Source: Thiocapsa marina 5811
Lineage (GTDB): Bacteria; Pseudomonadota; Gammaproteobacteria; Chromatiales; Chromatiaceae
Length of the DNA: 64,000 bases
Direction of reading: 5' to 3'
Assembly (NCBI RefSeq): GCF_000223985.1
Contig: NZ_AFWV01000008.1
Coordinates: 1-64,000 of the forward strand
The notes beneath the pieces are model-generated. The model ran no database searches, was not told the DNA's origin, and saw only the letters and a list, made by a program, of their open reading frames with translations. Shown piece by piece: positions 1 through 64,000 of the stretch. How positions within the stretch are numbered: the stretch's first letter is position 1; the number at the start of each line of letters is the position of its first letter. The position numbers and the translations under genes were made by a program.

Positions 1-515
1 ATCTCGTCTCCCCCTACGTCGGCGAGACCGAGCAGAACCTCGCACGGCTCTTTCGCGACAGCGACCCCGCCCACAGCCTGCTGCTGCTCGACGAGGTCGA
101 CAGCTTCCTCGGCGACCGACGCGAGGCCCGCCACAGCTGGGAGCGCACCCAAGTCAACGAGCTGCTCCAGCAGATGGAGCAATACCCCGGCATCTTCGTC
201 GCCGCCACCAACCTCATGTCCGGGATCGATCCCGCCGCGCTGCGCCGGTTCGACTTCAAGCTGCACTTTCGGGCGCTCGCACCGGCGCAACGGCTTGCGC
301 TCTTCGCGCGCGAGGCGCTCGGGGATGTTTCCGCCCCGGTTCCGGCCGATCTCGCGCGGCACCTTGCGGCACTGGAGGGGCTCACGCCGGGCGACTTCGC
401 GACCGTGGCGCGGCAGCGTACACTCCTCGGCGAGACGCTCACGCCGGAGCAGTTCCTGCGGCGGGTGGCTTCGGAGTGTCGGATGAAGGGGGAGGCTCGG
501 CACAGTGTGGTCTGA
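1..515 (+). CDS. AAA+ ATPase, C-terminal part (truncated by window edge)
   Basis: The reading frame is open from base 3 to the TGA at 513-515. It shows the second half of an AAA+ module: a GETEQNLARLF segment, a Walker B motif LLLLDEVDSF, a sensor-1 motif AATN and an arginine-finger-like ALRRFDF stretch, followed by a small helical lid. The layout resembles the classic AAA clade (spastin/FtsH/CDC48-like) that remodels protein substrates with ATP. The Walker A motif and any N-terminal substrate domain lie outside the window, so its partner cannot be named. It points the same way as the nuclease-like and ADP-ribosylglycohydrolase genes that follow. Confidence 0.85.
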   Translation, partial: LVSPYVGETEQNLARLFRDSDPAHSLLLLDEVDSFLGDRREARHSWERTQVNELLQQMEQYPGIFVAATNLMSGIDPAALRRFDFKLHFRALAPAQRLALFAREALGDVSAPVPADLARHLAALEGLTPGDFATVARQRTLLGETLTPEQFLRRVASECRMKGEARHSVV

Positions 516-780
516 CATCTGCGGGTACGGGGACCCATGGTCACGATCAAGCGGGACCATGTCGGCGCGGAGCAGATCCGGATCCACGCAGCCGAATGAC
601 GGACTCGGCAGGTTTTGGGATGAACCTCCGCAAGGGCCCCTCTCAGCAGATCAGCCACCCGAACCTCAAGGGAAACGTGATACCCGATCCGCTGTTTGGC
701 TTACGCTCCTCGCTTGGTTGAGCATGAACGGGTTCTGACACTGATGGGGTGTCGCCGCACTAACAGAAAAAGAGATAGCA

Positions 781-2004
781 ATGCCATTAGTTGACCTTTG
801 GAAAGCACGCAGATCATCAATCGAGCAGATGACTATTGAGCAAATTGCATCAATTGCGGGAGATGGCAAACTCTTAGACAACTCCGACTGCCAAAAGGAA
901 CTTCGCCAATATCTGAACGAAGCATCGACCGATTCGTTAGCCGATTACGCGACATACTGCCTCGAAAACTCCTTTTCAAAAAGCGGCCAAATTCTTCAGG
1001 ATGTTGTTAACGAACTAGGCAGACGATTAGAGTATATTGTCGAGGACGGCCGCTACCAGGGCGTGAAAAACGCGATCGGATTTGATGGAATATGGCAAGA
1101 TCAATCTCACACCCCATGGTCCCTAGTGGTGGAGGTCAAGACAACTGACGCTTACCGTCTGTCCTTGGACACTGTTGCAGGCTACAGAAATGGACTCATT
1201 GAATCAGGACGAATTACAGGCTCATCCTCCGTACTGATCGTCGTCGGCCGCACAGATACCGGTGAGTTAGAGGCGCAGGTCCGGGGATCCCGACATGCCT
1301 GGCAAACTCGAATCATCGGGGTGGAGTCACTAATCCAGCTTGTTCGCGTCAAGGAATCAGCGGACAGGCAAGACACTGTGTCGAAGATACGCACACTTTT
1401 ATCACCAATCGAATACACGCGCATTGATGACTTGGTCGGCGTTGTATTTGCGACAGCAAGAGATATTGAAGAATCGATTGATGAGGTCGCTGACCGGAGC
1501 GAAGTGAGATCCGAGAAAGGCGTAGACATCATTGAGAAAACCGCACCAGAAAAACTGGGAGAGATCCGGGAGAGGGTCATCGCGGCCACTTCCTTTAAGT
1601 TTGATTTGTCGCTGATAAAGAAGTCTAGGGCGATGTATTGGTCTCCCGATCAACGCCTTCGGGTAGCATGTGCAGTTTCGAAGAGATACGATAACCCAGG
1701 AATCGTGAGGTACTGGTATGCGTATCTACCCACATGGGATTCCTTTCTTGAGCAGGGTGAACAATCATTCCTAGCTTTAGGATGTGTCGATCTTGAAGTT
1801 GCATTCCTGCTGCCACTAGATTTTGTGCGTTCAGTTATTTCCCATTTGAACGTCACCGAGAAAAACTCTGGACGCAAATACTGGCATGTCAAGATTATCG
1901 AGCCAACACCAGGCGAGTATAGCCTACAAGTGCCTTCGCCTGGCTCCAACGAACCACTTTCCCCTTACCTGATTTCACTCGCCGTGGCGACGCCGAGCAG
2001 TTAA
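781..2004 (+). CDS. PD-(D/E)XK nuclease-like protein, function unknown
   Basis: This is a 407-residue protein of no family I can name. Around residues 96-122 the pattern GFDGIW followed by LVVEVKTT fits the D...ExK active site of the PD-(D/E)XK nuclease fold, as in restriction and repair enzymes. The C-terminal 150 residues show no recognisable motif. The base composition is clearly AT-richer than its neighbours, with many TTA, AAA and ATT codons, which suggests horizontal acquisition. No methyltransferase is adjacent, so a classical restriction-modification pair is not seen here; a stand-alone or AAA+-assisted nuclease is possible. The ATG follows the purine-rich AAAAAGAGATAGCA, a weak ribosome-binding site. 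Confidence 0.7.
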   Translation: MPLVDLWKARRSSIEQMTIEQIASIAGDGKLLDNSDCQKELRQYLNEASTDSLADYATYCLENSFSKSGQILQDVVNELGRRLEYIVEDGRYQGVKNAIGFDGIWQDQSHTPWSLVVEVKTTDAYRLSLDTVAGYRNGLIESGRITGSSSVLIVVGRTDTGELEAQVRGSRHAWQTRIIGVESLIQLVRVKESADRQDTVSKIRTLLSPIEYTRIDDLVGVVFATARDIEESIDEVADRSEVRSEKGVDIIEKTAPEKLGEIRERVIAATSFKFDLSLIKKSRAMYWSPDQRLRVACAVSKRYDNPGIVRYWYAYLPTWDSFLEQGEQSFLALGCVDLEVAFLLPLDFVRSVISHLNVTEKNSGRKYWHVKIIEPTPGEYSLQVPSPGSNEPLSPYLISLAVATPSS

Positions 2005-2006
2005 AG

Positions 2007-2180
2007 ATGGCCTTGGTGATTGAGACGCCTAACCGGTCTTGCTCGGAAAAAGACCAATGCGGCCTGGCAAAGCCGGATGTTTTCTCTAGTGAGGATCATA
2101 TCTTAGTAGTCTCGTGCAGCGCATACATAGCCACAATAAGTATCAAACTGGTCGGGGCTCGAAATCACTTTAGTGGTTGA
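2007..2180 (+). CDS. possible 57-residue ORF behind the nuclease-like gene
   Basis: An ATG two bases after the preceding TAA opens a 58-codon frame that begins MALVIETPNR and ends at TGA 2178-2180. It shares the AT-richer composition of the upstream gene and could be its small partner. It has no recognisable motif, and a frame of this length can arise by chance, so it is only a candidate. Confidence 0.3.
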   Translation: MALVIETPNRSCSEKDQCGLAKPDVFSSEDHILVVSCSAYIATISIKLVGARNHFSG

Positions 2181-2569
2181 TCAACTCTTCTGCAGTCGAG
2201 CCGGCCAGCAGCTGCGAGTTCGAACCAACGCGCGGCGTAACTGAGAGTGTCGCAGGGCCGGGCAATCAGCGTAGACCGGGAATAACCGATCACAAGACCT
2301 CCTCGTCCGCGATGTGAGCTGACCCCGGATGATGCGCTGGCCGGCCCGGCTTTCGCCAAGGTCACGCCGTCAGCCCTCACCGAGAAAGGGATCCGGCAAC
2401 GCGGGCACAGATTCCCAGCCCCATACGACGACGGCTGTCGCATAGCCGCGCTATCCTTCGGAGGTAGCGGAATGTGGACAAACAGGATCGACTGACGCCG
2501 ACTAAAGACGACGGAGATCGTAACCCTTACTCGGACAGGATCGAGCCTCACCCGATGGAGAAGAAACCG
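2181..2569. other. intergenic region without a recognisable gene
   Basis: The stretch from 2181 to the ADP-ribosylglycohydrolase start holds no convincing coding frame on either strand. Composition returns from AT-rich to the GC-rich host average at about 2190, so the right border of the AT-rich insert lies here. No terminal repeats or target duplication could be made out by eye. Confidence 0.4.
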
Positions 2570-3511
2570 ATGACCCGAACCGACGACAGCTCGACCTTTG
2601 CCGATCGCGGCCGTGCGGCCTTGCTCGCCCATGCCTGCGGCGACCGTTTCGGCGCCCCGCTCGAGTTCGTGCAGGACGCGAGCGTGCGCACCCGCCCGGT
2701 CCACTTGGGTCATTGGACCGACGACACCCACATGTCGCTCTATCTGGGGGAGGCCATCCTGGAACATGGACCGGGGCCGCTCGATCCCGACCGCTTCGGC
2801 ACGCGGGTGGGCGAGGCCTTCGTGCGCTGGAGCCATGACCCGCTGACCCCGTCGACCGCGCCGGGCAACACCTGCTTGACCGGGGCCGCCCTCTTCGAGC
2901 GCGACCGCGATTGGACCGCCAGCGGGGTCCGAGACTCCGACGGCTGCGGGGCGGTGATGCGGATCGTCCCCCTGGCGCTGGCCTATCGGGGCGACGACTT
3001 GATCGAGGCCGCGCGCATCTCGGCGCTGCTCACCCACGCCCATCCGAACGCGGTCGAGGCGGCCATCGCCGGGGCCTGGCTGGTGCGGGCGATCCTGGAG
3101 ACGGATCGTTGGGATGCGGCGTTGGTGGACGAAGCCATCCGGGGGCTCGACGGGCCTTGGCAGCAGGGTGGCGAGGTCGCCGCAAGTCTGCGCGCGGCCA
3201 TCGCGTGGGCGCAGCGCGGCGAGGACTGGCTCGACGAGGAGGCCATCCCGCCGGGCGACGGCGGCTGGCGCTCCGGCAGTGCGCTCGGCCTTGCGGTGGC
3301 GGCGGCGCTGCGCTGGCCGGCCGATCTGGGTGTGGCGGTCGAGAAGGCCGCGCGGATCCGGGGTGATTCGGATTCGGTCGCCTGTCTCGCCGGCGCACTG
3401 CTTGGCGCGTCGCTCGGCACGGCGGCGATCCCGGCCGAGTGGCTCGACACCCTGCCGCAGCGCGAGCAGATCGCCGGGCTCGCGGATCGCCTGCTCGGGC
3501 TCGGCGCATGA
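2570..3511 (+). CDS. ADP-ribosylglycohydrolase family protein (DraG/ARH type)
   Basis: It hydrolyses ADP-ribose from modified protein or nucleic acid, or related N-/O-glycosidic ADP-ribose bonds. Family signatures are the N-terminal AHACGDRFGAPLEF segment, the metal-binding HWTDDTHMS motif and the C-terminal RGDSDSVACLAGALLG stretch, which matches the usual GDxDxxA di-magnesium site. At 313 residues the length is normal. The start at 2570 is chosen because GGAG at 2557-2560 is well spaced; in-frame ATGs at 2474 and 2555 are alternatives. The stop overlaps the ATG of the next gene (ATGA at 3508-3511), so the two are translationally coupled. The target that is de-ADP-ribosylated is unknown. Confidence 0.9.
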   Translation: MTRTDDSSTFADRGRAALLAHACGDRFGAPLEFVQDASVRTRPVHLGHWTDDTHMSLYLGEAILEHGPGPLDPDRFGTRVGEAFVRWSHDPLTPSTAPGNTCLTGAALFERDRDWTASGVRDSDGCGAVMRIVPLALAYRGDDLIEAARISALLTHAHPNAVEAAIAGAWLVRAILETDRWDAALVDEAIRGLDGPWQQGGEVAASLRAAIAWAQRGEDWLDEEAIPPGDGGWRSGSALGLAVAAALRWPADLGVAVEKAARIRGDSDSVACLAGALLGASLGTAAIPAEWLDTLPQREQIAGLADRLLGLGA

Positions 3512-4284
3512 CAGCCACACGCCCGCCGTTGGTGGCGATCGGCGACCTGCACGGCCATCTGGACCTGTTCGAGCGCCTGCTGGAGCGGATCGACCGGGAG
3601 GTGCCCGATGCACGGATCGTCACCCTCGGCGACTATGTCGACAACGGCCTGCAGATCCAGGCTCTGCTGGATCGCCTGATCGCGTTGCAGGCCGAGCGAC
3701 CCGGGCGCTTCTTTCCGATCCTCGGCAACCATGATCTCGCGCTGCTGCGGACGTTGGGGTGGCCGGGGAGCGTGCCCGACGGGGCTTGGTACGCACGCTG
3801 GAGCGCACGCTACTGGAATCCGGGACGCGGAACGGCCGACGCCTATGGAGCGCACGACCTCGCGAGCTTCGCCGCGGCATTCCCCGAACAGCATCGGCGT
3901 TTCTTGTCCGATCTACCGTGGTTCTACGACGACGGCGAGGTCTTCTGCGTGCACGCGGGATTGGATGTCGGCCCGATCGTCCCGCAGCGCGCGGCGCTCG
4001 AGAGCAAGACACTGCCCGCGGAGCCGTCCTTCATGCCCGACGCCCTGCGCGACAAGGCCAGGGCGACGCGGCACGATCCGAGCTGGGAGCGCGTCGTGGT
4101 GAGCAGCCATACCCATCTGCCCGGACAGGTGATGTTCTCCGCACCGCAGCGGGTCTGTCTCTCGGCGACCTCCGATCACGGGGGTGGCTTGCTGGCGGTA
4201 CAGTTTCCCGAGCGACGCTGTTGGTGGACCGACGGAGACGAGGCGACCGAGGTCAGGTTCCCCGCAGGATCGGCATCCGGGTGA
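3508..4284 (+). CDS. metallophosphoesterase, calcineurin-like (first of two)
   Basis: This 258-residue enzyme of the Ser/Thr phosphatase/ApaH superfamily uses two metal ions. The metal ligands are visible in order: GDLHGH, GDYVDNG (normally GDxxDRG, so the arginine is replaced by asparagine), LGNHD, VHAGL and SSHTH. Substrates in this superfamily include phosphoproteins and dinucleoside polyphosphates; the sequence does not decide. It overlaps the ADP-ribosylglycohydrolase stop by four bases and is followed 79 bases later by another member of the superfamily. The three genes read as one operon, possibly for reversing or degrading ADP-ribosyl or nucleotide adducts, which is inference. Confidence 0.85.
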   Translation: MTATRPPLVAIGDLHGHLDLFERLLERIDREVPDARIVTLGDYVDNGLQIQALLDRLIALQAERPGRFFPILGNHDLALLRTLGWPGSVPDGAWYARWSARYWNPGRGTADAYGAHDLASFAAAFPEQHRRFLSDLPWFYDDGEVFCVHAGLDVGPIVPQRAALESKTLPAEPSFMPDALRDKARATRHDPSWERVVVSSHTHLPGQVMFSAPQRVCLSATSDHGGGLLAVQFPERRCWWTDGDEATEVRFPAGSASG

Positions 4285-4363
4285 TCCGCACGAACCCGTG
4301 TCCCGCCGAGCATCCTCGTCCCGCCTGCGCGGGCCGTTCGAGAGCGTCAACACAGGAGCGAAC

Positions 4364-5323
4364 ATGTACGATCTGATCGGCGACATCCACGGCTGTGCCA
4401 ATGCGCTCAAGGCGCTGCTCGCGAAGATGGACTACCGGGAACACGACGGGGTCTGGCGACATGCGACACGCCAAGTGATCTTCCTGGGCGACTTCATCGA
4501 TCGGGGACCGCAGCAGGTCGAGGTGATGAAGATCGTTCGCGCGATGGTCGACGCAGAGGCTGCGCTGACGGTCATGGGCAATCACGAGTTCAACGCCGTG
4601 GCTTGGGCTACCCCGATCTCGCCGGGCACGGACACCTATTTGCGGCCCCGCACCGACGACAATCGCCGGCAGCACGCGGAGTTTCTCGATCAAGTCGGCG
4701 AGGACAGTGAGGACCACGAGAAGCTGATCGAGTGGTTTCGCGGCCTGCCGCTCTGGCTCGATCTGCCCGGTCTGCGCGTCGTGCATGCCTGCTGGCATAC
4801 GCCCTCCTTCGATGCCTTGGCGGAGCACCTGGACGCGCGACAACGCATCCGCGACGAGGCGGCCTGGGTCGCACTCACCCGAAAAGGCGACCCCGCCTAC
4901 GAGGCGCTGGAGACGGTACTGAAAGGCTTGGAGATCCCGCTTCCCGAAGGCGTCGCGTTCAAGGACAAGGACGGCAAGGTCCGCCGGCATGTCCGCACCC
5001 GCTGGTGGAAGGACCACCCGATCACCTATCGGGATCTTGCCCTCGCACCGACCGAGGTCATCCCGCAGATCCCGCACGAGCCGGCACCCGAGGGCATCCT
5101 GCCGGGCTATGTCGGCGACAAGCCGGTGTTCGTCGGCCATTACTGGATGAGCGGCACGCCGCGGCCGCTGTCCCCGCGTGTCGCCTGTCTGGACTACAGC
5201 GTCGCCGCCGGCGGGAAGCTCTGCGCCTACCGCTGGGACGTCGAGCGTGAGCTTTTCGACGCGCATTTCTGCTGGGTCGACGTGGATCGCAGCCAACCCG
5301 CAACGCGAGGATCGGCGTTATGA
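4364..5323 (+). CDS. metallophosphoesterase, calcineurin-like (second of two)
   Basis: This 319-residue protein has the metallophosphoesterase motifs GDIHGC near the N-terminus, then GDFIDRG, MGNHE, VHACW and a late VGHYW. It is clearly a different subfamily from the preceding gene, with a long insert between the GNHE and VHACW motifs and a second insert after it. The frame is open further upstream, but the ATG at 4364 has CAGGAG seven bases before it and begins directly with the MYDLIGDIHG strand that normally opens this fold. The stop overlaps a possible short ORF by ATGA. Its substrate is unknown; a nucleotide or phosphoprotein phosphatase is plausible. Confidence 0.85.
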   Translation: MYDLIGDIHGCANALKALLAKMDYREHDGVWRHATRQVIFLGDFIDRGPQQVEVMKIVRAMVDAEAALTVMGNHEFNAVAWATPISPGTDTYLRPRTDDNRRQHAEFLDQVGEDSEDHEKLIEWFRGLPLWLDLPGLRVVHACWHTPSFDALAEHLDARQRIRDEAAWVALTRKGDPAYEALETVLKGLEIPLPEGVAFKDKDGKVRRHVRTRWWKDHPITYRDLALAPTEVIPQIPHEPAPEGILPGYVGDKPVFVGHYWMSGTPRPLSPRVACLDYSVAAGGKLCAYRWDVERELFDAHFCWVDVDRSQPATRGSAL

Positions 5324-5460
5324 AAGAGCACAAGGTCATTGAAGATGACCCACGCTGGACGGCTCCGGTTGCGAGCCAATGGGTTGATCCTTGGCGCGGC
5401 ACGCGGGACCCGTCGTTTCCATTCGGAACGTGTCAGCGGCGGAGTCTCAAGTACCGTTAG
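5320..5460 (+). CDS. possible 46-residue ORF coupled to the second phosphoesterase
   Basis: The ATG at 5320 overlaps the preceding TGA (ATGA), has GAGG ten bases upstream, and the frame closes at TAG 5458-5460. The product begins MKEHKVIEDDPRW and is rich in Trp, Pro and Arg. Only the overlap and the ribosome-binding site support it; no family is recognised. Confidence 0.3.
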   Translation: MKEHKVIEDDPRWTAPVASQWVDPWRGTRDPSFPFGTCQRRSLKYR

Positions 5461-5572
5461 GTTCTTTCTCTGTCTAAGCCGAATCTCCGGACAATAGGCA
5501 TCTCGGAACTCTGTCGTTTCCGAGCTGGAATCCAAGCGTCACTCATGTACCCGGTAGAATTGGAGGATAACG

Positions 5573-5854
5573 ATGAGCAAGTTCAATGAGGTTCCCGTAG
5601 AAAGCGATACGAGAATCCTGTTCCAGGAACTGACGACGCTCGGCACGTATGATGTCTTGCATCAAAAGTGGATCTGGGATGGCATCACCGCAGAGAGTAT
5701 CATTTTCGCAAACGAGGACATCACAGACGTGACGGATCATGATCTTGAAATGCAAGTGAAGGCATTTCGGAATCTGGCGGCAGACACAAGCATGACGCTA
5801 AAGCGATCGGAATCCGGCTTTACCTTTGTCAACTTCAACTTCGAAGCGGACTAA
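5573..5854 (+). CDS. small hypothetical protein (93 aa)
   Basis: The start is well marked: GGAGG at 5562-5566 lies seven bases before the ATG. The product is soluble and acidic, begins MSKFNEVPVE and ends with an alternating hydrophobic strand FTFVNFNFEAD. I recognise no family. Composition is less GC-rich than the phosphoesterase genes, as is that of the convergent small gene that follows, so the two may form an acquired islet. Its size and acidity would suit an immunity or adaptor protein, but no toxin partner is visible and no function is proposed. Confidence 0.65.
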   Translation: MSKFNEVPVESDTRILFQELTTLGTYDVLHQKWIWDGITAESIIFANEDITDVTDHDLEMQVKAFRNLAADTSMTLKRSESGFTFVNFNFEAD

Positions 5855-5907
5855 CCGGAGTTGGATGCGAAGTGTTTTTCTCAAGACCGACGATCCAACC
5901 CACCGAT

Positions 5908-6285
5908 TCAGATTGATTGCGAGCTTTTCCCGAGCAGAGACAGGATCGCGAGCATTGTATTGAACTCCGCACGATCAGGATCATATCCCTTCATCAAAAA
6001 GCATTCCGCCAGAATGGCGGTTAGCGATTCCAAATCCAACTCCGAAATGATCTCCAATCGTTTTTCACCGGACATTGCGCAACTCGAAAATTCGCAGCTG
6101 CCAACGTCGAGAAGGTCTCTGATGTAGACCGGTTCTTCGAGATCTCCCGCAACGACATGGAGTCCTTCAATGCGATAACCTTGATGTTCGCCTCTTCGTG
6201 TCGCTTTCCATGCGTCGAACTTTTGCAGAACGTGCGCGTAGAAGTTATTCAAGAGTTCTTCGCGGTCTTTTCGCGATTTTTCCAT
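5908..6285 (-). CDS. small hypothetical protein (125 aa)
   Basis: The frame extends upstream to 6396, but the ATG at 6283-6285 has GAGG about ten bases before it and gives a natural start MEKSRKDREELLNNFY. The product has a charged N-terminal helix and a helical C-terminal half with repeated Leu/Ile, and no signal peptide or membrane segment. No family is recognised. It converges on the preceding small gene with a 53-base gap and shares its moderately AT-richer composition. Confidence 0.6.
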   Translation of the reverse strand: MEKSRKDREELLNNFYAHVLQKFDAWKATRRGEHQGYRIEGLHVVAGDLEEPVYIRDLLDVGSCEFSSCAMSGEKRLEIISELDLESLTAILAECFLMKGYDPDRAEFNTMLAILSLLGKSSQSI

Positions 6286-6476
6286 GTCGGTGTGACCTCG
6301 TTGTCTTGTTCCGTAAGGATTGTTTGCCTGAAGCGGCCGCACGGGCGCTGCTCTCAGGGGCCTGACGCTGTTGCGCAGCACGTCATCTATGCGCACCCAT
6401 CGCCCTGTGGCCGCAACAGTCCGAATTGGCCGGACCGGGCAGCACTTTGAGGTTGAGATGCGGGAATCGACCCGGT

Positions 6477-6635
6477 CTATTCGTCGAGCTTGAGCTCTCC
6501 GGACTCGATGAGCTTCTTGATCCTGCGCATGGTCTCGACCGAAACACCGCAGTCGCCCCAGCGCTCGTCGCGACTGAGTTCCTTCTTGGGCTCTTGTTGT
6601 TCTTTGTCCCGAGGTTCTTGTGTCTCGCGTTTCAA
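6477..6635 (-). CDS. possible 52-residue protein with a TTG start
   Basis: On the minus strand a TTG at 6633-6635, preceded by GGAG with eight-base spacing, opens a frame ending at TAG (6477-6479). The C-terminal half, including DERWGDCGVSVETMRRIKK and then an acidic LDE tail, looks like real amphipathic protein, while the N-terminal half is a low-complexity Glu/Lys/Gln linker. It lies 64 bases behind the XRE-type regulator gene on the same strand and could be its downstream partner. No family is recognised. Confidence 0.4.
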   Translation of the reverse strand: MKRETQEPRDKEQQEPKKELSRDERWGDCGVSVETMRRIKKLIESGELKLDE

Positions 6636-6699
6636 AACATCTGCTCCGGTGTTGGATTCATTACGCGTTATCCGTGTGATCCCATGATGAAACGACCGG

Positions 6700-7323
6700 T
6701 CAGTCGCGTGGACCCATCAGGGAGCGCAAAGGTACCGTTCGCCCTCCGATGCGCACCGTCGTCTGACCCAGGCGGATCGCCCGCCCGAAGCGCGCGACCT
6801 CGTGCCCCTCAAGGTCGAATTGCACCGCCTCATCCGGGCTGTAATTGACCACATACCCGACAATCCAGCCGAATCCGGGCACTCCAACGTCCAGTGGCAG
6901 GCGCTGGCGAGCCTGTTGGCTGAAGGTATCGGGTGGGGCGTCGGTATCCAGAGGAATATGCAGCAGACGCACGCCCCCCAGGAGGGCAGCAACGTGGATG
7001 GGACTCGGGACGCTGAGCGCGGTCAGGATCACCCCATGGGGTTGAAACGCTTCGCGGTAGGCGGCCTCTTCCTCGGCGTCGAGTGCGGCCCGGGTCGCCG
7101 CAAAGGCGTCCTCGACCACCTCGGGTGGAATCTCGAGGGCCATGGCGAGCGGGCCGTGAAACTGATCGGCGCGACGCAGGTCGCCTTGCTCGATCGCGGT
7201 CAACCGCCGCAGGCCCTTGGTGACGTTTGCATAGCCCATGCGCCTGAGCAACTGCATGCGCGTCAGGCCCCGTTCCTCGCAGCGGCGCGCGATCAACTCG
7301 GGTAAGGGATAGGTGGATTGCAT
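6700..7323 (-). CDS. XRE-like helix-turn-helix protein
   Basis: This 207-residue protein has an N-terminal helix-turn-helix of the Xre/Cro type at about residues 7-55 (LPELIARRCEERGLTRMQLL, then VTKGLRRLTAIEQGD). It is followed by a helical linker and a roughly 100-residue C-terminal domain of alternating hydrophobic strands that may be a sensor; I do not recognise it. The start is taken at 7323 because GGAGG is correctly spaced upstream; longer frames reach 7413 or beyond. It is probably a transcriptional regulator of itself or of the small gene behind it. Confidence 0.7.
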   Translation of the reverse strand: MQSTYPLPELIARRCEERGLTRMQLLRRMGYANVTKGLRRLTAIEQGDLRRADQFHGPLAMALEIPPEVVEDAFAATRAALDAEEEAAYREAFQPHGVILTALSVPSPIHVAALLGGVRLLHIPLDTDAPPDTFSQQARQRLPLDVGVPGFGWIVGYVVNYSPDEAVQFDLEGHEVARFGRAIRLGQTTVRIGGRTVPLRSLMGPRD

Positions 7324-7850
7324 TCTGGGTGTCCTCCGGTCGGAAGTGCGGATCACGCCGCGTGCTCGGTAGGCAGACAGAATGCCACCGATCTGCGACA
7401 GAGGATGACGCACCGCCTATGTCCAATCGGTCGTTAGGCCTGCCGAACTTTGCTTGGAGCCAGTCGCCTGTTCGGCGCGATCCGCTGCGCGGAACGGCGG
7501 CTCTGGCATCGTGGTGCTCCGTCGGCTCTCACTTGGGCGGGCTCAGCAGGGCGGAGCGCCGCGAGGTGGCGGGCGGGTGAAGACTTCGAGGAAAAGGGTC
7601 TCGTCGAGTTGTGGCGGTTCCGGAAGGCGGCTTTGACCTGTATCGGCAGCACAGGTAGTGTTCGCCAAGACAATCGGAGCAGAGACCGAGGCGCTTGGGC
7701 AGCCGAAGTGTTATGTAGCTTCGCCGCGTCGGCAGCGAGTTGACCGGGGGCGCTGCCCACGCGAACCCTACGGAAAGCTCGGTGTCGACGGACGGAGAAC
7801 CACCCCCTGGGCCCACCGCCTACCCCTATTGATTGCGAAGGAGTTGCCTC
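7324..7850. other. intergenic region, no convincing gene
   Basis: About 530 bases separate the divergent XRE-like and secreted-protein genes. Several open frames exist on both strands, as expected at this GC content, but all are Arg/Ser/Pro-rich with no domain. The region must carry the promoters of both flanking genes. I could not identify a repeat or element in it. Confidence 0.4.
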
Positions 7851-8285
7851 ATGACCGCCGCCCGACGCTCCTACCTGTTGCTTGCCGGCGCTGCCCTGAT
7901 CGGCCACTTTCCGGCGCATGCCGCCCAACCTGCGATCTCCGCCGCGGAGATCGACGCCTTTCTGCAGAAATGCACGTTCATCGACATTCCCTACGAGGCT
8001 TCGGAGCGCCTACAGGGGGTATCGATCCGGGGCATGACGCCGATTCACTACATCGCGGCCAGTTCCGGGGAGGGCGATGTCTGGGGATTCGAGTTCAAAC
8101 TCAGCGTTGCCGAGTTCAAGCGCAGGGCACCTGATCTCGCCGGACGCGTCGACATGCCGATACCTGTAGATGAACGCGAGTACGTGGTCGCTCTCTATCG
8201 GGTGCTCGAGGAGCCGTCCCATGAATCGGAGCCGCTCCGGCTTGTGTGTCGTAGCGAAGCTATAGAGGGGGACGATGAGCCTTAG
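7851..8285 (+). CDS. small exported protein (144 aa), function unknown
   Basis: AAGGAG eight bases before the ATG fixes the start. Residues 1-26 form a Sec signal peptide: MTAARRS, a hydrophobic core LLLAGAALIGHF and a probable AHA cleavage site. The mature part of about 118 residues contains three cysteines and is mixed alpha/beta, with no motif I recognise. It is likely a periplasmic protein. It is a single gene, followed by 319 bases with no evident coding. Confidence 0.7.
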   Translation: MTAARRSYLLLAGAALIGHFPAHAAQPAISAAEIDAFLQKCTFIDIPYEASERLQGVSIRGMTPIHYIAASSGEGDVWGFEFKLSVAEFKRRAPDLAGRVDMPIPVDEREYVVALYRVLEEPSHESEPLRLVCRSEAIEGDDEP

Positions 8286-8604
8286 GGGCCCTCCCCGGCG
8301 ACCATCTTGCTTTGGCTTATCGGAACGGCTGCGGAGCGGCTTGGATTGCATGAGCAGCTACACCCGGGCAGTCGTCAACGCCGCGCCTACTTGCGCCTGT
8401 TGCTCGCTCGGCTGCTGCTGAGGCCGGAGGACTGCAAAGCGGCTCGGCGGACCTGGACGATGCCATCGGGCCACGAGACCAACGTCTAGCGGGTGAGCGT
8501 GCCGCCCTGCTCGCCGAGTGACTCGGGCGAACGCAGTTGAGGAGATACCTCAGGGCCGAAGCCCTTTGCTATTTCATGGCTTTGCGAACTCCGCGATCCT
8601 CCAC
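8286..8604. other. intergenic region between convergent genes
   Basis: This region lies between two convergent exported-protein genes. No plausible coding frame, terminator with a T-run, or repeat was found. Short plus-strand frames here are Arg/Leu-rich and lack ribosome-binding sites. Confidence 0.4.
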
Positions 8605-8931
8605 TCAACGATTCCGCAGGCAATAATCCCCGCTGCTCGACCAACCCGACGGACACCCGGCGCCGATCTTCGGCACCGCCGGTCGCGCCTGCGTGCCCGC
8701 CAGACAGTAGGCACCGCTCGTTGAATAGCCGCTCGGGCAGGATCCGCGTTTCTCCAGCGCCGCGCGGGCCTTTGCGCCGGGTTTGCAATAGGCACCGCTG
8801 GTGCTGTAACCGCTCGGACAATTGCCCGACTTGGCGATCGGCTGCACCGGCAACGCCGAATCCGCCGACGCGGCGAGCGAGATCAGCGCCGCACCGACGA
8901 GCGCGCACCTGAGGGTTGCGATGACGGACAT
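8605..8931 (-). CDS. exported triple-repeat cysteine protein (108 aa)
   Basis: AGGAG seven bases upstream of the ATG at 8931 fixes the start. The protein has a signal peptide (about residues 1-25) followed by three copies of a 25-30 residue unit built on CPSGYSTSGAYC; the third copy reads CPSGWSSSGDYC. Each unit has two cysteines spaced for one disulfide, so a secreted or periplasmic disulfide-rich repeat protein is likely. Gly, Ser and Tyr dominate. I do not recognise a named family. It is transcribed divergently from the Tat-signal FtsZ-like gene. Confidence 0.75.
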   Translation of the reverse strand: MSVIATLRCALVGAALISLAASADSALPVQPIAKSGNCPSGYSTSGAYCKPGAKARAALEKRGSCPSGYSTSGAYCLAGTQARPAVPKIGAGCPSGWSSSGDYCLRNR

Positions 8932-9059
8932 AGTTGCACTCCTGTTTTTGCCGTGTCGTAACGTCGGACGATGCCGCAGGGATGCGACATGACCTGTCGT
9001 AAAATCCCGGATCATGCCCGGCATCAAGCCCCTCAGATGCTCGTGAGGCCCGTCCCGCA

Positions 9060-10049
9060 ATGAAACGCAGAACCTTCATCCACGCGATGGGCGCCGCCGG
9101 CGCGCTCGGGCTGTCCGGCCAATGGACCCTTGCCGAGGCCGTCGACCGTGCGGCGAGCGTCCAACCGCTGACCCCGGTCTTCGACCGCCTGCCGAGCGTC
9201 CTGGCGGCGGCCCGAGCGCAACCGTCCCCCGGTTTCGCCACGTTGCTCCCCGACGGCACCGATCCAAGCCTCGCCGCGCGTGAGCTTCTCGAGGACTGGG
9301 ACACGCACCTTCACCCCTTGGTGATCGCACTCGGTCCCGCGGCGGAACGCATCCTGGATCGCCTTCCCGAGCGGATCGCGATCCCCGCGGATTGCGCTCT
9401 GTACCGCACCGGATCCACGCAAGGTCATCACGCGGCCGAAGCGCTGGCGCTGCGCCTGGACAGATGCGCCAGCGCCCTGCTGCTGATCGACCCCTCGGAT
9501 GATCGGGCGCGACGCGATGCCCCGATCTGGACCCGACACCTGGCCGCATCCGAGGTCTATCTGCGCGCTGCGGTCGTTCTCGACACGCCGGCCGACGGTC
9601 TCGACCCCGATTGGCGCGCATCCCTGGACGGCCCGGTCATCGAGGTGGGCAGGGCGTGCGGCGATCTGGATACGGCGGCGCTCATCGAGGCCATGCTGCC
9701 CGGTCTGCCCTTCTTTCAACCGGCGATGATCTGCTGCGACCCGGTCGATGTGAACACCATCCTCGCCTCGGGACCACGCGCCCGAACCACGGCGGTGCGC
9801 TGGACGCGACCCGACGAGCGCACCGCCGCCATCGCCGACGCCTGCGCAGACCTGGTGACGACACGCAGCCAAGGCGCGCTGGGCTGGCTCAACACCGACC
9901 TGCAGTTCACGATCGACGAATGGGATGTCCTGAACACCCTGCTGACCGAGCGGCTCCCTCCGAACGCCGATCTGCTGCTGATTCCCTTTCCGGACTCGAC
10001 GCGAGGCCACGGCGAGCGGGTGCTCAGCTTGACGGTGGTGGGGGATTAG
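9060..10049 (+). CDS. Tat-signal protein resembling a degenerate FtsZ/tubulin fold
   Basis: This 329-residue protein begins MKRRTFIHAMGAAGALGLSG, which looks like a twin-arginine signal. The rest follows the order of FtsZ segments: LVIALGPAAERIL at residues 87-99 sits where FtsZ has its first nucleotide loop; DAPIWTRHLA with AAVVLDTP (153-177) resembles the stretch after the tubulin signature; MICCDPVDVNTIL (223-235) resembles INVDFADVRTVM; and ALGWLNTDLQFTIDEWDVLN plus the closing LSLTVVGD resemble the FtsZ C-terminal domain. The GGGTGTG GTP-binding signature is absent, so GTPase activity is doubtful. This relationship is my own by-eye comparison. It is a single gene; a weak GAGG lies 12 bases upstream. 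Confidence 0.6.
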   Translation: MKRRTFIHAMGAAGALGLSGQWTLAEAVDRAASVQPLTPVFDRLPSVLAAARAQPSPGFATLLPDGTDPSLAARELLEDWDTHLHPLVIALGPAAERILDRLPERIAIPADCALYRTGSTQGHHAAEALALRLDRCASALLLIDPSDDRARRDAPIWTRHLAASEVYLRAAVVLDTPADGLDPDWRASLDGPVIEVGRACGDLDTAALIEAMLPGLPFFQPAMICCDPVDVNTILASGPRARTTAVRWTRPDERTAAIADACADLVTTRSQGALGWLNTDLQFTIDEWDVLNTLLTERLPPNADLLLIPFPDSTRGHGERVLSLTVVGD

Positions 10050-10113
10050 GTGGAGCCGTGACCGGCACGACATGCGCTGGTTGATGGCGTTCCTGACGGT
10101 TTTGGGCTCGGCC

Positions 10114-10998
10114 TCAGAGCCCCATGAGCTCCCGCAGCTCCACGCTCCCGAGCACCTGGCAGTAGATCATGTTGAGGATCTCCAGCTCGCGCCGGTGCAG
10201 CTCGTCGGTGCCCGCGGCACAGCCGTCCTCGACCACGATGACGTTGAAGCTCTCGTCGGCGAGGCTGCGCACCGTGGAGGAGACGCACTGATCGGTAAAG
10301 ATCCCGGTGAGCACGACGTTGCGGATGCCCAGGTTCGTGAGGATCAGGCGCAGGTTGGTCCCGGTCAGGGCGCTGTCGGTGGTCTTGGTCACCACGATCT
10401 CGCCGGGGAGCGGTGCCAGCTCCGGGACCAGTTGGCTCGCCGCGCTGTCCTTGGGCAGCAGCAGGGCGTTCCAGCCCGGCTTCTTCTGGCTGAGCGAGCG
10501 ATCCCGCCCGTCCTCAAGCAGACAGGCGATGCGCGCGTGGATGACGTCCATCCCCTTCGCGCGGAAGGCGTCCTGTAGCCCGCGCGTGGTCGGGATCACG
10601 ATCTCGCGCATGCGCCGGTGGAAGGGGAACCAGCGCGCCGCCTCCTGCGAATCGGACGGGATCTCCAGGTAGAGATTCTGCACGTCGATGCACAGCAGCG
10701 CCGTCTCGGCCGGGTCCAGCACCAGGTCCTCGGGCTCTGGGGCCTGCGCGTAGTAAAAGGAGCGGTAGGCGGTCTTCCAGCTCGTCGGGTTCTCCGGATG
10801 ACGGGGCGGGCGGGTGGAGAGCGCGGTCGAGCCGTCGGCGCCGATGATTCCCGTGCCTGTTGCCCCTGTCGAGATCGCGATATAGGGCCGGGCGGCGCCC
10901 CCGCGGGGCGTGTCGCGACGCTGCCGTTTGTGAACCCTCAGACCTTTTTGAGAAAACAGGTCTTGAGCACCAAGCCTTTCACCTTGTCCGCGTTGCAC
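10114..10998 (-). CDS. isochorismatase-family cysteine hydrolase
   Basis: It is an alpha/beta hydrolase of the isochorismatase-like/nicotinamidase superfamily. The catalytic triad is visible as Asp in LLCIDVQN, Lys in VVTKTTDSAL and Cys in FTDQCVSSTV. The length of the conserved part is normal for the superfamily; the substrate (amide, ureide or isochorismate) cannot be read from sequence. The start is problematic: no ATG, GTG or TTG occurs in frame between 10938 and the conserved core, and the only canonical start is a GTG at 10998 inside the phnA-like gene, with GAGGAAA six bases before it. Either the genes overlap by 61 bases or a rare ATC start near 10850 is used. Confidence 0.85.
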   Translation of the reverse strand: MQRGQGERLGAQDLFSQKGLRVHKRQRRDTPRGGAARPYIAISTGATGTGIIGADGSTALSTRPPRHPENPTSWKTAYRSFYYAQAPEPEDLVLDPAETALLCIDVQNLYLEIPSDSQEAARWFPFHRRMREIVIPTTRGLQDAFRAKGMDVIHARIACLLEDGRDRSLSQKKPGWNALLLPKDSAASQLVPELAPLPGEIVVTKTTDSALTGTNLRLILTNLGIRNVVLTGIFTDQCVSSTVRSLADESFNVIVVEDGCAAGTDELHRRELEILNMIYCQVLGSVELRELMGL

Positions 10999-11150
10999 TC
11001 GATTTCCTCTTCATCCGAGGTCAGGCGGATATTCTTGATCACCGTGCCTCGCTTCAGAGTCACGGAGGTGCCTTTCACCTTCAGATCTTTGATGACCTGA
11101 ACCGAATCGCCGGCGTTCAACGCCGTTCCGTTGCTGTCTTTGACGTTCAT
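10938..11150 (-). CDS. phnA: PhnA-like / alkylphosphonate utilisation operon protein (70 aa)
   Basis: This small beta-barrel protein matches the C-terminal KOW-like domain of the PhnA family: VKDSNGTALNAGDSVQVIKD, then GTSVTLKRGTVIKNIRLT and a final LVLKTCFLKKV. PhnA proteins were named from a phosphonate operon but have no proven role in it. The zinc-ribbon N-terminus found in full-length PhnA is missing; the short form is common. The ATG at 11150 follows AAGGA with seven-base spacing; the open frame continues upstream to 11228 but adds only an arginine-rich run. It lies just upstream of the isochorismatase-type gene on the same strand. Confidence 0.8.
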   Translation of the reverse strand: MNVKDSNGTALNAGDSVQVIKDLKVKGTSVTLKRGTVIKNIRLTSDEEEIECNADKVKGLVLKTCFLKKV

Positions 11151-11303
11151 TTCTCGATCCTTGGTCCTGATGTTGCGATGGGCTTGCGGGTGTGTTCTGG
11201 GCGGCGGCTCGCCGTCGCGCTCACGCAACCGGAGGACGCTGAACGTCGAGCGGCGCGGTCGTGCGATCCCGACGCGGATCCTCGGTCCTCGACCGGGTTC
11301 GGG

Positions 11304-11702
11304 TTAAACCAGGACCTGGCGTGTCTGCCCGAGAAAGCGATGGATCGCCTGCTCGGTGCGGCGATCGATCATGGCCTCGGGACGCTTGCCGCGTGGACAC
11401 GGCATGTGCGGCGTCGTCCCGAACAACCGGCAAATCAGCGGGCGCTCCGCATAGACACGGCAACCCTCGGGCCCGAGATGCGGGCAACTCCACGCGGCCA
11501 GCGCAGCCGCATGCTCCGCCTCGGTTCTGGTCGGGAGTCTGGCCATCTCTTCGCTCGAAGCGGTGACCGGACCGCAACAATCACGACATCCGGGCTCGCA
11601 TGCGAAGGTCGGGATCTTCCGCCGCAGCGCCTGGATCATCCGGTCGTTGCGGTCCACCGTCCATCGCCCTCCTCGCGCATCTGCCGTTCGACTCTCGGCC
11701 AT
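11304..11702 (-). CDS. YkgJ-family cysteine cluster protein
   Basis: This 132-residue protein has the conserved cysteine cluster of the YkgJ/UPF0153 family (PF03692), proposed to bind zinc or an Fe-S centre. The ligands are seen in CEPGCRDCCGPV (about residues 35-46) and CPHLGPEGCRVY with PLICRLFG (about 73-95). Function is unknown for most members; some relatives modify flagellin lysine. The first 30 residues are charged and variable. The ribbon-helix-helix gene lies 32 bases upstream on the same strand, so the two may be cotranscribed. Confidence 0.8.
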   Translation of the reverse strand: MAESRTADARGGRWTVDRNDRMIQALRRKIPTFACEPGCRDCCGPVTASSEEMARLPTRTEAEHAAALAAWSCPHLGPEGCRVYAERPLICRLFGTTPHMPCPRGKRPEAMIDRRTEQAIHRFLGQTRQVLV

Positions 11703-11734
11703 TCCGTCACCGACAGGTCAACCCCTCGAGCGGT

Positions 11735-11935
11735 TCACTTGCCTTCGGGCTTCGGCGCAGTCGTCTTCAGCGAATCGGGCAGGTCGCGCGAGCCGGCGTG
11801 CTCGACGATGTACTCGCGGATCAGCTTGCGGATCACCTGCGACGGCGTGAGGTCTTGCTCGGCGCAGATCTCCTCGAAGAGCTGCTTTTTGACCGGATCG
11901 ATCAGCACCGTGATTCTCGCGCTGCGGTTTTCCAT
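11735..11935 (-). CDS. ribbon-helix-helix DNA-binding protein (66 aa)
   Basis: The product begins MENRSARITVLIDPVKKQLF, a typical RHH beta strand followed by helix A, then DLTPSQVIRKLIREYI as helix B. The C-terminal 15 residues are polar. Such CopG/Arc-like proteins bind palindromes as dimers of dimers, often as autoregulators or antitoxins. A near-perfect palindrome lies 36 bases upstream of its ATG. No toxin gene is adjacent; the YkgJ gene follows on the same strand. The ATG at 11935 is chosen because the longer frame up to 12109 runs through that operator and has no family similarity. Confidence 0.75.
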   Translation of the reverse strand: MENRSARITVLIDPVKKQLFEEICAEQDLTPSQVIRKLIREYIVEHAGSRDLPDSLKTTAPKPEGK

Positions 11936-11970
11936 GGCACTCAACCGATGTGCATGATATTTGTTTTGAA

Positions 11971-11987
11971 TGTTAATGTGATTAACA
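11971..11987. promoter_or_regulatory. palindromic operator candidate TGTTAAT-GTG-ATTAACA
   Basis: This is a perfect 7-3-7 inverted repeat in an AT-rich pocket, 36 bases upstream of the ribbon-helix-helix ATG. An outer pair of near-inverted repeats (TGCATGAT at 11951 and ATCATTGCA at about 12003) encloses it. It is probably the autoregulatory site of that gene, and it also lies upstream of the divergent methyltransferase gene. Confidence 0.55.
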
Positions 11988-12141
11988 TACAAAAACCACT
12001 GGATCATTGCATGACGGGGGCCGGCGCCATTGTTGTCCGACGCGTTGCACCGGACCGCGTCGGGTGACGGAGCACCGACGGGACGCGTGCAGACATGCAC
12101 CGTGCGCATTCAGAACAAGTCATCCGAAGAGAGACGACGCC

Positions 12142-13041
12142 GTGCAGCAACCCGTACTTTTGGAGTTACCCGGTGGGGCAGTGGGCGAGTACGGCCGTCT
12201 GCGGGTTCTCGAGTCAATGACCTGCGACCCGGAGCGACTCTACGAGCGCATTTTGAGCGGACGCTACGGCAAGCCGTTCATCGTCGAAGACGGCCGGACC
12301 CGGCGTCTCTACCTCAGCCTGAGTTACGTGCAGAGCTCCATGCGCATCGCGGATCCATACGCGCTGGATTTCGCCTACACGCGTAAGATGATGGCCTTCC
12401 TGTTGTTCGTGCCCGAGCCCGAGCATGTCGTGATGGTCGGTCTCGGCGGTGGTTCGATGGCCAAATTCTGTCATCGCCATCTGCCGCACACCCGCCTGAC
12501 CGTGGTCGAGGTCAACGCCGACGTCATCGCCCTGAGCGCCGAGTTCGGGGTCCCCGAGGACGAGCGCCTCGTCATCGTGCGGGCCGATGCCGCCGACTAC
12601 CTTCCCGCCGACGAGCACGACACCGACGTCCTGCTGCTGGACGGCTTCGATGCGGACGGCATCTCGCCCGCCTTTCTCAGTCGTGATTTCTACGCAGCGG
12701 CCCGCGGCCGGCTCCGGTCCGGCGGCGTGCTGGTCGCCAATTTTTGCGGATCCCCCGAGGGATGGCATGCGCACTTCATGCTGCTCGACGAGGTCTTCGA
12801 GGGGCGAGTCCACCTCGGACGCGTCACCCACGACGACAACTACATCGCCTTCGCGTTCGCCGATGCCGAATTTCCGCTCGACTGGGCGAGGCTGGATGAA
12901 CTGGCAATCACGCTGAATCACCGATTTCCACTTGATTTTCGCTTCCTTGTCGAGCGCCTCCGCGACGGAGCCGATCTGCGTCGACAGCTCCGGAGGCAAG
13001 CGCACAGCGCCTTACAGCACAGAGAGCGGAGACGCGGTTGA
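12142..13041 (+). CDS. spermidine synthase-like methyltransferase-fold protein
   Basis: This 299-residue protein has the Rossmann fold of spermidine synthases and class I methyltransferases: VVMVGLGGGSMAKF (motif I), LTVVEVN with its acidic ribose-binding residue, RADAADYL and the strand DVLLLDGFDADG. It resembles SpeE-like polyamine aminopropyltransferases, but the catalytic acidic pair of true spermidine synthases is not evident, so the donor and acceptor are uncertain. The start is the GTG at 12142 (GAAGAGAGAC upstream); the frame is open further upstream but that part is unlike the family. It is divergent from the ribbon-helix-helix gene. Confidence 0.8.
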   Translation: MQQPVLLELPGGAVGEYGRLRVLESMTCDPERLYERILSGRYGKPFIVEDGRTRRLYLSLSYVQSSMRIADPYALDFAYTRKMMAFLLFVPEPEHVVMVGLGGGSMAKFCHRHLPHTRLTVVEVNADVIALSAEFGVPEDERLVIVRADAADYLPADEHDTDVLLLDGFDADGISPAFLSRDFYAAARGRLRSGGVLVANFCGSPEGWHAHFMLLDEVFEGRVHLGRVTHDDNYIAFAFADAEFPLDWARLDELAITLNHRFPLDFRFLVERLRDGADLRRQLRRQAHSALQHRERRRG

Positions 13042-13147
13042 AGGACGCTTGACGATGACCGGCGTCGTCGTCCCGAGGGTTTGGTCGAATGGGCGAACGA
13101 CTGGAACGCCAGGACACCCGCCTGCCCGGTGACGCTCAACCCCGGCA

Positions 13148-13542
13148 TCATGGCCGGCTGCGGCTCGGCACGCCCGGGCGCCGAAGGCGCCAGCCGACCC
13201 ACGCACGCAGGCCGATATAGAGCAAGACACCGGCCAAATTCGCGACCAGGTCGAGCCAGGAGAACTCGCGATAGGACAGTGGCCACTGCACCAACTCGAT
13301 GACGAGCCCATAGCCGAGCAGCAGCCCCCAGCGCGGCAACTCCCGGTCGCGACCCGGATAGCCACCGTCCGCCAGTGCAGCCATGACGCAAAAGGCCAGC
13401 AGGTGGTTGACCTTGTCCCACGAGAAGCCCGTGGGCTCGCGGCGAACGGCGCGAACGCAAGCCAGGCCACCACCAGGACGCTACCCCAGAGCGCCAGCCG
13501 AAAGCCTTGCCGAAACACGCCCTCCGGCATCAAGACCAACAT
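13148..13542 (-). pseudogene. VanZ-like membrane protein gene with a frameshift
   Basis: Two minus-strand frames together give one VanZ-family protein. The first (starting at 13542 or 13530) reads MPEGVFRQGFRLALW, then VLVVAWLAFAPFAASP. The second reads TGFSWDKVNHLLAF, then LLLGYGLVIELVQW and FSWLDLVANLAGVLLYIGL, the conserved VanZ helices. One missing base near 13430-13436 separates them. It is either a recent pseudogene or a sequencing error. Members are small integral membrane proteins; the family name comes from teicoplanin resistance, but most have no known role. Confidence 0.7.
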
Positions 13543-13574
13543 CAGGAGAGGTCCCCCGGGTGGCATTGCAAGTC

Positions 13575-13597
13575 CGCCCGGTCGCAACGACCGGGCG
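13575..13597. repeat. perfect 10-bp stem-loop
   Basis: CGCCCGGTCG and CGACCGGGCG flank a three-base CAA loop. It has no T-run, so it is not a classical terminator. It lies just upstream of the frameshifted VanZ-like gene, in a region that otherwise holds no gene up to the M48 remnant. Confidence 0.5.
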
Positions 13598-13880
13598 AGC
13601 CGATCGCCTGCAGTGCCGTCTCGCCATTGCCGCTGCGGGTGAAGCCGGCGCGCGGCTTCATTGAACAGGTTTCCGGAGGCTCTGCGAAGAGCGTATCGGA
13701 TTCGGGCATGAAGGCGCTCCGGATGGCGTGGCTCTCATGTCGATTCCAGGTCCGATGGTCCCCACTGTTGCCGACGGACGCAAGACCTTCAGACTCAGTC
13801 CGGCAGCCGGTCGACAGCCTTACGTGTTTACGAGCGATACGCGACTTTCCGGTCGACCGGCAGCGATCCGTGCATCGGGC

Positions 13881-14166
13881 GCCGCCGTCATCGCCCACGA
13901 GATCGCGCATGTGCTGGCGGATCACTCCAACGAACGCTTGACCCAGGAACTCGCGGTCCAGGGCGGGCTGATGCTGGTGGATCTGTTCGCCGAGGAGCCA
14001 AGCACGAGGTGCTGCGCGGGGCGCTGGGCATCGGGGCGAAGCGCGGTTTGCTGTGCCCTACAGCCGAACCCACGAGCGCGAGGCGGACCGCATCGGCTGC
14101 GATCCGATGGCGCGGGCCGGCTTTGATCCGCGCGCCGGCGTCGCGCTCTGGCGTGGCCGAGATGAC
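13881..14166 (+). pseudogene. broken partial copy of the M48 metalloprotease gene
   Basis: This stretch is nearly identical in DNA to 20359-20650, the core of the intact M48 lipoprotein gene. It starts at the HEIAHVLADHSNERL active-site region and runs past the glutamate helix SRTHEREADRIG. About 11 bases are lost after GAGGAGCC near 14000, shifting the frame, and the first third and the end of the gene are absent. It has no start codon or signal peptide of its own. The surrounding sequence (13598-13880 and 14167-14380) has no recognisable gene. Confidence 0.8.
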
Positions 14167-14380
14167 CATGGTCCTCGCCACCCCGGACGACGAGCTCGCC
14201 GGTTTGGTGTTCGAGGTCGCACGTGAGGGAGAGCGCGAGGTGTTCGAAGGTCGCTACCATCGGCGACGGGCTGACGCTGGCGCGCAAACGGTGAAATCCA
14301 CGTGAGGTTCAACGCGACGGCTCGATGCGGTCACGCCAGGACGGGTGGCCACAAACGCACGGCTTCGTTCGGGGCCGGCT

Positions 14381-14545
14381 CTAGCGGGAGACCCCGCAAT
14401 ACAGCCGCTCCACCCAGTCCCGGAACCAGGCGGGTCGCGCCAGAAGAATGTACGCGAGCAGCACCGACGCAAGCGGGACGGCGAAGGCCGCGGTATCGGC
14501 GACGACGATCAGCAGAGCCAGAACCAGGCGATGGGCGAGACGCAT
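14381..14545 (-). CDS. small membrane protein (54 aa)
   Basis: The ATG at 14545 has GAGG five bases upstream. The product begins MRLAHRLVLALLIVVADTAA and carries one long or two short hydrophobic helices (residues 5-35), then an amphipathic tail with several Trp and Arg residues. I recognise no family. It could be a stand-alone small inner-membrane protein. The open frame extends upstream to 14764 but that part is arginine/proline-rich and unlike protein. Confidence 0.5.
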   Translation of the reverse strand: MRLAHRLVLALLIVVADTAAFAVPLASVLLAYILLARPAWFRDWVERLYCGVSR

Positions 14546-14812
14546 GACGACCTCGGGGTTGGCAATGTTCGAAACGCGGGCGGGATCCGGGTTGCTCCTG
14601 CGCCGGTGGGTGATTCGATTGCCGGGCAGGCCGAAGGCGAGGTGGCCGGAAACAGCCTTCGGGCAGAAGGGATCGGGTCCGACGCTCGGCGTCCAACTCG
14701 GCACGGGCTCGCGGTACGGCCGACACGGCACGGTCGACCCGGTGTCCGATCGGGCAGTGCGCATCGACCGACGCCGTGCACGTCTCGCTCGCCGGCAGCC
14801 TCGCTCGTCCTG

Positions 14813-15349
14813 TCACACCTCGTTCGCGCACGACGACGGGCCAACCGCGCCGAATCCTTCGTGGAACACGACAGTTCCCTGCGGCAGCGTCCCGTCGAAG
14901 GACACGGCGAAGAAGACCTCCGGCGGGACGCCCTCGAGGACGAGCTGCGGGCAGTTCTCGAACCCGAACCTTCGGTAGTATTCCGGATGCCCCACCAGGC
15001 AGCAGCCGCGCGCCTGCATGCCCTCGAGCCGCGACAAGCCTTCGCGCACCAGGGCTTGGCCGATCCCGCGGCGCTGAACCTGCGGCAAGACCGACACCGG
15101 GCCGAGTCCGTACCAATCCCGCGTACCGTCCGACAAGACCACGGGCGAGAAGGCGATGTGGCCGACGACACGGCCATCGAGCACCGCGACGAGCGAGAGG
15201 GCGAGGGCCTCGGCGGCGCGGAGCGCGTCGATGATGACGTGTTCGGTCTGGTTGCTGATATCCAGGTCGCGAAACGCCGCGATCGTCACCTCGGCGATCT
15301 CTTCGATGTCGTTTTTCGTCTCGTTCCTGATCTCGATGTCCGGCGTCAT
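14813..15349 (-). CDS. GNAT-family N-acetyltransferase (YhbS-like)
   Basis: This 178-residue protein of the GCN5-related acetyltransferase fold transfers acetyl from acetyl-CoA to an amine. The substrate is unknown. The acetyl-CoA pyrophosphate loop is clear: VLPQVQRRGIGQALVREGL, preceded by VVGHIAFSPV and followed by LVGHPEYYRRFGFE, the stretch characteristic of the YhbS/COG3153 group. It appears to be a single gene with its own promoter in the 575-base gap upstream. Confidence 0.9.
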   Translation of the reverse strand: MTPDIEIRNETKNDIEEIAEVTIAAFRDLDISNQTEHVIIDALRAAEALALSLVAVLDGRVVGHIAFSPVVLSDGTRDWYGLGPVSVLPQVQRRGIGQALVREGLSRLEGMQARGCCLVGHPEYYRRFGFENCPQLVLEGVPPEVFFAVSFDGTLPQGTVVFHEGFGAVGPSSCANEV

Positions 15350-15924
15350 GATCGCGTTCTCCGCCGCTCGGAACCCACCGGACGTCGTCCTACGCCAGCG
15401 CCCGCGATCCCGCTTACGCGTTCGGTGGCGTCGCTTTGGTGGACCTGATCGGCGGGTGGAATGCCTAAGTCTCGCAGTATCCGGTCAGGGTCTCGGGTTG
15501 TCGATTCGGGATGGCATCCTTTGCGGCTTACGCCCTTCTGCACTCCCTTGAATGGGTAGATTGCCGGGGCGCGGACCGCCCGGCCGCAGGCACTCCCCAT
15601 TGCCGCAAGGTCGATCGGGGCCGGAACGGCTGAGCTGATCGCGGGAGCGATTCGTCGAGGGGAGGAGCCGTCTCCCGTCAACCGCAAAAGACTGACCGGT
15701 CCATCCTGGTTGCGGACAGCCCGACCTGGTATCGGGGTGACCGGATCCCATCCCAGAGCCGCCGCGTCGACGTTCGTAATTTGGAGCAACCTCAAGAGAG
15801 CGGATGCTGCTCTCGTCTTACAAGGGGCACGATCGCGCACACACGGCGACCTCTGTTGACTGCGTCAGCGACAAGAAATGCCCCGCTTCAAAGACTCACT
15901 CGACGGCGGCGACCGGCAGAACGA
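15350..15924. other. intergenic region, no convincing gene
   Basis: About 575 bases lie between the acetyltransferase start and the end of the TOTE-type gene. A minus-strand frame spans most of it but lacks a ribosome-binding site and any domain, so I leave it out. No terminator with a T-run was found. Confidence 0.4.
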
Positions 15925-18291
15925 TCACCAGCCAGCGAGCTCAGATTGCATTGCGATGCGATAGCCGATCGCCCGATAGCCCTGTTGCCGTCGAGCCCAC
16001 ATTCGCAGCAATGTCGGATGGCCGGTGTCGACGAAGTCGATGATGCGGACGTTGGTCTTCGATGCGTGCTCCCGATGCAGTCGGCCGGCGTATTGCTGCA
16101 AGCTTCCCTTCCAGGAGATCGGCATTGCCAAGACCAAGGTGTCGAGCGGTGGGTGATCGAACCCCTCTCCGACCAGTCTGCCGATGGCCAGCACGACCCT
16201 TGGCGCCTCCGGCGGCAGCGCATTGAGCTGCGCAATCGTCTCGGATCGATGCCGACGCGGCATTCGGCCATGCAGGACAAAAGGCGCTGGAGCAATGCCG
16301 TCCAAAGCCGTGCGCAGGGACGACAAATGGTCGGCTCGCTCGGTCAGCACCAGGATCTTACGTCCCTGTTGAAAGCGTTCGAGAACGGTGGCTGCGATGG
16401 CCCGGGTGCGCGTCCCGTCCATCGCCAGGTGGCGGAAGATTCCGTGAATGGCGGCGTCTGCCGGCAGTTCGATCGGTGTCTGCAGCTCGTGGGGGATGAC
16501 CGCGAGGTCGTGTGGAGCATCGGGCGGCGTGGCGGCCGTGTGCCGCAGCGGTCCACACTGCATGAAGATGATGGGATCCTGCCCGTCGCGGCGTGTCGGT
16601 GTTGCGCTCAGTCCCAGGACATATCGGGCTCTGACGCGCTTCAGGATCGCCTCGAAGGATCGCGCGCTGATGTGGTGGCACTCATCGACGATCACCTGGC
16701 CATAGTCCTCGACGAGCGACTTGACCTCGCCCTTGTGCGAAAGGGATTGCATCACCGCAATGTCGATCTGACCGCTGGGCTTGGTCTTGCCGCCACCGAT
16801 GATGCCAACCCGATCGCGTCCGACGTCCAGGAACGCCAGCAGACGCTCATGCCATTGCTCGAGCAGGTCCGTGCGGTTCACAAGAATCAGCGAATTGACT
16901 CCCCGCCGTGCGATGAGCGCCGCGGCCACGACGGTTTTACCGAAGGCGGTCGGGGCGCTGAGCACACCCGTCTCATGCTTCAACATGGCCGTGACGGCGG
17001 CTTCCTGATCGCGGCGCAGCTCGCCCTGGAAGTGCAATGCGATTGCGTGTCCAGCAAACCGCTCGTCATGCAGGTCCGCCTGGATCCCGTTGTCACTCAG
17101 AAGCTCCAGCGCGGCATCCAGGCAGCCGCGCGGCAGCGCCAGATGCTGCGGGTAGCTCTCGGCGCAACCGATCACCCGAGGTTTGCCCCAAACCGACAGG
17201 CGCATCGCCTGCAACCGATAGAAATCCGGATTCTGGAAGGCGGCAAGCCGGATCAGGCGGTTCGCGAGCGGCTGTGGTAGCTGTGCTCTTTCGAGGTAGA
17301 CGCCGTTGGCCAGCGTGATCCCAATCCGCTTCGGTAAAGGACCAGGGAGCCTCTTGCTCGGCGGCTTTGGAGGCTTCCATGGCCGCGCCAGATCCTCCTC
17401 GTCGATGAAGCTCACATCGAGTGGCTGAGCACCGCCGACCGCCTTCAGAATCGTCGGCTCGATGTCCCGCGGATCCATATGCCGCACGGAGGCGAGGAAG
17501 GTCCACTGGTCTGCATAGGCGCACCAGTCGCGGTCGACGAAGAGACTGCGCTGTTGCGCGCGCGGCGCCTTCTGCAAGGGCAAAGCGATCAGGTTGCCGA
17601 AGCCACCCTTGGGCAGCCGGTCCTGATTGGGAAAGAGCCGGTCGTAGGAGCTCAGCCTGAGCTGTCGGGTCCTCGCGCACGTGTGGCTGATGAGGGCGGC
17701 GCCGAGCCGTCGGACATCGCTCGCCGGAACGCCATCGGCGAAGAAGATCCAGGCGTGTGCGCCTTCACCCGAGCGGGAAATCTCAAGCGCGACCGGGACG
17801 CCAAGCTCATCGCATGACTGCGCAAAGGCCAGTGCGTCCTGTCGCCATTCCGCCTCGTCGAAATCGACCGCGAGGAAATGGCAGCGATCATCCTCGAGCA
17901 GGGGGTAGACGCCGATCGTGTGCTTGCCCGCCAGATGGCCGTAAATGACGGTATCGGTCAGTGGGAGGAGTTGGCGATGGCTGCAATCGGAGCACTTGAT
18001 GTTTCGTTTGTCGCAGAGGCCTTCTCGCCACTCGTTCGCGCAGGCGGGTGTGTATCCGGAGTGACCACTTTTCTTGCTTTCCCAGCGGACCGGATAGACA
18101 TCGTCGCGACCTCGGAAGAGGCGTCGAAACAGGGCCACCTTCTCGGCGGTCGAGAGCGGTGATTGATCCTGCTCCGACTCTGTCCGCCGGGACTCGGGCG
18201 ATTGGCGCCACTCGATGCCGTGGGCTTCGAGAAGCGCGATCAGGCGCGCGTTCTCGGCCTGAAGCACGGCAATCTCGTCCAGGTCACGCAT
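15925..18291 (-). CDS. TOTE-type primase-helicase (AEP domain fused to SF2 helicase)
   Basis: This 788-residue fusion starts with a leucine-zipper-like coiled coil (residues 1-28). A four-cysteine zinc knuckle follows (C84, C93, C100, C103). Next is an archaeo-eukaryotic primase domain with metal-binding AVDFDEAEW (D143/D145) and SRSGEGAHAWIFF (about 172-184). A superfamily 2 helicase follows, with Walker A APTAFGKT (446-453), DECH (536-539), LSATPTRRDG and the late QQYAGRLHRE. This architecture is the core of TOTE conflict systems, predicted to act against foreign nucleic acid. An ATG at 18291 is taken as the start; a TTG at 18342 is possible. The PIN toxin-antitoxin pair lies upstream on the same strand, 159 bases away. 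Confidence 0.85.
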   Translation of the reverse strand: MRDLDEIAVLQAENARLIALLEAHGIEWRQSPESRRTESEQDQSPLSTAEKVALFRRLFRGRDDVYPVRWESKKSGHSGYTPACANEWREGLCDKRNIKCSDCSHRQLLPLTDTVIYGHLAGKHTIGVYPLLEDDRCHFLAVDFDEAEWRQDALAFAQSCDELGVPVALEISRSGEGAHAWIFFADGVPASDVRRLGAALISHTCARTRQLRLSSYDRLFPNQDRLPKGGFGNLIALPLQKAPRAQQRSLFVDRDWCAYADQWTFLASVRHMDPRDIEPTILKAVGGAQPLDVSFIDEEDLARPWKPPKPPSKRLPGPLPKRIGITLANGVYLERAQLPQPLANRLIRLAAFQNPDFYRLQAMRLSVWGKPRVIGCAESYPQHLALPRGCLDAALELLSDNGIQADLHDERFAGHAIALHFQGELRRDQEAAVTAMLKHETGVLSAPTAFGKTVVAAALIARRGVNSLILVNRTDLLEQWHERLLAFLDVGRDRVGIIGGGKTKPSGQIDIAVMQSLSHKGEVKSLVEDYGQVIVDECHHISARSFEAILKRVRARYVLGLSATPTRRDGQDPIIFMQCGPLRHTAATPPDAPHDLAVIPHELQTPIELPADAAIHGIFRHLAMDGTRTRAIAATVLERFQQGRKILVLTERADHLSSLRTALDGIAPAPFVLHGRMPRRHRSETIAQLNALPPEAPRVVLAIGRLVGEGFDHPPLDTLVLAMPISWKGSLQQYAGRLHREHASKTNVRIIDFVDTGHPTLLRMWARRQQGYRAIGYRIAMQSELAGW

Positions 18292-18450
18292 CGGGATGAA
18301 AATCCGTGCCAAGGCATTCCAGCGCCCCTCCAGCGTCAACACGCGTCAGTACACGGGCTTTCCGAGTATGAGAACAGGTGCCGTAGACGTGAGCCATGAC
18401 TGGATCGACAGGCTTCGCTTGGACTTCTATCGGATGGACAAATCAGATTC

Positions 18451-19020
18451 TCAGATCAGGGCGATCTGGCTCTGCAGGAACCCGGCGACGCCGGGTAGCC
18501 CCTGGCGTCGCATCGTGTCGATGAAGGTCTCCGCCGAGAGCGGTGGATTCTTGAGTGCCGCACGCTGGAGCTTCGCCGCCGTGGTCACAACCGCCGGATC
18601 GAGATCGGCCAAATCGAGGATGAAGTCGTCGGGATGGCGAGCATTGATGTCAAAGTCGGCGAGCGCCTTCTGTGGAAAATCTCGGAGATTCGTCGTGACG
18701 ATGACCTGGGCACCGGACCGGATGGCGGCCGCCAGCACATGCCGGTCGTTCGGATCGGGAAGGAAAAGCCGATCGATCAAGTCCCCGTAGCCCGTTACCA
18801 GGCAATCCGGAACGGCCTTGTTGATGAGCGTCATCGTGCGGTGCAGCTTGGCCTCATCGAGCTCGGGCCGGTGTCGCAGCAGAGCCGTCAACCATTCGTG
18901 CTGGATCTCCTCCGTCCAGCGGGCGTGAAAACGCCGCGTCTGAGCCAGCCGAATCATCAAATCCCGCAGCGGCGCCGGGTAAAACAGGCACGCATCGTAG
19001 ATGACCGTGAAGCTCGCCAC
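18451..19020 (-). CDS. PIN-domain toxin (VapC-like)
   Basis: This 189-residue PIN-domain ribonuclease of the PF13470 type shows the acidic metal-binding residues in VIYDACLFYP near the N-terminus and LPDPNDRHVLAAA in the middle. A third conserved site lies in VTTNLRDFP. The longer C-terminal helical part is usual for this subgroup. It starts with GTG at 19018-19020, directly abutting the TAG stop of the antitoxin gene with no gap, so translation is coupled. It presumably cleaves RNA when freed from its partner. Confidence 0.85.
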   Translation of the reverse strand: MASFTVIYDACLFYPAPLRDLMIRLAQTRRFHARWTEEIQHEWLTALLRHRPELDEAKLHRTMTLINKAVPDCLVTGYGDLIDRLFLPDPNDRHVLAAAIRSGAQVIVTTNLRDFPQKALADFDINARHPDDFILDLADLDPAVVTTAAKLQRAALKNPPLSAETFIDTMRRQGLPGVAGFLQSQIALI

Positions 19021-19479
19021 CTAGTACCCCAGACCCAATTCCTGAGCCTGGGCCGCAAGCTCATCTGCGGCATCGGCAGTCTGTTGATCGAGCCCTTCGC
19101 GATAGGCCATCAGATCGGAGAAGCGGACACGACGATGCCGACCGACCTTGTAGAAGGGAATGGCGCCGCCCTCCAGTTGCTTGACCAGGAAGGGGCGGGA
19201 GACATTGAGCAGATCGGCAGCCTGCTGGGTCGTCAGCTCCGCGTGAATCGGAACCAGTGACACCGCGTTCCCCTGCGCCATCTGATTCAGGATGTCGACC
19301 AGCATGTGAATCGCCGAGACGGGCACTGTCACATCGGTCTCGCCATCGATCAGCCGCAGCCGAGCCGACTCGCCTCGCCCAATGCAGGCGGCCAGCAAAC
19401 GGCTACTCTCCAGCGCCAACGAAGCCTCGGCCTCCGTTGGCATCCGCACCCCAGGGTAGACCGGTGCAGCATGACTCAT
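19021..19479 (-). CDS. antitoxin with excisionase/MerR-like helix-turn-helix
   Basis: This 152-residue protein has a C-terminal helix-turn-helix of the excisionase type: LTTQQAADLLNVSRPFLVKQ, then GAIPFYKVGRHRRVRF with SDLMAYREG. This is the usual antitoxin partner of PF13470 PIN toxins. The N-terminal 70 residues are predicted helical and may contact operator or toxin. AGAGGAA seven bases before the ATG at 19479 fixes the start. Its stop codon abuts the toxin GTG. The AT-rich stretch just upstream (around 19500-19520) is the likely promoter and operator. Confidence 0.85.
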   Translation of the reverse strand: MSHAAPVYPGVRMPTEAEASLALESSRLLAACIGRGESARLRLIDGETDVTVPVSAIHMLVDILNQMAQGNAVSLVPIHAELTTQQAADLLNVSRPFLVKQLEGGAIPFYKVGRHRRVRFSDLMAYREGLDQQTADAADELAAQAQELGLGY

Positions 19480-19980
19480 CGCTCGGTTCCTCTGTTCAAT
19501 CACTTGAGGCGAAGTATAGTTGAATCTCGCCCACAATCGAAACATTCGAAACGCTGCGATCTACCCAGCTGCGCGTCACCAAGGTTTCCCGATCTCGCGC
19601 CGGCAGCCCGCGAGCTCTCAGGCACGTCAGAGACCGCAATATGACGTCAAGCGAACGCAGACCTAGGCTCACTGACCGACCCCTCCTGGGGCCCAGCCGC
19701 CGCCCACACCGGCGACTCGACTGAAAGCTATCCGAGTCCAGCATTCGCCGACATCCCCGGGGTCGAGAACCGGTCTTTGCGGGGGCCAATCCGTTGCGGC
19801 TTGCCCCGACAAATCGGCTCCTCACCGGAAACCGATGTACGCGCCGCTCCTCGACGCCAGGAGCGTCCCGTGAAGTCCCCGACGAGTATCCGCCACTGCT
19901 GCACAGTCATCCGGCGGCAATGTTCAACGGCGTTCAATCTGCGACCATAGCCCTCGAGCCCGTATCGCCGACGTCACGCC
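19480..19980. other. intergenic region between divergent genes
   Basis: About 500 bases separate the toxin-antitoxin promoter from the M48 lipoprotein gene. The first 40 bases are AT-rich and carry the presumed antitoxin promoter. I see no gene or repeat in the remainder. Confidence 0.4.
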
Positions 19981-20805
19981 ATGCCCATCCGCCGCCCCCA
20001 ACCGTTTTGCTTCCTCCTCGTGCCGATCCTGCTCTCGGCCGCCCTGCTCGGCACCGGATGCGAGGAATCCCCCACAGGCCGCAAGCAAGTCACCCTGGTG
20101 CCGGAGGCGCAGATGAGCGCGCTCGGCGAGCGCAGCTTCGCGGAGCTGCTGCGCACCCTGCCGTTGAACGACGATCCCGACGTGCGCGCCTACGTCGGCT
20201 GTGTCGCCGAGGCGTTGGTGGACGCCCTGCCGCAGCCGCACGGGCGGTGGTCCATCGCCGTCTTCGACGACCCGACACCCAATGCCTTCGCGTTGCCCGG
20301 CGGGAAGATCGGCGTGCATGCCGGCATGCTGCACGTCGCCCGCACGCCCGATCAGCTCGCCGCCGTCATCGCCCACGAGATCGCGCATGTGCTGGCGGAT
20401 CACTCCAACGAGCGCTTGACCCAGGAACTCGCGGTCCAGGGCGGGCTGATGCTGGTGGATCTGTTCGCCGAGGAGCCGGGGAGTCTCAAACACGAGGTGC
20501 TGCGCGGGGCGCTGGGTCTCGGCGCCGAATACGGGCTGCTGCTGCCTTACAGCCGAACCCACGAGCGCGAGGCGGACCGCATCGGCCGTGATCTGATGGC
20601 GCAGGCGGGTTTCGATCCCCGCGCCAGTGTGACGCTTTGGCGGAACATGGCCGCCGCCGGCGGGGGCCAACCGCCGGCCTTTCTCTCCACTCACCCCTCC
20701 CACGACAACCGTATGCAGGAGCTGGACGCGGACATGGAACAGGCCGTCGAGATCTACCGGCAGGCCCGTGCCACTGGGCGTGAGCCCGCGTGCTCGCCGC
20801 CGTGA
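19981..20805 (+). CDS. M48-family zinc metalloprotease, lipoprotein
   Basis: This 274-residue BepA/YcaL/LoiP-like protease has a lipoprotein signal: hydrophobic residues 8-24 and the lipobox LLGTGC. The zinc-binding motif is IAHEIAHVL (HExxH) and the third ligand lies in THEREADRIG. Proteins of this kind degrade or help to fold outer-membrane proteins in the periplasm. The ATG at 19981 has no strong ribosome-binding site but places the signal correctly. Part of this gene is duplicated as a broken copy about 6.5 kb to the left. Confidence 0.9.
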   Translation: MPIRRPQPFCFLLVPILLSAALLGTGCEESPTGRKQVTLVPEAQMSALGERSFAELLRTLPLNDDPDVRAYVGCVAEALVDALPQPHGRWSIAVFDDPTPNAFALPGGKIGVHAGMLHVARTPDQLAAVIAHEIAHVLADHSNERLTQELAVQGGLMLVDLFAEEPGSLKHEVLRGALGLGAEYGLLLPYSRTHEREADRIGRDLMAQAGFDPRASVTLWRNMAAAGGGQPPAFLSTHPSHDNRMQELDADMEQAVEIYRQARATGREPACSPP

Positions 20806-20832
20806 GGATGACGTCATGTGACGCGCTCCGAG

Positions 20833-21465
20833 CTAGTCGTCCCGGAGGGCATCCATGGCCACGAGGATCCGCGGCTCCGAACCCGGCGCGACCATCGGGG
20901 AGCGATGGATCGCACCGCCGTCCGCGTTGCCCTGCCAGGCGCTGCCCTTGAGCAGCACAATATCGAAGGGTAGGGCTTGTCCGGTTGCAGGGGCACCCGC
21001 GGCGCTGTCGGGCAGACCCCGCGGGCCGATCCCGGAAGCGTCAAGCCATTCCGTCCCCGGACCGCACCAAGTGCAGAGCATTCGGATGCCGGTGCGATCG
21101 ACATGCCAGCGGGGACACATAGCGCGATCAAGACGCTCGATGCGCAGGCCGATGGCCGTGCAGTCGAGCAGGTCGCCGTAGAGCTCCAGCAGGAAGGCGA
21201 GCTCGCGCCGAAGCGCCGGGTGTGCAAACGCCGGCGGCAGCGGCAGAGTATCCATATCGGGAACGCCATCGGCGGCGAGCCGGACGACCGCCCGCAGGCC
21301 GGACCAGCCGCTCGCTCGGAGGCCCGCGAGTGCGTCGAGGAGATTCGGGCTGCCGGGGGGCGAGTGGACACAGATCTGAGTCTCCGGGATGAAGATCCGG
21401 GTCAGATCGGCCAGGGTATCGGCCCGTTGCACCGCGTCGCTCCGGTTCACGGACTGCACGCTCAT
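20833..21465 (-). CDS. DUF1826 family protein
   Basis: This 210-residue protein is recognised by the conserved RLDRAMCPRWHVD, then RMLCTWCGPGTEWL and PFDIVLLKGSAW stretches of DUF1826. Two conserved His and Cys clusters suggest a metal-binding role. From memory, family members occur in zinc-responsive (Zur-regulated) clusters with COG0523 GTPases; none is in this window. The ATG at 21465 is preceded by GGAGG with eight-base spacing; an in-frame GTG at 21474 is less likely. A Zur-like box lies about 200 bases upstream. Confidence 0.8.
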   Translation of the reverse strand: MSVQSVNRSDAVQRADTLADLTRIFIPETQICVHSPPGSPNLLDALAGLRASGWSGLRAVVRLAADGVPDMDTLPLPPAFAHPALRRELAFLLELYGDLLDCTAIGLRIERLDRAMCPRWHVDRTGIRMLCTWCGPGTEWLDASGIGPRGLPDSAAGAPATGQALPFDIVLLKGSAWQGNADGGAIHRSPMVAPGSEPRILVAMDALRDD

Positions 21466-21663
21466 AGCTGACACCTCCGGGCTGAACGATTGAATCCGGG
21501 CGATGCCGGATGGCAGTCGCCCCTATTGGGATCGGCGAGGGCCGCGAGGATCCGTTTGGCGGCTCGGCGGACAGGATGCGCGGAGGCGGTACCTCGCCTC
21601 GGTGTTTCGCTCATGTGCCTCGGATCGGGGCGATCGCACACCGGCTTGGCTGTAGTAATGAAT

Positions 21664-21686
21664 ACGATGTTATAGCGTTACATTTC
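21664..21686. promoter_or_regulatory. Zur-like operator candidate
   Basis: The imperfect palindrome centred on GATGTTATAGCGTTACAT matches the gammaproteobacterial Zur pattern (GTTATA-AT-ATAAC core flanked by AT and TC/GA) in most positions. It stands in an AT-rich pocket between the divergent DUF1826 and hemP-like genes, and the regulation of both by zinc or iron is plausible. Confidence 0.5.
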
Positions 21687-21828
21687 GAGACGTAAACCCC
21701 GCGGAGAATCTGGTTGTCGGCGATCGCCCGCACGTGCGACCGGCCGATCGAAGTCATCCCCTGTCGGAGCACGCCGCACTGCACGCCGGTCCCGCCGGAT
21801 TGCCGACCACCGGCACGGGGATGGCCTC

Positions 21829-22041
21829 ATGAGCGCCGCGGTCGAGCCTTCGGGGCATCCCCGGCGGTCGCAGCCGCATCCCGAGCTCCGAGACGCCGTC
21901 TTCAGCGCCGAGCTTTTCGATCCGGGCGGGGAGTTGCGCATCCTGCATCGCGGCCGGCTGTATCGGCTGCGCGTCGCGCGCGCCGGTCACCTCGAGCTTG
22001 TCGGTCCGAAGGAGACGTCGCGGACGCCCGGTCTGTGCTGA
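21829..22041 (+). CDS. hemP: hemin uptake protein HemP-like (70 aa)
   Basis: The C-terminal half contains LFDPGGELRILHRGRLYRLRVARAGHLELV, of which the ELRILH then YRLRVARAGHL arrangement is the HemP/DUF2346 signature. HemP is a small protein linked to haem-uptake regulation in several proteobacteria. No haem receptor gene follows here, so it is a solitary copy. The ATG at 21829 has a purine-rich GGGGATGG upstream. The N-terminal 25 residues are variable and proline-rich. It is transcribed divergently from the DUF1826 gene with the Zur-like box between them. Confidence 0.7.
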   Translation: MSAAVEPSGHPRRSQPHPELRDAVFSAELFDPGGELRILHRGRLYRLRVARAGHLELVGPKETSRTPGLC

Positions 22042-22389
22042 GGGATCGGCGCTGTCCGCAGCGATGCACGGACGCGCTCAAGCTGCATGGGGGGCCGAGG
22101 CAACGACGCGATCACACTCTGTTTGTCGCAATCCGAATGACCGAGACCGGCCTCGCGCCCGCACCCGTTAAAGTGCACATATGTGCGCTTCTAATTGCGA
22201 TATCTCAGGGTAAAGCAGTCGGGAATGGGCCGATACTGTGCATGTGGGCGGCGCGCGAGTCGCCGCCTCGGAGCCCTGCCGCCCCGGCCGGTACCGAGGG
22301 CACGGGTGATCAGTCATTCAGGCGGACGCGCCGAGCGGCCCACGAGCGGGGAGCCGGCGTACGGGTCCGCTAGCAACGAGGAACAGTAC
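22042..22389. other. intergenic region with a 20-bp palindrome
   Basis: About 350 bases lie between the hemP-like and DUF5320-like genes. It holds a near-perfect palindrome at 22171-22190 (listed separately) and the first copy of a 25-base direct repeat at 22125-22149, whose second copy is at 22675-22700. No gene is seen. Confidence 0.45.
22171..22190. promoter_or_regulatory. 20-bp palindrome, operator candidate
   Basis: AAGTGCACATATGTGCGCTT is self-complementary except for one mismatched pair; the central 12 bases are a perfect palindrome. Its size and CATATG centre suit an ArsR- or MarR-type dimeric regulator site. It lies 200 bases upstream of the DUF5320-like gene. Confidence 0.4.
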
Positions 22390-22659
22390 ATGCCGAAACA
22401 AGACGGGAGCGGTCCCCGCGGACTCGGGCGCGGTCGTGGTCCGGGGCAAGGTCACGGGCGTGGACGTGGCCCCTGCGGTGGCGGGCGGATGCGCGCGGGA
22501 CGCGGCGGTGGCCGGCGCGGCACGCTCGCGGCCGGCGAAACTGCGACCCGACATCCGCATTTGCATGCGCCCGCGGCGCCGCCTCTGAGCGAGCAGATCG
22601 CGCAGTTGAGGGTGAGGCTCGAGCAGTTGGAGACCAGAGGGACGTCGGAACCCTTGTGA
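22390..22659 (+). CDS. DUF5320-like Gly/Arg-rich protein (89 aa)
   Basis: The product begins MPKQDGSGPRGLGRGRG and continues with Gly-Arg-rich repeats and a lone Cys, then a His-rich patch (TRHPHLHAP) and a C-terminal coiled coil LSEQIAQLRVRLEQLE. This order matches DUF5320-type proteins, often found beside NifB/NifX-like or Mrp-like iron-sulfur genes; none is adjacent here. The ATG is preceded by GAGGAAC. The Gly-rich part is likely disordered. Function is unknown; metal binding through the His patch is possible. Confidence 0.65.
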   Translation: MPKQDGSGPRGLGRGRGPGQGHGRGRGPCGGGRMRAGRGGGRRGTLAAGETATRHPHLHAPAAPPLSEQIAQLRVRLEQLETRGTSEPL

Positions 22660-22674
22660 CGGTAGCGCCCCACT

Positions 22675-22700
22675 GTCCGAAATCCGAATGACCAAGACCG
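22675..22700. repeat. second copy of a 25-base direct repeat (first copy at 22125-22149)
   Basis: The core AATCCGAATGACC followed by one variable base and AGACCG is shared by both copies, which flank the DUF5320-like gene about 550 bases apart. It may be a footprint of a duplication or an insertion. Confidence 0.45.
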
Positions 22701-22955
22701 TCGGCGCGAGCGTCTCGAACCCCGACGCCGGACACGATCCGGATCCATCGCGAGGCTGTGCAGGCTACGAGCCAAGGATCGCCCCTTCGCACCTCGCGTG
22801 ATCGTTATTAGAAATCGCTTGATATAACTCAATCGTCGTTGACGATGGCCGCCATCGCAACAAACGACTTCTTAGGTTCATCACCGATCGCTAATCTAGC
22901 GTCAACCTCACGCGAGGGACGACGCAACAACCACTGAACACCGGGAGATCGAGCC

Positions 22956-23609
22956 ATGACCAACGAGACCACTTCAGCCCCCGCCATGCCGCGTCTGAAC
23001 GAGCCGGCGCCGGCCTTCGATGCCCCCACCACCCACGGGCGCAAGACCCTGGAAGACTATCGCGGCAAGTGGCTGGTGCTCTTCTCGCACCCGGCCGACT
23101 TCACGCCGGTCTGTACCACCGAGTTCATGGGCTTCGCCCGCCGCCATGCCGATTTCCAGGCGATCGACTGCGATCTGCTCGGCCTCTCCATCGACAGCCA
23201 CTACAGCCACGTCGCCTGGGTGCGCAACATCAAGGAGAAGTTCGACGTGGAGATCGGGTTTCCGATCATCGCCGATCTCTCCATGCAGGTCGCCAAGGCC
23301 TACGGCATGATCCAGCCCGGCGCGAGCGACACCTCTGCGGTGCGCGCCACCTTCGTGATCGACCCGCAAGGCGTGCTGCGCGCGATGCTCTACTATCCGA
23401 TGAGCAACGGCCGCTCCATCGACGAGATCCTGCGTCTGGTGAAGGCCATGCAGACCTCCGACGCCTACAAGGTCGCCACGCCCGAGAACTGGCAGCCGGG
23501 CGAGCAGGTCATCGTCCCGCCGCCGGGCAGCGTGGAGGAGGCGAACGCACGGGTGGCAAGCGGCGAGTACGACTGCGTGGATTGGTACTTCTGCAAGAAG
23601 TCGCTCTGA
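22956..23609 (+). CDS. peroxiredoxin, Prx6 (1-Cys) type
   Basis: This 217-residue thiol peroxidase reduces H2O2 and organic hydroperoxides in the cytoplasm. The peroxidatic cysteine is in the DFTPVCTTEF motif (about residue 54), with the usual downstream arginine in the SDTSAVRATFVID segment. The long C-terminal arm including WQPGEQVIVPPP is characteristic of the Prx6 subfamily, and the tail ends CVDWYFCKKSL, giving two extra cysteines. The ATG has a GGAGA seven bases upstream. The upstream region contains small palindromes (for example CGCTAATCTAGCG at 22889-22901) that may bind a redox regulator. A terminator follows. Confidence 0.95.
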   Translation: MTNETTSAPAMPRLNEPAPAFDAPTTHGRKTLEDYRGKWLVLFSHPADFTPVCTTEFMGFARRHADFQAIDCDLLGLSIDSHYSHVAWVRNIKEKFDVEIGFPIIADLSMQVAKAYGMIQPGASDTSAVRATFVIDPQGVLRAMLYYPMSNGRSIDEILRLVKAMQTSDAYKVATPENWQPGEQVIVPPPGSVEEANARVASGEYDCVDWYFCKKSL

Positions 23610-23636
23610 GTCAGCATCCGGATTGATTGATGCGCG

Positions 23637-23666
23637 AAGCCCCGGCCGAAAGGTCGGGGCTTTTTT
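23637..23666 (+). terminator. intrinsic terminator of the peroxiredoxin gene
   Basis: An 11-bp stem (AAGCCCCGGCC with GGTCGGGGCTT, one G-T pair) closes a GAAA loop and runs into six T residues. It begins 27 bases after the stop codon. Confidence 0.9.
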
Positions 23667-23857
23667 GCGTTCCGGTCTGTGTTCGGTGAATGCACGATCG
23701 ATCGCCACGCGAAGGTCATGGTGCTCGCCGCCGAGAGCGATCGACTGCAGCTCAACATCGCAAGCCGACGCCGGTCCGGATTCCGGACAGGTCGATTCGC
23801 GTGGCCGAGAGCGGGGCGGTTCCGCTACAACGCCATCACCGCGACGCTGCGGAATCA

Positions 23858-24181
23858 TCAGGGCCTTGCGACCGCGGCCTCGATGCGCTTGGCGATCCAC
23901 TGATTCAGGCTCAACCCTTCGGCTTCGGCTCGCGCGGCGGCGCGACGATGGACCTCGGGCGTTAGCCGGAGCGGTATCCTGCCTTTGAAGGTGCGGTCGG
24001 GCTGCTCACCACGTTCCGCGCAGAAGGCGAGGTAATCGTCAATGCTGTCGCGAAAGGCCTGCTCGACCTCGCGATAGGTCTCACCCTCGAACGTGATAAC
24101 GTCCCTAAGCCCGACCACTCGCCCGATGAACGCGCCCTCGTCCGGCTCGACGGTTCCCACATAACCCTTATATTCAAGCAT
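23858..24181 (-). CDS. hicB: HicB-family antitoxin
   Basis: This 107-residue protein has the partly degraded RNase-H-like HicB fold at the N-terminus (MLEYKGYVGTVEPDEGAFIG, then FEGETYREVEQAFRDSIDDYL). A C-terminal ribbon-helix-helix (GRIPLRLTPEVHRRAAARAE, then SLNQWIAKRIE) binds the operator. It neutralises the HicA toxin encoded immediately upstream; the genes overlap by eight bases (24174-24181), as usual for toxin-first hicAB pairs. No other gene is in the unit. Confidence 0.9.
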   Translation of the reverse strand: MLEYKGYVGTVEPDEGAFIGRVVGLRDVITFEGETYREVEQAFRDSIDDYLAFCAERGEQPDRTFKGRIPLRLTPEVHRRAAARAEAEGLSLNQWIAKRIEAAVARP

Positions 24182-24449
24182 CGCCTTGCTCCCCGGCGGG
24201 TGTTATTCCCGCCGCTTCGAGGAATTCCCGTACGGACCGCACGGCCCCGCGCTTCGTCTGTGGACTCGGGTGCGGGCGGTGAAACACCGCGCGGACACCC
24301 TTGAGAGCAACCCTCACTCGGCTTCCGGCGCCTTCACTGACCTCAGCGCCAAGCGCCAGCAAGAGTGCCTCGATCTCGCTCCATCGGATGTCCGCGGGAA
24401 CAGGGTCCGTGAAGATCCGGGACAAGATCAGTCGCTGGCGTCGGTTCAT
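24174..24449 (-). CDS. hicA: HicA-family mRNA interferase toxin
   Basis: This 91-residue protein has the double-stranded RNA-binding-like HicA fold. The catalytic histidine is expected in AVFHRPHPSPQTKRGAV, followed by the conserved VREFLEAAGI end. The N-terminal 20 residues extend beyond the shortest HicA proteins. It is the first gene of the pair and overlaps hicB by eight bases. HicA proteins cleave mRNA independently of ribosomes. The promoter lies in the 118 bases shared with the divergent metal-efflux operon. Confidence 0.88.
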   Translation of the reverse strand: MNRRQRLILSRIFTDPVPADIRWSEIEALLLALGAEVSEGAGSRVRVALKGVRAVFHRPHPSPQTKRGAVRSVREFLEAAGITPAGEQGDA

Positions 24450-24567
24450 CTGCCAACGATATCAGATCGCCATATCACGTCTAAACCACATTTGGATTCA
24501 GCATCGATTCAGTTTGACCCCCTAGTCTCTCCCTCGTGTCCACCTCACGCAGGTCGCGATCGGAGCC

Positions 24568-25800
24568 ATGTCCCGTCCACTTCTCATCATTCCGTTGATC
24601 GGTCTGCTGCTGACCGGTGCCGGCAGTGCTGCGGCGACGACCCTCGCCGAGGCGGTCGGCGCCGCGCTGGCGCTCGCAGAGCAGACGCCGCGGGTGACCG
24701 CCGCTCGGCGGGAGGCGGATGCGATCCGCACGCAGGCGGGAAGTCTCGTCGCGCAAGATCCCGCGCTGCGGGTGAAATATCTGTCCGACGAGCTGACCGA
24801 GGGCGGCGGGGCGAACGAATGGGAGGCGATGGTCGATCTGCCGCTCTGGCTGCCGGGTCAGCGCGGCGCCCGTCGGGAGGTGGCCGGTGCGCTCGATAGC
24901 CAAGCCGGAGCTCTCGAGCGTTTGCTGCGGTGGGAGATGGCCGGACGGGTTCGACAGGCCGCCTGGGAGGCCGCCTTCGCCGAGGGCCGGTTGCGCCAGG
25001 CCGAGATCGCCTTGGAGGCCTCGCGTACCCTGGAGGCAACGGTCGCCAAGCGCACGACGGCCGGGGAGCTTGCGCGGGTCGATCTCTTGATGGCCCGTCA
25101 GGAGACACTCGGCCGCGAGGTGGATCTGCAGTCCGCGCAGGTCGAGGCCCGACGTGCACACGACGCCTATCGGCAGCTGACCGGCGCCGACCGCTTGCCG
25201 GAGCCCCTCACCGAATCCCCGCCGCCGACATCCGATGCAGCACGGGGCACAGCGCCGGTGCTGCCGCCGAACCATCCGCTGTTGGCCGACAGCGACGGCG
25301 CCCTAGCCCGGGCGCGCGCCGATCGCAAGCAAGTCACGTTGGACCGGCGCGGCCATCCGACCCTGAGCCTCGGCGGCAAGCGCGCTCAGGAGCTGCGCGG
25401 CGAAGACACCCTGGACTCATTGCAGATCGAGGTCAGCATGCCCTTCGGTCTGGCCAGCCAATCCGCGCCTGCCCTGGCGTCGGCCGAACGCGCCTACACC
25501 GAGCGCCTCACCGAGCTGCATCGCATCCGTCTGGAAGCCGAGCAGGCCCTGGCCAGCGCCGACATCGAGCGTCTCGGCGCGGCCGAGGCCCTTGTCGTCG
25601 CCGAGCGCCGTCACGCGCTCGCGCAGGACGCGTTGCGTCTGATGCGCCGCGCCTTCGATCTCGGCGAGACCGATCTCGCCGAGCTGCTGCGCGCCGAGGA
25701 GCGCGCTCGCGAGGCGAGCATGGATCTGGAGCTGCGTCGCCTGGAGCAGGGCCGCGCCCTGGCCCGGCTCAATCAAGCCTTAGGAGTGATCCCGGAATGA
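24568..25800 (+). CDS. outer-membrane efflux protein, TolC/CzcC family
   Basis: This 410-residue outer-membrane channel is the outer part of a tripartite heavy-metal efflux complex. A signal peptide covers residues 1-23 (LLIIPLIGLLLTGAGSAAA). The rest is the duplicated long coiled-coil/beta pattern of TolC proteins, rich in Ala, Glu and Arg heptads (for example EVAGALDSQAGALERLLRWE and LRRLEQGRALARLNQALG). It overlaps the adaptor start by four bases (ATGA at 25797-25800), so the three efflux genes are coupled. The substrate is set by the RND pump. Confidence 0.88.
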   Translation: MSRPLLIIPLIGLLLTGAGSAAATTLAEAVGAALALAEQTPRVTAARREADAIRTQAGSLVAQDPALRVKYLSDELTEGGGANEWEAMVDLPLWLPGQRGARREVAGALDSQAGALERLLRWEMAGRVRQAAWEAAFAEGRLRQAEIALEASRTLEATVAKRTTAGELARVDLLMARQETLGREVDLQSAQVEARRAHDAYRQLTGADRLPEPLTESPPPTSDAARGTAPVLPPNHPLLADSDGALARARADRKQVTLDRRGHPTLSLGGKRAQELRGEDTLDSLQIEVSMPFGLASQSAPALASAERAYTERLTELHRIRLEAEQALASADIERLGAAEALVVAERRHALAQDALRLMRRAFDLGETDLAELLRAEERAREASMDLELRRLEQGRALARLNQALGVIPE

Positions 25801-27074
25801 GCCTTATCCGTCGTGTTGTCGATGCAGAAATGGGGCAGAAGCAGCCGCCAGCCCCCTGCCGCCAGCCTCCAGCTACGGGGTTGCCCTGCTTTGTCGGGTC
25901 CGAGGTCAAGTCCCGTCAGGGTCGCCGCGGCATCCGGCTTGCGGAAAGCAGCAGGAGGCGGGGGGCAGGAGGCTGGAGGCGCCCCCTAACGCCGACCCTC
26001 TGCTTGCTCCTCGCCATGCTGGCCCAGGGCGGCACCGTCTCGGCGGCTAGCCTGATCGCCGTGGATACCGACCAGCAGAGTGCGTTCGGCATCACCCTGA
26101 CCGCCCCGCTCCCGGCCGCCGAGACCCTGACCCGGCGTTACCCGGCCGAGGTGGCGGTGCCGAACCGGCAGATGCGCGTGGTGGCGGCGCCGCAGAGCGG
26201 CGTGTTGGAGAGCCTTCTGGTCGCCGAGGGCGAGCGGGTCGAGGTCGGCCAAGTCCTGGCCGAGCTGCGCAGTCCCGAGCTGGTGGACGCCCAGAGTCAG
26301 TATCTGGAGTCATTGACGCGGCTCGAGCTGATCGAGACCGAGCTGGCCCGCGACCGGACCCTGTTCCGCGAAGGCGTGATCGCCGAGCGGCGTCTGCTGG
26401 AGAGCCAGTCCAAGCAGCGCGAGCTGACGACGATGGTCGAGCAGCGTCTTCAGTTGCTTGAGCTGGCCGGTTTCGGCAGCGAGGACATCATGACCCTGGC
26501 ACGGACCCGGCGGCTGACCAGTCGGCTGCCGGTACGCGCACCGATCGGCGGCGTGGTGCTGGAGCAGATGGTGAGCACGGGCCAATCGGTCGCGACCGCG
26601 GCCCCGCTCTACCGGGTGGCCGAGCTCAATCCCTTGTGGCTCGAGATCCATGTTCCCGTGGAACGCATCGTCGGGGTGCAGGAAGGCGGGCGCGTCCTCC
26701 TGCCCCGCGAAGACACCGCCGGGACCGTCGTGACCATCGGGCGGATGGTCCATGGTCAGGACCAGGGCGTGCTGGTGCGCGCCGAGATCACCGAGGGGAC
26801 CGAGCGTCTGCGTCCGGGTCAGTTCGTCGAGGTCCAGTTGAGTGCGGAGGCGCAAGGCGAGGGTTGGCGCGTCCCGCTGGAGTCCGTCGTACGCCATGCG
26901 GGTCACGCCTATGTGTTCGTGAATCGGGACGGCGGCTTCGAAGCGCTCCCGGTGCAGGTACTCGCGGAGGAGGAAGGCAGTGCCGTGGTCGCGGGTGAGC
27001 TCACAGCGGCCGACCGCCTCGCGGTCACGGGCGTCGTCGCCATCAAGGCGGCCTGGCTCGGGGGCGCCGAATAA
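25797..27074 (+). CDS. efflux RND periplasmic adaptor (CusB/CzcB type) with an odd N-terminus
   Basis: This 425-residue membrane-fusion protein has a lipoyl half-motif (VVAAPQSGVLESLLVAEGERV), a coiled-coil hairpin (about residues 160-210), the second lipoyl half (LPVRAPIGGVVLEQMVSTGQ) and beta-barrel domains. It links the pump to the outer-membrane channel. The first 62 residues are unusual: a Pro/Arg/Gly-rich segment encoded by an inverted-repeat DNA element (25840-25986) precedes the hydrophobic signal LTPTLCLLLAMLAQGGTVSA, which is far from the first ATG. A later TTG start is possible. The stop TAA overlaps the pump ATG (TAATG). Confidence 0.88.
   Translation: MSLIRRVVDAEMGQKQPPAPCRQPPATGLPCFVGSEVKSRQGRRGIRLAESSRRRGAGGWRRPLTPTLCLLLAMLAQGGTVSAASLIAVDTDQQSAFGITLTAPLPAAETLTRRYPAEVAVPNRQMRVVAAPQSGVLESLLVAEGERVEVGQVLAELRSPELVDAQSQYLESLTRLELIETELARDRTLFREGVIAERRLLESQSKQRELTTMVEQRLQLLELAGFGSEDIMTLARTRRLTSRLPVRAPIGGVVLEQMVSTGQSVATAAPLYRVAELNPLWLEIHVPVERIVGVQEGGRVLLPREDTAGTVVTIGRMVHGQDQGVLVRAEITEGTERLRPGQFVEVQLSAEAQGEGWRVPLESVVRHAGHAYVFVNRDGGFEALPVQVLAEEEGSAVVAGELTAADRLAVTGVVAIKAAWLGGAE
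25840..25986. repeat. GC-rich imperfect inverted repeat inside the adaptor gene leader
   Basis: The left arm (25842-25873, rich in GCCAGCC/CCTCC) and right arm (25949-25981, rich in GGAGG/GGCTGG) are complementary over about 30 bases with several mismatches, separated by about 75 bases. The element is a multiple of three in effect, leaving the frame open. Confidence 0.6.
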
Positions 27075-30000
27075 TGCTCGCCCGCCTGATCCAATTCGCG
27101 CTGACCCAGCGGCTTCTGATGTTGCTGGCCATGATGGCGCTCATCGGCGGCGGCTGGATGGCGTTCAAGGCCACCCCGATCGATGCCTTCCCGGATGTCT
27201 CCACCACCCAGGTGAAGATCATCGTGAAGGCGCCGGGGATGACGCCCGAGGAGGTGGAGACGCGCATCACCAATCGGATCGAGCTGGAGATGCTCGGCAT
27301 CCCGAACCAGACGATGCTGCGCTCCATCGCCAAGTATGCCCTGACCGACATCACCCTGGATTTCGCCGAGGGCACGGATATCTTTTGGGCGCGCCAGCAG
27401 GTCGCCGAGCGGCTCGGCGCGATCTGGAGCGATCTGCCCGACGGCGTGGAAGGCGGGCTCGCGCCCATGACCACGCCGCTCGGGGAGATGTTCATGTTCA
27501 GCATCGAGGGCGGCGATCTCACCCTGGAGGCGCGTCGCGATCTGCTCGACTGGACCATCCGCCCGGCGCTGCGCGCCGTGCCCGGCGTGGCCGATGTCAA
27601 TGCGCTCGGTGGCCTGGTCACGAGCTTCGAGGTGGTGCCGGACAATGCCCGCATGGCCGCGCGGGGGATCCGGCTGGCGGATTTGACCGCCGCGATCACG
27701 GCGAACAACCGCAACGACGGCGCCGGACGCCTGAGCGCCGGCGAGGAGGTGCTGCTGGTGCGCAGCCAAGGGGCGATCAAGACGCTTGAGGATCTCGGCG
27801 CCATCGTGGTCGGGGGCGATGCCCGCCAGCCGGTGCGGGTCGCCGATATCGCCGAGGTGCGTTTCGGCGCCCTGACCCGCTACGGCGCGGTTACGCGCAA
27901 CGGTACCGGCGAGGCGGTCGAGGGCTTGGTGCTGGCGCTGCGCGGCGCCAATGCGCGCGAGGTCGTGCGCGGCATCCATGCCAAGCTCGACGAGTTGGCG
28001 CCGGCGCTGCCGGAGGGCGTAAGCATCGACGTCTTCTACGATCGCGGCGTCTTGGTCGACAAGGCGATCCACACGGTCACCAAGGCGTTGATCGAAGCAA
28101 CCGTTCTGGTCCTGATCCTGCTGGTGCTCTTTCTGGGCGATCTGCGCGCGGCCCTGACGGTTGCCTTGATTCTGCCCCTGTCGGCCTTGGCGACCTTCAT
28201 CCTGATGCGTCAGTTCGGCCTATCGGCCAATCTCATGTCGCTGGGCGGGCTGACCATCGCCATCGGCATGTTGGTGGACGCGGCTGTGGTGGTGGTCGAG
28301 AACCTGGTCACGCATCTCAATCGGGGCAGCGCGGGCGGACGCCTGCCGCGGCTGCACATCCTCTATCGGGCCACGCGCGAGGTGGCGTTGCCGGTCTCCT
28401 CCGGCATCCTGGTCATCATCATCGTCTTCCTGCCCTTGCTGACGCTGCAGGGTCTGGAGGGCAAGCTCTTCATGCCGGTGGCGCTGACGATCGTTTTTGC
28501 GCTCGCCAGCTCGCTGCTGCTCTCGTTGACGGTCATCCCGGTCCTGGCATCCTATCTGTTGGGTAAGGGCGCGGGAGCCGTCGGACGCGGGGGGGATGCC
28601 GAGCACGCCGAACCCTGGCTGGTGCGCATCCTCACCCGGATCTATGTCCCGGTGCTCGACTGGAGCCTGCGCCATCAGTGGGTTCTGCTGGGCGGGGCGC
28701 TCGCCCTGCTGATCGCCGCGGGCGCACTCTACACCCAGGTCGGCAAGTCCTTCATGCCGACCATGGACGAGGGCGATCTGATCGTCCAACTGGAGAAGCT
28801 GCCCTCGATCAACCTGGCCGAGTCCATCGCCATCGACCAACGCGTCCAGGCGGCGATCCTGGCCGAGGTGCCGGAGGTCGAATCGATCATCGCCCGCACC
28901 GGCTCGGACGAGCTTGGTCTCGACCCCATGGGGCTGAATCAGACCGACAGCTTCCTGGTGCTCAAGCCGCACGAGACCTGGCGCTTCACGACCAAGGACG
29001 AGCTGATGGACGCCATCCGCGCTGTGCTGGACCGTTTCCCAGGCATGGACTACGCCTTTACCCAGCCGATCGAGATGCGCGTCTCCGAGATGCTGACCGG
29101 GGTGCGGGGGGATCTCGCGGTGAAGATCTTCGGCCCGGACTCGGACACGCTCAACGGGCTTGCCGAGCAGATCGTCGGGGTGCTGGAAGGCATCGCCGGC
29201 TCGCAGGATGTCTACACCCCGCGCAACGACGGCGCCCAATACCTGAATCTGGTGGTGGACCGCCTGGAGGCCGGTCGACTCGGGGTGGACGCGGACGCCT
29301 TGGCCGATCTGTTGCGCGCCCAGGTCGAGGGGTTGACCGTCGGGACCCTTGATGTCGAAGGCAAGCGCCGCCCGCTGCTGGTGCGCGGTCCCGAGGCGCT
29401 GCGCGAGTCGCCCGCGCGTTTCGCCGGACTCCAGGTGTCTTTGCCTGACGGTCGTGCCGTGCCGCTGAACAATCTGGTGCGGATCGAGCGCATGGAGGGA
29501 CCGGTGGCGATCGGGCGCGAGCGCGGCAGCCGTATGTCGGTCGCCATCGCGAACGTCGACGGGCGTGACCTGGTGGGATTCGTGGCCGAGGCGCGTGCGG
29601 CGGTCGCCGAGCAGGTGGAGCTGCCGCCCGGCTATCGGCTGGAATGGGGCGGCGAGTTCGAGAACCAGCAGCGCGCCGCGGCCCGCTTGGCCCTGGTGGT
29701 CCCGGTGGCGCTGGTGCTGATCTTTCTCGTGCTCTTCTCGACCTTCGGCTCGGTGAAACAGGCCGCCCTGGTCCTGTCGAACGTGCCCTTCGCCATGATC
29801 GGCGGCGTCTTCGCGCTGGCCCTCACCGGTGAGTATCTCTCGGTGCCGGCCTCGGTCGGATTCATCGCCCTGCTCGGCATCGCGGTGCTGAACGGCGTGG
29901 TGATGGTCACCTATTTCAACCAGCTGCGCGCGCTCGGCCGACCCATGCAGGAGGTGGTGGTCGAAGGAGCAAGACGACGCCTGCGCCCGGTGCTCATGAC

Positions 30001-30172
30001 CGCAAGTATCGCGGCCTTCGGGCTGGTGCCATTGCTCTTCGCGACCGGACCCGGATCCGAGATCCAGCGCCCGCTGGCGATCGTGGTCATCGGCGGATTG
30101 GTCTCGGCCACCCTCCTGACACTCATTCTGTTGCCGATCCTCTACCGACGTTTCGGCGCGGACCGGATCTGA
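27074..30172 (+). CDS. heavy-metal efflux RND pump (CzcA/CusA family)
   Basis: This 1032-residue inner-membrane proton/metal antiporter has 12 predicted membrane helices in two homologous halves. The family marker is a TM4 segment IAIGMLVDAAVVVVEN with the proton-relay aspartate. N-terminal ATPIDAFPDVSTTQVKI-like and VKAPGMTPEEVETRIT stretches are typical of the heavy-metal (HME) branch. The metal is not fixed by eye; CusA-like monovalent and CzcA-like divalent exporters share these features. The ATG overlaps the adaptor TAA. The next two genes (58 and 51 base gaps) are probably cotranscribed. Confidence 0.93.
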   Translation: MLARLIQFALTQRLLMLLAMMALIGGGWMAFKATPIDAFPDVSTTQVKIIVKAPGMTPEEVETRITNRIELEMLGIPNQTMLRSIAKYALTDITLDFAEGTDIFWARQQVAERLGAIWSDLPDGVEGGLAPMTTPLGEMFMFSIEGGDLTLEARRDLLDWTIRPALRAVPGVADVNALGGLVTSFEVVPDNARMAARGIRLADLTAAITANNRNDGAGRLSAGEEVLLVRSQGAIKTLEDLGAIVVGGDARQPVRVADIAEVRFGALTRYGAVTRNGTGEAVEGLVLALRGANAREVVRGIHAKLDELAPALPEGVSIDVFYDRGVLVDKAIHTVTKALIEATVLVLILLVLFLGDLRAALTVALILPLSALATFILMRQFGLSANLMSLGGLTIAIGMLVDAAVVVVENLVTHLNRGSAGGRLPRLHILYRATREVALPVSSGILVIIIVFLPLLTLQGLEGKLFMPVALTIVFALASSLLLSLTVIPVLASYLLGKGAGAVGRGGDAEHAEPWLVRILTRIYVPVLDWSLRHQWVLLGGALALLIAAGALYTQVGKSFMPTMDEGDLIVQLEKLPSINLAESIAIDQRVQAAILAEVPEVESIIARTGSDELGLDPMGLNQTDSFLVLKPHETWRFTTKDELMDAIRAVLDRFPGMDYAFTQPIEMRVSEMLTGVRGDLAVKIFGPDSDTLNGLAEQIVGVLEGIAGSQDVYTPRNDGAQYLNLVVDRLEAGRLGVDADALADLLRAQVEGLTVGTLDVEGKRRPLLVRGPEALRESPARFAGLQVSLPDGRAVPLNNLVRIERMEGPVAIGRERGSRMSVAIANVDGRDLVGFVAEARAAVAEQVELPPGYRLEWGGEFENQQRAAARLALVVPVALVLIFLVLFSTFGSVKQAALVLSNVPFAMIGGVFALALTGEYLSVPASVGFIALLGIAVLNGVVMVTYFNQLRALGRPMQEVVVEGARRRLRPVLMTASIAAFGLVPLLFATGPGSEIQRPLAIVVIGGLVSATLLTLILLPILYRRFGADRI

Positions 30173-30230
30173 TCGTTCGAGGGCCTGCGCCCGAGAACAG
30201 GGATTCATGACCCTACGGAGGACAAAAACC

Positions 30231-30629
30231 ATGTCGAAATCAACCTTGAATGCCCTGGCAGCGGTGTTGCTGATGGCCGCGACCGTGATCCCGAGCCATG
30301 CGGGCGATCTGAAGCTGCTTATCGACGAGACGACCTCGGTCATCCCGACCGACGTCAGCTACCGACTCTCGCCCGAAGGACTCGAGGTGCAGGGGTGGGT
30401 CGCGAAACGTCATCCACACTCCGGGCGAATACTCGGTCATGTCGAGATTCGACTGCTCGACGCGAGCGGCTCCGTGCTCGCCCGGAAAGATACCTACATG
30501 GTCCATTATTCACCGACGCGGACCAATCCACAGAAGGCCAGCTTCAGCACGCTGCTCCCCGAGGTGCCGGAACAGACAGCGGTGATCGAGGTGGCGCACC
30601 GGGTCGGTAAGACCGCGGACGGGCGTTGA
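30231..30629 (+). CDS. small exported protein of the efflux operon (132 aa)
   Basis: GGAGG ten bases before the ATG marks the start. Residues 1-24 form a signal peptide (LNALAAVLLMAATVIPSHAG). The mature part is beta-rich, for example VSYRLSPEGLEVQGWVAKR and VEIRLLDASGSVLARK. I do not recognise a named family. Its position directly after the RND pump and before DUF3240 suggests a periplasmic accessory of metal efflux, which is inference from context. Confidence 0.75.
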   Translation: MSKSTLNALAAVLLMAATVIPSHAGDLKLLIDETTSVIPTDVSYRLSPEGLEVQGWVAKRHPHSGRILGHVEIRLLDASGSVLARKDTYMVHYSPTRTNPQKASFSTLLPEVPEQTAVIEVAHRVGKTADGR

Positions 30630-30680
30630 GCACCTTCAGGCTCGTCGATGCGCTTTCACGCCCCGATCGGAGACCGACAC

Positions 30681-30983
30681 ATGACGCACCATTTGCTCCA
30701 TCTGATTGTCCCTCTCCAGGCCGAAGATGCTCTCGTGGAGTGGCTATTGGAGCGCGAGGACATCCCCGGCTTCACCAGCAGCGCGGTCGCCGGACACGGC
30801 TCGTCCGAACGCTCCATGACCACCGCCGAGCAGGTCGCCGGGCGCAGTCGCCGAGTGATGTTCATGCTGCTGCTCCCCGAGGAGACGGCCGAAGCGGTAC
30901 TCGCAGGCTTGGGTGAGGATTTCGGGGGCAGCGGTATCCATTACTGGCTAGTGCCCGCCATCGAGCAGGGTCGATTGGTTTAA
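30681..30983 (+). CDS. DUF3240 family protein (100 aa)
   Basis: The product matches DUF3240: LLHLIVPLQAEDALVEWLL, then VAGRSRRVMFMLLLPEETAE and a final HYWLVPAIEQGRL. Family members have a PII-like ferredoxin fold and lie beside heavy-metal efflux genes, where they may sense metal or regulate the pump. The ATG is preceded by GGAG with eight-base spacing. Its stop codon TAA (30981-30983) is the first three bases of a repeat element, which continues directly downstream. Confidence 0.85.
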   Translation: MTHHLLHLIVPLQAEDALVEWLLEREDIPGFTSSAVAGHGSSERSMTTAEQVAGRSRRVMFMLLLPEETAEAVLAGLGEDFGGSGIHYWLVPAIEQGRLV

Positions 30984-31064
30984 ACCGCGTCGAGAGCGAA
31001 ATGCGTCATTTTCATTTTGTCTTGGGCTTAGGGATTTTTCCGACCTTTGCGGAGACGCGGTTTA
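30981..31064. repeat. AAACCGCG-type element, copy A (84 bp)
   Basis: It begins TAAACCGCGTC and ends GACGCGGTTTA, an 11-bp perfect terminal inverted repeat. Its first three bases are the stop codon of the DUF3240 gene. The interior is AT-rich and unlike the other copies. Confidence 0.85.
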
Positions 31065-31087
31065 GAATTCAATCTTTTCTAATCTCT

Positions 31088-31172
31088 CAAACCGCGCCGA
31101 CACCAACGGACTTCAAGGCTGCCGGCGCAGATCCCATCCAAAAACATCGCATACCGCGCTGGGCGCGGTTTA
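31088..31172. repeat. AAACCGCG-type element, copy B (85 bp)
   Basis: It begins CAAACCGCGCC and ends GGCGCGGTTTA. It stands 23 bases from copy A; its right end supplies the TAA stop (complement of 31170-31172) of the DNA ligase gene. A CGCATACCG segment near its right end recurs in copy G at about 52.1 kb. Confidence 0.85.
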
Positions 31173-32090
31173 GAGGGTTTCGACCCTCCGCAGGAAGCTC
31201 GCGAACCGGGGCAGGCCGTTTGCCGTGCGCCCGTGATACTTGAAGTTGACGACGCTGCCCACGGGCGGCGGGTCATCGCGCTCGACATCGCTGAAGCCGG
31301 TGCCGAGCCTAAATCGGGTTCCGTCCGCCTCCTCGACCACAAGCGACCCCAACCGTCCTTCGTGTCGCCCGCGGCCGGGGACATGGGCGATCACCCTGGC
31401 GTCGGCTTCCAGGTAGGGTTTGACCTTGAGGAAATCGGCGGAACGTCCGACGCGGTAGAGCGAATCCCGCCGATGCAGCATCAAACCCTCCCCGCCCGCG
31501 GCGACCACTCGGTCCAACGCGGCCATCAAGGCGTCATGATCCGCAACGCGGGTTTGCTCGACCAGATCGAGAAAGGGGCTCGGCGAGGTCGCGAGAAGAC
31601 CTCTCAATACGCTCAGGCGTGTCTCGAAATCGCCCGGGTGGTCCGGCAGGTCGAACACCATATAGCGGACACGACGCCAGGCGTCGTCATCCGGCTCGGA
31701 TCGTCGTACGGTGCCCGACAGGAGGGCAAAGGTGCCGCGGCCCATCCAAAGCTCTCCGTCGAGTGCAACCGCGGGAAAATCGGCCGTAAACCAGGTGGGC
31801 GCCCTGATCGGCATGCCGCCGCGCGTCATGAAACGGCGGCCGTTCCAGTAGCCGCGCACGCCGTCGAGCTTCTCGCTGACCAAGTAACGGTCGAGATCGA
31901 CGCCGGGACGATAGACCTCTCCCAGTGCCAGCCCGGGCACCGGCGTTGTCGACGACTCGCTCGCAACGGCGAGCGAGGTCGAGGACACATCCCCCGGGAT
32001 CGCCCCCTCGGTCGTTGCGCCGGCATGACCGCGCTGCATGGCGAGAAGAAGCAGCAAGAGAGCGAAGCGAAGACTGGACAAGTGCGACAT
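31170..32090 (-). CDS. exported ATP-dependent DNA ligase (LigE-type)
   Basis: This 306-residue minimal ATP-dependent ligase joins DNA nicks. The adenylated lysine is in the motif SEKLDGVRGYW, followed by ligase motifs LDGELWMGRG, VFDLPD, GGEGLMLHR and FLKVKPY, and a short OB domain. An N-terminal signal peptide (residues 1-24, SLRFALLLLLLAMQRGHAG) sends it to the periplasm, as known for bacterial Lig E proteins. It may act on DNA taken up by type IV pili, whose genes lie in this window; that link is inference. Its TAA stop lies inside repeat copy B. Confidence 0.92.
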   Translation of the reverse strand: MSHLSSLRFALLLLLLAMQRGHAGATTEGAIPGDVSSTSLAVASESSTTPVPGLALGEVYRPGVDLDRYLVSEKLDGVRGYWNGRRFMTRGGMPIRAPTWFTADFPAVALDGELWMGRGTFALLSGTVRRSEPDDDAWRRVRYMVFDLPDHPGDFETRLSVLRGLLATSPSPFLDLVEQTRVADHDALMAALDRVVAAGGEGLMLHRRDSLYRVGRSADFLKVKPYLEADARVIAHVPGRGRHEGRLGSLVVEEADGTRFRLGTGFSDVERDDPPPVGSVVNFKYHGRTANGLPRFASFLRRVETL

Positions 32091-32442
32091 CGAACACTTT
32101 TCGTTTATTCTGCGATGACGACACTCTACCTCACGTAAGGAACGACACCAAATCCATTCACACGATATGGCTCCGACTCCGTCATGGAAGCAACACGGCT
32201 TCTTGCGTGCCGACCGCTCCCCAAGGCTCTAAGCCACGACGTTCTGAATCGTCATCCGCAGGAGCCTTCCCAAAACCCGATTGTTTTACTCAATACATTA
32301 AATCCGTCCCGCGGCATTCTTTCCTGTGCCGACATGGGCTAACGTGACGATATTGTTGCGCTGCACAAAAATCGTCCCGACGACCTCGGGATGTTTGACC
32401 CGAGCGCTCGGCTGCACGGCCGCCTGTCAGGACCAAAAAACC
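32091..32442. other. intergenic region between divergent genes
   Basis: About 350 bases lie between the ligase and mqo-like starts. The part from 32280 to 32360 is moderately AT-rich and probably carries the mqo promoter. I see no gene, hairpin with T-run or copy of the AAACCGCG element. Confidence 0.4.
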
Positions 32443-33876
32443 ATGACTGCTTCGACACACTACGACGTTCTCATCGTCGGGGCCGGTGTCACCGGTACCG
32501 CACTCCTCTATCAGCTGGCGAAATTCACCGACCTGAACCGCCTCTGTCTGGTCGAAAAATACGACAGCATCGCCACGGTCAACTCGCACGCTCACAACAA
32601 CAGTCAGACCATTCACTGCGGCGACATCGAGACCAACTACACGCTGGAAAAGGCACGCGCCATAAAGCGCACGGCCTACATGATCATCAACTATACGACC
32701 AAGCTCGCACCGCGCGATCGCGACCGCATCATCCACCGGATGCCGAAGATGGTGCTGGGCGTGGGAGAGAGCGAATGTCGCTACATCCGTGATCGCTACG
32801 AACGCTTCAAGGGGCTTTACCCGCGCATGGAACTGCTCGAGCGCAAGGACATCGCGGAAATCGAGCCCAACGTCGCCCTCGTGGACGGCGCCTGGCGAAA
32901 GGAAGAGATCGTCGCCACCGGCACGCCCGATGATTATTGTGCCGTCGACTTTCAGGCCCTGGCGCAGTCCTTCTCGGCCGATTGCGTGCGCCTGGACCGA
33001 CAGACATCCAAGCAGATCACCCAGTTATTCTCGACCAAGGTCGACAAGATCCGCCGTGACGGCCAGGATTACGTCTTGGAGACCAACCGGGGCCTATTGA
33101 AGGCACGGGCCCTTGTGGTGTGTGCGGGCGGGCACTCGCTCTTGATGGCGCAGGAAATGGGGCTGGGACTGGACTACTCCTGCATGCCCGTCGCCGGATC
33201 CTTCTATTTCGCCCCGGAGGCGCTGAACGGCAAGGTCTACACGGTTCAGAACCCGAGCCTGCCGTTCGCCGCGGTCCACGGCGACCACGACATCAAGGAA
33301 CGCGGTAAGACCCGTTTCGGGCCGACCGCCTTCATGCTGCCGATGCTCGAGCGCTACAACCGCGATAGCATCCCCGAGTTCTTCAAGGTCTTGAGATTCG
33401 ATCGACGGGTTGCCGCGGCCTTTTGGGCCATGCTCAAAGAGCGCGATATCCGCCACTACATCCTGCGCAACCTCCTCTACGAGGTTCCGGGCCTGAATCG
33501 CCACTTCTTCGTACGCGAGATCCGCAAGATCGTGCCCTCGATCCAGGCGGCCGACATCAGCTATGCCGAACGCTTCGGCGGGCTGCGGCCCCAGTTGATC
33601 GACAAGGCATCCGGCAAGCTGCGCATGGGCGAGGCCAAGATCACCAACGACGCAGGTCTCATCTTCAACATGACTCCCTCGCCCGGCGGCACCAGTTGTC
33701 TGGGCAGCGGCGAGACCGACATGCGCTCGATTGCCGCCTATTTGGGCGCGCGAATCGACGAGCAGGCCTTGTCGCGGGAGCTGCTGATGGGATACGAGGA
33801 CACGCGCGAGCAGGGTGACGCGATCGAGGCGGCGGAGACGGATTCCGAAGCCGTGACGCTAGCCGAGGCGGTCTGA
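32443..33876 (+). CDS. mqo: FAD-dependent malate:quinone oxidoreductase-like enzyme
   Basis: This 477-residue flavoprotein has an N-terminal Rossmann dinucleotide motif DVLIVGAGVTGTALLYQL, a conserved NNSQTIHCGDIETNY stretch and a C-terminal MTPSPGGTSCLGSGETD that closes the FAD site. It resembles the malate:quinone oxidoreductases, which oxidise malate to oxaloacetate and pass electrons to quinone at the membrane. The family also contains related 2-hydroxyacid dehydrogenases, so the substrate is not certain. Together with mdh and gltA further right it would serve the citric acid cycle. The ATG at 32443 begins directly before the Rossmann strand; the longer frame upstream is unlike the family. 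Confidence 0.78.
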   Translation: MTASTHYDVLIVGAGVTGTALLYQLAKFTDLNRLCLVEKYDSIATVNSHAHNNSQTIHCGDIETNYTLEKARAIKRTAYMIINYTTKLAPRDRDRIIHRMPKMVLGVGESECRYIRDRYERFKGLYPRMELLERKDIAEIEPNVALVDGAWRKEEIVATGTPDDYCAVDFQALAQSFSADCVRLDRQTSKQITQLFSTKVDKIRRDGQDYVLETNRGLLKARALVVCAGGHSLLMAQEMGLGLDYSCMPVAGSFYFAPEALNGKVYTVQNPSLPFAAVHGDHDIKERGKTRFGPTAFMLPMLERYNRDSIPEFFKVLRFDRRVAAAFWAMLKERDIRHYILRNLLYEVPGLNRHFFVREIRKIVPSIQAADISYAERFGGLRPQLIDKASGKLRMGEAKITNDAGLIFNMTPSPGGTSCLGSGETDMRSIAAYLGARIDEQALSRELLMGYEDTREQGDAIEAAETDSEAVTLAEAV

Positions 33877-33878
33877 AG

Positions 33879-33965
33879 TGAATCGCGTCCTCGGGGCCGT
33901 CTGCTTGGTTTGAGGGTGGTTTCACCCTCGGCGTGACCTGAAGCCTTTCAGCGGGACGCGATTCA
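33879..33965. repeat. AAACCGCG-type element, copy C, variant ends (87 bp)
   Basis: Ends are TGAATCGCGTC and GACGCGATTCA, a variant of the family. It begins two bases after the mqo-like stop. Inside is a perfect 7-bp hairpin, GAGGGTG with CACCCTC around a GTTT loop (33912-33929). Confidence 0.7.
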
Positions 33966-34020
33966 GAGGTTAGAAGCGACGAAGGGATCGAAATCGCGGG
34001 ACTTTCCGGTCGGTAAGCGC

Positions 34021-34101
34021 CGTAGGGTGGACAAGCGTAGCGCAGTCCACCAGCGCCGGCGCCGGGTTCGGTGGACTTCGCTCTCGCTCGTCCACCCTAC
34101 G
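34021..34101. repeat. CGTAGGGTGGAC inverted-repeat element (81 bp)
   Basis: CGTAGGGTGGAC at the left end and GTCCACCCTACG at the right end are perfectly complementary; internal arms (GTCCACC with GGTGGAC) pair as well. Elements of this kind are widespread in proteobacterial intergenic regions. It is distinct from the AAACCGCG family on either side. Confidence 0.8.
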
Positions 34102-34178
34102 GGCGGTCTATCATCAAGGCCCAGCATCCAGGCGGCGACTTAGAGCCGAACCAAGGCAACCCTTTCGACAGAATGTCC

Positions 34179-34262
34179 TAAACCGCTTCACCGCCAAGGT
34201 CATGGGCTCACGCAACCGCAAGCCCAATCCCAAAGATCCTTTATCGCACCGGACGCGGTTTA
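34179..34262. repeat. AAACCGCG-type element, copy E (84 bp)
   Basis: It begins TAAACCGCTTC and ends GGACGCGGTTTA. The right end supplies the TAA stop (complement of 34260-34262) of hemE. The interior is unlike the other copies. Confidence 0.8.
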
Positions 34263-35324
34263 GCCGTGGTAGGGGCGACTGAGCTCATGCACCGCCGCGA
34301 CCATCGCCCCGGCATGCTCCGGATTGACGTCTGGCGTGATCCCGTGTCCGAGATTGAAGACATGGCCCGGACCCTTGCCGTAGCTGGCGAGCACGCGCGC
34401 GACCTCTTCGCGGATCCGCTCGGGTGAGGCGTAGAGCGCACAGGGATCGAGATTGCCCTGAAGCGAGACCCGATCGCCGGTCAGGATGCGCGCATCGGCC
34501 AGATCCGTCGTCCAGTCCACGCCGAGTCCGTCGCAGCCGGTATCGGCCATGTGTTTCAGCCACTGACCGCCGTTCTTGGTGAAGAGGATCACCGGGACGG
34601 CTCGTCCCTCCGCCTCGCGATTCAGACCCTCGACCACGCGCTGCATGTAGGCCAGGGAGAACTCGCGATAGTTCGCCGGCGCCAGCGCACCGCCCCAGGT
34701 ATCGAAGATCATGGTCGCTTGCGCACCGCGGGCGATCTGGGCGTTCAGGTAGGCAATTACGGCGTCCGCGGTCTTCGCCAACAAGGCGTGGAGCAAATCC
34801 GGGCGGTCGAACATCATCCCCTTCACATGCGAGAAGTTCTTCGCACCGCCGCCCTCGACCATGTAGGTCGCGAGTGTCCAAGGGCTGCCGGAGAAGCCGA
34901 TCAAAGGCACGCGCCCGGCGAGCTCGCGTCGAATCGTCGACACGGCATCCATCACGTAGCGCAGCTCGTCCTCGGGATCCGGCACGGCGATCCGATCCAC
35001 GTCGGCCTGCGTGCGTACCGGGCGCTCGAAATGCGGCCCCTCACCCTCTGCGAAATACAGACCCAGACCCATCGCGTCCGGCACCGTCAGGATGTCCGAG
35101 AAAAGGATGGCGGCATCCAACGGAAAACGCTCCAACGGCTGAAGCGTGACCTCGCAGGCCAGCTCCGGGTTCTTGCACAGGTCCATGAAGCTGCCGGCCT
35201 TCGCGCGCGTCGCACGGTACTCGGGCAGATAGCGGCCTGCTTGGCGCATCATCCAAACCGGTGTGTATTCAACGGGTTCGCGCATCACTGCACGGAGGAA
35301 GGTGTCATTGATGAGTGGCGTCAT
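34260..35324 (-). CDS. hemE: uroporphyrinogen decarboxylase
   Basis: This 354-residue cytoplasmic enzyme of haem and bacteriochlorophyll synthesis removes four carboxyl groups from uroporphyrinogen III. Signatures are the N-terminal [18 protein letters not shown], the [12 protein letters not shown] stretch with the catalytic aspartate, [17 protein letters not shown] and the closing [15 protein letters not shown]. The ATG at 35324 gives the normal N-terminus [12 protein letters not shown]; the frame continues upstream to 35528 without similarity. It is divergent from uvrD across an AT-rich gap, and its stop codon is inside repeat copy E. Confidence 0.97.
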
Positions 35325-35899
35325 GAAGCAGGACCTGGGCAGTCGAGGAAGAAGGGTCTCGGTGGTTCGGGCGCCCATTCTACATACGGGTTTTGCTCCT
35401 GACGAGGTTGCGAAGGGTGCAGGCGCCGAAGTTCGCCGTTCCGGTGCGGGCGCCAAGTCGCACGCAGGCCGAACAGCGACGGCTCGGCGGGGGAACCAGG
35501 GATCGGATAACTGTATAAGTCTGTTCACGACTGGGTCTAGAAGTCTGTGGATAAGGTGTGTTCATCTTGACGACCTCTTTTTGCACACCGGTTATGCACA
35601 GGTTGAGCGACCACCGGGAAACAGCCTGAAATTCACGCAAGGGATTGACCTTGATTATTTTTTCGACACGGATGAGTTATCCACAACGCTTATTAAGATT
35701 ACTGTTTTTTTATTTAAGCTGTTTTGAATAAAGAAGCGGCCGAGGAACGGGGCGATGCTGCCCGCATAGCCCCGACAGTCACCCAACAGACTGAAATAAA
35801 AAGTTTTTAGGCCCCATCCCTGCGTCCGGCCACGCCTCGCTCGGAGCCAATCGACAACAACACATGTCATGCCGGAGCTGGTTTAGTAGAATCCAGGCG
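35325..35899. other. AT-rich intergenic region with DnaA-box-like nonamers (oriC candidate)
   Basis: The gap between divergent hemE and uvrD is the most AT-rich stretch in the window. It holds TTATCCACA (35677-35685), its reverse complement TGTGGATAA (35546-35554) and the variant TTATGCACA (35592-35600). Poly-T-rich blocks follow directly at 35653-35666 and 35690-35733, the latter including TTTTTTTATTT, reminiscent of the 13-mer unwinding elements beside box R1 of the E. coli origin. No gene is seen. It could be an origin, or simply the promoter region of uvrD with DnaA regulation. Confidence 0.5.
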
Positions 35900-38074
35900 A
35901 TGGATGTCTCCGCCCTTCTCGATTCACTCAACGACGCTCAGCGCGCGGCCGTTGCCGCCGAGTCCGGTCATCTTCTAGTGCTCGCGGGTGCCGGGTCCGG
36001 CAAGACGCGCGTTCTGGTCCATCGCATCGCTTGGTTGGTCCAGGTGCAGCAGGTGCCGTCCTATGCGGTGCTCGCGGTCACCTTCACGAACAAGGCAGCG
36101 CGCGAGATGCGCGGTCGCATCGAGACCATGCTCGGCGTGCCGATCGGCGGGATGTGGGTCGGGACCTTTCATGGCCTCGCCCATCGTTTTCTGCGTGCGC
36201 ACTGGCAGGACGCGCAGCTCCCGCAGCATTTCCAGATCCTGGATTCGGACGATCAGTCCCGCCTGATCAAGCGGATCATGAAGGCGATGGAGCTCGACGA
36301 GGCGCGTTGGCCGCCCCGTCAGGTGCAGGGTTTCATCAACAAGCAGAAGGACGAGGGGCTGAGGCCGAACCACCTCGACGGCGGCGGCGATTTCTTTACC
36401 GACAAGATGATCGCGGTCTACCGCCAGTACGAGGAGGAGCGCGCACGCTCGGGCCTGCTCGACTTTGCCGATCTGCTGCTCAAGACGCTGGAGCTGCTGC
36501 GCGAGCGTCCGGATATCCTGCAGCATTACCAGCGACGCTTCGCCCATATCCTGGTCGACGAGTTCCAGGATACGAACGCCATCCAGTACGCTTGGCTACG
36601 ACTCTTGGCCGGGACGAACGACAACCTCTTCGCCGTCGGCGACGACGATCAGTCGATCTACGGCTGGCGCGGCGCCAAGGTCGAAAATATTCAATCCTTT
36701 CAGCGCGATTATCCCGGCACGCAGGTCATCCGGCTGGAGCAGAATTACCGTTCGAGCGGCAACATCCTGGCCGCAGCCAACGCACTGATCGCACACAATC
36801 CAAGCCGTCTGGGGAAAAACCTCTGGACCCGAGACGGCGAGGGCGAGCCGATTCGCCGCTACACGGCCTTCAACGAGGTCGACGAGGCGCGATTCGTGGT
36901 GGAGAGAATCCGCCGCTTCACGCAGAACGAAGGGCATCGGCGCGACGAGTGCGCCATCCTCTATCGCACCACGGCCCAATCACGCCTGTTCGAAGAGGCG
37001 CTGATCCAGGCGCAGATCCCCTATCGGGTGTACGGCGGACTGCGGTTCTTCGAGCGCGCCGAGATCCGCGATGCGCTCGCCTATCTGCGCTTGGTCGCCA
37101 ACCCGGACGACGATGCCGCCTTCGAGCGCGTGGTCAATACTCCGAACCGTGGCATCGGCGCACGCACCCTGGATCTGTTGCGCCGGCAGGCGCGCGAGAC
37201 GCGGGTCTCGCTCTGGCAGGCGGCAGCCGATCTGACCGGGACATCCGTATTGGGTCCGAGGGGTGGCGCCGCACTGCTTGGATTCGTGGATCTGATTCGC
37301 GACCAGCGCCGAGCACGGGACGGATTGGCTTTGCATGAGCTGGTCACCGCACTCGTCGAGGCGGCCGGCTTGCCGGATTTCTACAAGAAGAACAAGGACG
37401 GCAAGGGCCAGGATCGGGTGGAGAACCTCGAGCAGCTGGTCGACACGGCCGCGCGCTTCGAGGAGGACCTGCACGAGGAAGAGACCGACGCGCTGGCGGT
37501 CTTTCTCGCGCATGCCGCGCTGGAAGCAGGCGACACCCAAGCCGACGGGTTCGAGGACAGTGTGCAGCTCATGACCCTGCACAGCGCCAAGGGTTTGGAG
37601 TTTCCGGTCGTCTTCTTGGTCGGGCTCGAAGAGGGGCTGTTCCCGCACAGTCTTTCGGCGGAGGATCCGAGCCGGCTCGAAGAGGAGCGCCGACTCTGCT
37701 ATGTCGGTATGACGCGCGCGATGCGCGAGCTTTACGTGACCCACGCCGAGAGCCGGCGGCTCTACGGCCGCGAAGAGTCGCCGATGCCCTCGCGATTCCT
37801 GCGCGAGGTTCCACCCGGATTGGTCGAAGAGGTCAGAGCCCGCAGCGCGGTTCGCCGCACGACCTCCGGTCCGAGTCCGAGCCTGGCGTCGATGTCGAGC
37901 GGTGATGCCGGTCTCTTCAGGCTCGGGCAGCGTGTGGTTCACCCGAAGTTCGGCGAGGGCGTGGTCCTGAACAGCGAGGGCCGCGGATCCGCGGCTCGGA
38001 TTCAGGTCAATTTTCAGAAGGCCGGGGCCAAGTGGTTGGTTCTGGCTTATGCTCGGCTCGAGCCGGCAGGTTGA
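35900..38074 (+). CDS. uvrD: DNA helicase II
   Basis: This 724-residue superfamily 1 3'-5' helicase acts in nucleotide-excision and mismatch repair. It follows E. coli UvrD along its whole length: MDVSALLDSLNDAQRAAV start, Walker A LAGAGSGKTR, VTFTNKAAREM, DEFQDTN, GDDDQSIYGWRGA, LEQNYRS, LHSAKGLEFP and the C-terminal KFGEGVV Tudor-like segment that binds RNA polymerase. The start at 35900 gives this canonical N-terminus. No clear LexA box was found upstream. It is followed after 85 bases by repeat copy F. Confidence 0.97.
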   Translation: MDVSALLDSLNDAQRAAVAAESGHLLVLAGAGSGKTRVLVHRIAWLVQVQQVPSYAVLAVTFTNKAAREMRGRIETMLGVPIGGMWVGTFHGLAHRFLRAHWQDAQLPQHFQILDSDDQSRLIKRIMKAMELDEARWPPRQVQGFINKQKDEGLRPNHLDGGGDFFTDKMIAVYRQYEEERARSGLLDFADLLLKTLELLRERPDILQHYQRRFAHILVDEFQDTNAIQYAWLRLLAGTNDNLFAVGDDDQSIYGWRGAKVENIQSFQRDYPGTQVIRLEQNYRSSGNILAAANALIAHNPSRLGKNLWTRDGEGEPIRRYTAFNEVDEARFVVERIRRFTQNEGHRRDECAILYRTTAQSRLFEEALIQAQIPYRVYGGLRFFERAEIRDALAYLRLVANPDDDAAFERVVNTPNRGIGARTLDLLRRQARETRVSLWQAAADLTGTSVLGPRGGAALLGFVDLIRDQRRARDGLALHELVTALVEAAGLPDFYKKNKDGKGQDRVENLEQLVDTAARFEEDLHEEETDALAVFLAHAALEAGDTQADGFEDSVQLMTLHSAKGLEFPVVFLVGLEEGLFPHSLSAEDPSRLEEERRLCYVGMTRAMRELYVTHAESRRLYGREESPMPSRFLREVPPGLVEEVRARSAVRRTTSGPSPSLASMSSGDAGLFRLGQRVVHPKFGEGVVLNSEGRGSAARIQVNFQKAGAKWLVLAYARLEPAG

Positions 38075-38159
38075 CGCGCTGCGCTCGGGCAGGACGACGG
38101 ACCTTCGACCACCGCTGTGACAGGCGCTCGAATTGTTCTACATTGATCGCCTAAATCCG

Positions 38160-38242
38160 AAACCGCGTCTCGCCGATACCCTTGGTCTGCGACAAGGCAG
38201 CGGTGATCCCGAGACGACGCATCTCACTCCGGACGCGGTTTA
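38160..38242. repeat. AAACCGCG-type element, copy F (83 bp)
   Basis: It begins AAACCGCGTC and ends GGACGCGGTTTA. It lies between uvrD and the S1-domain gene, its right end 37 bases before the latter's ATG, so it sits in that leader or terminates uvrD transcription. Confidence 0.85.
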
Positions 38243-38279
38243 GCCGCGACCCTCAACTCGACGACGGCACTCCGCAACC

Positions 38280-39494
38280 ATGTCCGAACCCAGCTTCGAA
38301 GACCTCCTCAAGCAATTCGACCAGACCCATCCGCAGTCTGCCGCCGGCGAGGCAGCCGTCGGAGACAAGGTACGGGGCGTCGTGGTGTCGATCGGCGAGG
38401 ATTACGCCTTCGTCGATCTGGGGGCCAAGTCGGAAGGTCGGCTCGAGGTCTCGGCACTGAAGGATGCCGAAGGCAATCTGACGTCCGCCGTCGGCGACAC
38501 CATCGAGACGCATGTCACCGGCAAGGACGAAGACTCCGGGATGCTGCTGCTCGGCAGTCAGCACGGGCACCGCTATCACGGTATCGAGGAGATCGAGGGC
38601 GCCTACCGCCAAGGGCTTCCGGTACAAGGCCAGGTCAGTGCGGCGGTCAAAGGCGGCGTCGAGGTGCAAGTCGCCGGGTTGCGGGCCTTCTGTCCGGCCT
38701 CTCAGGTCGACATCCGCTTCATCGAAGACCTCTCCGAGCTGGTCGGTCAGCGGTTCGATTTTCGAATCACCAAGTTCGAAGGCGGCCGACGTCCGAATCT
38801 GGTTCTGTCGCGCAAGGTCCTGCTCGAAGAGGAACAACGCCTGCGCGCCGAGGAGACGCGGGCGCAACTGCACGAAGGTGCAGTGCTGTCCGGGGTTGTC
38901 ACTTCGCTCAAGGACTACGGTGCGTTCGTGGATATCGGCGGTCTCGAGGGCATGATCCACATCAGCCAGCTGGCCTTCGGTCATGTAAAGCATCCCGGGG
39001 AGATCCTCAGCGTCGGCCAGCCCGTCGAGGTCTCGGTGCTGCGCATCGAGCCGCCGAGCGGTCCGAAGAGTCGGGAGAAGATTGCGCTCTCGATCCGCGC
39101 ACTCGCCCGCGACCCCTGGCAGGAAGCCGCCGACACCTTCCCCGTCGGTCAGCGCGTGAGCGGCACGGTGAGTCGGCTGCAACCCTTCGGGGCCTTCGTC
39201 GAGCTGGCCCCGGGGATCGACGGTCTGGTGCATATCAGCGAGCTCGGCGCCGGGCGGCGCGTGAATCATCCAAGCGAGGTCCTGAACGTCGGGGACCCGG
39301 TCGAGGCAACCGTCTTGGGGGTCGATACGGAGCGGCGTCGGATCAGTCTGTCGCTCGACGAAACCAAGGGAGTCGAGGCTGGACTACAGGCGCCCGGCAT
39401 CATGCCCGGCGCACCGGCTGCCGAGGCCCCGGAGAAGACCCTGGGCAGCTTCGGCGCGCTTCTTCAAGAGTCTTTGAAGAAGGGCCGATCGTAG
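38280..39494 (+). CDS. S1 RNA-binding domain protein (four S1 repeats)
   Basis: This 404-residue protein contains four S1/OB repeats: about residues 26-95 (KVRGVVVSIGEDYAFVDLG), 110-178, 195-268 (LSGVVTSLKDYGAFVDIGGL) and 288-360 (VSGTVSRLQPFGAFVELAPG). It is shorter than ribosomal protein S1, which has six repeats in Gammaproteobacteria, so it is an additional S1-like protein that binds RNA or ribosomes. Repeats three and four are the best conserved, with the EGMIHIS and DGLVHISEL motifs. The tail is Ala/Gly/Pro-rich and ends in a short basic helix. It stands alone, with a repeat element in the leader. Confidence 0.88.
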   Translation: MSEPSFEDLLKQFDQTHPQSAAGEAAVGDKVRGVVVSIGEDYAFVDLGAKSEGRLEVSALKDAEGNLTSAVGDTIETHVTGKDEDSGMLLLGSQHGHRYHGIEEIEGAYRQGLPVQGQVSAAVKGGVEVQVAGLRAFCPASQVDIRFIEDLSELVGQRFDFRITKFEGGRRPNLVLSRKVLLEEEQRLRAEETRAQLHEGAVLSGVVTSLKDYGAFVDIGGLEGMIHISQLAFGHVKHPGEILSVGQPVEVSVLRIEPPSGPKSREKIALSIRALARDPWQEAADTFPVGQRVSGTVSRLQPFGAFVELAPGIDGLVHISELGAGRRVNHPSEVLNVGDPVEATVLGVDTERRRISLSLDETKGVEAGLQAPGIMPGAPAAEAPEKTLGSFGALLQESLKKGRS

Positions 39495-39609
39495 GTTTAT
39501 TCGGACCTTTGCGGACTGGACTATAGGCCCGGGGATCGCGCTTTGGCTCCGCCGTCGGCCCCCGGAGGCACGGCACAGAGATCATCAACACGCAGACTGG
39601 AGGACGGGG

Positions 39610-40695
39610 ATGCAACGCCGCGATTTCATCAAAGGGGTTGGTGCTGGCTCGCTGGCTGTCGGGGCGTTGACCGGCGGTATCGGGTCGGCTCATGCGAAGG
39701 CCGAATACAAGTGGAAGATGGTCACCACCTGGCCGAAGAACTTTCCCGGTCTCGGCACAGGTGCGAATAACCTGGCGGCCTTGATCGGCGAGATGAGCGG
39801 CGGTCGCATCGAGGTCAAGGTCTTCGGCGCCGGCGAGCTGGTCCCCGCATTCGAGATCTTCGATGCCGTCTCGCGCGGGACCGCCGAGATGGGCCACGGC
39901 TCGGCCTATTACTGGAAAGGCAAAAGCGAAGCTGCCCAGTTCTTCTCCACCGTGCCTTTCGGTCTGACGGCACAGGAGATGAACGGCTGGATCTACCACG
40001 GCGGCGGAATGGAGCTCTGGACCGAGCTCTACGCGCAGTTCGGCTTGGTCCCTGCCCCTGCCGGGAACACCGGCGTTCAGATGGGCGGTTGGTTCAACAA
40101 GGAGATCAACTCGGTCGAGGACCTGAAAGGCCTGAAGATGCGCATCCCCGGCCTCGGCGGCGAGGTCTTGGCACGGGCTGGCGGTATCCCGGTCAATCTG
40201 CCGGGAGGCGAGCTCTTCACCGCGCTGCAGAACGGTACGATCGATGCGACCGAGTGGGTCGGACCCTACAACGATTTGGCATTCGGTCTCTACAAGGCGG
40301 CCAAGTATTACTACTATCCAGGCTGGCACGAGCCGGGCACGATCCTGGAGGCCATGATCAACAAGAAGGTCTACGAGGGGCTGCCGGCGGATCTTCAATC
40401 CATCGTCATGAATGCCTGCAAGGTCGTCAATCAGGACATGCTCGCCGAGTACACCGCACGCAACCCGGTCGCGCTGCAGACCCTCATCACCAAGCACAAC
40501 GTCGACCTGCGACGGTTTCCCGACGACGTCATCCTCAAGCTGCGAGCACTCTCGGAGGAGGCCGTCGCGGAGATCGCGCAAAAGGACGAGTTCTCCTCGA
40601 AGGTCTACAGCTCCTACAAGAAATTCCTCAGCCAAAGCAAGGAGTGGAGTGGAATCGGGGAGTTGACCTACCTGCAGGCACGCGATCAGGCGTGA
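39610..40695 (+). CDS. TRAP transporter solute-binding protein (DctP type), Tat-exported
   Basis: This 361-residue periplasmic binding protein of TRAP carriers starts MQRRDFIKGVGAGSLAVGA, a twin-arginine signal. The DctP family core follows (WKMVTTWPKNFPG, then IEVKVFGAGELVP, LKGLKMRIPGLGGEVL and NGTIDATEWVGPYND). The conserved arginine in MRIPG binds the ligand carboxylate; this subgroup (TakP-like) often binds 2-oxo acids. No dctQ or dctM permease gene is nearby, so the permease must be elsewhere. The stop TGA overlaps the GTG start of hemW (GTGA at 40692-40695). GGAGGA is well placed before the ATG. Confidence 0.92.
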   Translation: MQRRDFIKGVGAGSLAVGALTGGIGSAHAKAEYKWKMVTTWPKNFPGLGTGANNLAALIGEMSGGRIEVKVFGAGELVPAFEIFDAVSRGTAEMGHGSAYYWKGKSEAAQFFSTVPFGLTAQEMNGWIYHGGGMELWTELYAQFGLVPAPAGNTGVQMGGWFNKEINSVEDLKGLKMRIPGLGGEVLARAGGIPVNLPGGELFTALQNGTIDATEWVGPYNDLAFGLYKAAKYYYYPGWHEPGTILEAMINKKVYEGLPADLQSIVMNACKVVNQDMLAEYTARNPVALQTLITKHNVDLRRFPDDVILKLRALSEEAVAEIAQKDEFSSKVYSSYKKFLSQSKEWSGIGELTYLQARDQA

Positions 40696-41879
40696 TCGAG
40701 TCTGCAAGCAGCGGCGGCGCGCAGGCGTTGCCGCTTGCGCTCTACGTGCACACCCCCTGGTGTGTCAGTAAATGCCCCTACTGCGATTTCAACTCGCATG
40801 CCGCGGATGCGCCGCCGTTCGAACCCTATGTGACACGCCTGCTGGCGGATCTGGACTTGGAGCTCGATCGGCCCGGTGCACGCCGCCCCTTGAGCTCGGT
40901 GTTTATCGGCGGCGGTACACCCAGCCTATTTCCCGGTTCGGCGATTCGGCGTTTACTCGACGGTGTTCGGGAGCGCGCGGACTTGCTCCCCGAGGTGGAG
41001 ATCACCCTCGAGGCAAACCCCGGGACGCGCGACGCGGCCTGTTTCGAAGATTATCGAGAGTCGGGGGTGAATCGGCTCTCGATCGGCGTGCAAAGTCTCT
41101 CGGCAGCGCGTTTGCGTGCGCTTGGGCGGATCCACGGGCCGGAGGATGTTCGCGACACCCTGCGGATGGCTCGCGCGGCCGGCTTCGACAATCTCAATCT
41201 GGACATGATGTTCGCCCTTCCCGGGCAGGACCTTGCCGGGGCGCGACAGGACCTCGCGAGGTTGATCGCTCTGGAACCCGAGCACGTCTCCTACTATCAG
41301 CTAACCCTCGAGCCCAATACGGCGTTTCATGCCCACCCGCCCCGTCTGCCGGATCCAGACTTGGCCGCCGACATGGCGGAACAGGGGCTCGAGGACCTGG
41401 CGCACGCCGGTTACCGTCAATACGAGGTCTCCGCACATGCACAGGACGGCGCGCGGTGTCGTCATAATCTCAACTACTGGGAGTTCGGCGACTATCTCGG
41501 GATCGGCGCGGGCGCACACGGAAAGTTAACAAGGGAGGACAGCGCACGCGTCGACCGGCAGGTGTCGCGAACCGCCAAACGCCGTCATCCCGTGGCGTAT
41601 TTGAGTGCATCTCCCGACGACTTGCTCAGCAGCACGCGGATCCTGAACGAACAGGATCTCATTTTCGAATTCGCACTCAACGCACTCCGACTGACCGAAG
41701 GATTCCCGCGCGACCTCTTCACGCAAACCACCGGGCTGCCTTGGTCGCGTATCGCGAACATCGTCCGCGGCGCCGTAGACGACGGCATGCTTCGGATCCT
41801 CGCCGACCGGGTCGAGCCCACGAGCCCGGGCTATCGCTTCCTGGACGACCTCGTTGCGCGTTTCGCAACGCGGGCATGA
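40692..41879 (+). CDS. hemW: radical SAM haem chaperone HemW
   Basis: This 395-residue protein related to coproporphyrinogen III dehydrogenase carries the radical SAM cluster motif CVSKCPYC. Other marks are GGGTPSLF, LSIGVQSL, DMMFALPGQ and LGIGAGAHGKL, all typical of HemW. HemW binds haem and delivers it to respiratory proteins; it is not a coproporphyrinogen oxidase despite older names. The GTG start at 40692 overlaps the TRAP gene stop by four bases, so translation is probably coupled although the functions look unrelated. Confidence 0.9.
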   Translation: MIESASSGGAQALPLALYVHTPWCVSKCPYCDFNSHAADAPPFEPYVTRLLADLDLELDRPGARRPLSSVFIGGGTPSLFPGSAIRRLLDGVRERADLLPEVEITLEANPGTRDAACFEDYRESGVNRLSIGVQSLSAARLRALGRIHGPEDVRDTLRMARAAGFDNLNLDMMFALPGQDLAGARQDLARLIALEPEHVSYYQLTLEPNTAFHAHPPRLPDPDLAADMAEQGLEDLAHAGYRQYEVSAHAQDGARCRHNLNYWEFGDYLGIGAGAHGKLTREDSARVDRQVSRTAKRRHPVAYLSASPDDLLSSTRILNEQDLIFEFALNALRLTEGFPRDLFTQTTGLPWSRIANIVRGAVDDGMLRILADRVEPTSPGYRFLDDLVARFATRA

Positions 41880-42050
41880 TCAGGGCCCCGAGGAGGAGCC
41901 CGGACCGGGACCGAAATTGCGCTCGGGGCGATCGACCCGCGACAAACGGGCGCAACACACGGTTGCGGGAGCCTGTTCCAGGTTGTATCCTACCGCGTTC
42001 CATCGATTTTTCAGCGCCCGATCGGGGCCAATGCCAACGCCAGGGTCATC

Positions 42051-42251
42051 ATGAAAGAAGGAATCCATCCCAACTACGCCGACGTCAAGGTGGTCTGCAG
42101 CTGCGGTAACGAGTTTACGACCCGCTCAACCTTGGGCAAGGAAATGCACGTCGAGGTTTGCTCCGCTTGCCATCCCTTCTACACCGGCAAGCAAAAGGTC
42201 CTCGACACGGCCGGACGCGTCGACAAGTTCAGGCGCAAATACGCGCGCTGA
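42051..42251 (+). CDS. rpmE: 50S ribosomal protein L31, zinc type
   Basis: This 66-residue protein has the zinc-ligand cysteines of the C+ form: CSCGNEF (C16, C18) and [14 protein letters not shown] (C37, C40). It begins [16 protein letters not shown] and ends KFRRKYAR, as in other L31 proteins of the bacterial large subunit. The ATG follows a weak purine tract. It is monocistronic, with 360 non-coding bases before mdh. Confidence 0.96.
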
Positions 42252-42612
42252 TGCCTATGCCCCGGGCGCTGTCCCGCCCGGCGCACGCCGGCTCGCCGAC
42301 CGAGTCGGTTCCTCCTGCCGAACGTCTCCTGCCAAACGCGGTGCCCCGCGCATCGGCGCTCCTCGACCGTCTCTCCCGAGTCCGATCGCGATCAGCCGCG
42401 GACCGAGCGGTTATCCGCCTCCATTCAATCCGCGCCGGACAAGCGGTGGGCTGACTGCCTCGATCAAGCGCGCGCGTGCTGCGGGCCACGCACGCTGGCG
42501 CGGGTGTAAGATAGGCCGCGGGGCGAAGTCCGTCTGATGCCCCGGAGGCCACGGCGACGAGGCTGGTCCGCGCGACCGTGGTCAACAGACCACTGATCGG
42601 AGAAACAGTCAC
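42252..42612. other. intergenic region, no gene
   Basis: About 360 bases between rpmE and mdh. It is GC-rich with several open frames but none has a ribosome-binding site or domain. A GGAG lies before the mdh GTG. No terminator with a T-run was seen behind rpmE. Confidence 0.4.
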
Positions 42613-43551
42613 GTGAACAAGATCACCATCATCGGCGCCGGCCGAGTCGGCGAGACGACGGCGCAGATCCTGGCCGAGGAAGAGCTTTGTCGCGAGATCG
42701 CTCTCATGGATGTTCGCGAGGGGGTCCCCGAGGGAATCGCGCTGGACATCCTGCAAATGGCGCCCTTCTTCGAGTTCGATTGCGCGATCAGCGGCAGCAA
42801 CGATCCGCAGATCCTCAGGGATTCAAATCTGGTCATCGTGACCGCGGGTCTGCCGCGTAAACCCGGCATGTCTCGTTCGGATGTTCTCGAAGCGAATGTC
42901 CGCATCATCGATGGCGTGACCGATCAGATCATGCAGTATGCGCCTGATGCCATGGTACTGATCGTCTCCAATCCGGTCGATACGCTGACCTATCGGGTCG
43001 CACAACGCACCGGTTGGGATCGCAGTCGGATCTTCGGACAAGCCGGTGTCCTCGACGCCTCGCGCATGGCGAGCTTCATCGCTCAGGAGACCGGTTTCTC
43101 GGCGCTCGACATCACGACCATGGTGCTCGGCGGGCATGGCGACACAATGGTGCCGGTGCCGCGTTTCTGCACCATCAACGGGATCCCGATCTCGCACTTT
43201 ATCTCCGCGGAGCGTATCGAGGCCATCATGGAGCGCACGCGCCAAGGTGGTGCCGAGATCCTCGCCCTGCGCAAGAACTCGAGCGCCTACGATGCGCCCG
43301 GCGCCGCGGTTGCGGCGATGGTCGACGCCATCGTCAACAACCGCAGGCGACTGCTCTCCTGTGTCGCGCTACTCGAGGGCGAATACGGCGAAAGCGACAT
43401 CGCCATGGGCGTCCCCTGCGTCCTCGGCGAGCGAGGCATGGAGTCGATCGTGGAGCTCGATCTGAATCCTCGCGAGCGCGCCGATTTCGACCGATCGACA
43501 AGCGCGGTTCGAGCCGACATCGAGCGACTGCGCAGCCTGTCGCTGCCTTGA
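42613..43551 (+). CDS. mdh: malate dehydrogenase, LDH-like type
   Basis: This 312-residue NAD-dependent enzyme interconverts malate and oxaloacetate. The NAD-binding loop is ITIIGAGRVGETTAQIL, the substrate loop TAGLPRKPGMSR provides two arginines, then VSNPVDTLTYRV, and the catalytic histidine is in LGGHGDTMVPV. Its length and motifs place it with the lactate-dehydrogenase-like malate dehydrogenases of phototrophs and archaea rather than the E. coli type. The GTG start follows GGAGAAACAGTCAC. Citrate synthase follows after about 220 bases on the same strand. Confidence 0.93.
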   Translation: MNKITIIGAGRVGETTAQILAEEELCREIALMDVREGVPEGIALDILQMAPFFEFDCAISGSNDPQILRDSNLVIVTAGLPRKPGMSRSDVLEANVRIIDGVTDQIMQYAPDAMVLIVSNPVDTLTYRVAQRTGWDRSRIFGQAGVLDASRMASFIAQETGFSALDITTMVLGGHGDTMVPVPRFCTINGIPISHFISAERIEAIMERTRQGGAEILALRKNSSAYDAPGAAVAAMVDAIVNNRRRLLSCVALLEGEYGESDIAMGVPCVLGERGMESIVELDLNPRERADFDRSTSAVRADIERLRSLSLP

Positions 43552-43771
43552 GGTTGGGCTGATAATTGCTTGATTCCGTCACGCCCGAGGGCGCCGGGCC
43601 GAGCCGATGTCTCTTCTTGCAAAAAGGCAGCGCGCATCGCCGACCGCGGACAACGTCACGACCGACCCCGGCATATCGGCCTTGCTCGAGGTCACGCCGC
43701 GGTCGAGACTCGAGACCACTACACCAACGCCGGCGGGGCGCGATGTCCCGAAGACGGCCAGGAGCGAGCTT

Positions 43772-45067
43772 ATGGCGAACCAAACGATCACCATCACCAA
43801 CAACGTCACGGGCGAGAGCATCGACTTCCCGTTACGCTCCGGCAGTGTCGGCCCGTCGGCCGCGGACATCTCATCCCTCTATAAAGAGTCCGGAATCTTT
43901 ACCTATGACCCCGGTTTCATGTCGACGGCCAGTTGCCACAGTGCCATCACCTATATCGACGGCGAGGACGGGATCCTTCTCTATCGGGGGTATCCGATCG
44001 AGCAACTCGCAACCAAGGCGAGTTTTCTAGAGGTTGCCTATCTGCTTCTCTACGGGGAGCTACCCGTCGAAACAGAGCTCGTCGGGTTCGAGAAGCTGAT
44101 CACCCGCCACACCATGCTCAATGAAAACCTGAAGGATTTTCTCAACGGTTTTCATTACGACGCGCATCCCATGGCGATCCTGATCGGGGTCGTCGGATCA
44201 CTTTCCGCCTTCTATCACGACTCGCTCAGCGTCAACGACGCACGCCACCGCGAGATCTCCGCGCATCGTCTCATCGCAAAGCTCCCGACTATCGCTGCAG
44301 CGGCTTACAAGCACAGCATCGGCGAGCCGATCATGTATCCACGCAACGATCTGAGGTATTGCGCGAACTTTCTGCACATGATGTTCGCCACACCCTGCGA
44401 GGTCTACAAGCCGACATTGATCGCCGAGAAGGCGATGAATCTGCTGTTCATTCTCCACGCCGACCACGAGCAAAACGCCAGCACCTCCACGGTGCGCCTC
44501 GCCGGCAGCTCGGGCGCGAATCCATTTGCCTGTGTCGCGGCGGGTATCGCCTCGCTCTGGGGTCCCGCGCATGGAGGAGCGAACGAAGCGGTCCTGGACA
44601 TGCTCCATGAGATCGGGGATGTCAAGAACGTCCAACGTTACATGGAAAAGGCCAAGGACAAGGACGACCCGTTTCGCCTGATGGGTTTCGGACACCGGGT
44701 CTACAAGAACTACGATCCACGCGCGAAGATCATTCGCGAGGTGTGTCACCAAGTGCTCGAAGAGCTCGCCGACACCAACAATCCCTTATTCGAATTGGCC
44801 ATGAAGCTCGAGGAGATCGCGCTCAGCGACGACTATTTCGTAGAACGGAAGCTCTATCCGAATGTCGACTTCTATTCCGGGATCATCTACCAGGCGCTCG
44901 GTATACCGCGCAACATGTTTACCGTCATGTTCGCGGTCGCGCGCACGGTCGGCTGGGTGTCGCATTGGATGGAAATGATGTCCGACCCCAACAATCGTAT
45001 CGGACGTCCCCGCCAGATCTACCATGGCCCTACACAGAGAGACTACCTACCGATTTCGAAGCGATAG
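43772..45067 (+). CDS. gltA: citrate synthase, type II
   Basis: This 431-residue enzyme condenses acetyl-CoA and oxaloacetate. The catalytic residues lie in [14 protein letters not shown] (first histidine), [14 protein letters not shown] (second histidine) and NVDFYSG (aspartate). The N-terminal 40 residues form the small beta domain typical of the hexameric, NADH-inhibited Gram-negative type. The start at 43772 has AGGAGCG eight bases upstream; the open frame extends to 43607 but that part is unlike the family. With mdh it forms an oxaloacetate-to-citrate pair. Confidence 0.96.
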
Positions 45068-45094
45068 AGGGACGACGATTCAACCGATCCTCAT

Positions 45095-45703
45095 TCAGCC
45101 GCCGAACGCGACCAGCCGGGCCACTTCTTCACGATCGGCTCCTCGCTGGACACGCTCGGTGACTGGATCCAGAGGTGGATTGCGCAAGGCCCGTCGCGGC
45201 AGCACGATCAGCTCGACATGAATGTCTCCGGCCACGAATCGAAAGGCCGGATGAGCGCAACGCAGTCCGTCCGGATAGCGCAGCGTGCGCTCGGCCCCGC
45301 GCCACGGGATACGCAGGTCGAGCAACGTGAAGATGACGTCTTCGGCGCGATCGGCAAACAATAGAAGCTCGATCCCCGATCCGGAGCCGAGCGCACCGCT
45401 GAGAGCGCCGCCGATGAGTCGCGGCGCGAACGCGTCGAGCTGTTCCATCGCCTGGAGGGCAGCCACCCGGAGGTCTCGCAGCTCATCTTCGTCGGCCCCG
45501 CCCATGAAGAGCCGACGCTGAGCGAGAACCGCGTCCTGCACCGCCTCGTTGGTCGGCCAATGACGCCGGTCCTGAACGCCGATGCGTTCGGCGGCTTTTC
45601 GCCTGGCCCGGTCGAAATCATCCAGACCTTGTTCGAGGACGATGCGAGCGGCCTCGTAGGCAAGTCGCTCACGCTGGGCGTCGATCCGTTCTCTCGTCGG
45701 CAT
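45095..45703 (-). CDS. conserved hypothetical, possible nucleotidyltransferase-like fold
   Basis: This 202-residue protein is transcribed opposite to its neighbours. The middle portion, RLIGGALSGALGSG followed by IELLLFADRAEDVIF, resembles the hG(S/G)...D-h-(D/E)-h pattern of minimal nucleotidyltransferases, although the first acidic residue is replaced by Glu. The N-terminal half is helical and charged. GAGGGG six bases upstream of the ATG at 45703 marks the start. Its function is unknown. It lies between gltA and pilM without evident links to either. Confidence 0.6.
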   Translation of the reverse strand: MPTRERIDAQRERLAYEAARIVLEQGLDDFDRARRKAAERIGVQDRRHWPTNEAVQDAVLAQRRLFMGGADEDELRDLRVAALQAMEQLDAFAPRLIGGALSGALGSGSGIELLLFADRAEDVIFTLLDLRIPWRGAERTLRYPDGLRCAHPAFRFVAGDIHVELIVLPRRALRNPPLDPVTERVQRGADREEVARLVAFGG

Positions 45704-45902
45704 GGCGTACCCCTCGTTCAGTTGCGCCCGGCATCGGTGCATCATTCATCTGCTCAAACCCCGCGCATCGGCGTTGAGCGTGTCTATAATGGGGCGAGCC
45801 GAGGTTCGGCCCCGGCGCGGTGCTCGGTCGCCCCGCCAAAGCACCCCGGCCGCTCGGGGACTGGCGCGGCGAGCCGAAACAGAACGGAAATCACCCTACG
45901 AC

Positions 45903-46988
45903 ATGGCGATGTTCGGCCTCAGCAGCAAAATAAAACCCCTCATCGGGATCGACATCAGCTCGACGGCGATCAAGCTCATCGAGCTGTCGCAATTGCCCGT
46001 AGAGACGGCGGCGGCGTATCGCGTCGAGTGTTTTGCTATCGAGCCTCTTCCGCCGGGCGCGCTGGTCGAGAAGAAGATCGCCGATGTGGATCGTGTCGCA
46101 GCCACGATCCGCAAAGCCGTCGCCAGCACCGGAACGCGAGCAAAACGGGCCGCGGTTGCCGTTGCCGGCTCCGCCGTGATCACCAAGGTGATCGCCATGG
46201 CCGGAACCCTCGGCGATGCCGAGATGGAGAATCAGATCCAGCTCGAAGCGGATCAATACATTCCTTATCCGCTGGAAGAGGTCAATCTCGACTTCCAGGT
46301 CGTTGGACCGACGAAGGGTAACCCATCGATGGTGGACGTGCTGTTGGTGGCCTCGCGTCAAGAGAACGTAGAAGACCGAGTAGGTGCGCTGGAGGCGGCC
46401 GGGTTGACCCCGGCAGTCGTCGATGTCGAGGCCTATGCGATGGAGAACGGCTGCTCGCTGATCCTCGCCGAGGACGCACAGACGGGTACCGAGACCGCTC
46501 GAACCTTGGCCGTGGCCGACGTCGGTGCCGCGACGACCACCTTGCATGTCATGCACGAAGGGCAGATCGTGTACACCCGCGAGCAGAACTTCGGAGGCCA
46601 ACAACTGCTCGACGAGGTCCAGCGCCGCTACAGTCTGTCGCGCGAGGTGGCTCTCGGCAAGATCCTCGACGGCGATGTCGCGGATGGATACGAGACCGAC
46701 GTGCTCGGACCCTTCAAGGAGGCGTTGGCGCAACAGATCGGGCGGGCGCTGCAATTCTTCTATTCCGGGACCAGCTTCAACCGCGTCGATCGCCTCTTGC
46801 TTGCCGGACGACCGGCGAGCATCCCCGGGATCGATGTGCTGATGGCCGAGCGTCTCAAACTGCCGACCGCCGTCGCCAACGCCTTTCGACACATGTCGAT
46901 CTCGCCGAGCGTCAACACCCGGGAGTTGATGCGGGAGGCGCCCGGGATGATGGTCGCGGTCGGACTGGCCTTGCGAGGGTTCGACTAG
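45903..46988 (+). CDS. pilM: type IV pilus inner-membrane platform protein PilM
   Basis: This 361-residue actin-like ATPase is the cytoplasmic ring protein of the type IV pilus alignment complex. It has the actin/FtsA fold: PLIGIDISSTAIKLIEL (phosphate 1), VAVAGSAVITKVI, LAVADVGAATTTLHVM (phosphate 2) and LLLAGRPASIPGI (adenosine). It binds the N-terminal peptide of PilN, whose ATG directly follows its TAG. It is the first gene of pilMNOPQ. An AT-rich TATAAT at 45785-45790 may be part of the promoter, though no good -35 box is in register. Confidence 0.96.
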   Translation: MAMFGLSSKIKPLIGIDISSTAIKLIELSQLPVETAAAYRVECFAIEPLPPGALVEKKIADVDRVAATIRKAVASTGTRAKRAAVAVAGSAVITKVIAMAGTLGDAEMENQIQLEADQYIPYPLEEVNLDFQVVGPTKGNPSMVDVLLVASRQENVEDRVGALEAAGLTPAVVDVEAYAMENGCSLILAEDAQTGTETARTLAVADVGAATTTLHVMHEGQIVYTREQNFGGQQLLDEVQRRYSLSREVALGKILDGDVADGYETDVLGPFKEALAQQIGRALQFFYSGTSFNRVDRLLLAGRPASIPGIDVLMAERLKLPTAVANAFRHMSISPSVNTRELMREAPGMMVAVGLALRGFD

Positions 46989-47606
46989 ATGACTCGCATC
47001 AATCTTCTGCCCTGGCGAGAAGAGGCCCGGCAACGGCGACGCAAGGAGTTTGCCACTGCGGGAGGTCTTGCACTGGTCTTCACCCTGCTTCTGGCGGTGT
47101 TGGTTCACCTGCAGATCGAAGGCAGGATCGGTGATCAGCTGGCCCGAAACCAGCTCCTGGAGGGCGAGATTGCTCAACTGGATCGTAAGATCAAGGAAAT
47201 CCAGGATCTCGAGAAGATCAAGGCTGATCTGCTGTCGCGCATGGAGATCATCCAACAGCTTCAGGAGAGCCGCCCGGAGATCGTGCGCCTGTTCGAGGAA
47301 TTGGTGGTCGCGATTCCCGAAGGGGTCTATCTCACCAAGCTCGAGCAGACCGGTCGAAATGTGGTCGTCGAAGGACGCGCGCAGTCGAATGCACGGGTAT
47401 CGGCCTTTATGCGAAGTATCGAGGCATCGGAGTGGATCGGCGGCCCTCGCCTGCTCTTGATCGAGGACAAGACCGGGACCGGCCTGAGCCAGTTCCGCTT
47501 GGCGTTCAATCAAGTCAGCCCCTCGGCAAATGCCGCATCGACGCAGACGGATGTCCCTCGGGGCACTCGGTCAGAGACCCGGCTGGTCGCCGACAGTCGC
47601 CGATGA
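46989..47606 (+). CDS. pilN: type IV pilus assembly protein PilN
   Basis: This 205-residue protein begins MTRINLLPWREEARQRRRKE, the INLLPWR peptide that docks into PilM. One transmembrane helix (about 22-44, GGLALVFTLLLAVLVHL) and a coiled coil (about 50-100) precede a ferredoxin-like periplasmic domain. It forms a heterodimer with PilO in the inner-membrane alignment complex. The ATG abuts the pilM stop with no gap. The C-terminal 30 residues are variable and end in a basic tail. Confidence 0.96.
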   Translation: MTRINLLPWREEARQRRRKEFATAGGLALVFTLLLAVLVHLQIEGRIGDQLARNQLLEGEIAQLDRKIKEIQDLEKIKADLLSRMEIIQQLQESRPEIVRLFEELVVAIPEGVYLTKLEQTGRNVVVEGRAQSNARVSAFMRSIEASEWIGGPRLLLIEDKTGTGLSQFRLAFNQVSPSANAASTQTDVPRGTRSETRLVADSRR

Positions 47607-47628
47607 AGAGACGCGCGGAGACCTCGGG

Positions 47629-48234
47629 ATGGATTTGAGCGAGCTCAACCAGCTCGATCTCAACAGCGTCGGCGAATGGCCGATCGCGGTCAAGGTGATC
47701 GCGATCCTGCTCGCCTGTATCGCCTTGGGCGGTGCGGTCTTCTATTTCGATACACAGGAGCAGTTGGATCGGCTCGAGCGCGCCGAGTCGACGGAGCGGG
47801 ATTTGCGCGCGTCGTTCGAGACCAAGCAGCGCAAGGCGGCCAATCTCGATGCGTATCGCCAGCAGATCGAGGAGATGAAGGAGTCCTTCGGGGCGATGCT
47901 GCGTCAGCTGCCGAATCGAACCGAAGTCGCCTCGCTCCTGGTCGACGTCTCTCAAACCGGACTTGGCGCCGGGCTCGAGTTCGAGCTGTTTCAACCGGGA
48001 AGCGAACAGCTGAAGGACTTCTATGCCGAGCTCCCGATCCAGATTCGCGTAACCGGGAGTTATCACGACTTTGGACGCTTCGTCAGCGGGTTGGCATCCT
48101 TGCCGCGCATCGTGACCGTCCATGACACCAAGATCAACGATGCCGGCGGGACGACCGGCAGCGGGGCAGCGAAACTGTCGCTGCAGGCCACGGTGAAGAC
48201 CTATCGCTATCTCGACGAGGACGCCGAAGAGTGA
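47629..48234 (+). CDS. pilO: type IV pilus assembly protein PilO
   Basis: This 201-residue partner of PilN has a short cytoplasmic segment (MDLSELNQLDLNSVGEWP), a single membrane helix (about 23-42), a coiled coil (48-90) and a periplasmic ferredoxin-like domain with LPNRTEVASLLVDVSQTG and GSYHDFGRFVSGLASLPRI. The start at 47629 has GGAG nine bases upstream; the frame is open upstream inside pilN. The stop overlaps the GTG start of pilP by four bases (48231-48234). Confidence 0.95.
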   Translation: MDLSELNQLDLNSVGEWPIAVKVIAILLACIALGGAVFYFDTQEQLDRLERAESTERDLRASFETKQRKAANLDAYRQQIEEMKESFGAMLRQLPNRTEVASLLVDVSQTGLGAGLEFELFQPGSEQLKDFYAELPIQIRVTGSYHDFGRFVSGLASLPRIVTVHDTKINDAGGTTGSGAAKLSLQATVKTYRYLDEDAEE

Positions 48235-48761
48235 ACAGGCGACTGCGCACCGCCTGCATTCGCGGATCGATGGTCTTGGTCGCGTTGCTCCCGGGGGGGT
48301 GCGATCGCGGCGGGACGCAGGAGCTGAGGGCCTATGTCGACGAGGTCAAGGCGCGCCCGCCGAAGGCGATCGAGCCTTTGCCCGAGATCCAACCCGTGGA
48401 TGCCTTCATCTTCGATCCCGACGGGCGCCGGGATCCCTTCGTGATGGACACCCAAACCGCAGCGGCGGCCAGGACGGACGACAGTCTCGCCCCCGACCCG
48501 CTTCGACCCAAGGAGGAGCTCGAGAGCTATCCCCTGGATTCACTGCGCATGGTGGGAACGGTCCAGCAGCAAGACACGCGCTGGGCCTTGGTTCAGACGC
48601 GCGAAGGCCTGGTCTATCGCGTGCGGGTCGGAAATTATCTCGGAATGAACAACGGGCAGATCGTGGATATCACCGACGACGCTATCCGGGTGACGGAGAT
48701 CGTCTCCGAGATACCCGGCGACTGGCGCGAACGCTCGGCCACGCTCGCTCTCACCCCGTGA
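48231..48761 (+). CDS. pilP: type IV pilus lipoprotein PilP
   Basis: This 176-residue lipoprotein links the PilNO complex to the secretin. It has a signal with the lipobox LLPGGC (about residue 24), then a disordered Pro-rich stretch, then the small beta domain containing YPLDSLRMVGTVQQQDTRWALVQ and YRVRVGNYLGMNNGQI. It begins with GTG overlapping the pilO stop. PilP contacts the N0 domain of PilQ encoded next. Confidence 0.95.
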   Translation: MNRRLRTACIRGSMVLVALLPGGCDRGGTQELRAYVDEVKARPPKAIEPLPEIQPVDAFIFDPDGRRDPFVMDTQTAAAARTDDSLAPDPLRPKEELESYPLDSLRMVGTVQQQDTRWALVQTREGLVYRVRVGNYLGMNNGQIVDITDDAIRVTEIVSEIPGDWRERSATLALTP

Positions 48762-48780
48762 CAGGCAGAGGCACGCCGTG

Positions 48781-51096
48781 ATGAACAGCCCCTATCGACC
48801 GAGCCCGCGCGGACTCCGCGGCACCCTGCGATGGATGTTCCAGTACGTCGCCCTGCTCGGTATGTCCATGGGCGCGGCAGATGCTGCCGCCGTCGATCTC
48901 ACCGATGTGGAATTCGCGGCGCAGCCGGGGAATCGCGTCGAGATCCAACTCCTGTTCTCCGGGCCGGTCAATGCACCGCAGACCTTCGACACCGTGTCTC
49001 CCGCACGGATCGCGCTGGACTTCGAGGGTGTTGCAAACCGACTCGAGCGCAGATCCGTCCCGATCGGTGTCGGTCCGGTCCACAGCCTGGTCGCTGTGGA
49101 GGCGAGCGATCGCGCCCGTGTCGTGATCAATCTGAACGACTCGGTCCCCTATCGCGTGACGACCGAAGGCAATCGCGTGCGCGTGGATATCGACGCCCGG
49201 AGCGAGCCGGAAGGGGCCCCGCCCGCGCCGCCCGCACCGACTGTTGCGCGGGCCCAACCCCGGGCGCCCGCTTCGGCACCTTGGGATCGCCCCGCATCCG
49301 ACGGAGGTGGTGCCCCGGGGCCAAGTGTTCGCGACATCGATTTTCGTCGAGGCCCCGAGGGCGAAGGGCGCGTCCTGATCAGGCTTCCGAATGCGACCAC
49401 CCGCGTCACCGTGCGGGAGCAGGGAAGCCGTGTCATCGTCGACATCGTCGATGCGGCCTTGCCCCAGCGCCTGTTTCGGCGGCTCGACGTCGTGGACTTC
49501 GCAACGCCTGTCGTGGCAATCGAGTCGCGACCGAAAGGACGCAACGTCGAGGTCAACGTCCAGACCGGCAGCGATTTCGAGTACATGGCCTATCAGACCG
49601 ACGACCTCTTCACCTTGGAGCTGCGCCCTCTGACCTCGGCGGAAAAGGAGCGTCTCGCGCGCGAGAAGGTCGTCTACGACGGCGAGCGGCTTTCGCTGAA
49701 TTTTCAGGACATCGAGGTGCGTGCGGTCCTCCAGCTGCTCGCCGACTTCACCGATCTGAACCTGGTGGCCAGCGACTCGGTCGGCGGCAACATCACCTTG
49801 CGGCTGAAGAATGTCCCCTGGGATCAGGCGCTCGACATCATCCTCAAGACCAAGAATCTGACCAAGCGCCAGGAAGGCAATGTCATCATGATCGGGCCCT
49901 TCGACGAGATCGTCGGGCACGAAGAGCGTACCCTGACGGCCGACCAGCGTCTCGAGGAGTTGGCGCCGATCCGCTCGGAGTTCATCCCGGTCAAATTTGC
50001 CAAGGCGGCCGAGATCGCGGCCTTCATTCGGGGGGCATCCAGCCTACAGTCGAGTGTCAGCTCCCAATCGGGGCTCGGCGCGACCGGCCGCGATTCGCGC
50101 CAGTTCGATCGCACCGTGAGCGAATCCACCAAGGATTCCATTCTGACGCCGGGGCGCGGCAGCGTGACCTTCGACGAGCGCACCAATACCCTTTTGGTCA
50201 TGGACACCTCCGCGCGCCTAGACCAGATCCGCGAGATCGTCGCCCGGCTGGATATCCCGGTGCGCCAAGTCATGATCGAGTCCCGAGTGGTGATAGCAAA
50301 CAACGACTTCACACGCGATCTGGGCGTACGCTTCGGTCTCGCAACCTCGATGGGCGCGTTGTACAACAACGAGATGCTCATCGGCGGCGGACTGGAAGGC
50401 AACCTGACCGGGCGCGGCGACTATGACGCCGGACCCTTCGGGCTAAATACCGCCGGGGAGCCGAACAACTCGATCATCCTCAACCCGGTCGCAACCGACA
50501 CGCCTTCGCTACTCGTCAACCTCCCGGCGACGGACCCGTCGGGTGCGGTGAATTTCCTGATCGGCAAGGTCGGCTCCTACCTGCTTCAGCTTGAGCTCTC
50601 GGCGATGCAACGCGAGGGACGCGGCGAGGTGATCTCGAGTCCGCGCGTCATCACCTCCGATCAGAAGGAGGCGAGGATCGAGGTGGGCAAAAAGATCCCC
50701 TATTCGACCACATCTCAAGACGGCACGAACGTGCAGTTCGAGAACGCCACCTTGAGTCTCACCGTCACACCCGCGATTACGCCCGACGACCGGATCATCA
50801 TGGACTTGGTCGTCACCAAGGACGAGCCGGATTTCAGCCGTGTCGTCGACGGGACGCCGACCATCAACACCCGCGAGATCGAAACACGGGTCCTGGTCGA
50901 CAACGGAGAGACCGTGGTCTTGGGCGGCGTCTACGAGCGCACCAAGGTCTTCGCCAAGGAGCAGGTTCCCTGGCTCGGGGACGTCCCGGTCCTGGGACGT
51001 CTCTTCAAACAGGAGGCCCGCGAGGACAACAACTCGGAGCTCCTGATCTTCGTGACACCCAAGATCCTCAAGGGCGATCTGGTCGGAAACCAATGA
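48781..51096 (+). CDS. pilQ: type IV pilus secretin PilQ
   Basis: This 771-residue outer-membrane secretin forms the pilus pore. A signal peptide of about 35 residues is followed by two AMIN domains (about 38-110 and 180-255) that bind peptidoglycan. A secretin/TonB N0 domain (LNFQDIEVRAVLQLLADFT) and an N1 domain follow. The C-terminal secretin domain contains GRGEVISSPRVITSDQKEA and the closing VPWLGDVPVLGRLFK. The ATG at 48781 follows AGAGG with nine bases; a GTG just before it is possible. It closes the pilMNOPQ operon, and a stem-loop follows. Confidence 0.96.
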   Translation: MNSPYRPSPRGLRGTLRWMFQYVALLGMSMGAADAAAVDLTDVEFAAQPGNRVEIQLLFSGPVNAPQTFDTVSPARIALDFEGVANRLERRSVPIGVGPVHSLVAVEASDRARVVINLNDSVPYRVTTEGNRVRVDIDARSEPEGAPPAPPAPTVARAQPRAPASAPWDRPASDGGGAPGPSVRDIDFRRGPEGEGRVLIRLPNATTRVTVREQGSRVIVDIVDAALPQRLFRRLDVVDFATPVVAIESRPKGRNVEVNVQTGSDFEYMAYQTDDLFTLELRPLTSAEKERLAREKVVYDGERLSLNFQDIEVRAVLQLLADFTDLNLVASDSVGGNITLRLKNVPWDQALDIILKTKNLTKRQEGNVIMIGPFDEIVGHEERTLTADQRLEELAPIRSEFIPVKFAKAAEIAAFIRGASSLQSSVSSQSGLGATGRDSRQFDRTVSESTKDSILTPGRGSVTFDERTNTLLVMDTSARLDQIREIVARLDIPVRQVMIESRVVIANNDFTRDLGVRFGLATSMGALYNNEMLIGGGLEGNLTGRGDYDAGPFGLNTAGEPNNSIILNPVATDTPSLLVNLPATDPSGAVNFLIGKVGSYLLQLELSAMQREGRGEVISSPRVITSDQKEARIEVGKKIPYSTTSQDGTNVQFENATLSLTVTPAITPDDRIIMDLVVTKDEPDFSRVVDGTPTINTREIETRVLVDNGETVVLGGVYERTKVFAKEQVPWLGDVPVLGRLFKQEAREDNNSELLIFVTPKILKGDLVGNQ

Positions 51097-51427
51097 AGCA
51101 GCTCAGAGATTCCGAGACCGCCCGTTGTCGTAATCGGCCATCGCTACGACCACGATTGCGACAACAACTATGCAGGGTCCCGACACAGCACGGTCTCGAC
51201 CCATCTGCCGTGCTTCACGAGCGGCGCCCGACCCCTCGGGCGGCAGCGTCGCACCGCAGCGGGTACGCGATGAAACTCAGAGGGTTGTGCTTGGCCTCCC
51301 CTCGGCTCGATCGGGCCGTGATCGAGCGCTCCGGTGCTTGCTCTGCCCTTGAGTCATCTTTCTTACCGCGCGTGTGTCGGGCGCCGTCGCCCTTGCCCGC
51401 GCGCCGAAAATCTGGCATACCTTCCCT
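51097..51427. other. intergenic region with a stem-loop (51124-51165)
   Basis: Behind pilQ, a 13-base arm GTTGTCGTAATCG pairs with CGATTGCGACAAC (one G-T pair) around a loop of about 16 bases. It has no T-run. The remaining bases up to aroK hold no convincing gene. Confidence 0.5.
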
Positions 51428-51952
51428 ATGATGCGCGCACAGAACATTTTTATCGTCGGGCCGATGGGTGCCGGCAAGAGTACCGTCGGACGGCAGCTTG
51501 CCGAGACGCTGTCCTATACCTTCAAAGACAGCGACCAGGAGATCCAACGCCGCACCGGCGTCGACATCCCGACCATCTTCGAGTTCGAGGGCGAAAGCGG
51601 CTTTCGTGCCCGTGAGCGCCAGGTCATCGAGGAACTGGTGGGCGAGGAGCGGATCGTGCTCGCGACCGGCGGCGGGGTCATCTTGTCGGCTGAGAATCGG
51701 CAAGACTTGGCGGCGCGCGGCGTCGTGATCTACCTGCATTGCAGCCCGGAGCAGCAGTACGCCCGCACCGCCCGCGACCGGAATCGCCCCTTGTTGGACA
51801 CCGAGGATCCGCTCGCGAAACTGCGCGAGCTGATGGAGGAGCGTGAGCCGCTCTATCGACAGGTTGCCGACATGGTCGTATCGACCGAAAAACGCGGAAC
51901 CAGCTCCGTCGTGAAGGAGATCTCTCGGCGCCTGGAGTCCGAAGAGATCTGA
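51428..51952 (+). CDS. aroK: shikimate kinase
   Basis: This 174-residue P-loop kinase phosphorylates shikimate in aromatic amino acid synthesis. Walker A is VGPMGAGKSTVGRQLA; the shikimate-binding DSDQEIQRRTG and RERQVIEELV motifs and the Walker-B-like LATGGGVILS follow, and the lid arginines are in TARDRNRPLL. There are tandem ATG codons at 51428 and 51431; either gives a normal N-terminus. It lies between pilQ and aroB as in many Gammaproteobacteria. Confidence 0.96.
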   Translation: MMRAQNIFIVGPMGAGKSTVGRQLAETLSYTFKDSDQEIQRRTGVDIPTIFEFEGESGFRARERQVIEELVGEERIVLATGGGVILSAENRQDLAARGVVIYLHCSPEQQYARTARDRNRPLLDTEDPLAKLRELMEEREPLYRQVADMVVSTEKRGTSSVVKEISRRLESEEI

Positions 51953-52046
51953 ACGGCGCCCCGAGGCCATGGCGGCGGACAGGGTTCAGGATGACCCTTG
52001 CGGTCGCCCCCGAGGCACCCCTGATTCATTTGCGCCCCGAAGACCC

Positions 52047-52131
52047 AAACCGTGCCGGCTCCGACAGTTGTCGGAGCCGGCACGGCCAAGCCACTCCAAC
52101 AAACAACGCATACCGCACCGGGCGCGGTTTA
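52047..52131. repeat. AAACCGCG-type element, copy G (85 bp) with a perfect hairpin
   Basis: It begins AAACCGTGCC and ends GGGCGCGGTTTA. Inside, GTGCCGGCTCCGACA pairs perfectly with TGTCGGAGCCGGCAC (52052-52083) around a two-base loop. It lies between aroK and aroB, the right end 46 bases before the aroB ATG. Confidence 0.8.
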
Positions 52132-52177
52132 GACAAGAGCATCGCTCACGTCGAGACAGCATGATCGGAGAAAAGCC

Positions 52178-53260
52178 ATGTCCTGGAGCCTTACCGTCGC
52201 CCTCGGGGCGCGTGCTTATCCCATTCACATCGGTTCCGGCCTGATCTCGGATCCGGATCTCTATCGGCCGCATCTGCTCGGCTCGCAGGTCATGATCGTG
52301 ACCAACGAGACGGTTGCGCCTCTGTATCTGGAGTCGGTTCGCTCGGCATTGGAAGGTTATCGCATCGACGAGGTGGTGCTGCCGGACGGCGAGCAGTACA
52401 AGACACTCGAGGTCTGGAACCGGATCTTCGATGCCTTGCTCCAGGCGCGTTTCGGACGTGACTGCACACTGGTGGCGCTCGGCGGGGGCGTGGTGGGCGA
52501 TATGACGGGCTTCGCCGCCGCCTGTTATCAGCGCGGGGTCGGCTTCATCCAGGTGCCGACGACCCTGCTGGCTCAGGTCGACTCCTCGGTCGGGGGCAAG
52601 ACCGGCATCAATCATCCGGCCGGGAAGAATATGATCGGCGCCTTCCACCAACCCAGGGCGGTGATCGCAGATACTTCGACCCTGGCGACATTGCCGCAGC
52701 GCGAGCTCTCCGCCGGCTTGGCCGAGGTTTTAAAATACGGGCTCATCCGCGACGCGACCTTCCTCGCCTGGCTGGAAACGCACATGGCCGAGCTACTCGC
52801 GCGCGATGCCGATGCGTTGGCCTACATCATCCGCCGCTCCTGCGAGATCAAGGCGGAGATCGTCGCCGAAGACGAGCTCGAGGCCGGGCAGCGCGCCCTG
52901 CTCAATCTCGGGCACACCTTCGGGCATGCCATCGAGACCGCGACCGGTTACGGCACCTGGCTTCATGGCGAAGCGGTCGGGGTCGGCATCTGCATGGCAG
53001 CCGATCTCTCCGCCCGCATGGGTTGGCTCAGCGAAGGTGATGTCGAGCGCGTGCGCAGGCTCGTGGCAAGCGCGGGACTCCCCGTCGCCGCCCCGAACGA
53101 CCTCTGCGCCGATCGCTTCCTCGAGCTCATGGCGGTCGACAAAAAGGTTCAGGATGGTCAGCTGCGCCTTGTTCTGCTGCAACAACCAGGGGATGCGGTG
53201 GTGACGGGCGACGTCGATCCGAACCTTCTGCGCGAGACTCTCGACTCGGCAGCTTGTTGA
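52178..53260 (+). CDS. aroB: 3-dehydroquinate synthase
   Basis: This 360-residue NAD- and zinc-dependent enzyme converts DAHP to 3-dehydroquinate in the second step of the shikimate pathway. Motifs are [30 protein letters not shown] (NAD loop), [20 protein letters not shown], and the zinc ligands in [20 protein letters not shown] and [10 protein letters not shown]. The ATG follows GGAGAAAAGCC. It lies after aroK with a repeat element in the 225-base spacer. Confidence 0.97.
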
Positions 53261-53698
53261 GAGACGGCTCGCTTGCACTGCTTTCGGGCGGGCGGCGTGT
53301 CTCGCGCACGACGATGGGGCGTATCCGGGTTGCACGATCGGCATTGCCGAGGTTCGCCGAGTCCGGTGCGGGCTCTCGAGCGGCCGTGAATCCCGCGGTT
53401 TCAGCGCGCGGACGCCGAGGAGTGCCGGTTCGCGCGCATCCCTTCGGTGGACTCCTTGATGTCGAGAAATGTGGCACAGCATCTGCTGAGCCGGTATGCT
53501 TTGGGGTTTTGCGGTGACCCGGCGACGATCGCACTCTTGACCCGGACGATCGACAAAGACCTCCCCGCTCCAAATTGACGACACGATTGTGATGTCGGGC
53601 TCCGGTTGCGACAATCACACACAGGTTTGAAGGTGTAAGCGCGCGCGTCGCGACTACACAATCCCCGGTAACATGCTCCCGTATCAGCGAGGTCAATG
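53261..53698. other. leader/intergenic region upstream of gltB
   Basis: About 440 bases without a plausible gene; damX, often found here in other Gammaproteobacteria, is absent. A TGTGATGTCG/CGACAATCACA inverted repeat near 53588-53620 is a possible operator or leader hairpin for gltB. Confidence 0.4.
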
Positions 53699-58346
<4,648 letters not shown>

Positions 58347-58354
<8 letters not shown>

Positions 58355-59813
58355 GCCGACCGGATTCCTTGAGTTCGAGCGACGCGACCGGCGCTATCAA
58401 CCGGCGGCCGATCGCGTCGTGCATTACAACGAATTCGTGATCCCCTTGGCGGATCGCGAGGTCAGCGAGCAAGGTGCTCGCTGCATGGACTGCGGAATCC
58501 CTTACTGTCACCAAGGGTGCCCGGTCAACAACATCATTCCGGACTGGAACGACCTGGTCTATCGAGACGACTGGCAAGCCGCGATCGATGTCCTACACTC
58601 GACCAATAATTTTCCGGAATTTACGGGACGCATCTGTCCGGCGCCCTGCGAGGCCGCCTGCACGCTGAATCTGGACGACAACCCGGTGGCCATCAAGACC
58701 ATCGAGTGCGCGATCGTCGACAAGGCCTGGAAGGAAGGCTGGATCAAGCCGCTGGTTCCGGAGCGGCGCACCGGAAAGCGTGTTGCCGTGGTCGGTTCCG
58801 GCCCCGCCGGGCTGGCAACCGCCCAGCAGCTGGCGCGCGCGGGTCACCAGGTTCACCTGTTCGAGAAGGCCGATCGGATCGGCGGGTTGCTGCGCTACGG
58901 CATCCCCGATTTCAAGCTGAGCAAATCGCTGATCGACCGACGGATGGCGCAGATGCGCACCGAAGGCGTCGAGTTTCACACCAACGCCCACATCGGAGTG
59001 GACATCCCGGTCGCCCGGCTGCGCGAGGAATACGACGCGGTGGTCCTCGCCGGCGGCTCGGAGAAGCCCCGCGACCTGGAGGTTCCGGGACGGGAGTTGT
59101 CCGGGATCCATTTCGCGATGGACTTCCTCACGCGCAACAGCAAGCGTGTTCAGGGTTCCTACGTTCCCGAGGACGACTTCATCAGTGCTCACGGCAAGCA
59201 TGTCGTCGTGATCGGGGGTGGGGATACCGGCTCGGACTGTATCGGAACCTCCAATCGACACGGGGCCAAGTCCGTCACCCAGATCGAGATCCTGGACAAG
59301 CCGCCGGAGAAGGAAGACAAGGGATTGACCTGGCCGGAATGGCCCAACCGACTTCGCACATCCAGCTCTCAGGAAGAGGGTTGCGAGCGACTTTGGAACG
59401 TCGCATCCAAGGCGTTCGTCGGCGACGAGAACGGCCGGGTCAAGGCGCTGCGTTTCGAGCTGGTGCGCTGGGAGCGCACCGACGGCGGTCGTTGGCAGAT
59501 GCAGACGGTCCCGGACAGTGTCGGCGAGCTCAAGGCCGATCTGGTCTTGCTGGCCATGGGCTTTGTGCATCCCGTGCATGAAGGCATGATCGCCGAGCTG
59601 CGCGAGAGCGCGGGCCTCGAGCTGGACCCGCGCGGCAACATCAAAGGCGCCACGGACGGTCCCGCCGCCTATCACACCACGGTTGACGGCGTCTTCTGCG
59701 CCGGCGACATGCGGCGCGGTCAGTCGCTCGTGGTATGGGCCATCCGCGAAGGGCGTGAATGCGCAAGGGCGGTGGACGAGTGGTTGATGGGGCGCTCGGA
59801 TTTGGCACGTTGA
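58347..59813 (+). CDS. gltD: glutamate synthase, small subunit
   Basis: This 488-residue FAD and 4Fe-4S protein passes electrons from NADPH to GltB. The N-terminal cysteine cluster is [19 protein letters not shown] with a second group CPAPCEAAC; the FAD site is [18 protein letters not shown] and the NADPH site [15 protein letters not shown]. The C-terminal [17 protein letters not shown] closes the FAD domain. The ATG at 58347 overlaps the end of gltB by eight bases, which couples the subunits. Confidence 0.97.
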
Positions 59814-60016
59814 CCGGGTCGGGCCGCGTCGAGCGGTGCGTCGGATGTTTCGGCGTGGTCCCTCGGTGTCGAGTCCCGCACGCTGCGTCGCTGACGCGGC
59901 AGCGCGGTCTGAAGTAGGATGTAGGGCGACGCTCGCCGGCGTCGCCGGAGTGGCGTTCGAGCCGCTCCGTATCGCGTCACGCAGGTCTCATCGAGTCGAG
60001 AGGTCGGGATTAAGAG

Positions 60017-61255
60017 ATGGATCGTCAGCAAGCCGCCCATTTCATGCTCGATTGCCTGCGCAAGATGATGGCCAAAAAGGGCTCGGACCTCTTCATCTCG
60101 GCGGGTTTTCCGCCGGCGTGTAAGATCGACGGGCGCATGACGCCCATCAGCGAACAAGCCCTGACCTCCGCCCAGACCAGTGTACTGGTGCGCTCCATCA
60201 TGAACGACCGCCAGATTCGCGACTTCGACGCGGCGAAGGAGTGCAATTTCGCGATCAATCCGCAGTCCATCGGTCGTTTTCGCGTCAACGCCTTTATCCA
60301 GCAAGGTCATTGCGGCGCGGTCCTGCGAACCATCAATGCGACCATCCCGGAGCTCGACGGACTCGCGCTTCCCCCGGTGTTGAAGGACATCGTAATGGGC
60401 GAGCGCGGCCTCGTGTTGGTCGTCGGCGGCACGGGGTCCGGGAAGTCGACGTCCCTAGCCGCCATGCTGGGGCATCGCAACGAACACAGCTACGGCCACA
60501 TCATCACGATCGAGGACCCGGTCGAATACGTTCATCCGCACCGTCACTGTCTCATCACCCAGCGCGAAGTCGGCGTCGATACCGAGAGTTGGGAGATCGC
60601 GCTGATGAATACGCTGCGCCAGGCACCCGATGTCATCCTCATCGGCGAGATCCGCAGCCGCGAGACCATGGAGCATGCCATCAACTTCTCCGAGACCGGC
60701 CATCTCTGCCTGTCGACGCTCCATGCCAACAACGCCAACCAAGCGCTCGACCGCATCATCAATCTGTTTCCCGAGGAGCGGCGGGCCCAGTTGTTGATGG
60801 ATCTGTCCCTGAATCTCAAGGCGATCGTGTCGCAGCGTCTATTGCCCTGCACGGACGGCGGACGCATCGCCGCGGTCGAGGTCTTGATCAATTCGCCGTT
60901 GATCCAGGATCTGATCTTCAAGGGCGACGTCGGGTCCATCAAGGCGATCATGAAACGCTCACGCGAGCAAGGCATGCAGACCTTCGACATGTCGCTCTTC
61001 GATCTCTACGAAGCAGGTAAGATCAGTTACGAGGATGCGCTTCGCAGCGCCGATTCCATGAATGAGCTTCGCTTGGCAATCAAGCTGGAGGGCCATGAAG
61101 CCCAAGGCAGGGATCCTTTTGCGGAGACCGACGGCCTGAGCATTCTCGGCGACGGTGACAGCGATTCGTTCGACTCGACCCTATTCAGCGAAACCCTGAC
61201 GAATTCCACCATGATCGATGGATTGCCTGATCCGGACGGCAGGCGAAAATCGTAG
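60017..61255 (+). CDS. pilU: type IV pilus retraction ATPase, PilU-like (first)
   Basis: This 412-residue hexameric secretion-superfamily ATPase has Walker A GGTGSGKSTSL, the Asp box ITIEDPVEYVHPH, Walker B VILIGEIRSRETMEHAI and the His box LSTLHANNANQALDRI. The wording of these boxes follows PilU more than PilT. The C-terminal extension (about 350-412) is acidic and Ser/Asp-rich, longer than in known PilU. PilU helps PilT to retract pili under load. No pilT is in the window. It is followed after 141 bases by a paralogue. The ATG follows AAGAG. Confidence 0.85.
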   Translation: MDRQQAAHFMLDCLRKMMAKKGSDLFISAGFPPACKIDGRMTPISEQALTSAQTSVLVRSIMNDRQIRDFDAAKECNFAINPQSIGRFRVNAFIQQGHCGAVLRTINATIPELDGLALPPVLKDIVMGERGLVLVVGGTGSGKSTSLAAMLGHRNEHSYGHIITIEDPVEYVHPHRHCLITQREVGVDTESWEIALMNTLRQAPDVILIGEIRSRETMEHAINFSETGHLCLSTLHANNANQALDRIINLFPEERRAQLLMDLSLNLKAIVSQRLLPCTDGGRIAAVEVLINSPLIQDLIFKGDVGSIKAIMKRSREQGMQTFDMSLFDLYEAGKISYEDALRSADSMNELRLAIKLEGHEAQGRDPFAETDGLSILGDGDSDSFDSTLFSETLTNSTMIDGLPDPDGRRKS

Positions 61256-61396
61256 AGACGAATCGCGCTCTGCTCCGGACGGGGCCCTGGTCAAGCACCG
61301 CGGTACAGCCCAAGATCGCACCGACGCGACGCGCGACGCGGGCGGGCCTGTTCGAGGGATTGCCGGAACAACGCCGACGGATGGACGGGTAAACCG

Positions 61397-62452
61397 ATGG
61401 ACATCAACCCTTACCTCGAGATGATGATTCGACACAAGGCGTCGGATCTCTTCTTCGTGCCCGGAGCACCGGCCAAGATCAAGATCGAAGGGGTGATTCG
61501 CTCGATCGGCGAGACCCCTTTGACGCCGACCTTCTGTCGGGAGGCGATCGCGTCCCTGATCGACGCCGATCAGGAACGCGAGCTGGCGGAATCGCTCGAG
61601 CTCGACTTCGCCGTCGCCTTGGAGGATCGAGGGCGCTTTCGAGTCAATGCCTATCATCAACGCGGACACCGCGCGATGGTCTTGCGCTACATTCGCAGCA
61701 GCATCCCGACCCTCGAGGAGTTGGATCTACCCGCCGTTCTCAGTCGCTTGGTCATGCACAAGCGAGGGATCATCCTGATGGTCGGCGCAACGGGCTCCGG
61801 CAAATCGACGACTCTCGCCGCGATGATCGACCATCGCAATCGAACGGCGCCGGGCCACATCATCACCATCGAAGACCCGATCGAGTTCGTGCATCCTCAC
61901 CAGCAATGCATCGTGAGCCAACGCGAGCTCGGTCTGGATACCAAAGACTACTCCCGTGCGCTGAAGAGCGCTCTGCGCGAGGCGCCGGATGTCATCTTGA
62001 TCGGCGAGATCCGGACCCGCGAAACCATGGAGGCGGCGATCGAGCTGGCCGGGACAGGTCATTTGGCCATCTCCACACTGCATGCCAACAATGCTTATCA
62101 GGCGATGGAGCGCATCGTCAACATGTTCCCGCAGGAGATGCACAAGACACTCTTCACCGATCTCTCCTCCTACATGCGCGCCATCGTCTCCCAACGCTTA
62201 GTGCGCAACACGACCGGCGCGCGCTGTGCGGCCATCGAGATCCTGGTCAACACGCCGCATATCGCCGATCTCATTCGCGACGGGCACATCGAAGCGATCG
62301 AAGAGGCCATGCAGGGGCATGGCGAGGAAGGGACGGTCACCTTCGACGAGGCGCTCTTGAAGCTTTACCACAAGGGAGCGATTTCATTGGACGAGGCGCT
62401 CGCCAACGCGGACTCGGCCCCGAACCTCGAGGCCAAGATCAACTTCGGGTGA
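61397..62452 (+). CDS. type IV pilus retraction ATPase, PilT/PilU family (second)
   Basis: This 351-residue paralogue of the preceding gene has Walker A GATGSGKSTTLAAM, the Asp box ITIEDPIEFVHPHQ, Walker B VILIGEIRTRETMEAAI and the His box ISTLHANNAYQAMERI, ending IVNMFPQEMH. It has the length of a normal PilU and lacks the acidic tail of its neighbour. Two PilU-like ATPases in tandem are unusual; one may retract pili in specific conditions. The ATG follows GGGTAAACCG, a weak site. Confidence 0.88.
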   Translation: MDINPYLEMMIRHKASDLFFVPGAPAKIKIEGVIRSIGETPLTPTFCREAIASLIDADQERELAESLELDFAVALEDRGRFRVNAYHQRGHRAMVLRYIRSSIPTLEELDLPAVLSRLVMHKRGIILMVGATGSGKSTTLAAMIDHRNRTAPGHIITIEDPIEFVHPHQQCIVSQRELGLDTKDYSRALKSALREAPDVILIGEIRTRETMEAAIELAGTGHLAISTLHANNAYQAMERIVNMFPQEMHKTLFTDLSSYMRAIVSQRLVRNTTGARCAAIEILVNTPHIADLIRDGHIEAIEEAMQGHGEEGTVTFDEALLKLYHKGAISLDEALANADSAPNLEAKINFG

Positions 62453-62483
62453 TACCGGCGCTGCGGACCGCGATCGGTACCGA

Positions 62484-64000
62484 TCAGAATTTCATCTGAA
62501 GGCCGCGGACCTTGTTGCGGAAATCGCGGGTGACCGTCTCGGCGTCTTGGTCGCTCGCGACGACCTTCGGGGTCAACACCACGACCAGCTCGGTTCTTCT
62601 CGAGACCTTGGAGCGCTGCCCGAAGAGCGGTCCGGCGAACGGGAGGTTGTAGAGTCCCGGAACGCCTTGATTGCCGTCGCTTCGCTCGTTTTGGATCAGA
62701 CCGCCGAGCACGACGGCTTGGTTCGAGCGCACCGCAACCGAGCTGGTGATGTTGCGCGTTGAGAACGTCGGCGAGTCGAGCGCCGAGCCACCGCTTCCGA
62801 CCTCGTCGACCGTGCTCACCTCTTGCTCGATCTCCATCTGCACCAGGCCGCCCGGGGTGACCCGTGGTTTCACCGAGAGCATAACGCCCGTGGGCCGATA
62901 CTCGATGGTGTTGACGACCCGATCAGTGTCCGAGAGGCCCTGCTGCTGGCTGGTCGCGATCGGAACCTCTTTGCCGACCTGAATCTTCGCCGTCTGATTG
63001 TCCAGGACCATCACGGACGGGGAGGACAGGACATTGACGAGGTTGTCCTGTGCCAAGGCGCTCAAGGTCGCACGAATGGTGTCGGGCCGACTGATGACGG
63101 CCCAGTTGAAGCCCGGGAATGTCAAACCGACGCTGTTTGCAAGCGAGTCGCCCGAGCCCAAGGTGAACTGGCTACGCTGATCCTTGGTGGCGAGTCCGAA
63201 GAGATTCCATTGGACCCCGTACCTGAGATTGCCCTCCAGGGTGATCTCCACGATCGTGGCCTCGACGAGGACCTGCAGCGGAAGGATATCCAACTGTTTG
63301 AGCGCGTCGAGGATCTTCTTGTAGTCCCTCGGGCTGGACCGGACCATCAGCGAGTTATTGGTCGCGTCGGCAACGATACTGACGGACGAGGAGAGCTCGA
63401 TCTCGCGGGAGGAGCTGCGCCGCGGTGCCGCCTGTCCGCCGACACCTCCGCCGTCCGCATCCCCGTCACCCGTCGAGCCGATGGACGAGCCGCTCAATCC
63501 CGGTGCGACGCCGCCCACGGACGACGAACGCTGCGATGCCTCCCCGCCGAAGAGTTGGGAGAGGGTATCGGCGAGGTTCTCGGCGTCGCCGTGGCGCACC
63601 CGATAGACGAATAGACGCTCGGCGGCATCGCCGGTCGCCTCGGCCATGTCGAGGCGTTCGATCCAGTTACTGGCTTGTTGGAGATAACTGGCTTGGGGAG
63701 ACACCACGAGCACCGCGTTGGCGCTCTCCACCGGAACGAATCTGAAGACACCCTTGAGCGGATTGCTGCCTTCGTCGCCCAACAGCGTCTGAAGCTGGGT
63801 GACCACCTCGTTGGCCTTGGCGTACTCGAGTGAGAAGAAACCGACCGAGAGTCCGGCCATCCAATCGACGTCGAAGACGCGAATGGTGTCGAGTAGATTG
63901 CCCATGTCTGGACTGGTGCCGGCGATGACCACCAGATTACGGAGGTTGTCGACACGAATCACGCTCCCCTCGGGCGCCAAAGGCTGGAGGATGTTGCTCA
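62484..64000 (-). CDS. gspD: type II secretion secretin GspD, C-terminal part (cut by window edge)
   Basis: The frame is open to the right edge and the N-terminus is outside the window. The visible 505 residues contain secretin N-domains N1-N3 (RLFVYRVRHGDAENLADTLS, then a Gly/Ser-rich loop of about 60 residues). The C-terminal secretin domain follows (VLVEATIVEITLEGNLRYG, LSSPSVMVLDNQTAKIQVGKE, VVLGGLIQNERSDG and VPGLYNLPFAGPLFG). It would form the outer-membrane pore for type II export of folded proteins. It converges on the PilU-like genes. The rest of the gsp genes would lie to the right. Confidence 0.9.
   Translation of the reverse strand, partial: SNILQPLAPEGSVIRVDNLRNLVVIAGTSPDMGNLLDTIRVFDVDWMAGLSVGFFSLEYAKANEVVTQLQTLLGDEGSNPLKGVFRFVPVESANAVLVVSPQASYLQQASNWIERLDMAEATGDAAERLFVYRVRHGDAENLADTLSQLFGGEASQRSSSVGGVAPGLSGSSIGSTGDGDADGGGVGGQAAPRRSSSREIELSSSVSIVADATNNSLMVRSSPRDYKKILDALKQLDILPLQVLVEATIVEITLEGNLRYGVQWNLFGLATKDQRSQFTLGSGDSLANSVGLTFPGFNWAVISRPDTIRATLSALAQDNLVNVLSSPSVMVLDNQTAKIQVGKEVPIATSQQQGLSDTDRVVNTIEYRPTGVMLSVKPRVTPGGLVQMEIEQEVSTVDEVGSGGSALDSPTFSTRNITSSVAVRSNQAVVLGGLIQNERSDGNQGVPGLYNLPFAGPLFGQRSKVSRRTELVVVLTPKVVASDQDAETVTRDFRNKVRGLQMKF

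Follow-up and report, generated by a model that had tools for sequence, protein, structure and literature searches.

A putative chromosomal replication origin between hemE and uvrD in Thiocapsa marina 5811, probably a relocated copy of a dnaA-dnaN origin

The intergenic region between hemE and uvrD of Thiocapsa marina 5811 (575 bp, 35325..35899, the gap between the two gene calls, no strand assigned) carries a putative oriC. Comparison of sequences indicates that this is probably the main origin of the chromosome and a relocated copy of the origin at dnaA-dnaN, a reading to which we assign a probability of about 0.78. Positions refer to the window, the whole stretch of 64,000 nucleotides analyzed, which corresponds to C55:1-64000 in a genome of 5.59 Mb in 62 contigs; some scans covered 284 kb, the first part of the 307,854-bp contig C55. 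An earlier note on this DNA had proposed a candidate origin at this place, and its proposal is supported by the box cluster, the extreme AT block, an inverted box pair kept throughout the genus and the dif and GC skew data for the region.

Only three matches to TTATNCACA are present in the window, all of them inside the hemE-uvrD gap and spanning 140 bp, where chance would give a mean of 0.22 in the window and none of 100 dinucleotide shuffles reached three; the DnaA-box cluster reported in the earlier note is thus real. Box 1 (TTATCCACA, 35546..35554, minus strand) has 8 of 9 columns invariant in an alignment of eight genomes. Box 2 (TTATGCACA, 35592..35600, plus strand) lies 46 bp from box 1, has 7 of 9 columns invariant in those genomes, and reads TTATGCACA, TTACGCACA or TTACCCACA among the seven close genus mates. 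Box 3 (TTATCCACA, 35677..35685, plus strand) follows 85 bp from box 2 and, taken together with GAG, shows 11/12 invariant columns in the same alignment. A weak box with one mismatch (TTTTGCACA, 35579..35587, plus strand) was found by the box search between boxes 1 and 2; it is present at equal offset in G001, G002, G003, G004 and G008 and as TTCTGCACA in G010, with no match for it in G007. Upstream of box 1 there is a conserved block, ACTGTATAAGTCTGTTCACG (35510..35529, no strand assigned), with 17 of 20 columns invariant in the eight genomes; less conserved parts of the gap are those between boxes 2 and 3 (24/74 invariant columns) and towards uvrD (43/121). When up to one mismatch to TTATCCACA was allowed, the hemE-uvrD gap again had the highest box density per 500 bp in the 284 kb, with three boxes versus two at dnaA. 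The gap therefore holds a DnaA-box cluster in non-coding DNA, as looked for in an oriC. A plasmid search using 35461-35860 as query gave no match.

An AT-rich element, also looked for in an oriC, adjoins these boxes. Its unwinding role is putative: the segment 35686..35736 (plus strand), delimited by AT content and conservation, contains partial DnaA-trio-like repeats (CTTATTAAGATTACTG...), and 34 of 49 columns are invariant in the eight genomes at 35686-35734. The most AT-rich 60 bp (75%) of both the window and the 284 kb fall within 35672-35736, bearing out the T-rich blocks pointed out in the earlier note, and the gap ranks first in the 284 kb scanned for AT content at 60, 100 and 150 bp. 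DnaA-trios were taken as defined for the basal unwinding system in the accessible part of PMC8287927; the likeness to the system outlined there consists of a box, a 4-bp spacer and AAT/AAT repeats read 3'-5'. Under a strict rule (three or more.A. trios no further than 16 bp from a DnaA box) the hemE-uvrD copy of T. marina has four trios at spacer 13, whereas most uvrD-type copies depart from the system described in that part of the source, their third repeat being broken (TCT). At box 3, 5/14 uvrD-type elements pass the rule versus 3/3 of the dnaA-dnaN elements tested. Background boxes in the 284 kb pass as well (4/19 with one mismatch, 31/304 with two); since 10-20% of them do so, the rule separates the two sites little, and we rejected it as a discriminator which, if anything, favours dnaA-dnaN.

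The flanking genes diverge from the gap, as had been described before. On the left hemE, encoding uroporphyrinogen decarboxylase (34260..35324, minus strand), scores 444 bits against TIGR01464 (cut-off 303), and on the right uvrD, encoding DNA helicase II (35900..38074, plus strand), scores 1148 bits against NF008743 (cut-off 965), both thus over NCBIfam cut-offs; the score of uvrD against TIGR01075, also a uvrD model, is 1080 bits, slightly below the cut-off of 1144. The hemE start, ATG at 35324, was picked by inspection in an ORF open from 35528, and for uvrD the second ATG was picked in an ORF open from 35864. Two other genes near the putative origin were looked at: 31170-32090 (minus strand) encodes a PRK09125 (NF006592) family DNA ligase, above cut-off, and 32326-33876 (plus strand) a flavin-dependent oxidoreductase with weak similarity to L-2-hydroxyglutarate oxidase and to malate:quinone oxidoreductase, scoring far under the cut-offs of all 15 families listed.

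The earlier note had also drawn on a plus-strand bias of the genes to the right. Counting only long ORFs (at least 200 aa), this held roughly within the window, where the interval from +4.4 to +24.4 kb has 14.4 kb on the plus strand and 3.0 kb on the minus strand, but it was reversed from +24.4 to +44.4 kb, mostly past the window (4.5 kb plus, 14.1 kb minus). The share of long ORFs on the leading strand within 100 kb of hemE-uvrD and of dnaA-dnaN was 0.52/0.45, 0.57/0.49, 0.50/0.41 and 0.50/0.43 in four genomes, higher for hemE-uvrD in all four, with low values for both sites. As the strand bias reverses and the leading-strand fraction is only 0.52 within 100 kb, gene direction is weak evidence for an origin.

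Within the genus, the inverted box pair spaced 46 bp is found upstream of uvrD in 11/11 members, and the third box lies 83-85 bp beyond the pair in 10/11, being degenerate in G006. The 661-bp stretch 35300-35960 shows 78-87% identity over its whole or nearly whole length in seven genus mates and matches at its ends only in G005, G006 and G009. Two of the latter, G009 and G005, have diverged in sequence yet keep three TTATNCACA boxes at spacings of 46/84 and 46/83, respectively. The third, G006, has two tandem modules about 380 bp apart upstream of uvrD (L039:1687-2306), both containing the 46-bp pair and a third box that is degenerate (two mismatches). All three keep an AT-rich block starting with CTTAT or CTTAC after box 3. 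In G005 the match to the start of hemE is on a separate contig, the module staying with uvrD.

The gene dnaA, noted before as missing from the window, maps to the minus strand of the same contig (C55:100658-101980), 65 kb rightward of the hemE-uvrD cluster. The gap between dnaA and dnaN (C55:100457-100648) carries a second oriC-like module with weaker boxes in nearly the same register: counted from dnaA towards dnaN, CTATCCACA, TTATACACA and TCATGCACA lie at offsets 2, 48 and 134, giving spacings of 46 and 86 as compared to 46 and 85 at hemE-uvrD. All three deviate from the TTATCCACA consensus, and an AT block just before dnaN reaches 0.68 AT in its best 60 bp versus 0.75 at hemE-uvrD. The likeness of the two modules rests on register, not on overall sequence identity, and the shared register suggests that they are related copies. 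Searching for three boxes with up to one mismatch to TTATNCACA within 150 bp returned only these two clusters in the 284 kb. In G004, G010 and G001 the same search returned only each genome's hemE-uvrD and dnaA-dnaN sites; there it covered part of each genome, 120 stretches of 20 kb (2.4 Mb) that included both site neighbourhoods by design. A denser cluster near dnaA had been named in the earlier note as a finding that would speak against its reading: a second cluster does exist at dnaA-dnaN, but it is not denser, and has weaker boxes and a less extreme AT content.

The dnaA-dnaN element is kept in 9/11 genus members including T. marina 5811. Spacings in the other members are 46 and 85 in six and 46 and 84 in G005; in G008 boxes 2 and 3 are spaced 85 and box 1 is beyond one mismatch. 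The element is lost in G006 and G009, where the dnaA-dnaN gap sequences that we read (28 bp and 143 bp, respectively) contain no boxes. Mean pairwise identity among eight genomes is 0.784 for dnaA-dnaN and 0.796 for hemE-uvrD, the latter being higher in 17/28 pairs, values too close for conservation to serve as a discriminator between the sites. Being about as conserved as the hemE-uvrD copy, the dnaA-dnaN copy is not simply rotting; it probably still does something, and may bind DnaA in a regulatory role or serve as a backup site of initiation.

Across the family, which includes Marichromatium- and Halochromatium-like genomes, we searched 116 genomes drawn evenly from the larger group for an inverted pair with 30-46 bases between the boxes. 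This free-spacing pair occurs at 51 distinct places in 44 of the 116 genomes, and at 48 of the 51 the start-to-start spacing is 45 or 46. Thirty loci were cut out and analyzed by tblastn: 24 lie beside dnaA and/or dnaN, three between hemE and uvrD (T. marina 5811, G002 and G073) and three at neither place (L193, L212 and L215). One of these last, L212:1501-1700 (G055:C10:108374), is a third module-like copy, which lies about 6 kb away from the dnaA of G055 and resembles the dnaA-dnaN copy (CACAGCCCTTATTACTAC...).

A narrower set of 32 near genomes, made of the genus members and of those genomes in which the UvrD start most resembles that of T. marina, was searched for the pair at a spacing of exactly 46 with no more than two mismatches, so that a miss means no pair at this stringency and not absence. 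The pair was found somewhere in 29/32. It lies just upstream of uvrD in 20/32, including 9/21 outside the genus; by genus the counts are 11/11 in g1, 3/3 in g38, 3/3 in g42 (each counted at 46 bp with two mismatches), 1/1 in g46, 1/1 in g34, 1/2 in g64 and 0/11 in the rest. At dnaA-dnaN it is found in 19/32, and 13/32 have it at both sites. Seven have the pair only at uvrD (G006, G009, G043, G047, G051, G098 and G126), six only at dnaA-dnaN (G110, G104, G129, G083, G059 and G130) and six at neither site (G057, G096, G121, G116, G014 and G127), a 45-bp pair adjoining dnaA in G014 and G127. The pair is thus located mostly at dnaA-dnaN in outgroups and also, or only, at uvrD in the clade of T. 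marina, and the architecture of the hemE-uvrD module is kept in relatives, as looked for in an oriC.

Besides gammaproteobacterial MAGs, the best UvrD matches were Marichromatium gracile, at 71%, and a Halochromatium MAG, at 70%, in line with a relative of the purple sulfur bacteria. M. gracile (L108), which is g42-like, has boxes in its hemE-uvrD gap with a strong inverted box 58 bp from box 2, and 55 bases matched in G126 are present in it letter for letter. In Halochromatium sp. A10 (L111) and MAG GSL.Bin27 (L107) hemE and uvrD are adjacent, with no box cluster in the gap. The two genes are likewise adjacent in G014, G104 and G130, without the pair in that gap. Gap length was tried as a mark of insertion and rejected: measured as match-to-match distance, it is 170 bp in G014 and 257 bp in G104, but G057, G110 and G130, which also lack the 46-bp pair there, have 488-524 bp. 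Second perfect inverted box pairs were observed at G104:C22:67888, G130:C88:5947 and G014:C64:21400 (two further genera); mnmG was considered as their neighbour and discarded, given that dnaA, uvrD, hemE and mnmG are all on other contigs.

At the chromosome scale, a dif-like site was found once each in G001, G004, G010, G013 and T. marina 5811, while the search returned none in G008. As a share of the chromosome, hemE-uvrD lies 45.1% away from dif in G004, 45.6% in G001 and 51.4% in G010, which fits either site and hence does not discriminate. GC skew in G004, from 40 samples of 20 kb, is positive in 17/18 on one arm and negative in 16/21 on the other, the fortieth sample falling between the two sites; the cumulative skew reaches its minimum in the 2.82-Mb sample and stays close to that value up to 3.1 Mb, dnaA and hemE-uvrD being located at 2.816 and 2.884 Mb, respectively. 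In G010, excluding 20 local stretches, 9/10 and 8/10 samples agree by arm. G004 and G010 therefore show a switch of strand asymmetry in this region roughly opposite dif, and G001 the dif position only. At fine scale the skew is noisy, with shallow minima near both sites in G004, a dip near dnaA in G010, a fall across both sites in G001 and nothing clear locally in G001 or in the contig of T. marina. Local skew around both sites, calculated for four genomes as cumulative skew and as strand-specific GC3 skew, was rejected as too weak to separate sites 65 kb apart. The GC skew check put forward in the earlier note thus supports the region in closed genus mates, but does not single out hemE-uvrD over dnaA-dnaN.

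Other arrangements of DnaA boxes were observed during these searches. A same-strand box pair 187-190 bp apart occurs in at least four genomes (G000:C52:137489/137677, G004:C1:340937/341124, G010:C1:3804390/3804579 and G008:C1:1665432/1665622). It is remote from the origin in the last three of these and on another contig in T. marina (G000), and is perhaps a conserved DnaA regulatory site. Among the matches listed, the family member G013 has three inverted pairs with 5 bp between the boxes (C1:2993725, 3315481 and 3489360); in two cases a further box is present some 190 bp upstream of the pair.

We propose that DnaA would bind the inverted pair of boxes 1 and 2 plus box 3. By analogy with DnaA-dependent origins, a DnaA filament starting from box 3 may open the AT block at 35686-35736 and let the helicase load, and the inverted pair may assist the filament nucleated at box 3. 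Regarding its history, an ancestral dnaA-dnaN origin having the same inverted pair would have been copied, in the ancestor of a clade within the family, into the gap between hemE and uvrD, which were neighbours before that event; the new copy would then have taken over, and the old one would have been weakened or lost. Copying from dnaA-dnaN to hemE-uvrD is the simplest direction in view of the location of the pair in outgroups, the prior adjacency of hemE and uvrD, and the shared order and nearly identical register of the boxes; copying the other way, followed by many losses, is a possible alternative. Against the reading as a whole stand G110, with its pair only at dnaA-dnaN, the two mismatches of the g42 pairs at uvrD and the 58-bp distance in M. 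gracile, and the six of 32 near genomes without the 46-bp pair at either site.

The two copies raise the question of which one is used. The true origin could still be dnaA-dnaN, with hemE-uvrD as a duplicate for titration of DnaA or for control of uvrD and hemE by DnaA. We consider this unlikely, even if outgroups carry the pair mostly at dnaA-dnaN, the T. marina copy there has its three boxes in register plus three trios beside the third, conservation is similar at both sites and the skew is compatible with dnaA-dnaN. The off-consensus boxes and weaker AT block of that copy argue against it, as does its loss from G006 and G009, which keep the uvrD copy; furthermore, no 46-bp pair with up to two mismatches is found at dnaA-dnaN in G043, G047, G051, G098 and G126. 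Titration sites are not known to require an adjoining extreme AT block, such as the one that adjoins the hemE-uvrD boxes.

Alternatively both modules might fire, as two functional origins 65 kb apart or as a main one and a backup. This overlaps with our preferred reading, which claims hemE-uvrD only as the main origin, and it is suggested by modules that are complete in outline and conserved together in 9/11 genus members, with the pair at both places in 13/32 near genomes. Gao 2015 (PMC4403523) reported no evidence at that time of two functional origins on one bacterial chromosome; moreover, some relatives lack the dnaA-dnaN copy and the skew displays no resolvable double minimum, so we find it doubtful that both are in use. 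It is similarly improbable that T. marina uses two related and complete oriC modules, being caught in the middle of a relocation which other members of the clade completed by deletion of the old copy. Finally, the boxes could be chance matches or ordinary promoter boxes, the region being placed between divergent genes and a single TTATCCACA being also present upstream of dnaA (C55:102140); nevertheless, the density, register and AT block of the hemE-uvrD module are above chance and recur across genera, making this explanation very improbable.

With hemE-uvrD taken as the probable main origin, its closest likeness is to the dnaA-dnaN modules of its own family, which have the inverted pair at 45-46 bp and, in g1 and G110, box 3 after another 84-86 bp, followed by an AT block. 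The hemE-uvrD module differs from the dnaA-dnaN copy of T. marina in lying between hemE and uvrD, 65 kb from dnaA, and in having stronger boxes and AT block. The nearest published parallel found is in Gao 2015, where Ralstonia pickettii and Ochrobactrum anthropi are given putative, unproven double origins, one by dnaA and the other by hemE. Those cases likewise involve two predicted oriCs on one chromosome with three boxes each; the two are 291 and 882 kb apart in other organisms, as against 65 kb and a shared register here. According to the accessible part of PMC1914354, the oriC of Caulobacter and Rickettsia lies between hemE and COG1806 and alphaproteobacterial origins lie by hemE. The present module shares the hemE flank, DnaA boxes and AT-rich part with the type described there, but its second flank is uvrD and not COG1806. 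Because hemE and uvrD are adjacent without the pair in G014, G104 and G130, the hemE neighbourhood looks convergent with the Caulobacter type. Origins of the E. coli type, placed between gidA (mnmG) and mioC in the accessible part of PMC10225481, are similarly detached from dnaA; in T. marina mnmG is at C55:110142, about 75 kb from the hemE-uvrD site and not flanking it, and of the several GATC sites and the IHF site looked for in this type, 35401-35900 contains one GATC and no WATCAANNNNTTR. A search by title and abstract found no paper on oriC in Chromatiaceae, most subscription journals and DoriC being outside its scope.

Movement of origins along chromosomes has mostly been inferred from end states, E. 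coli being an example. Here one family displays stages of relocation together: genomes with the old site only, with both, with the new one only, and one with a tandem copy. Duplication followed by takeover thus becomes directly testable, and these are natural chromosomes in which to ask if two copies of oriC both fire.
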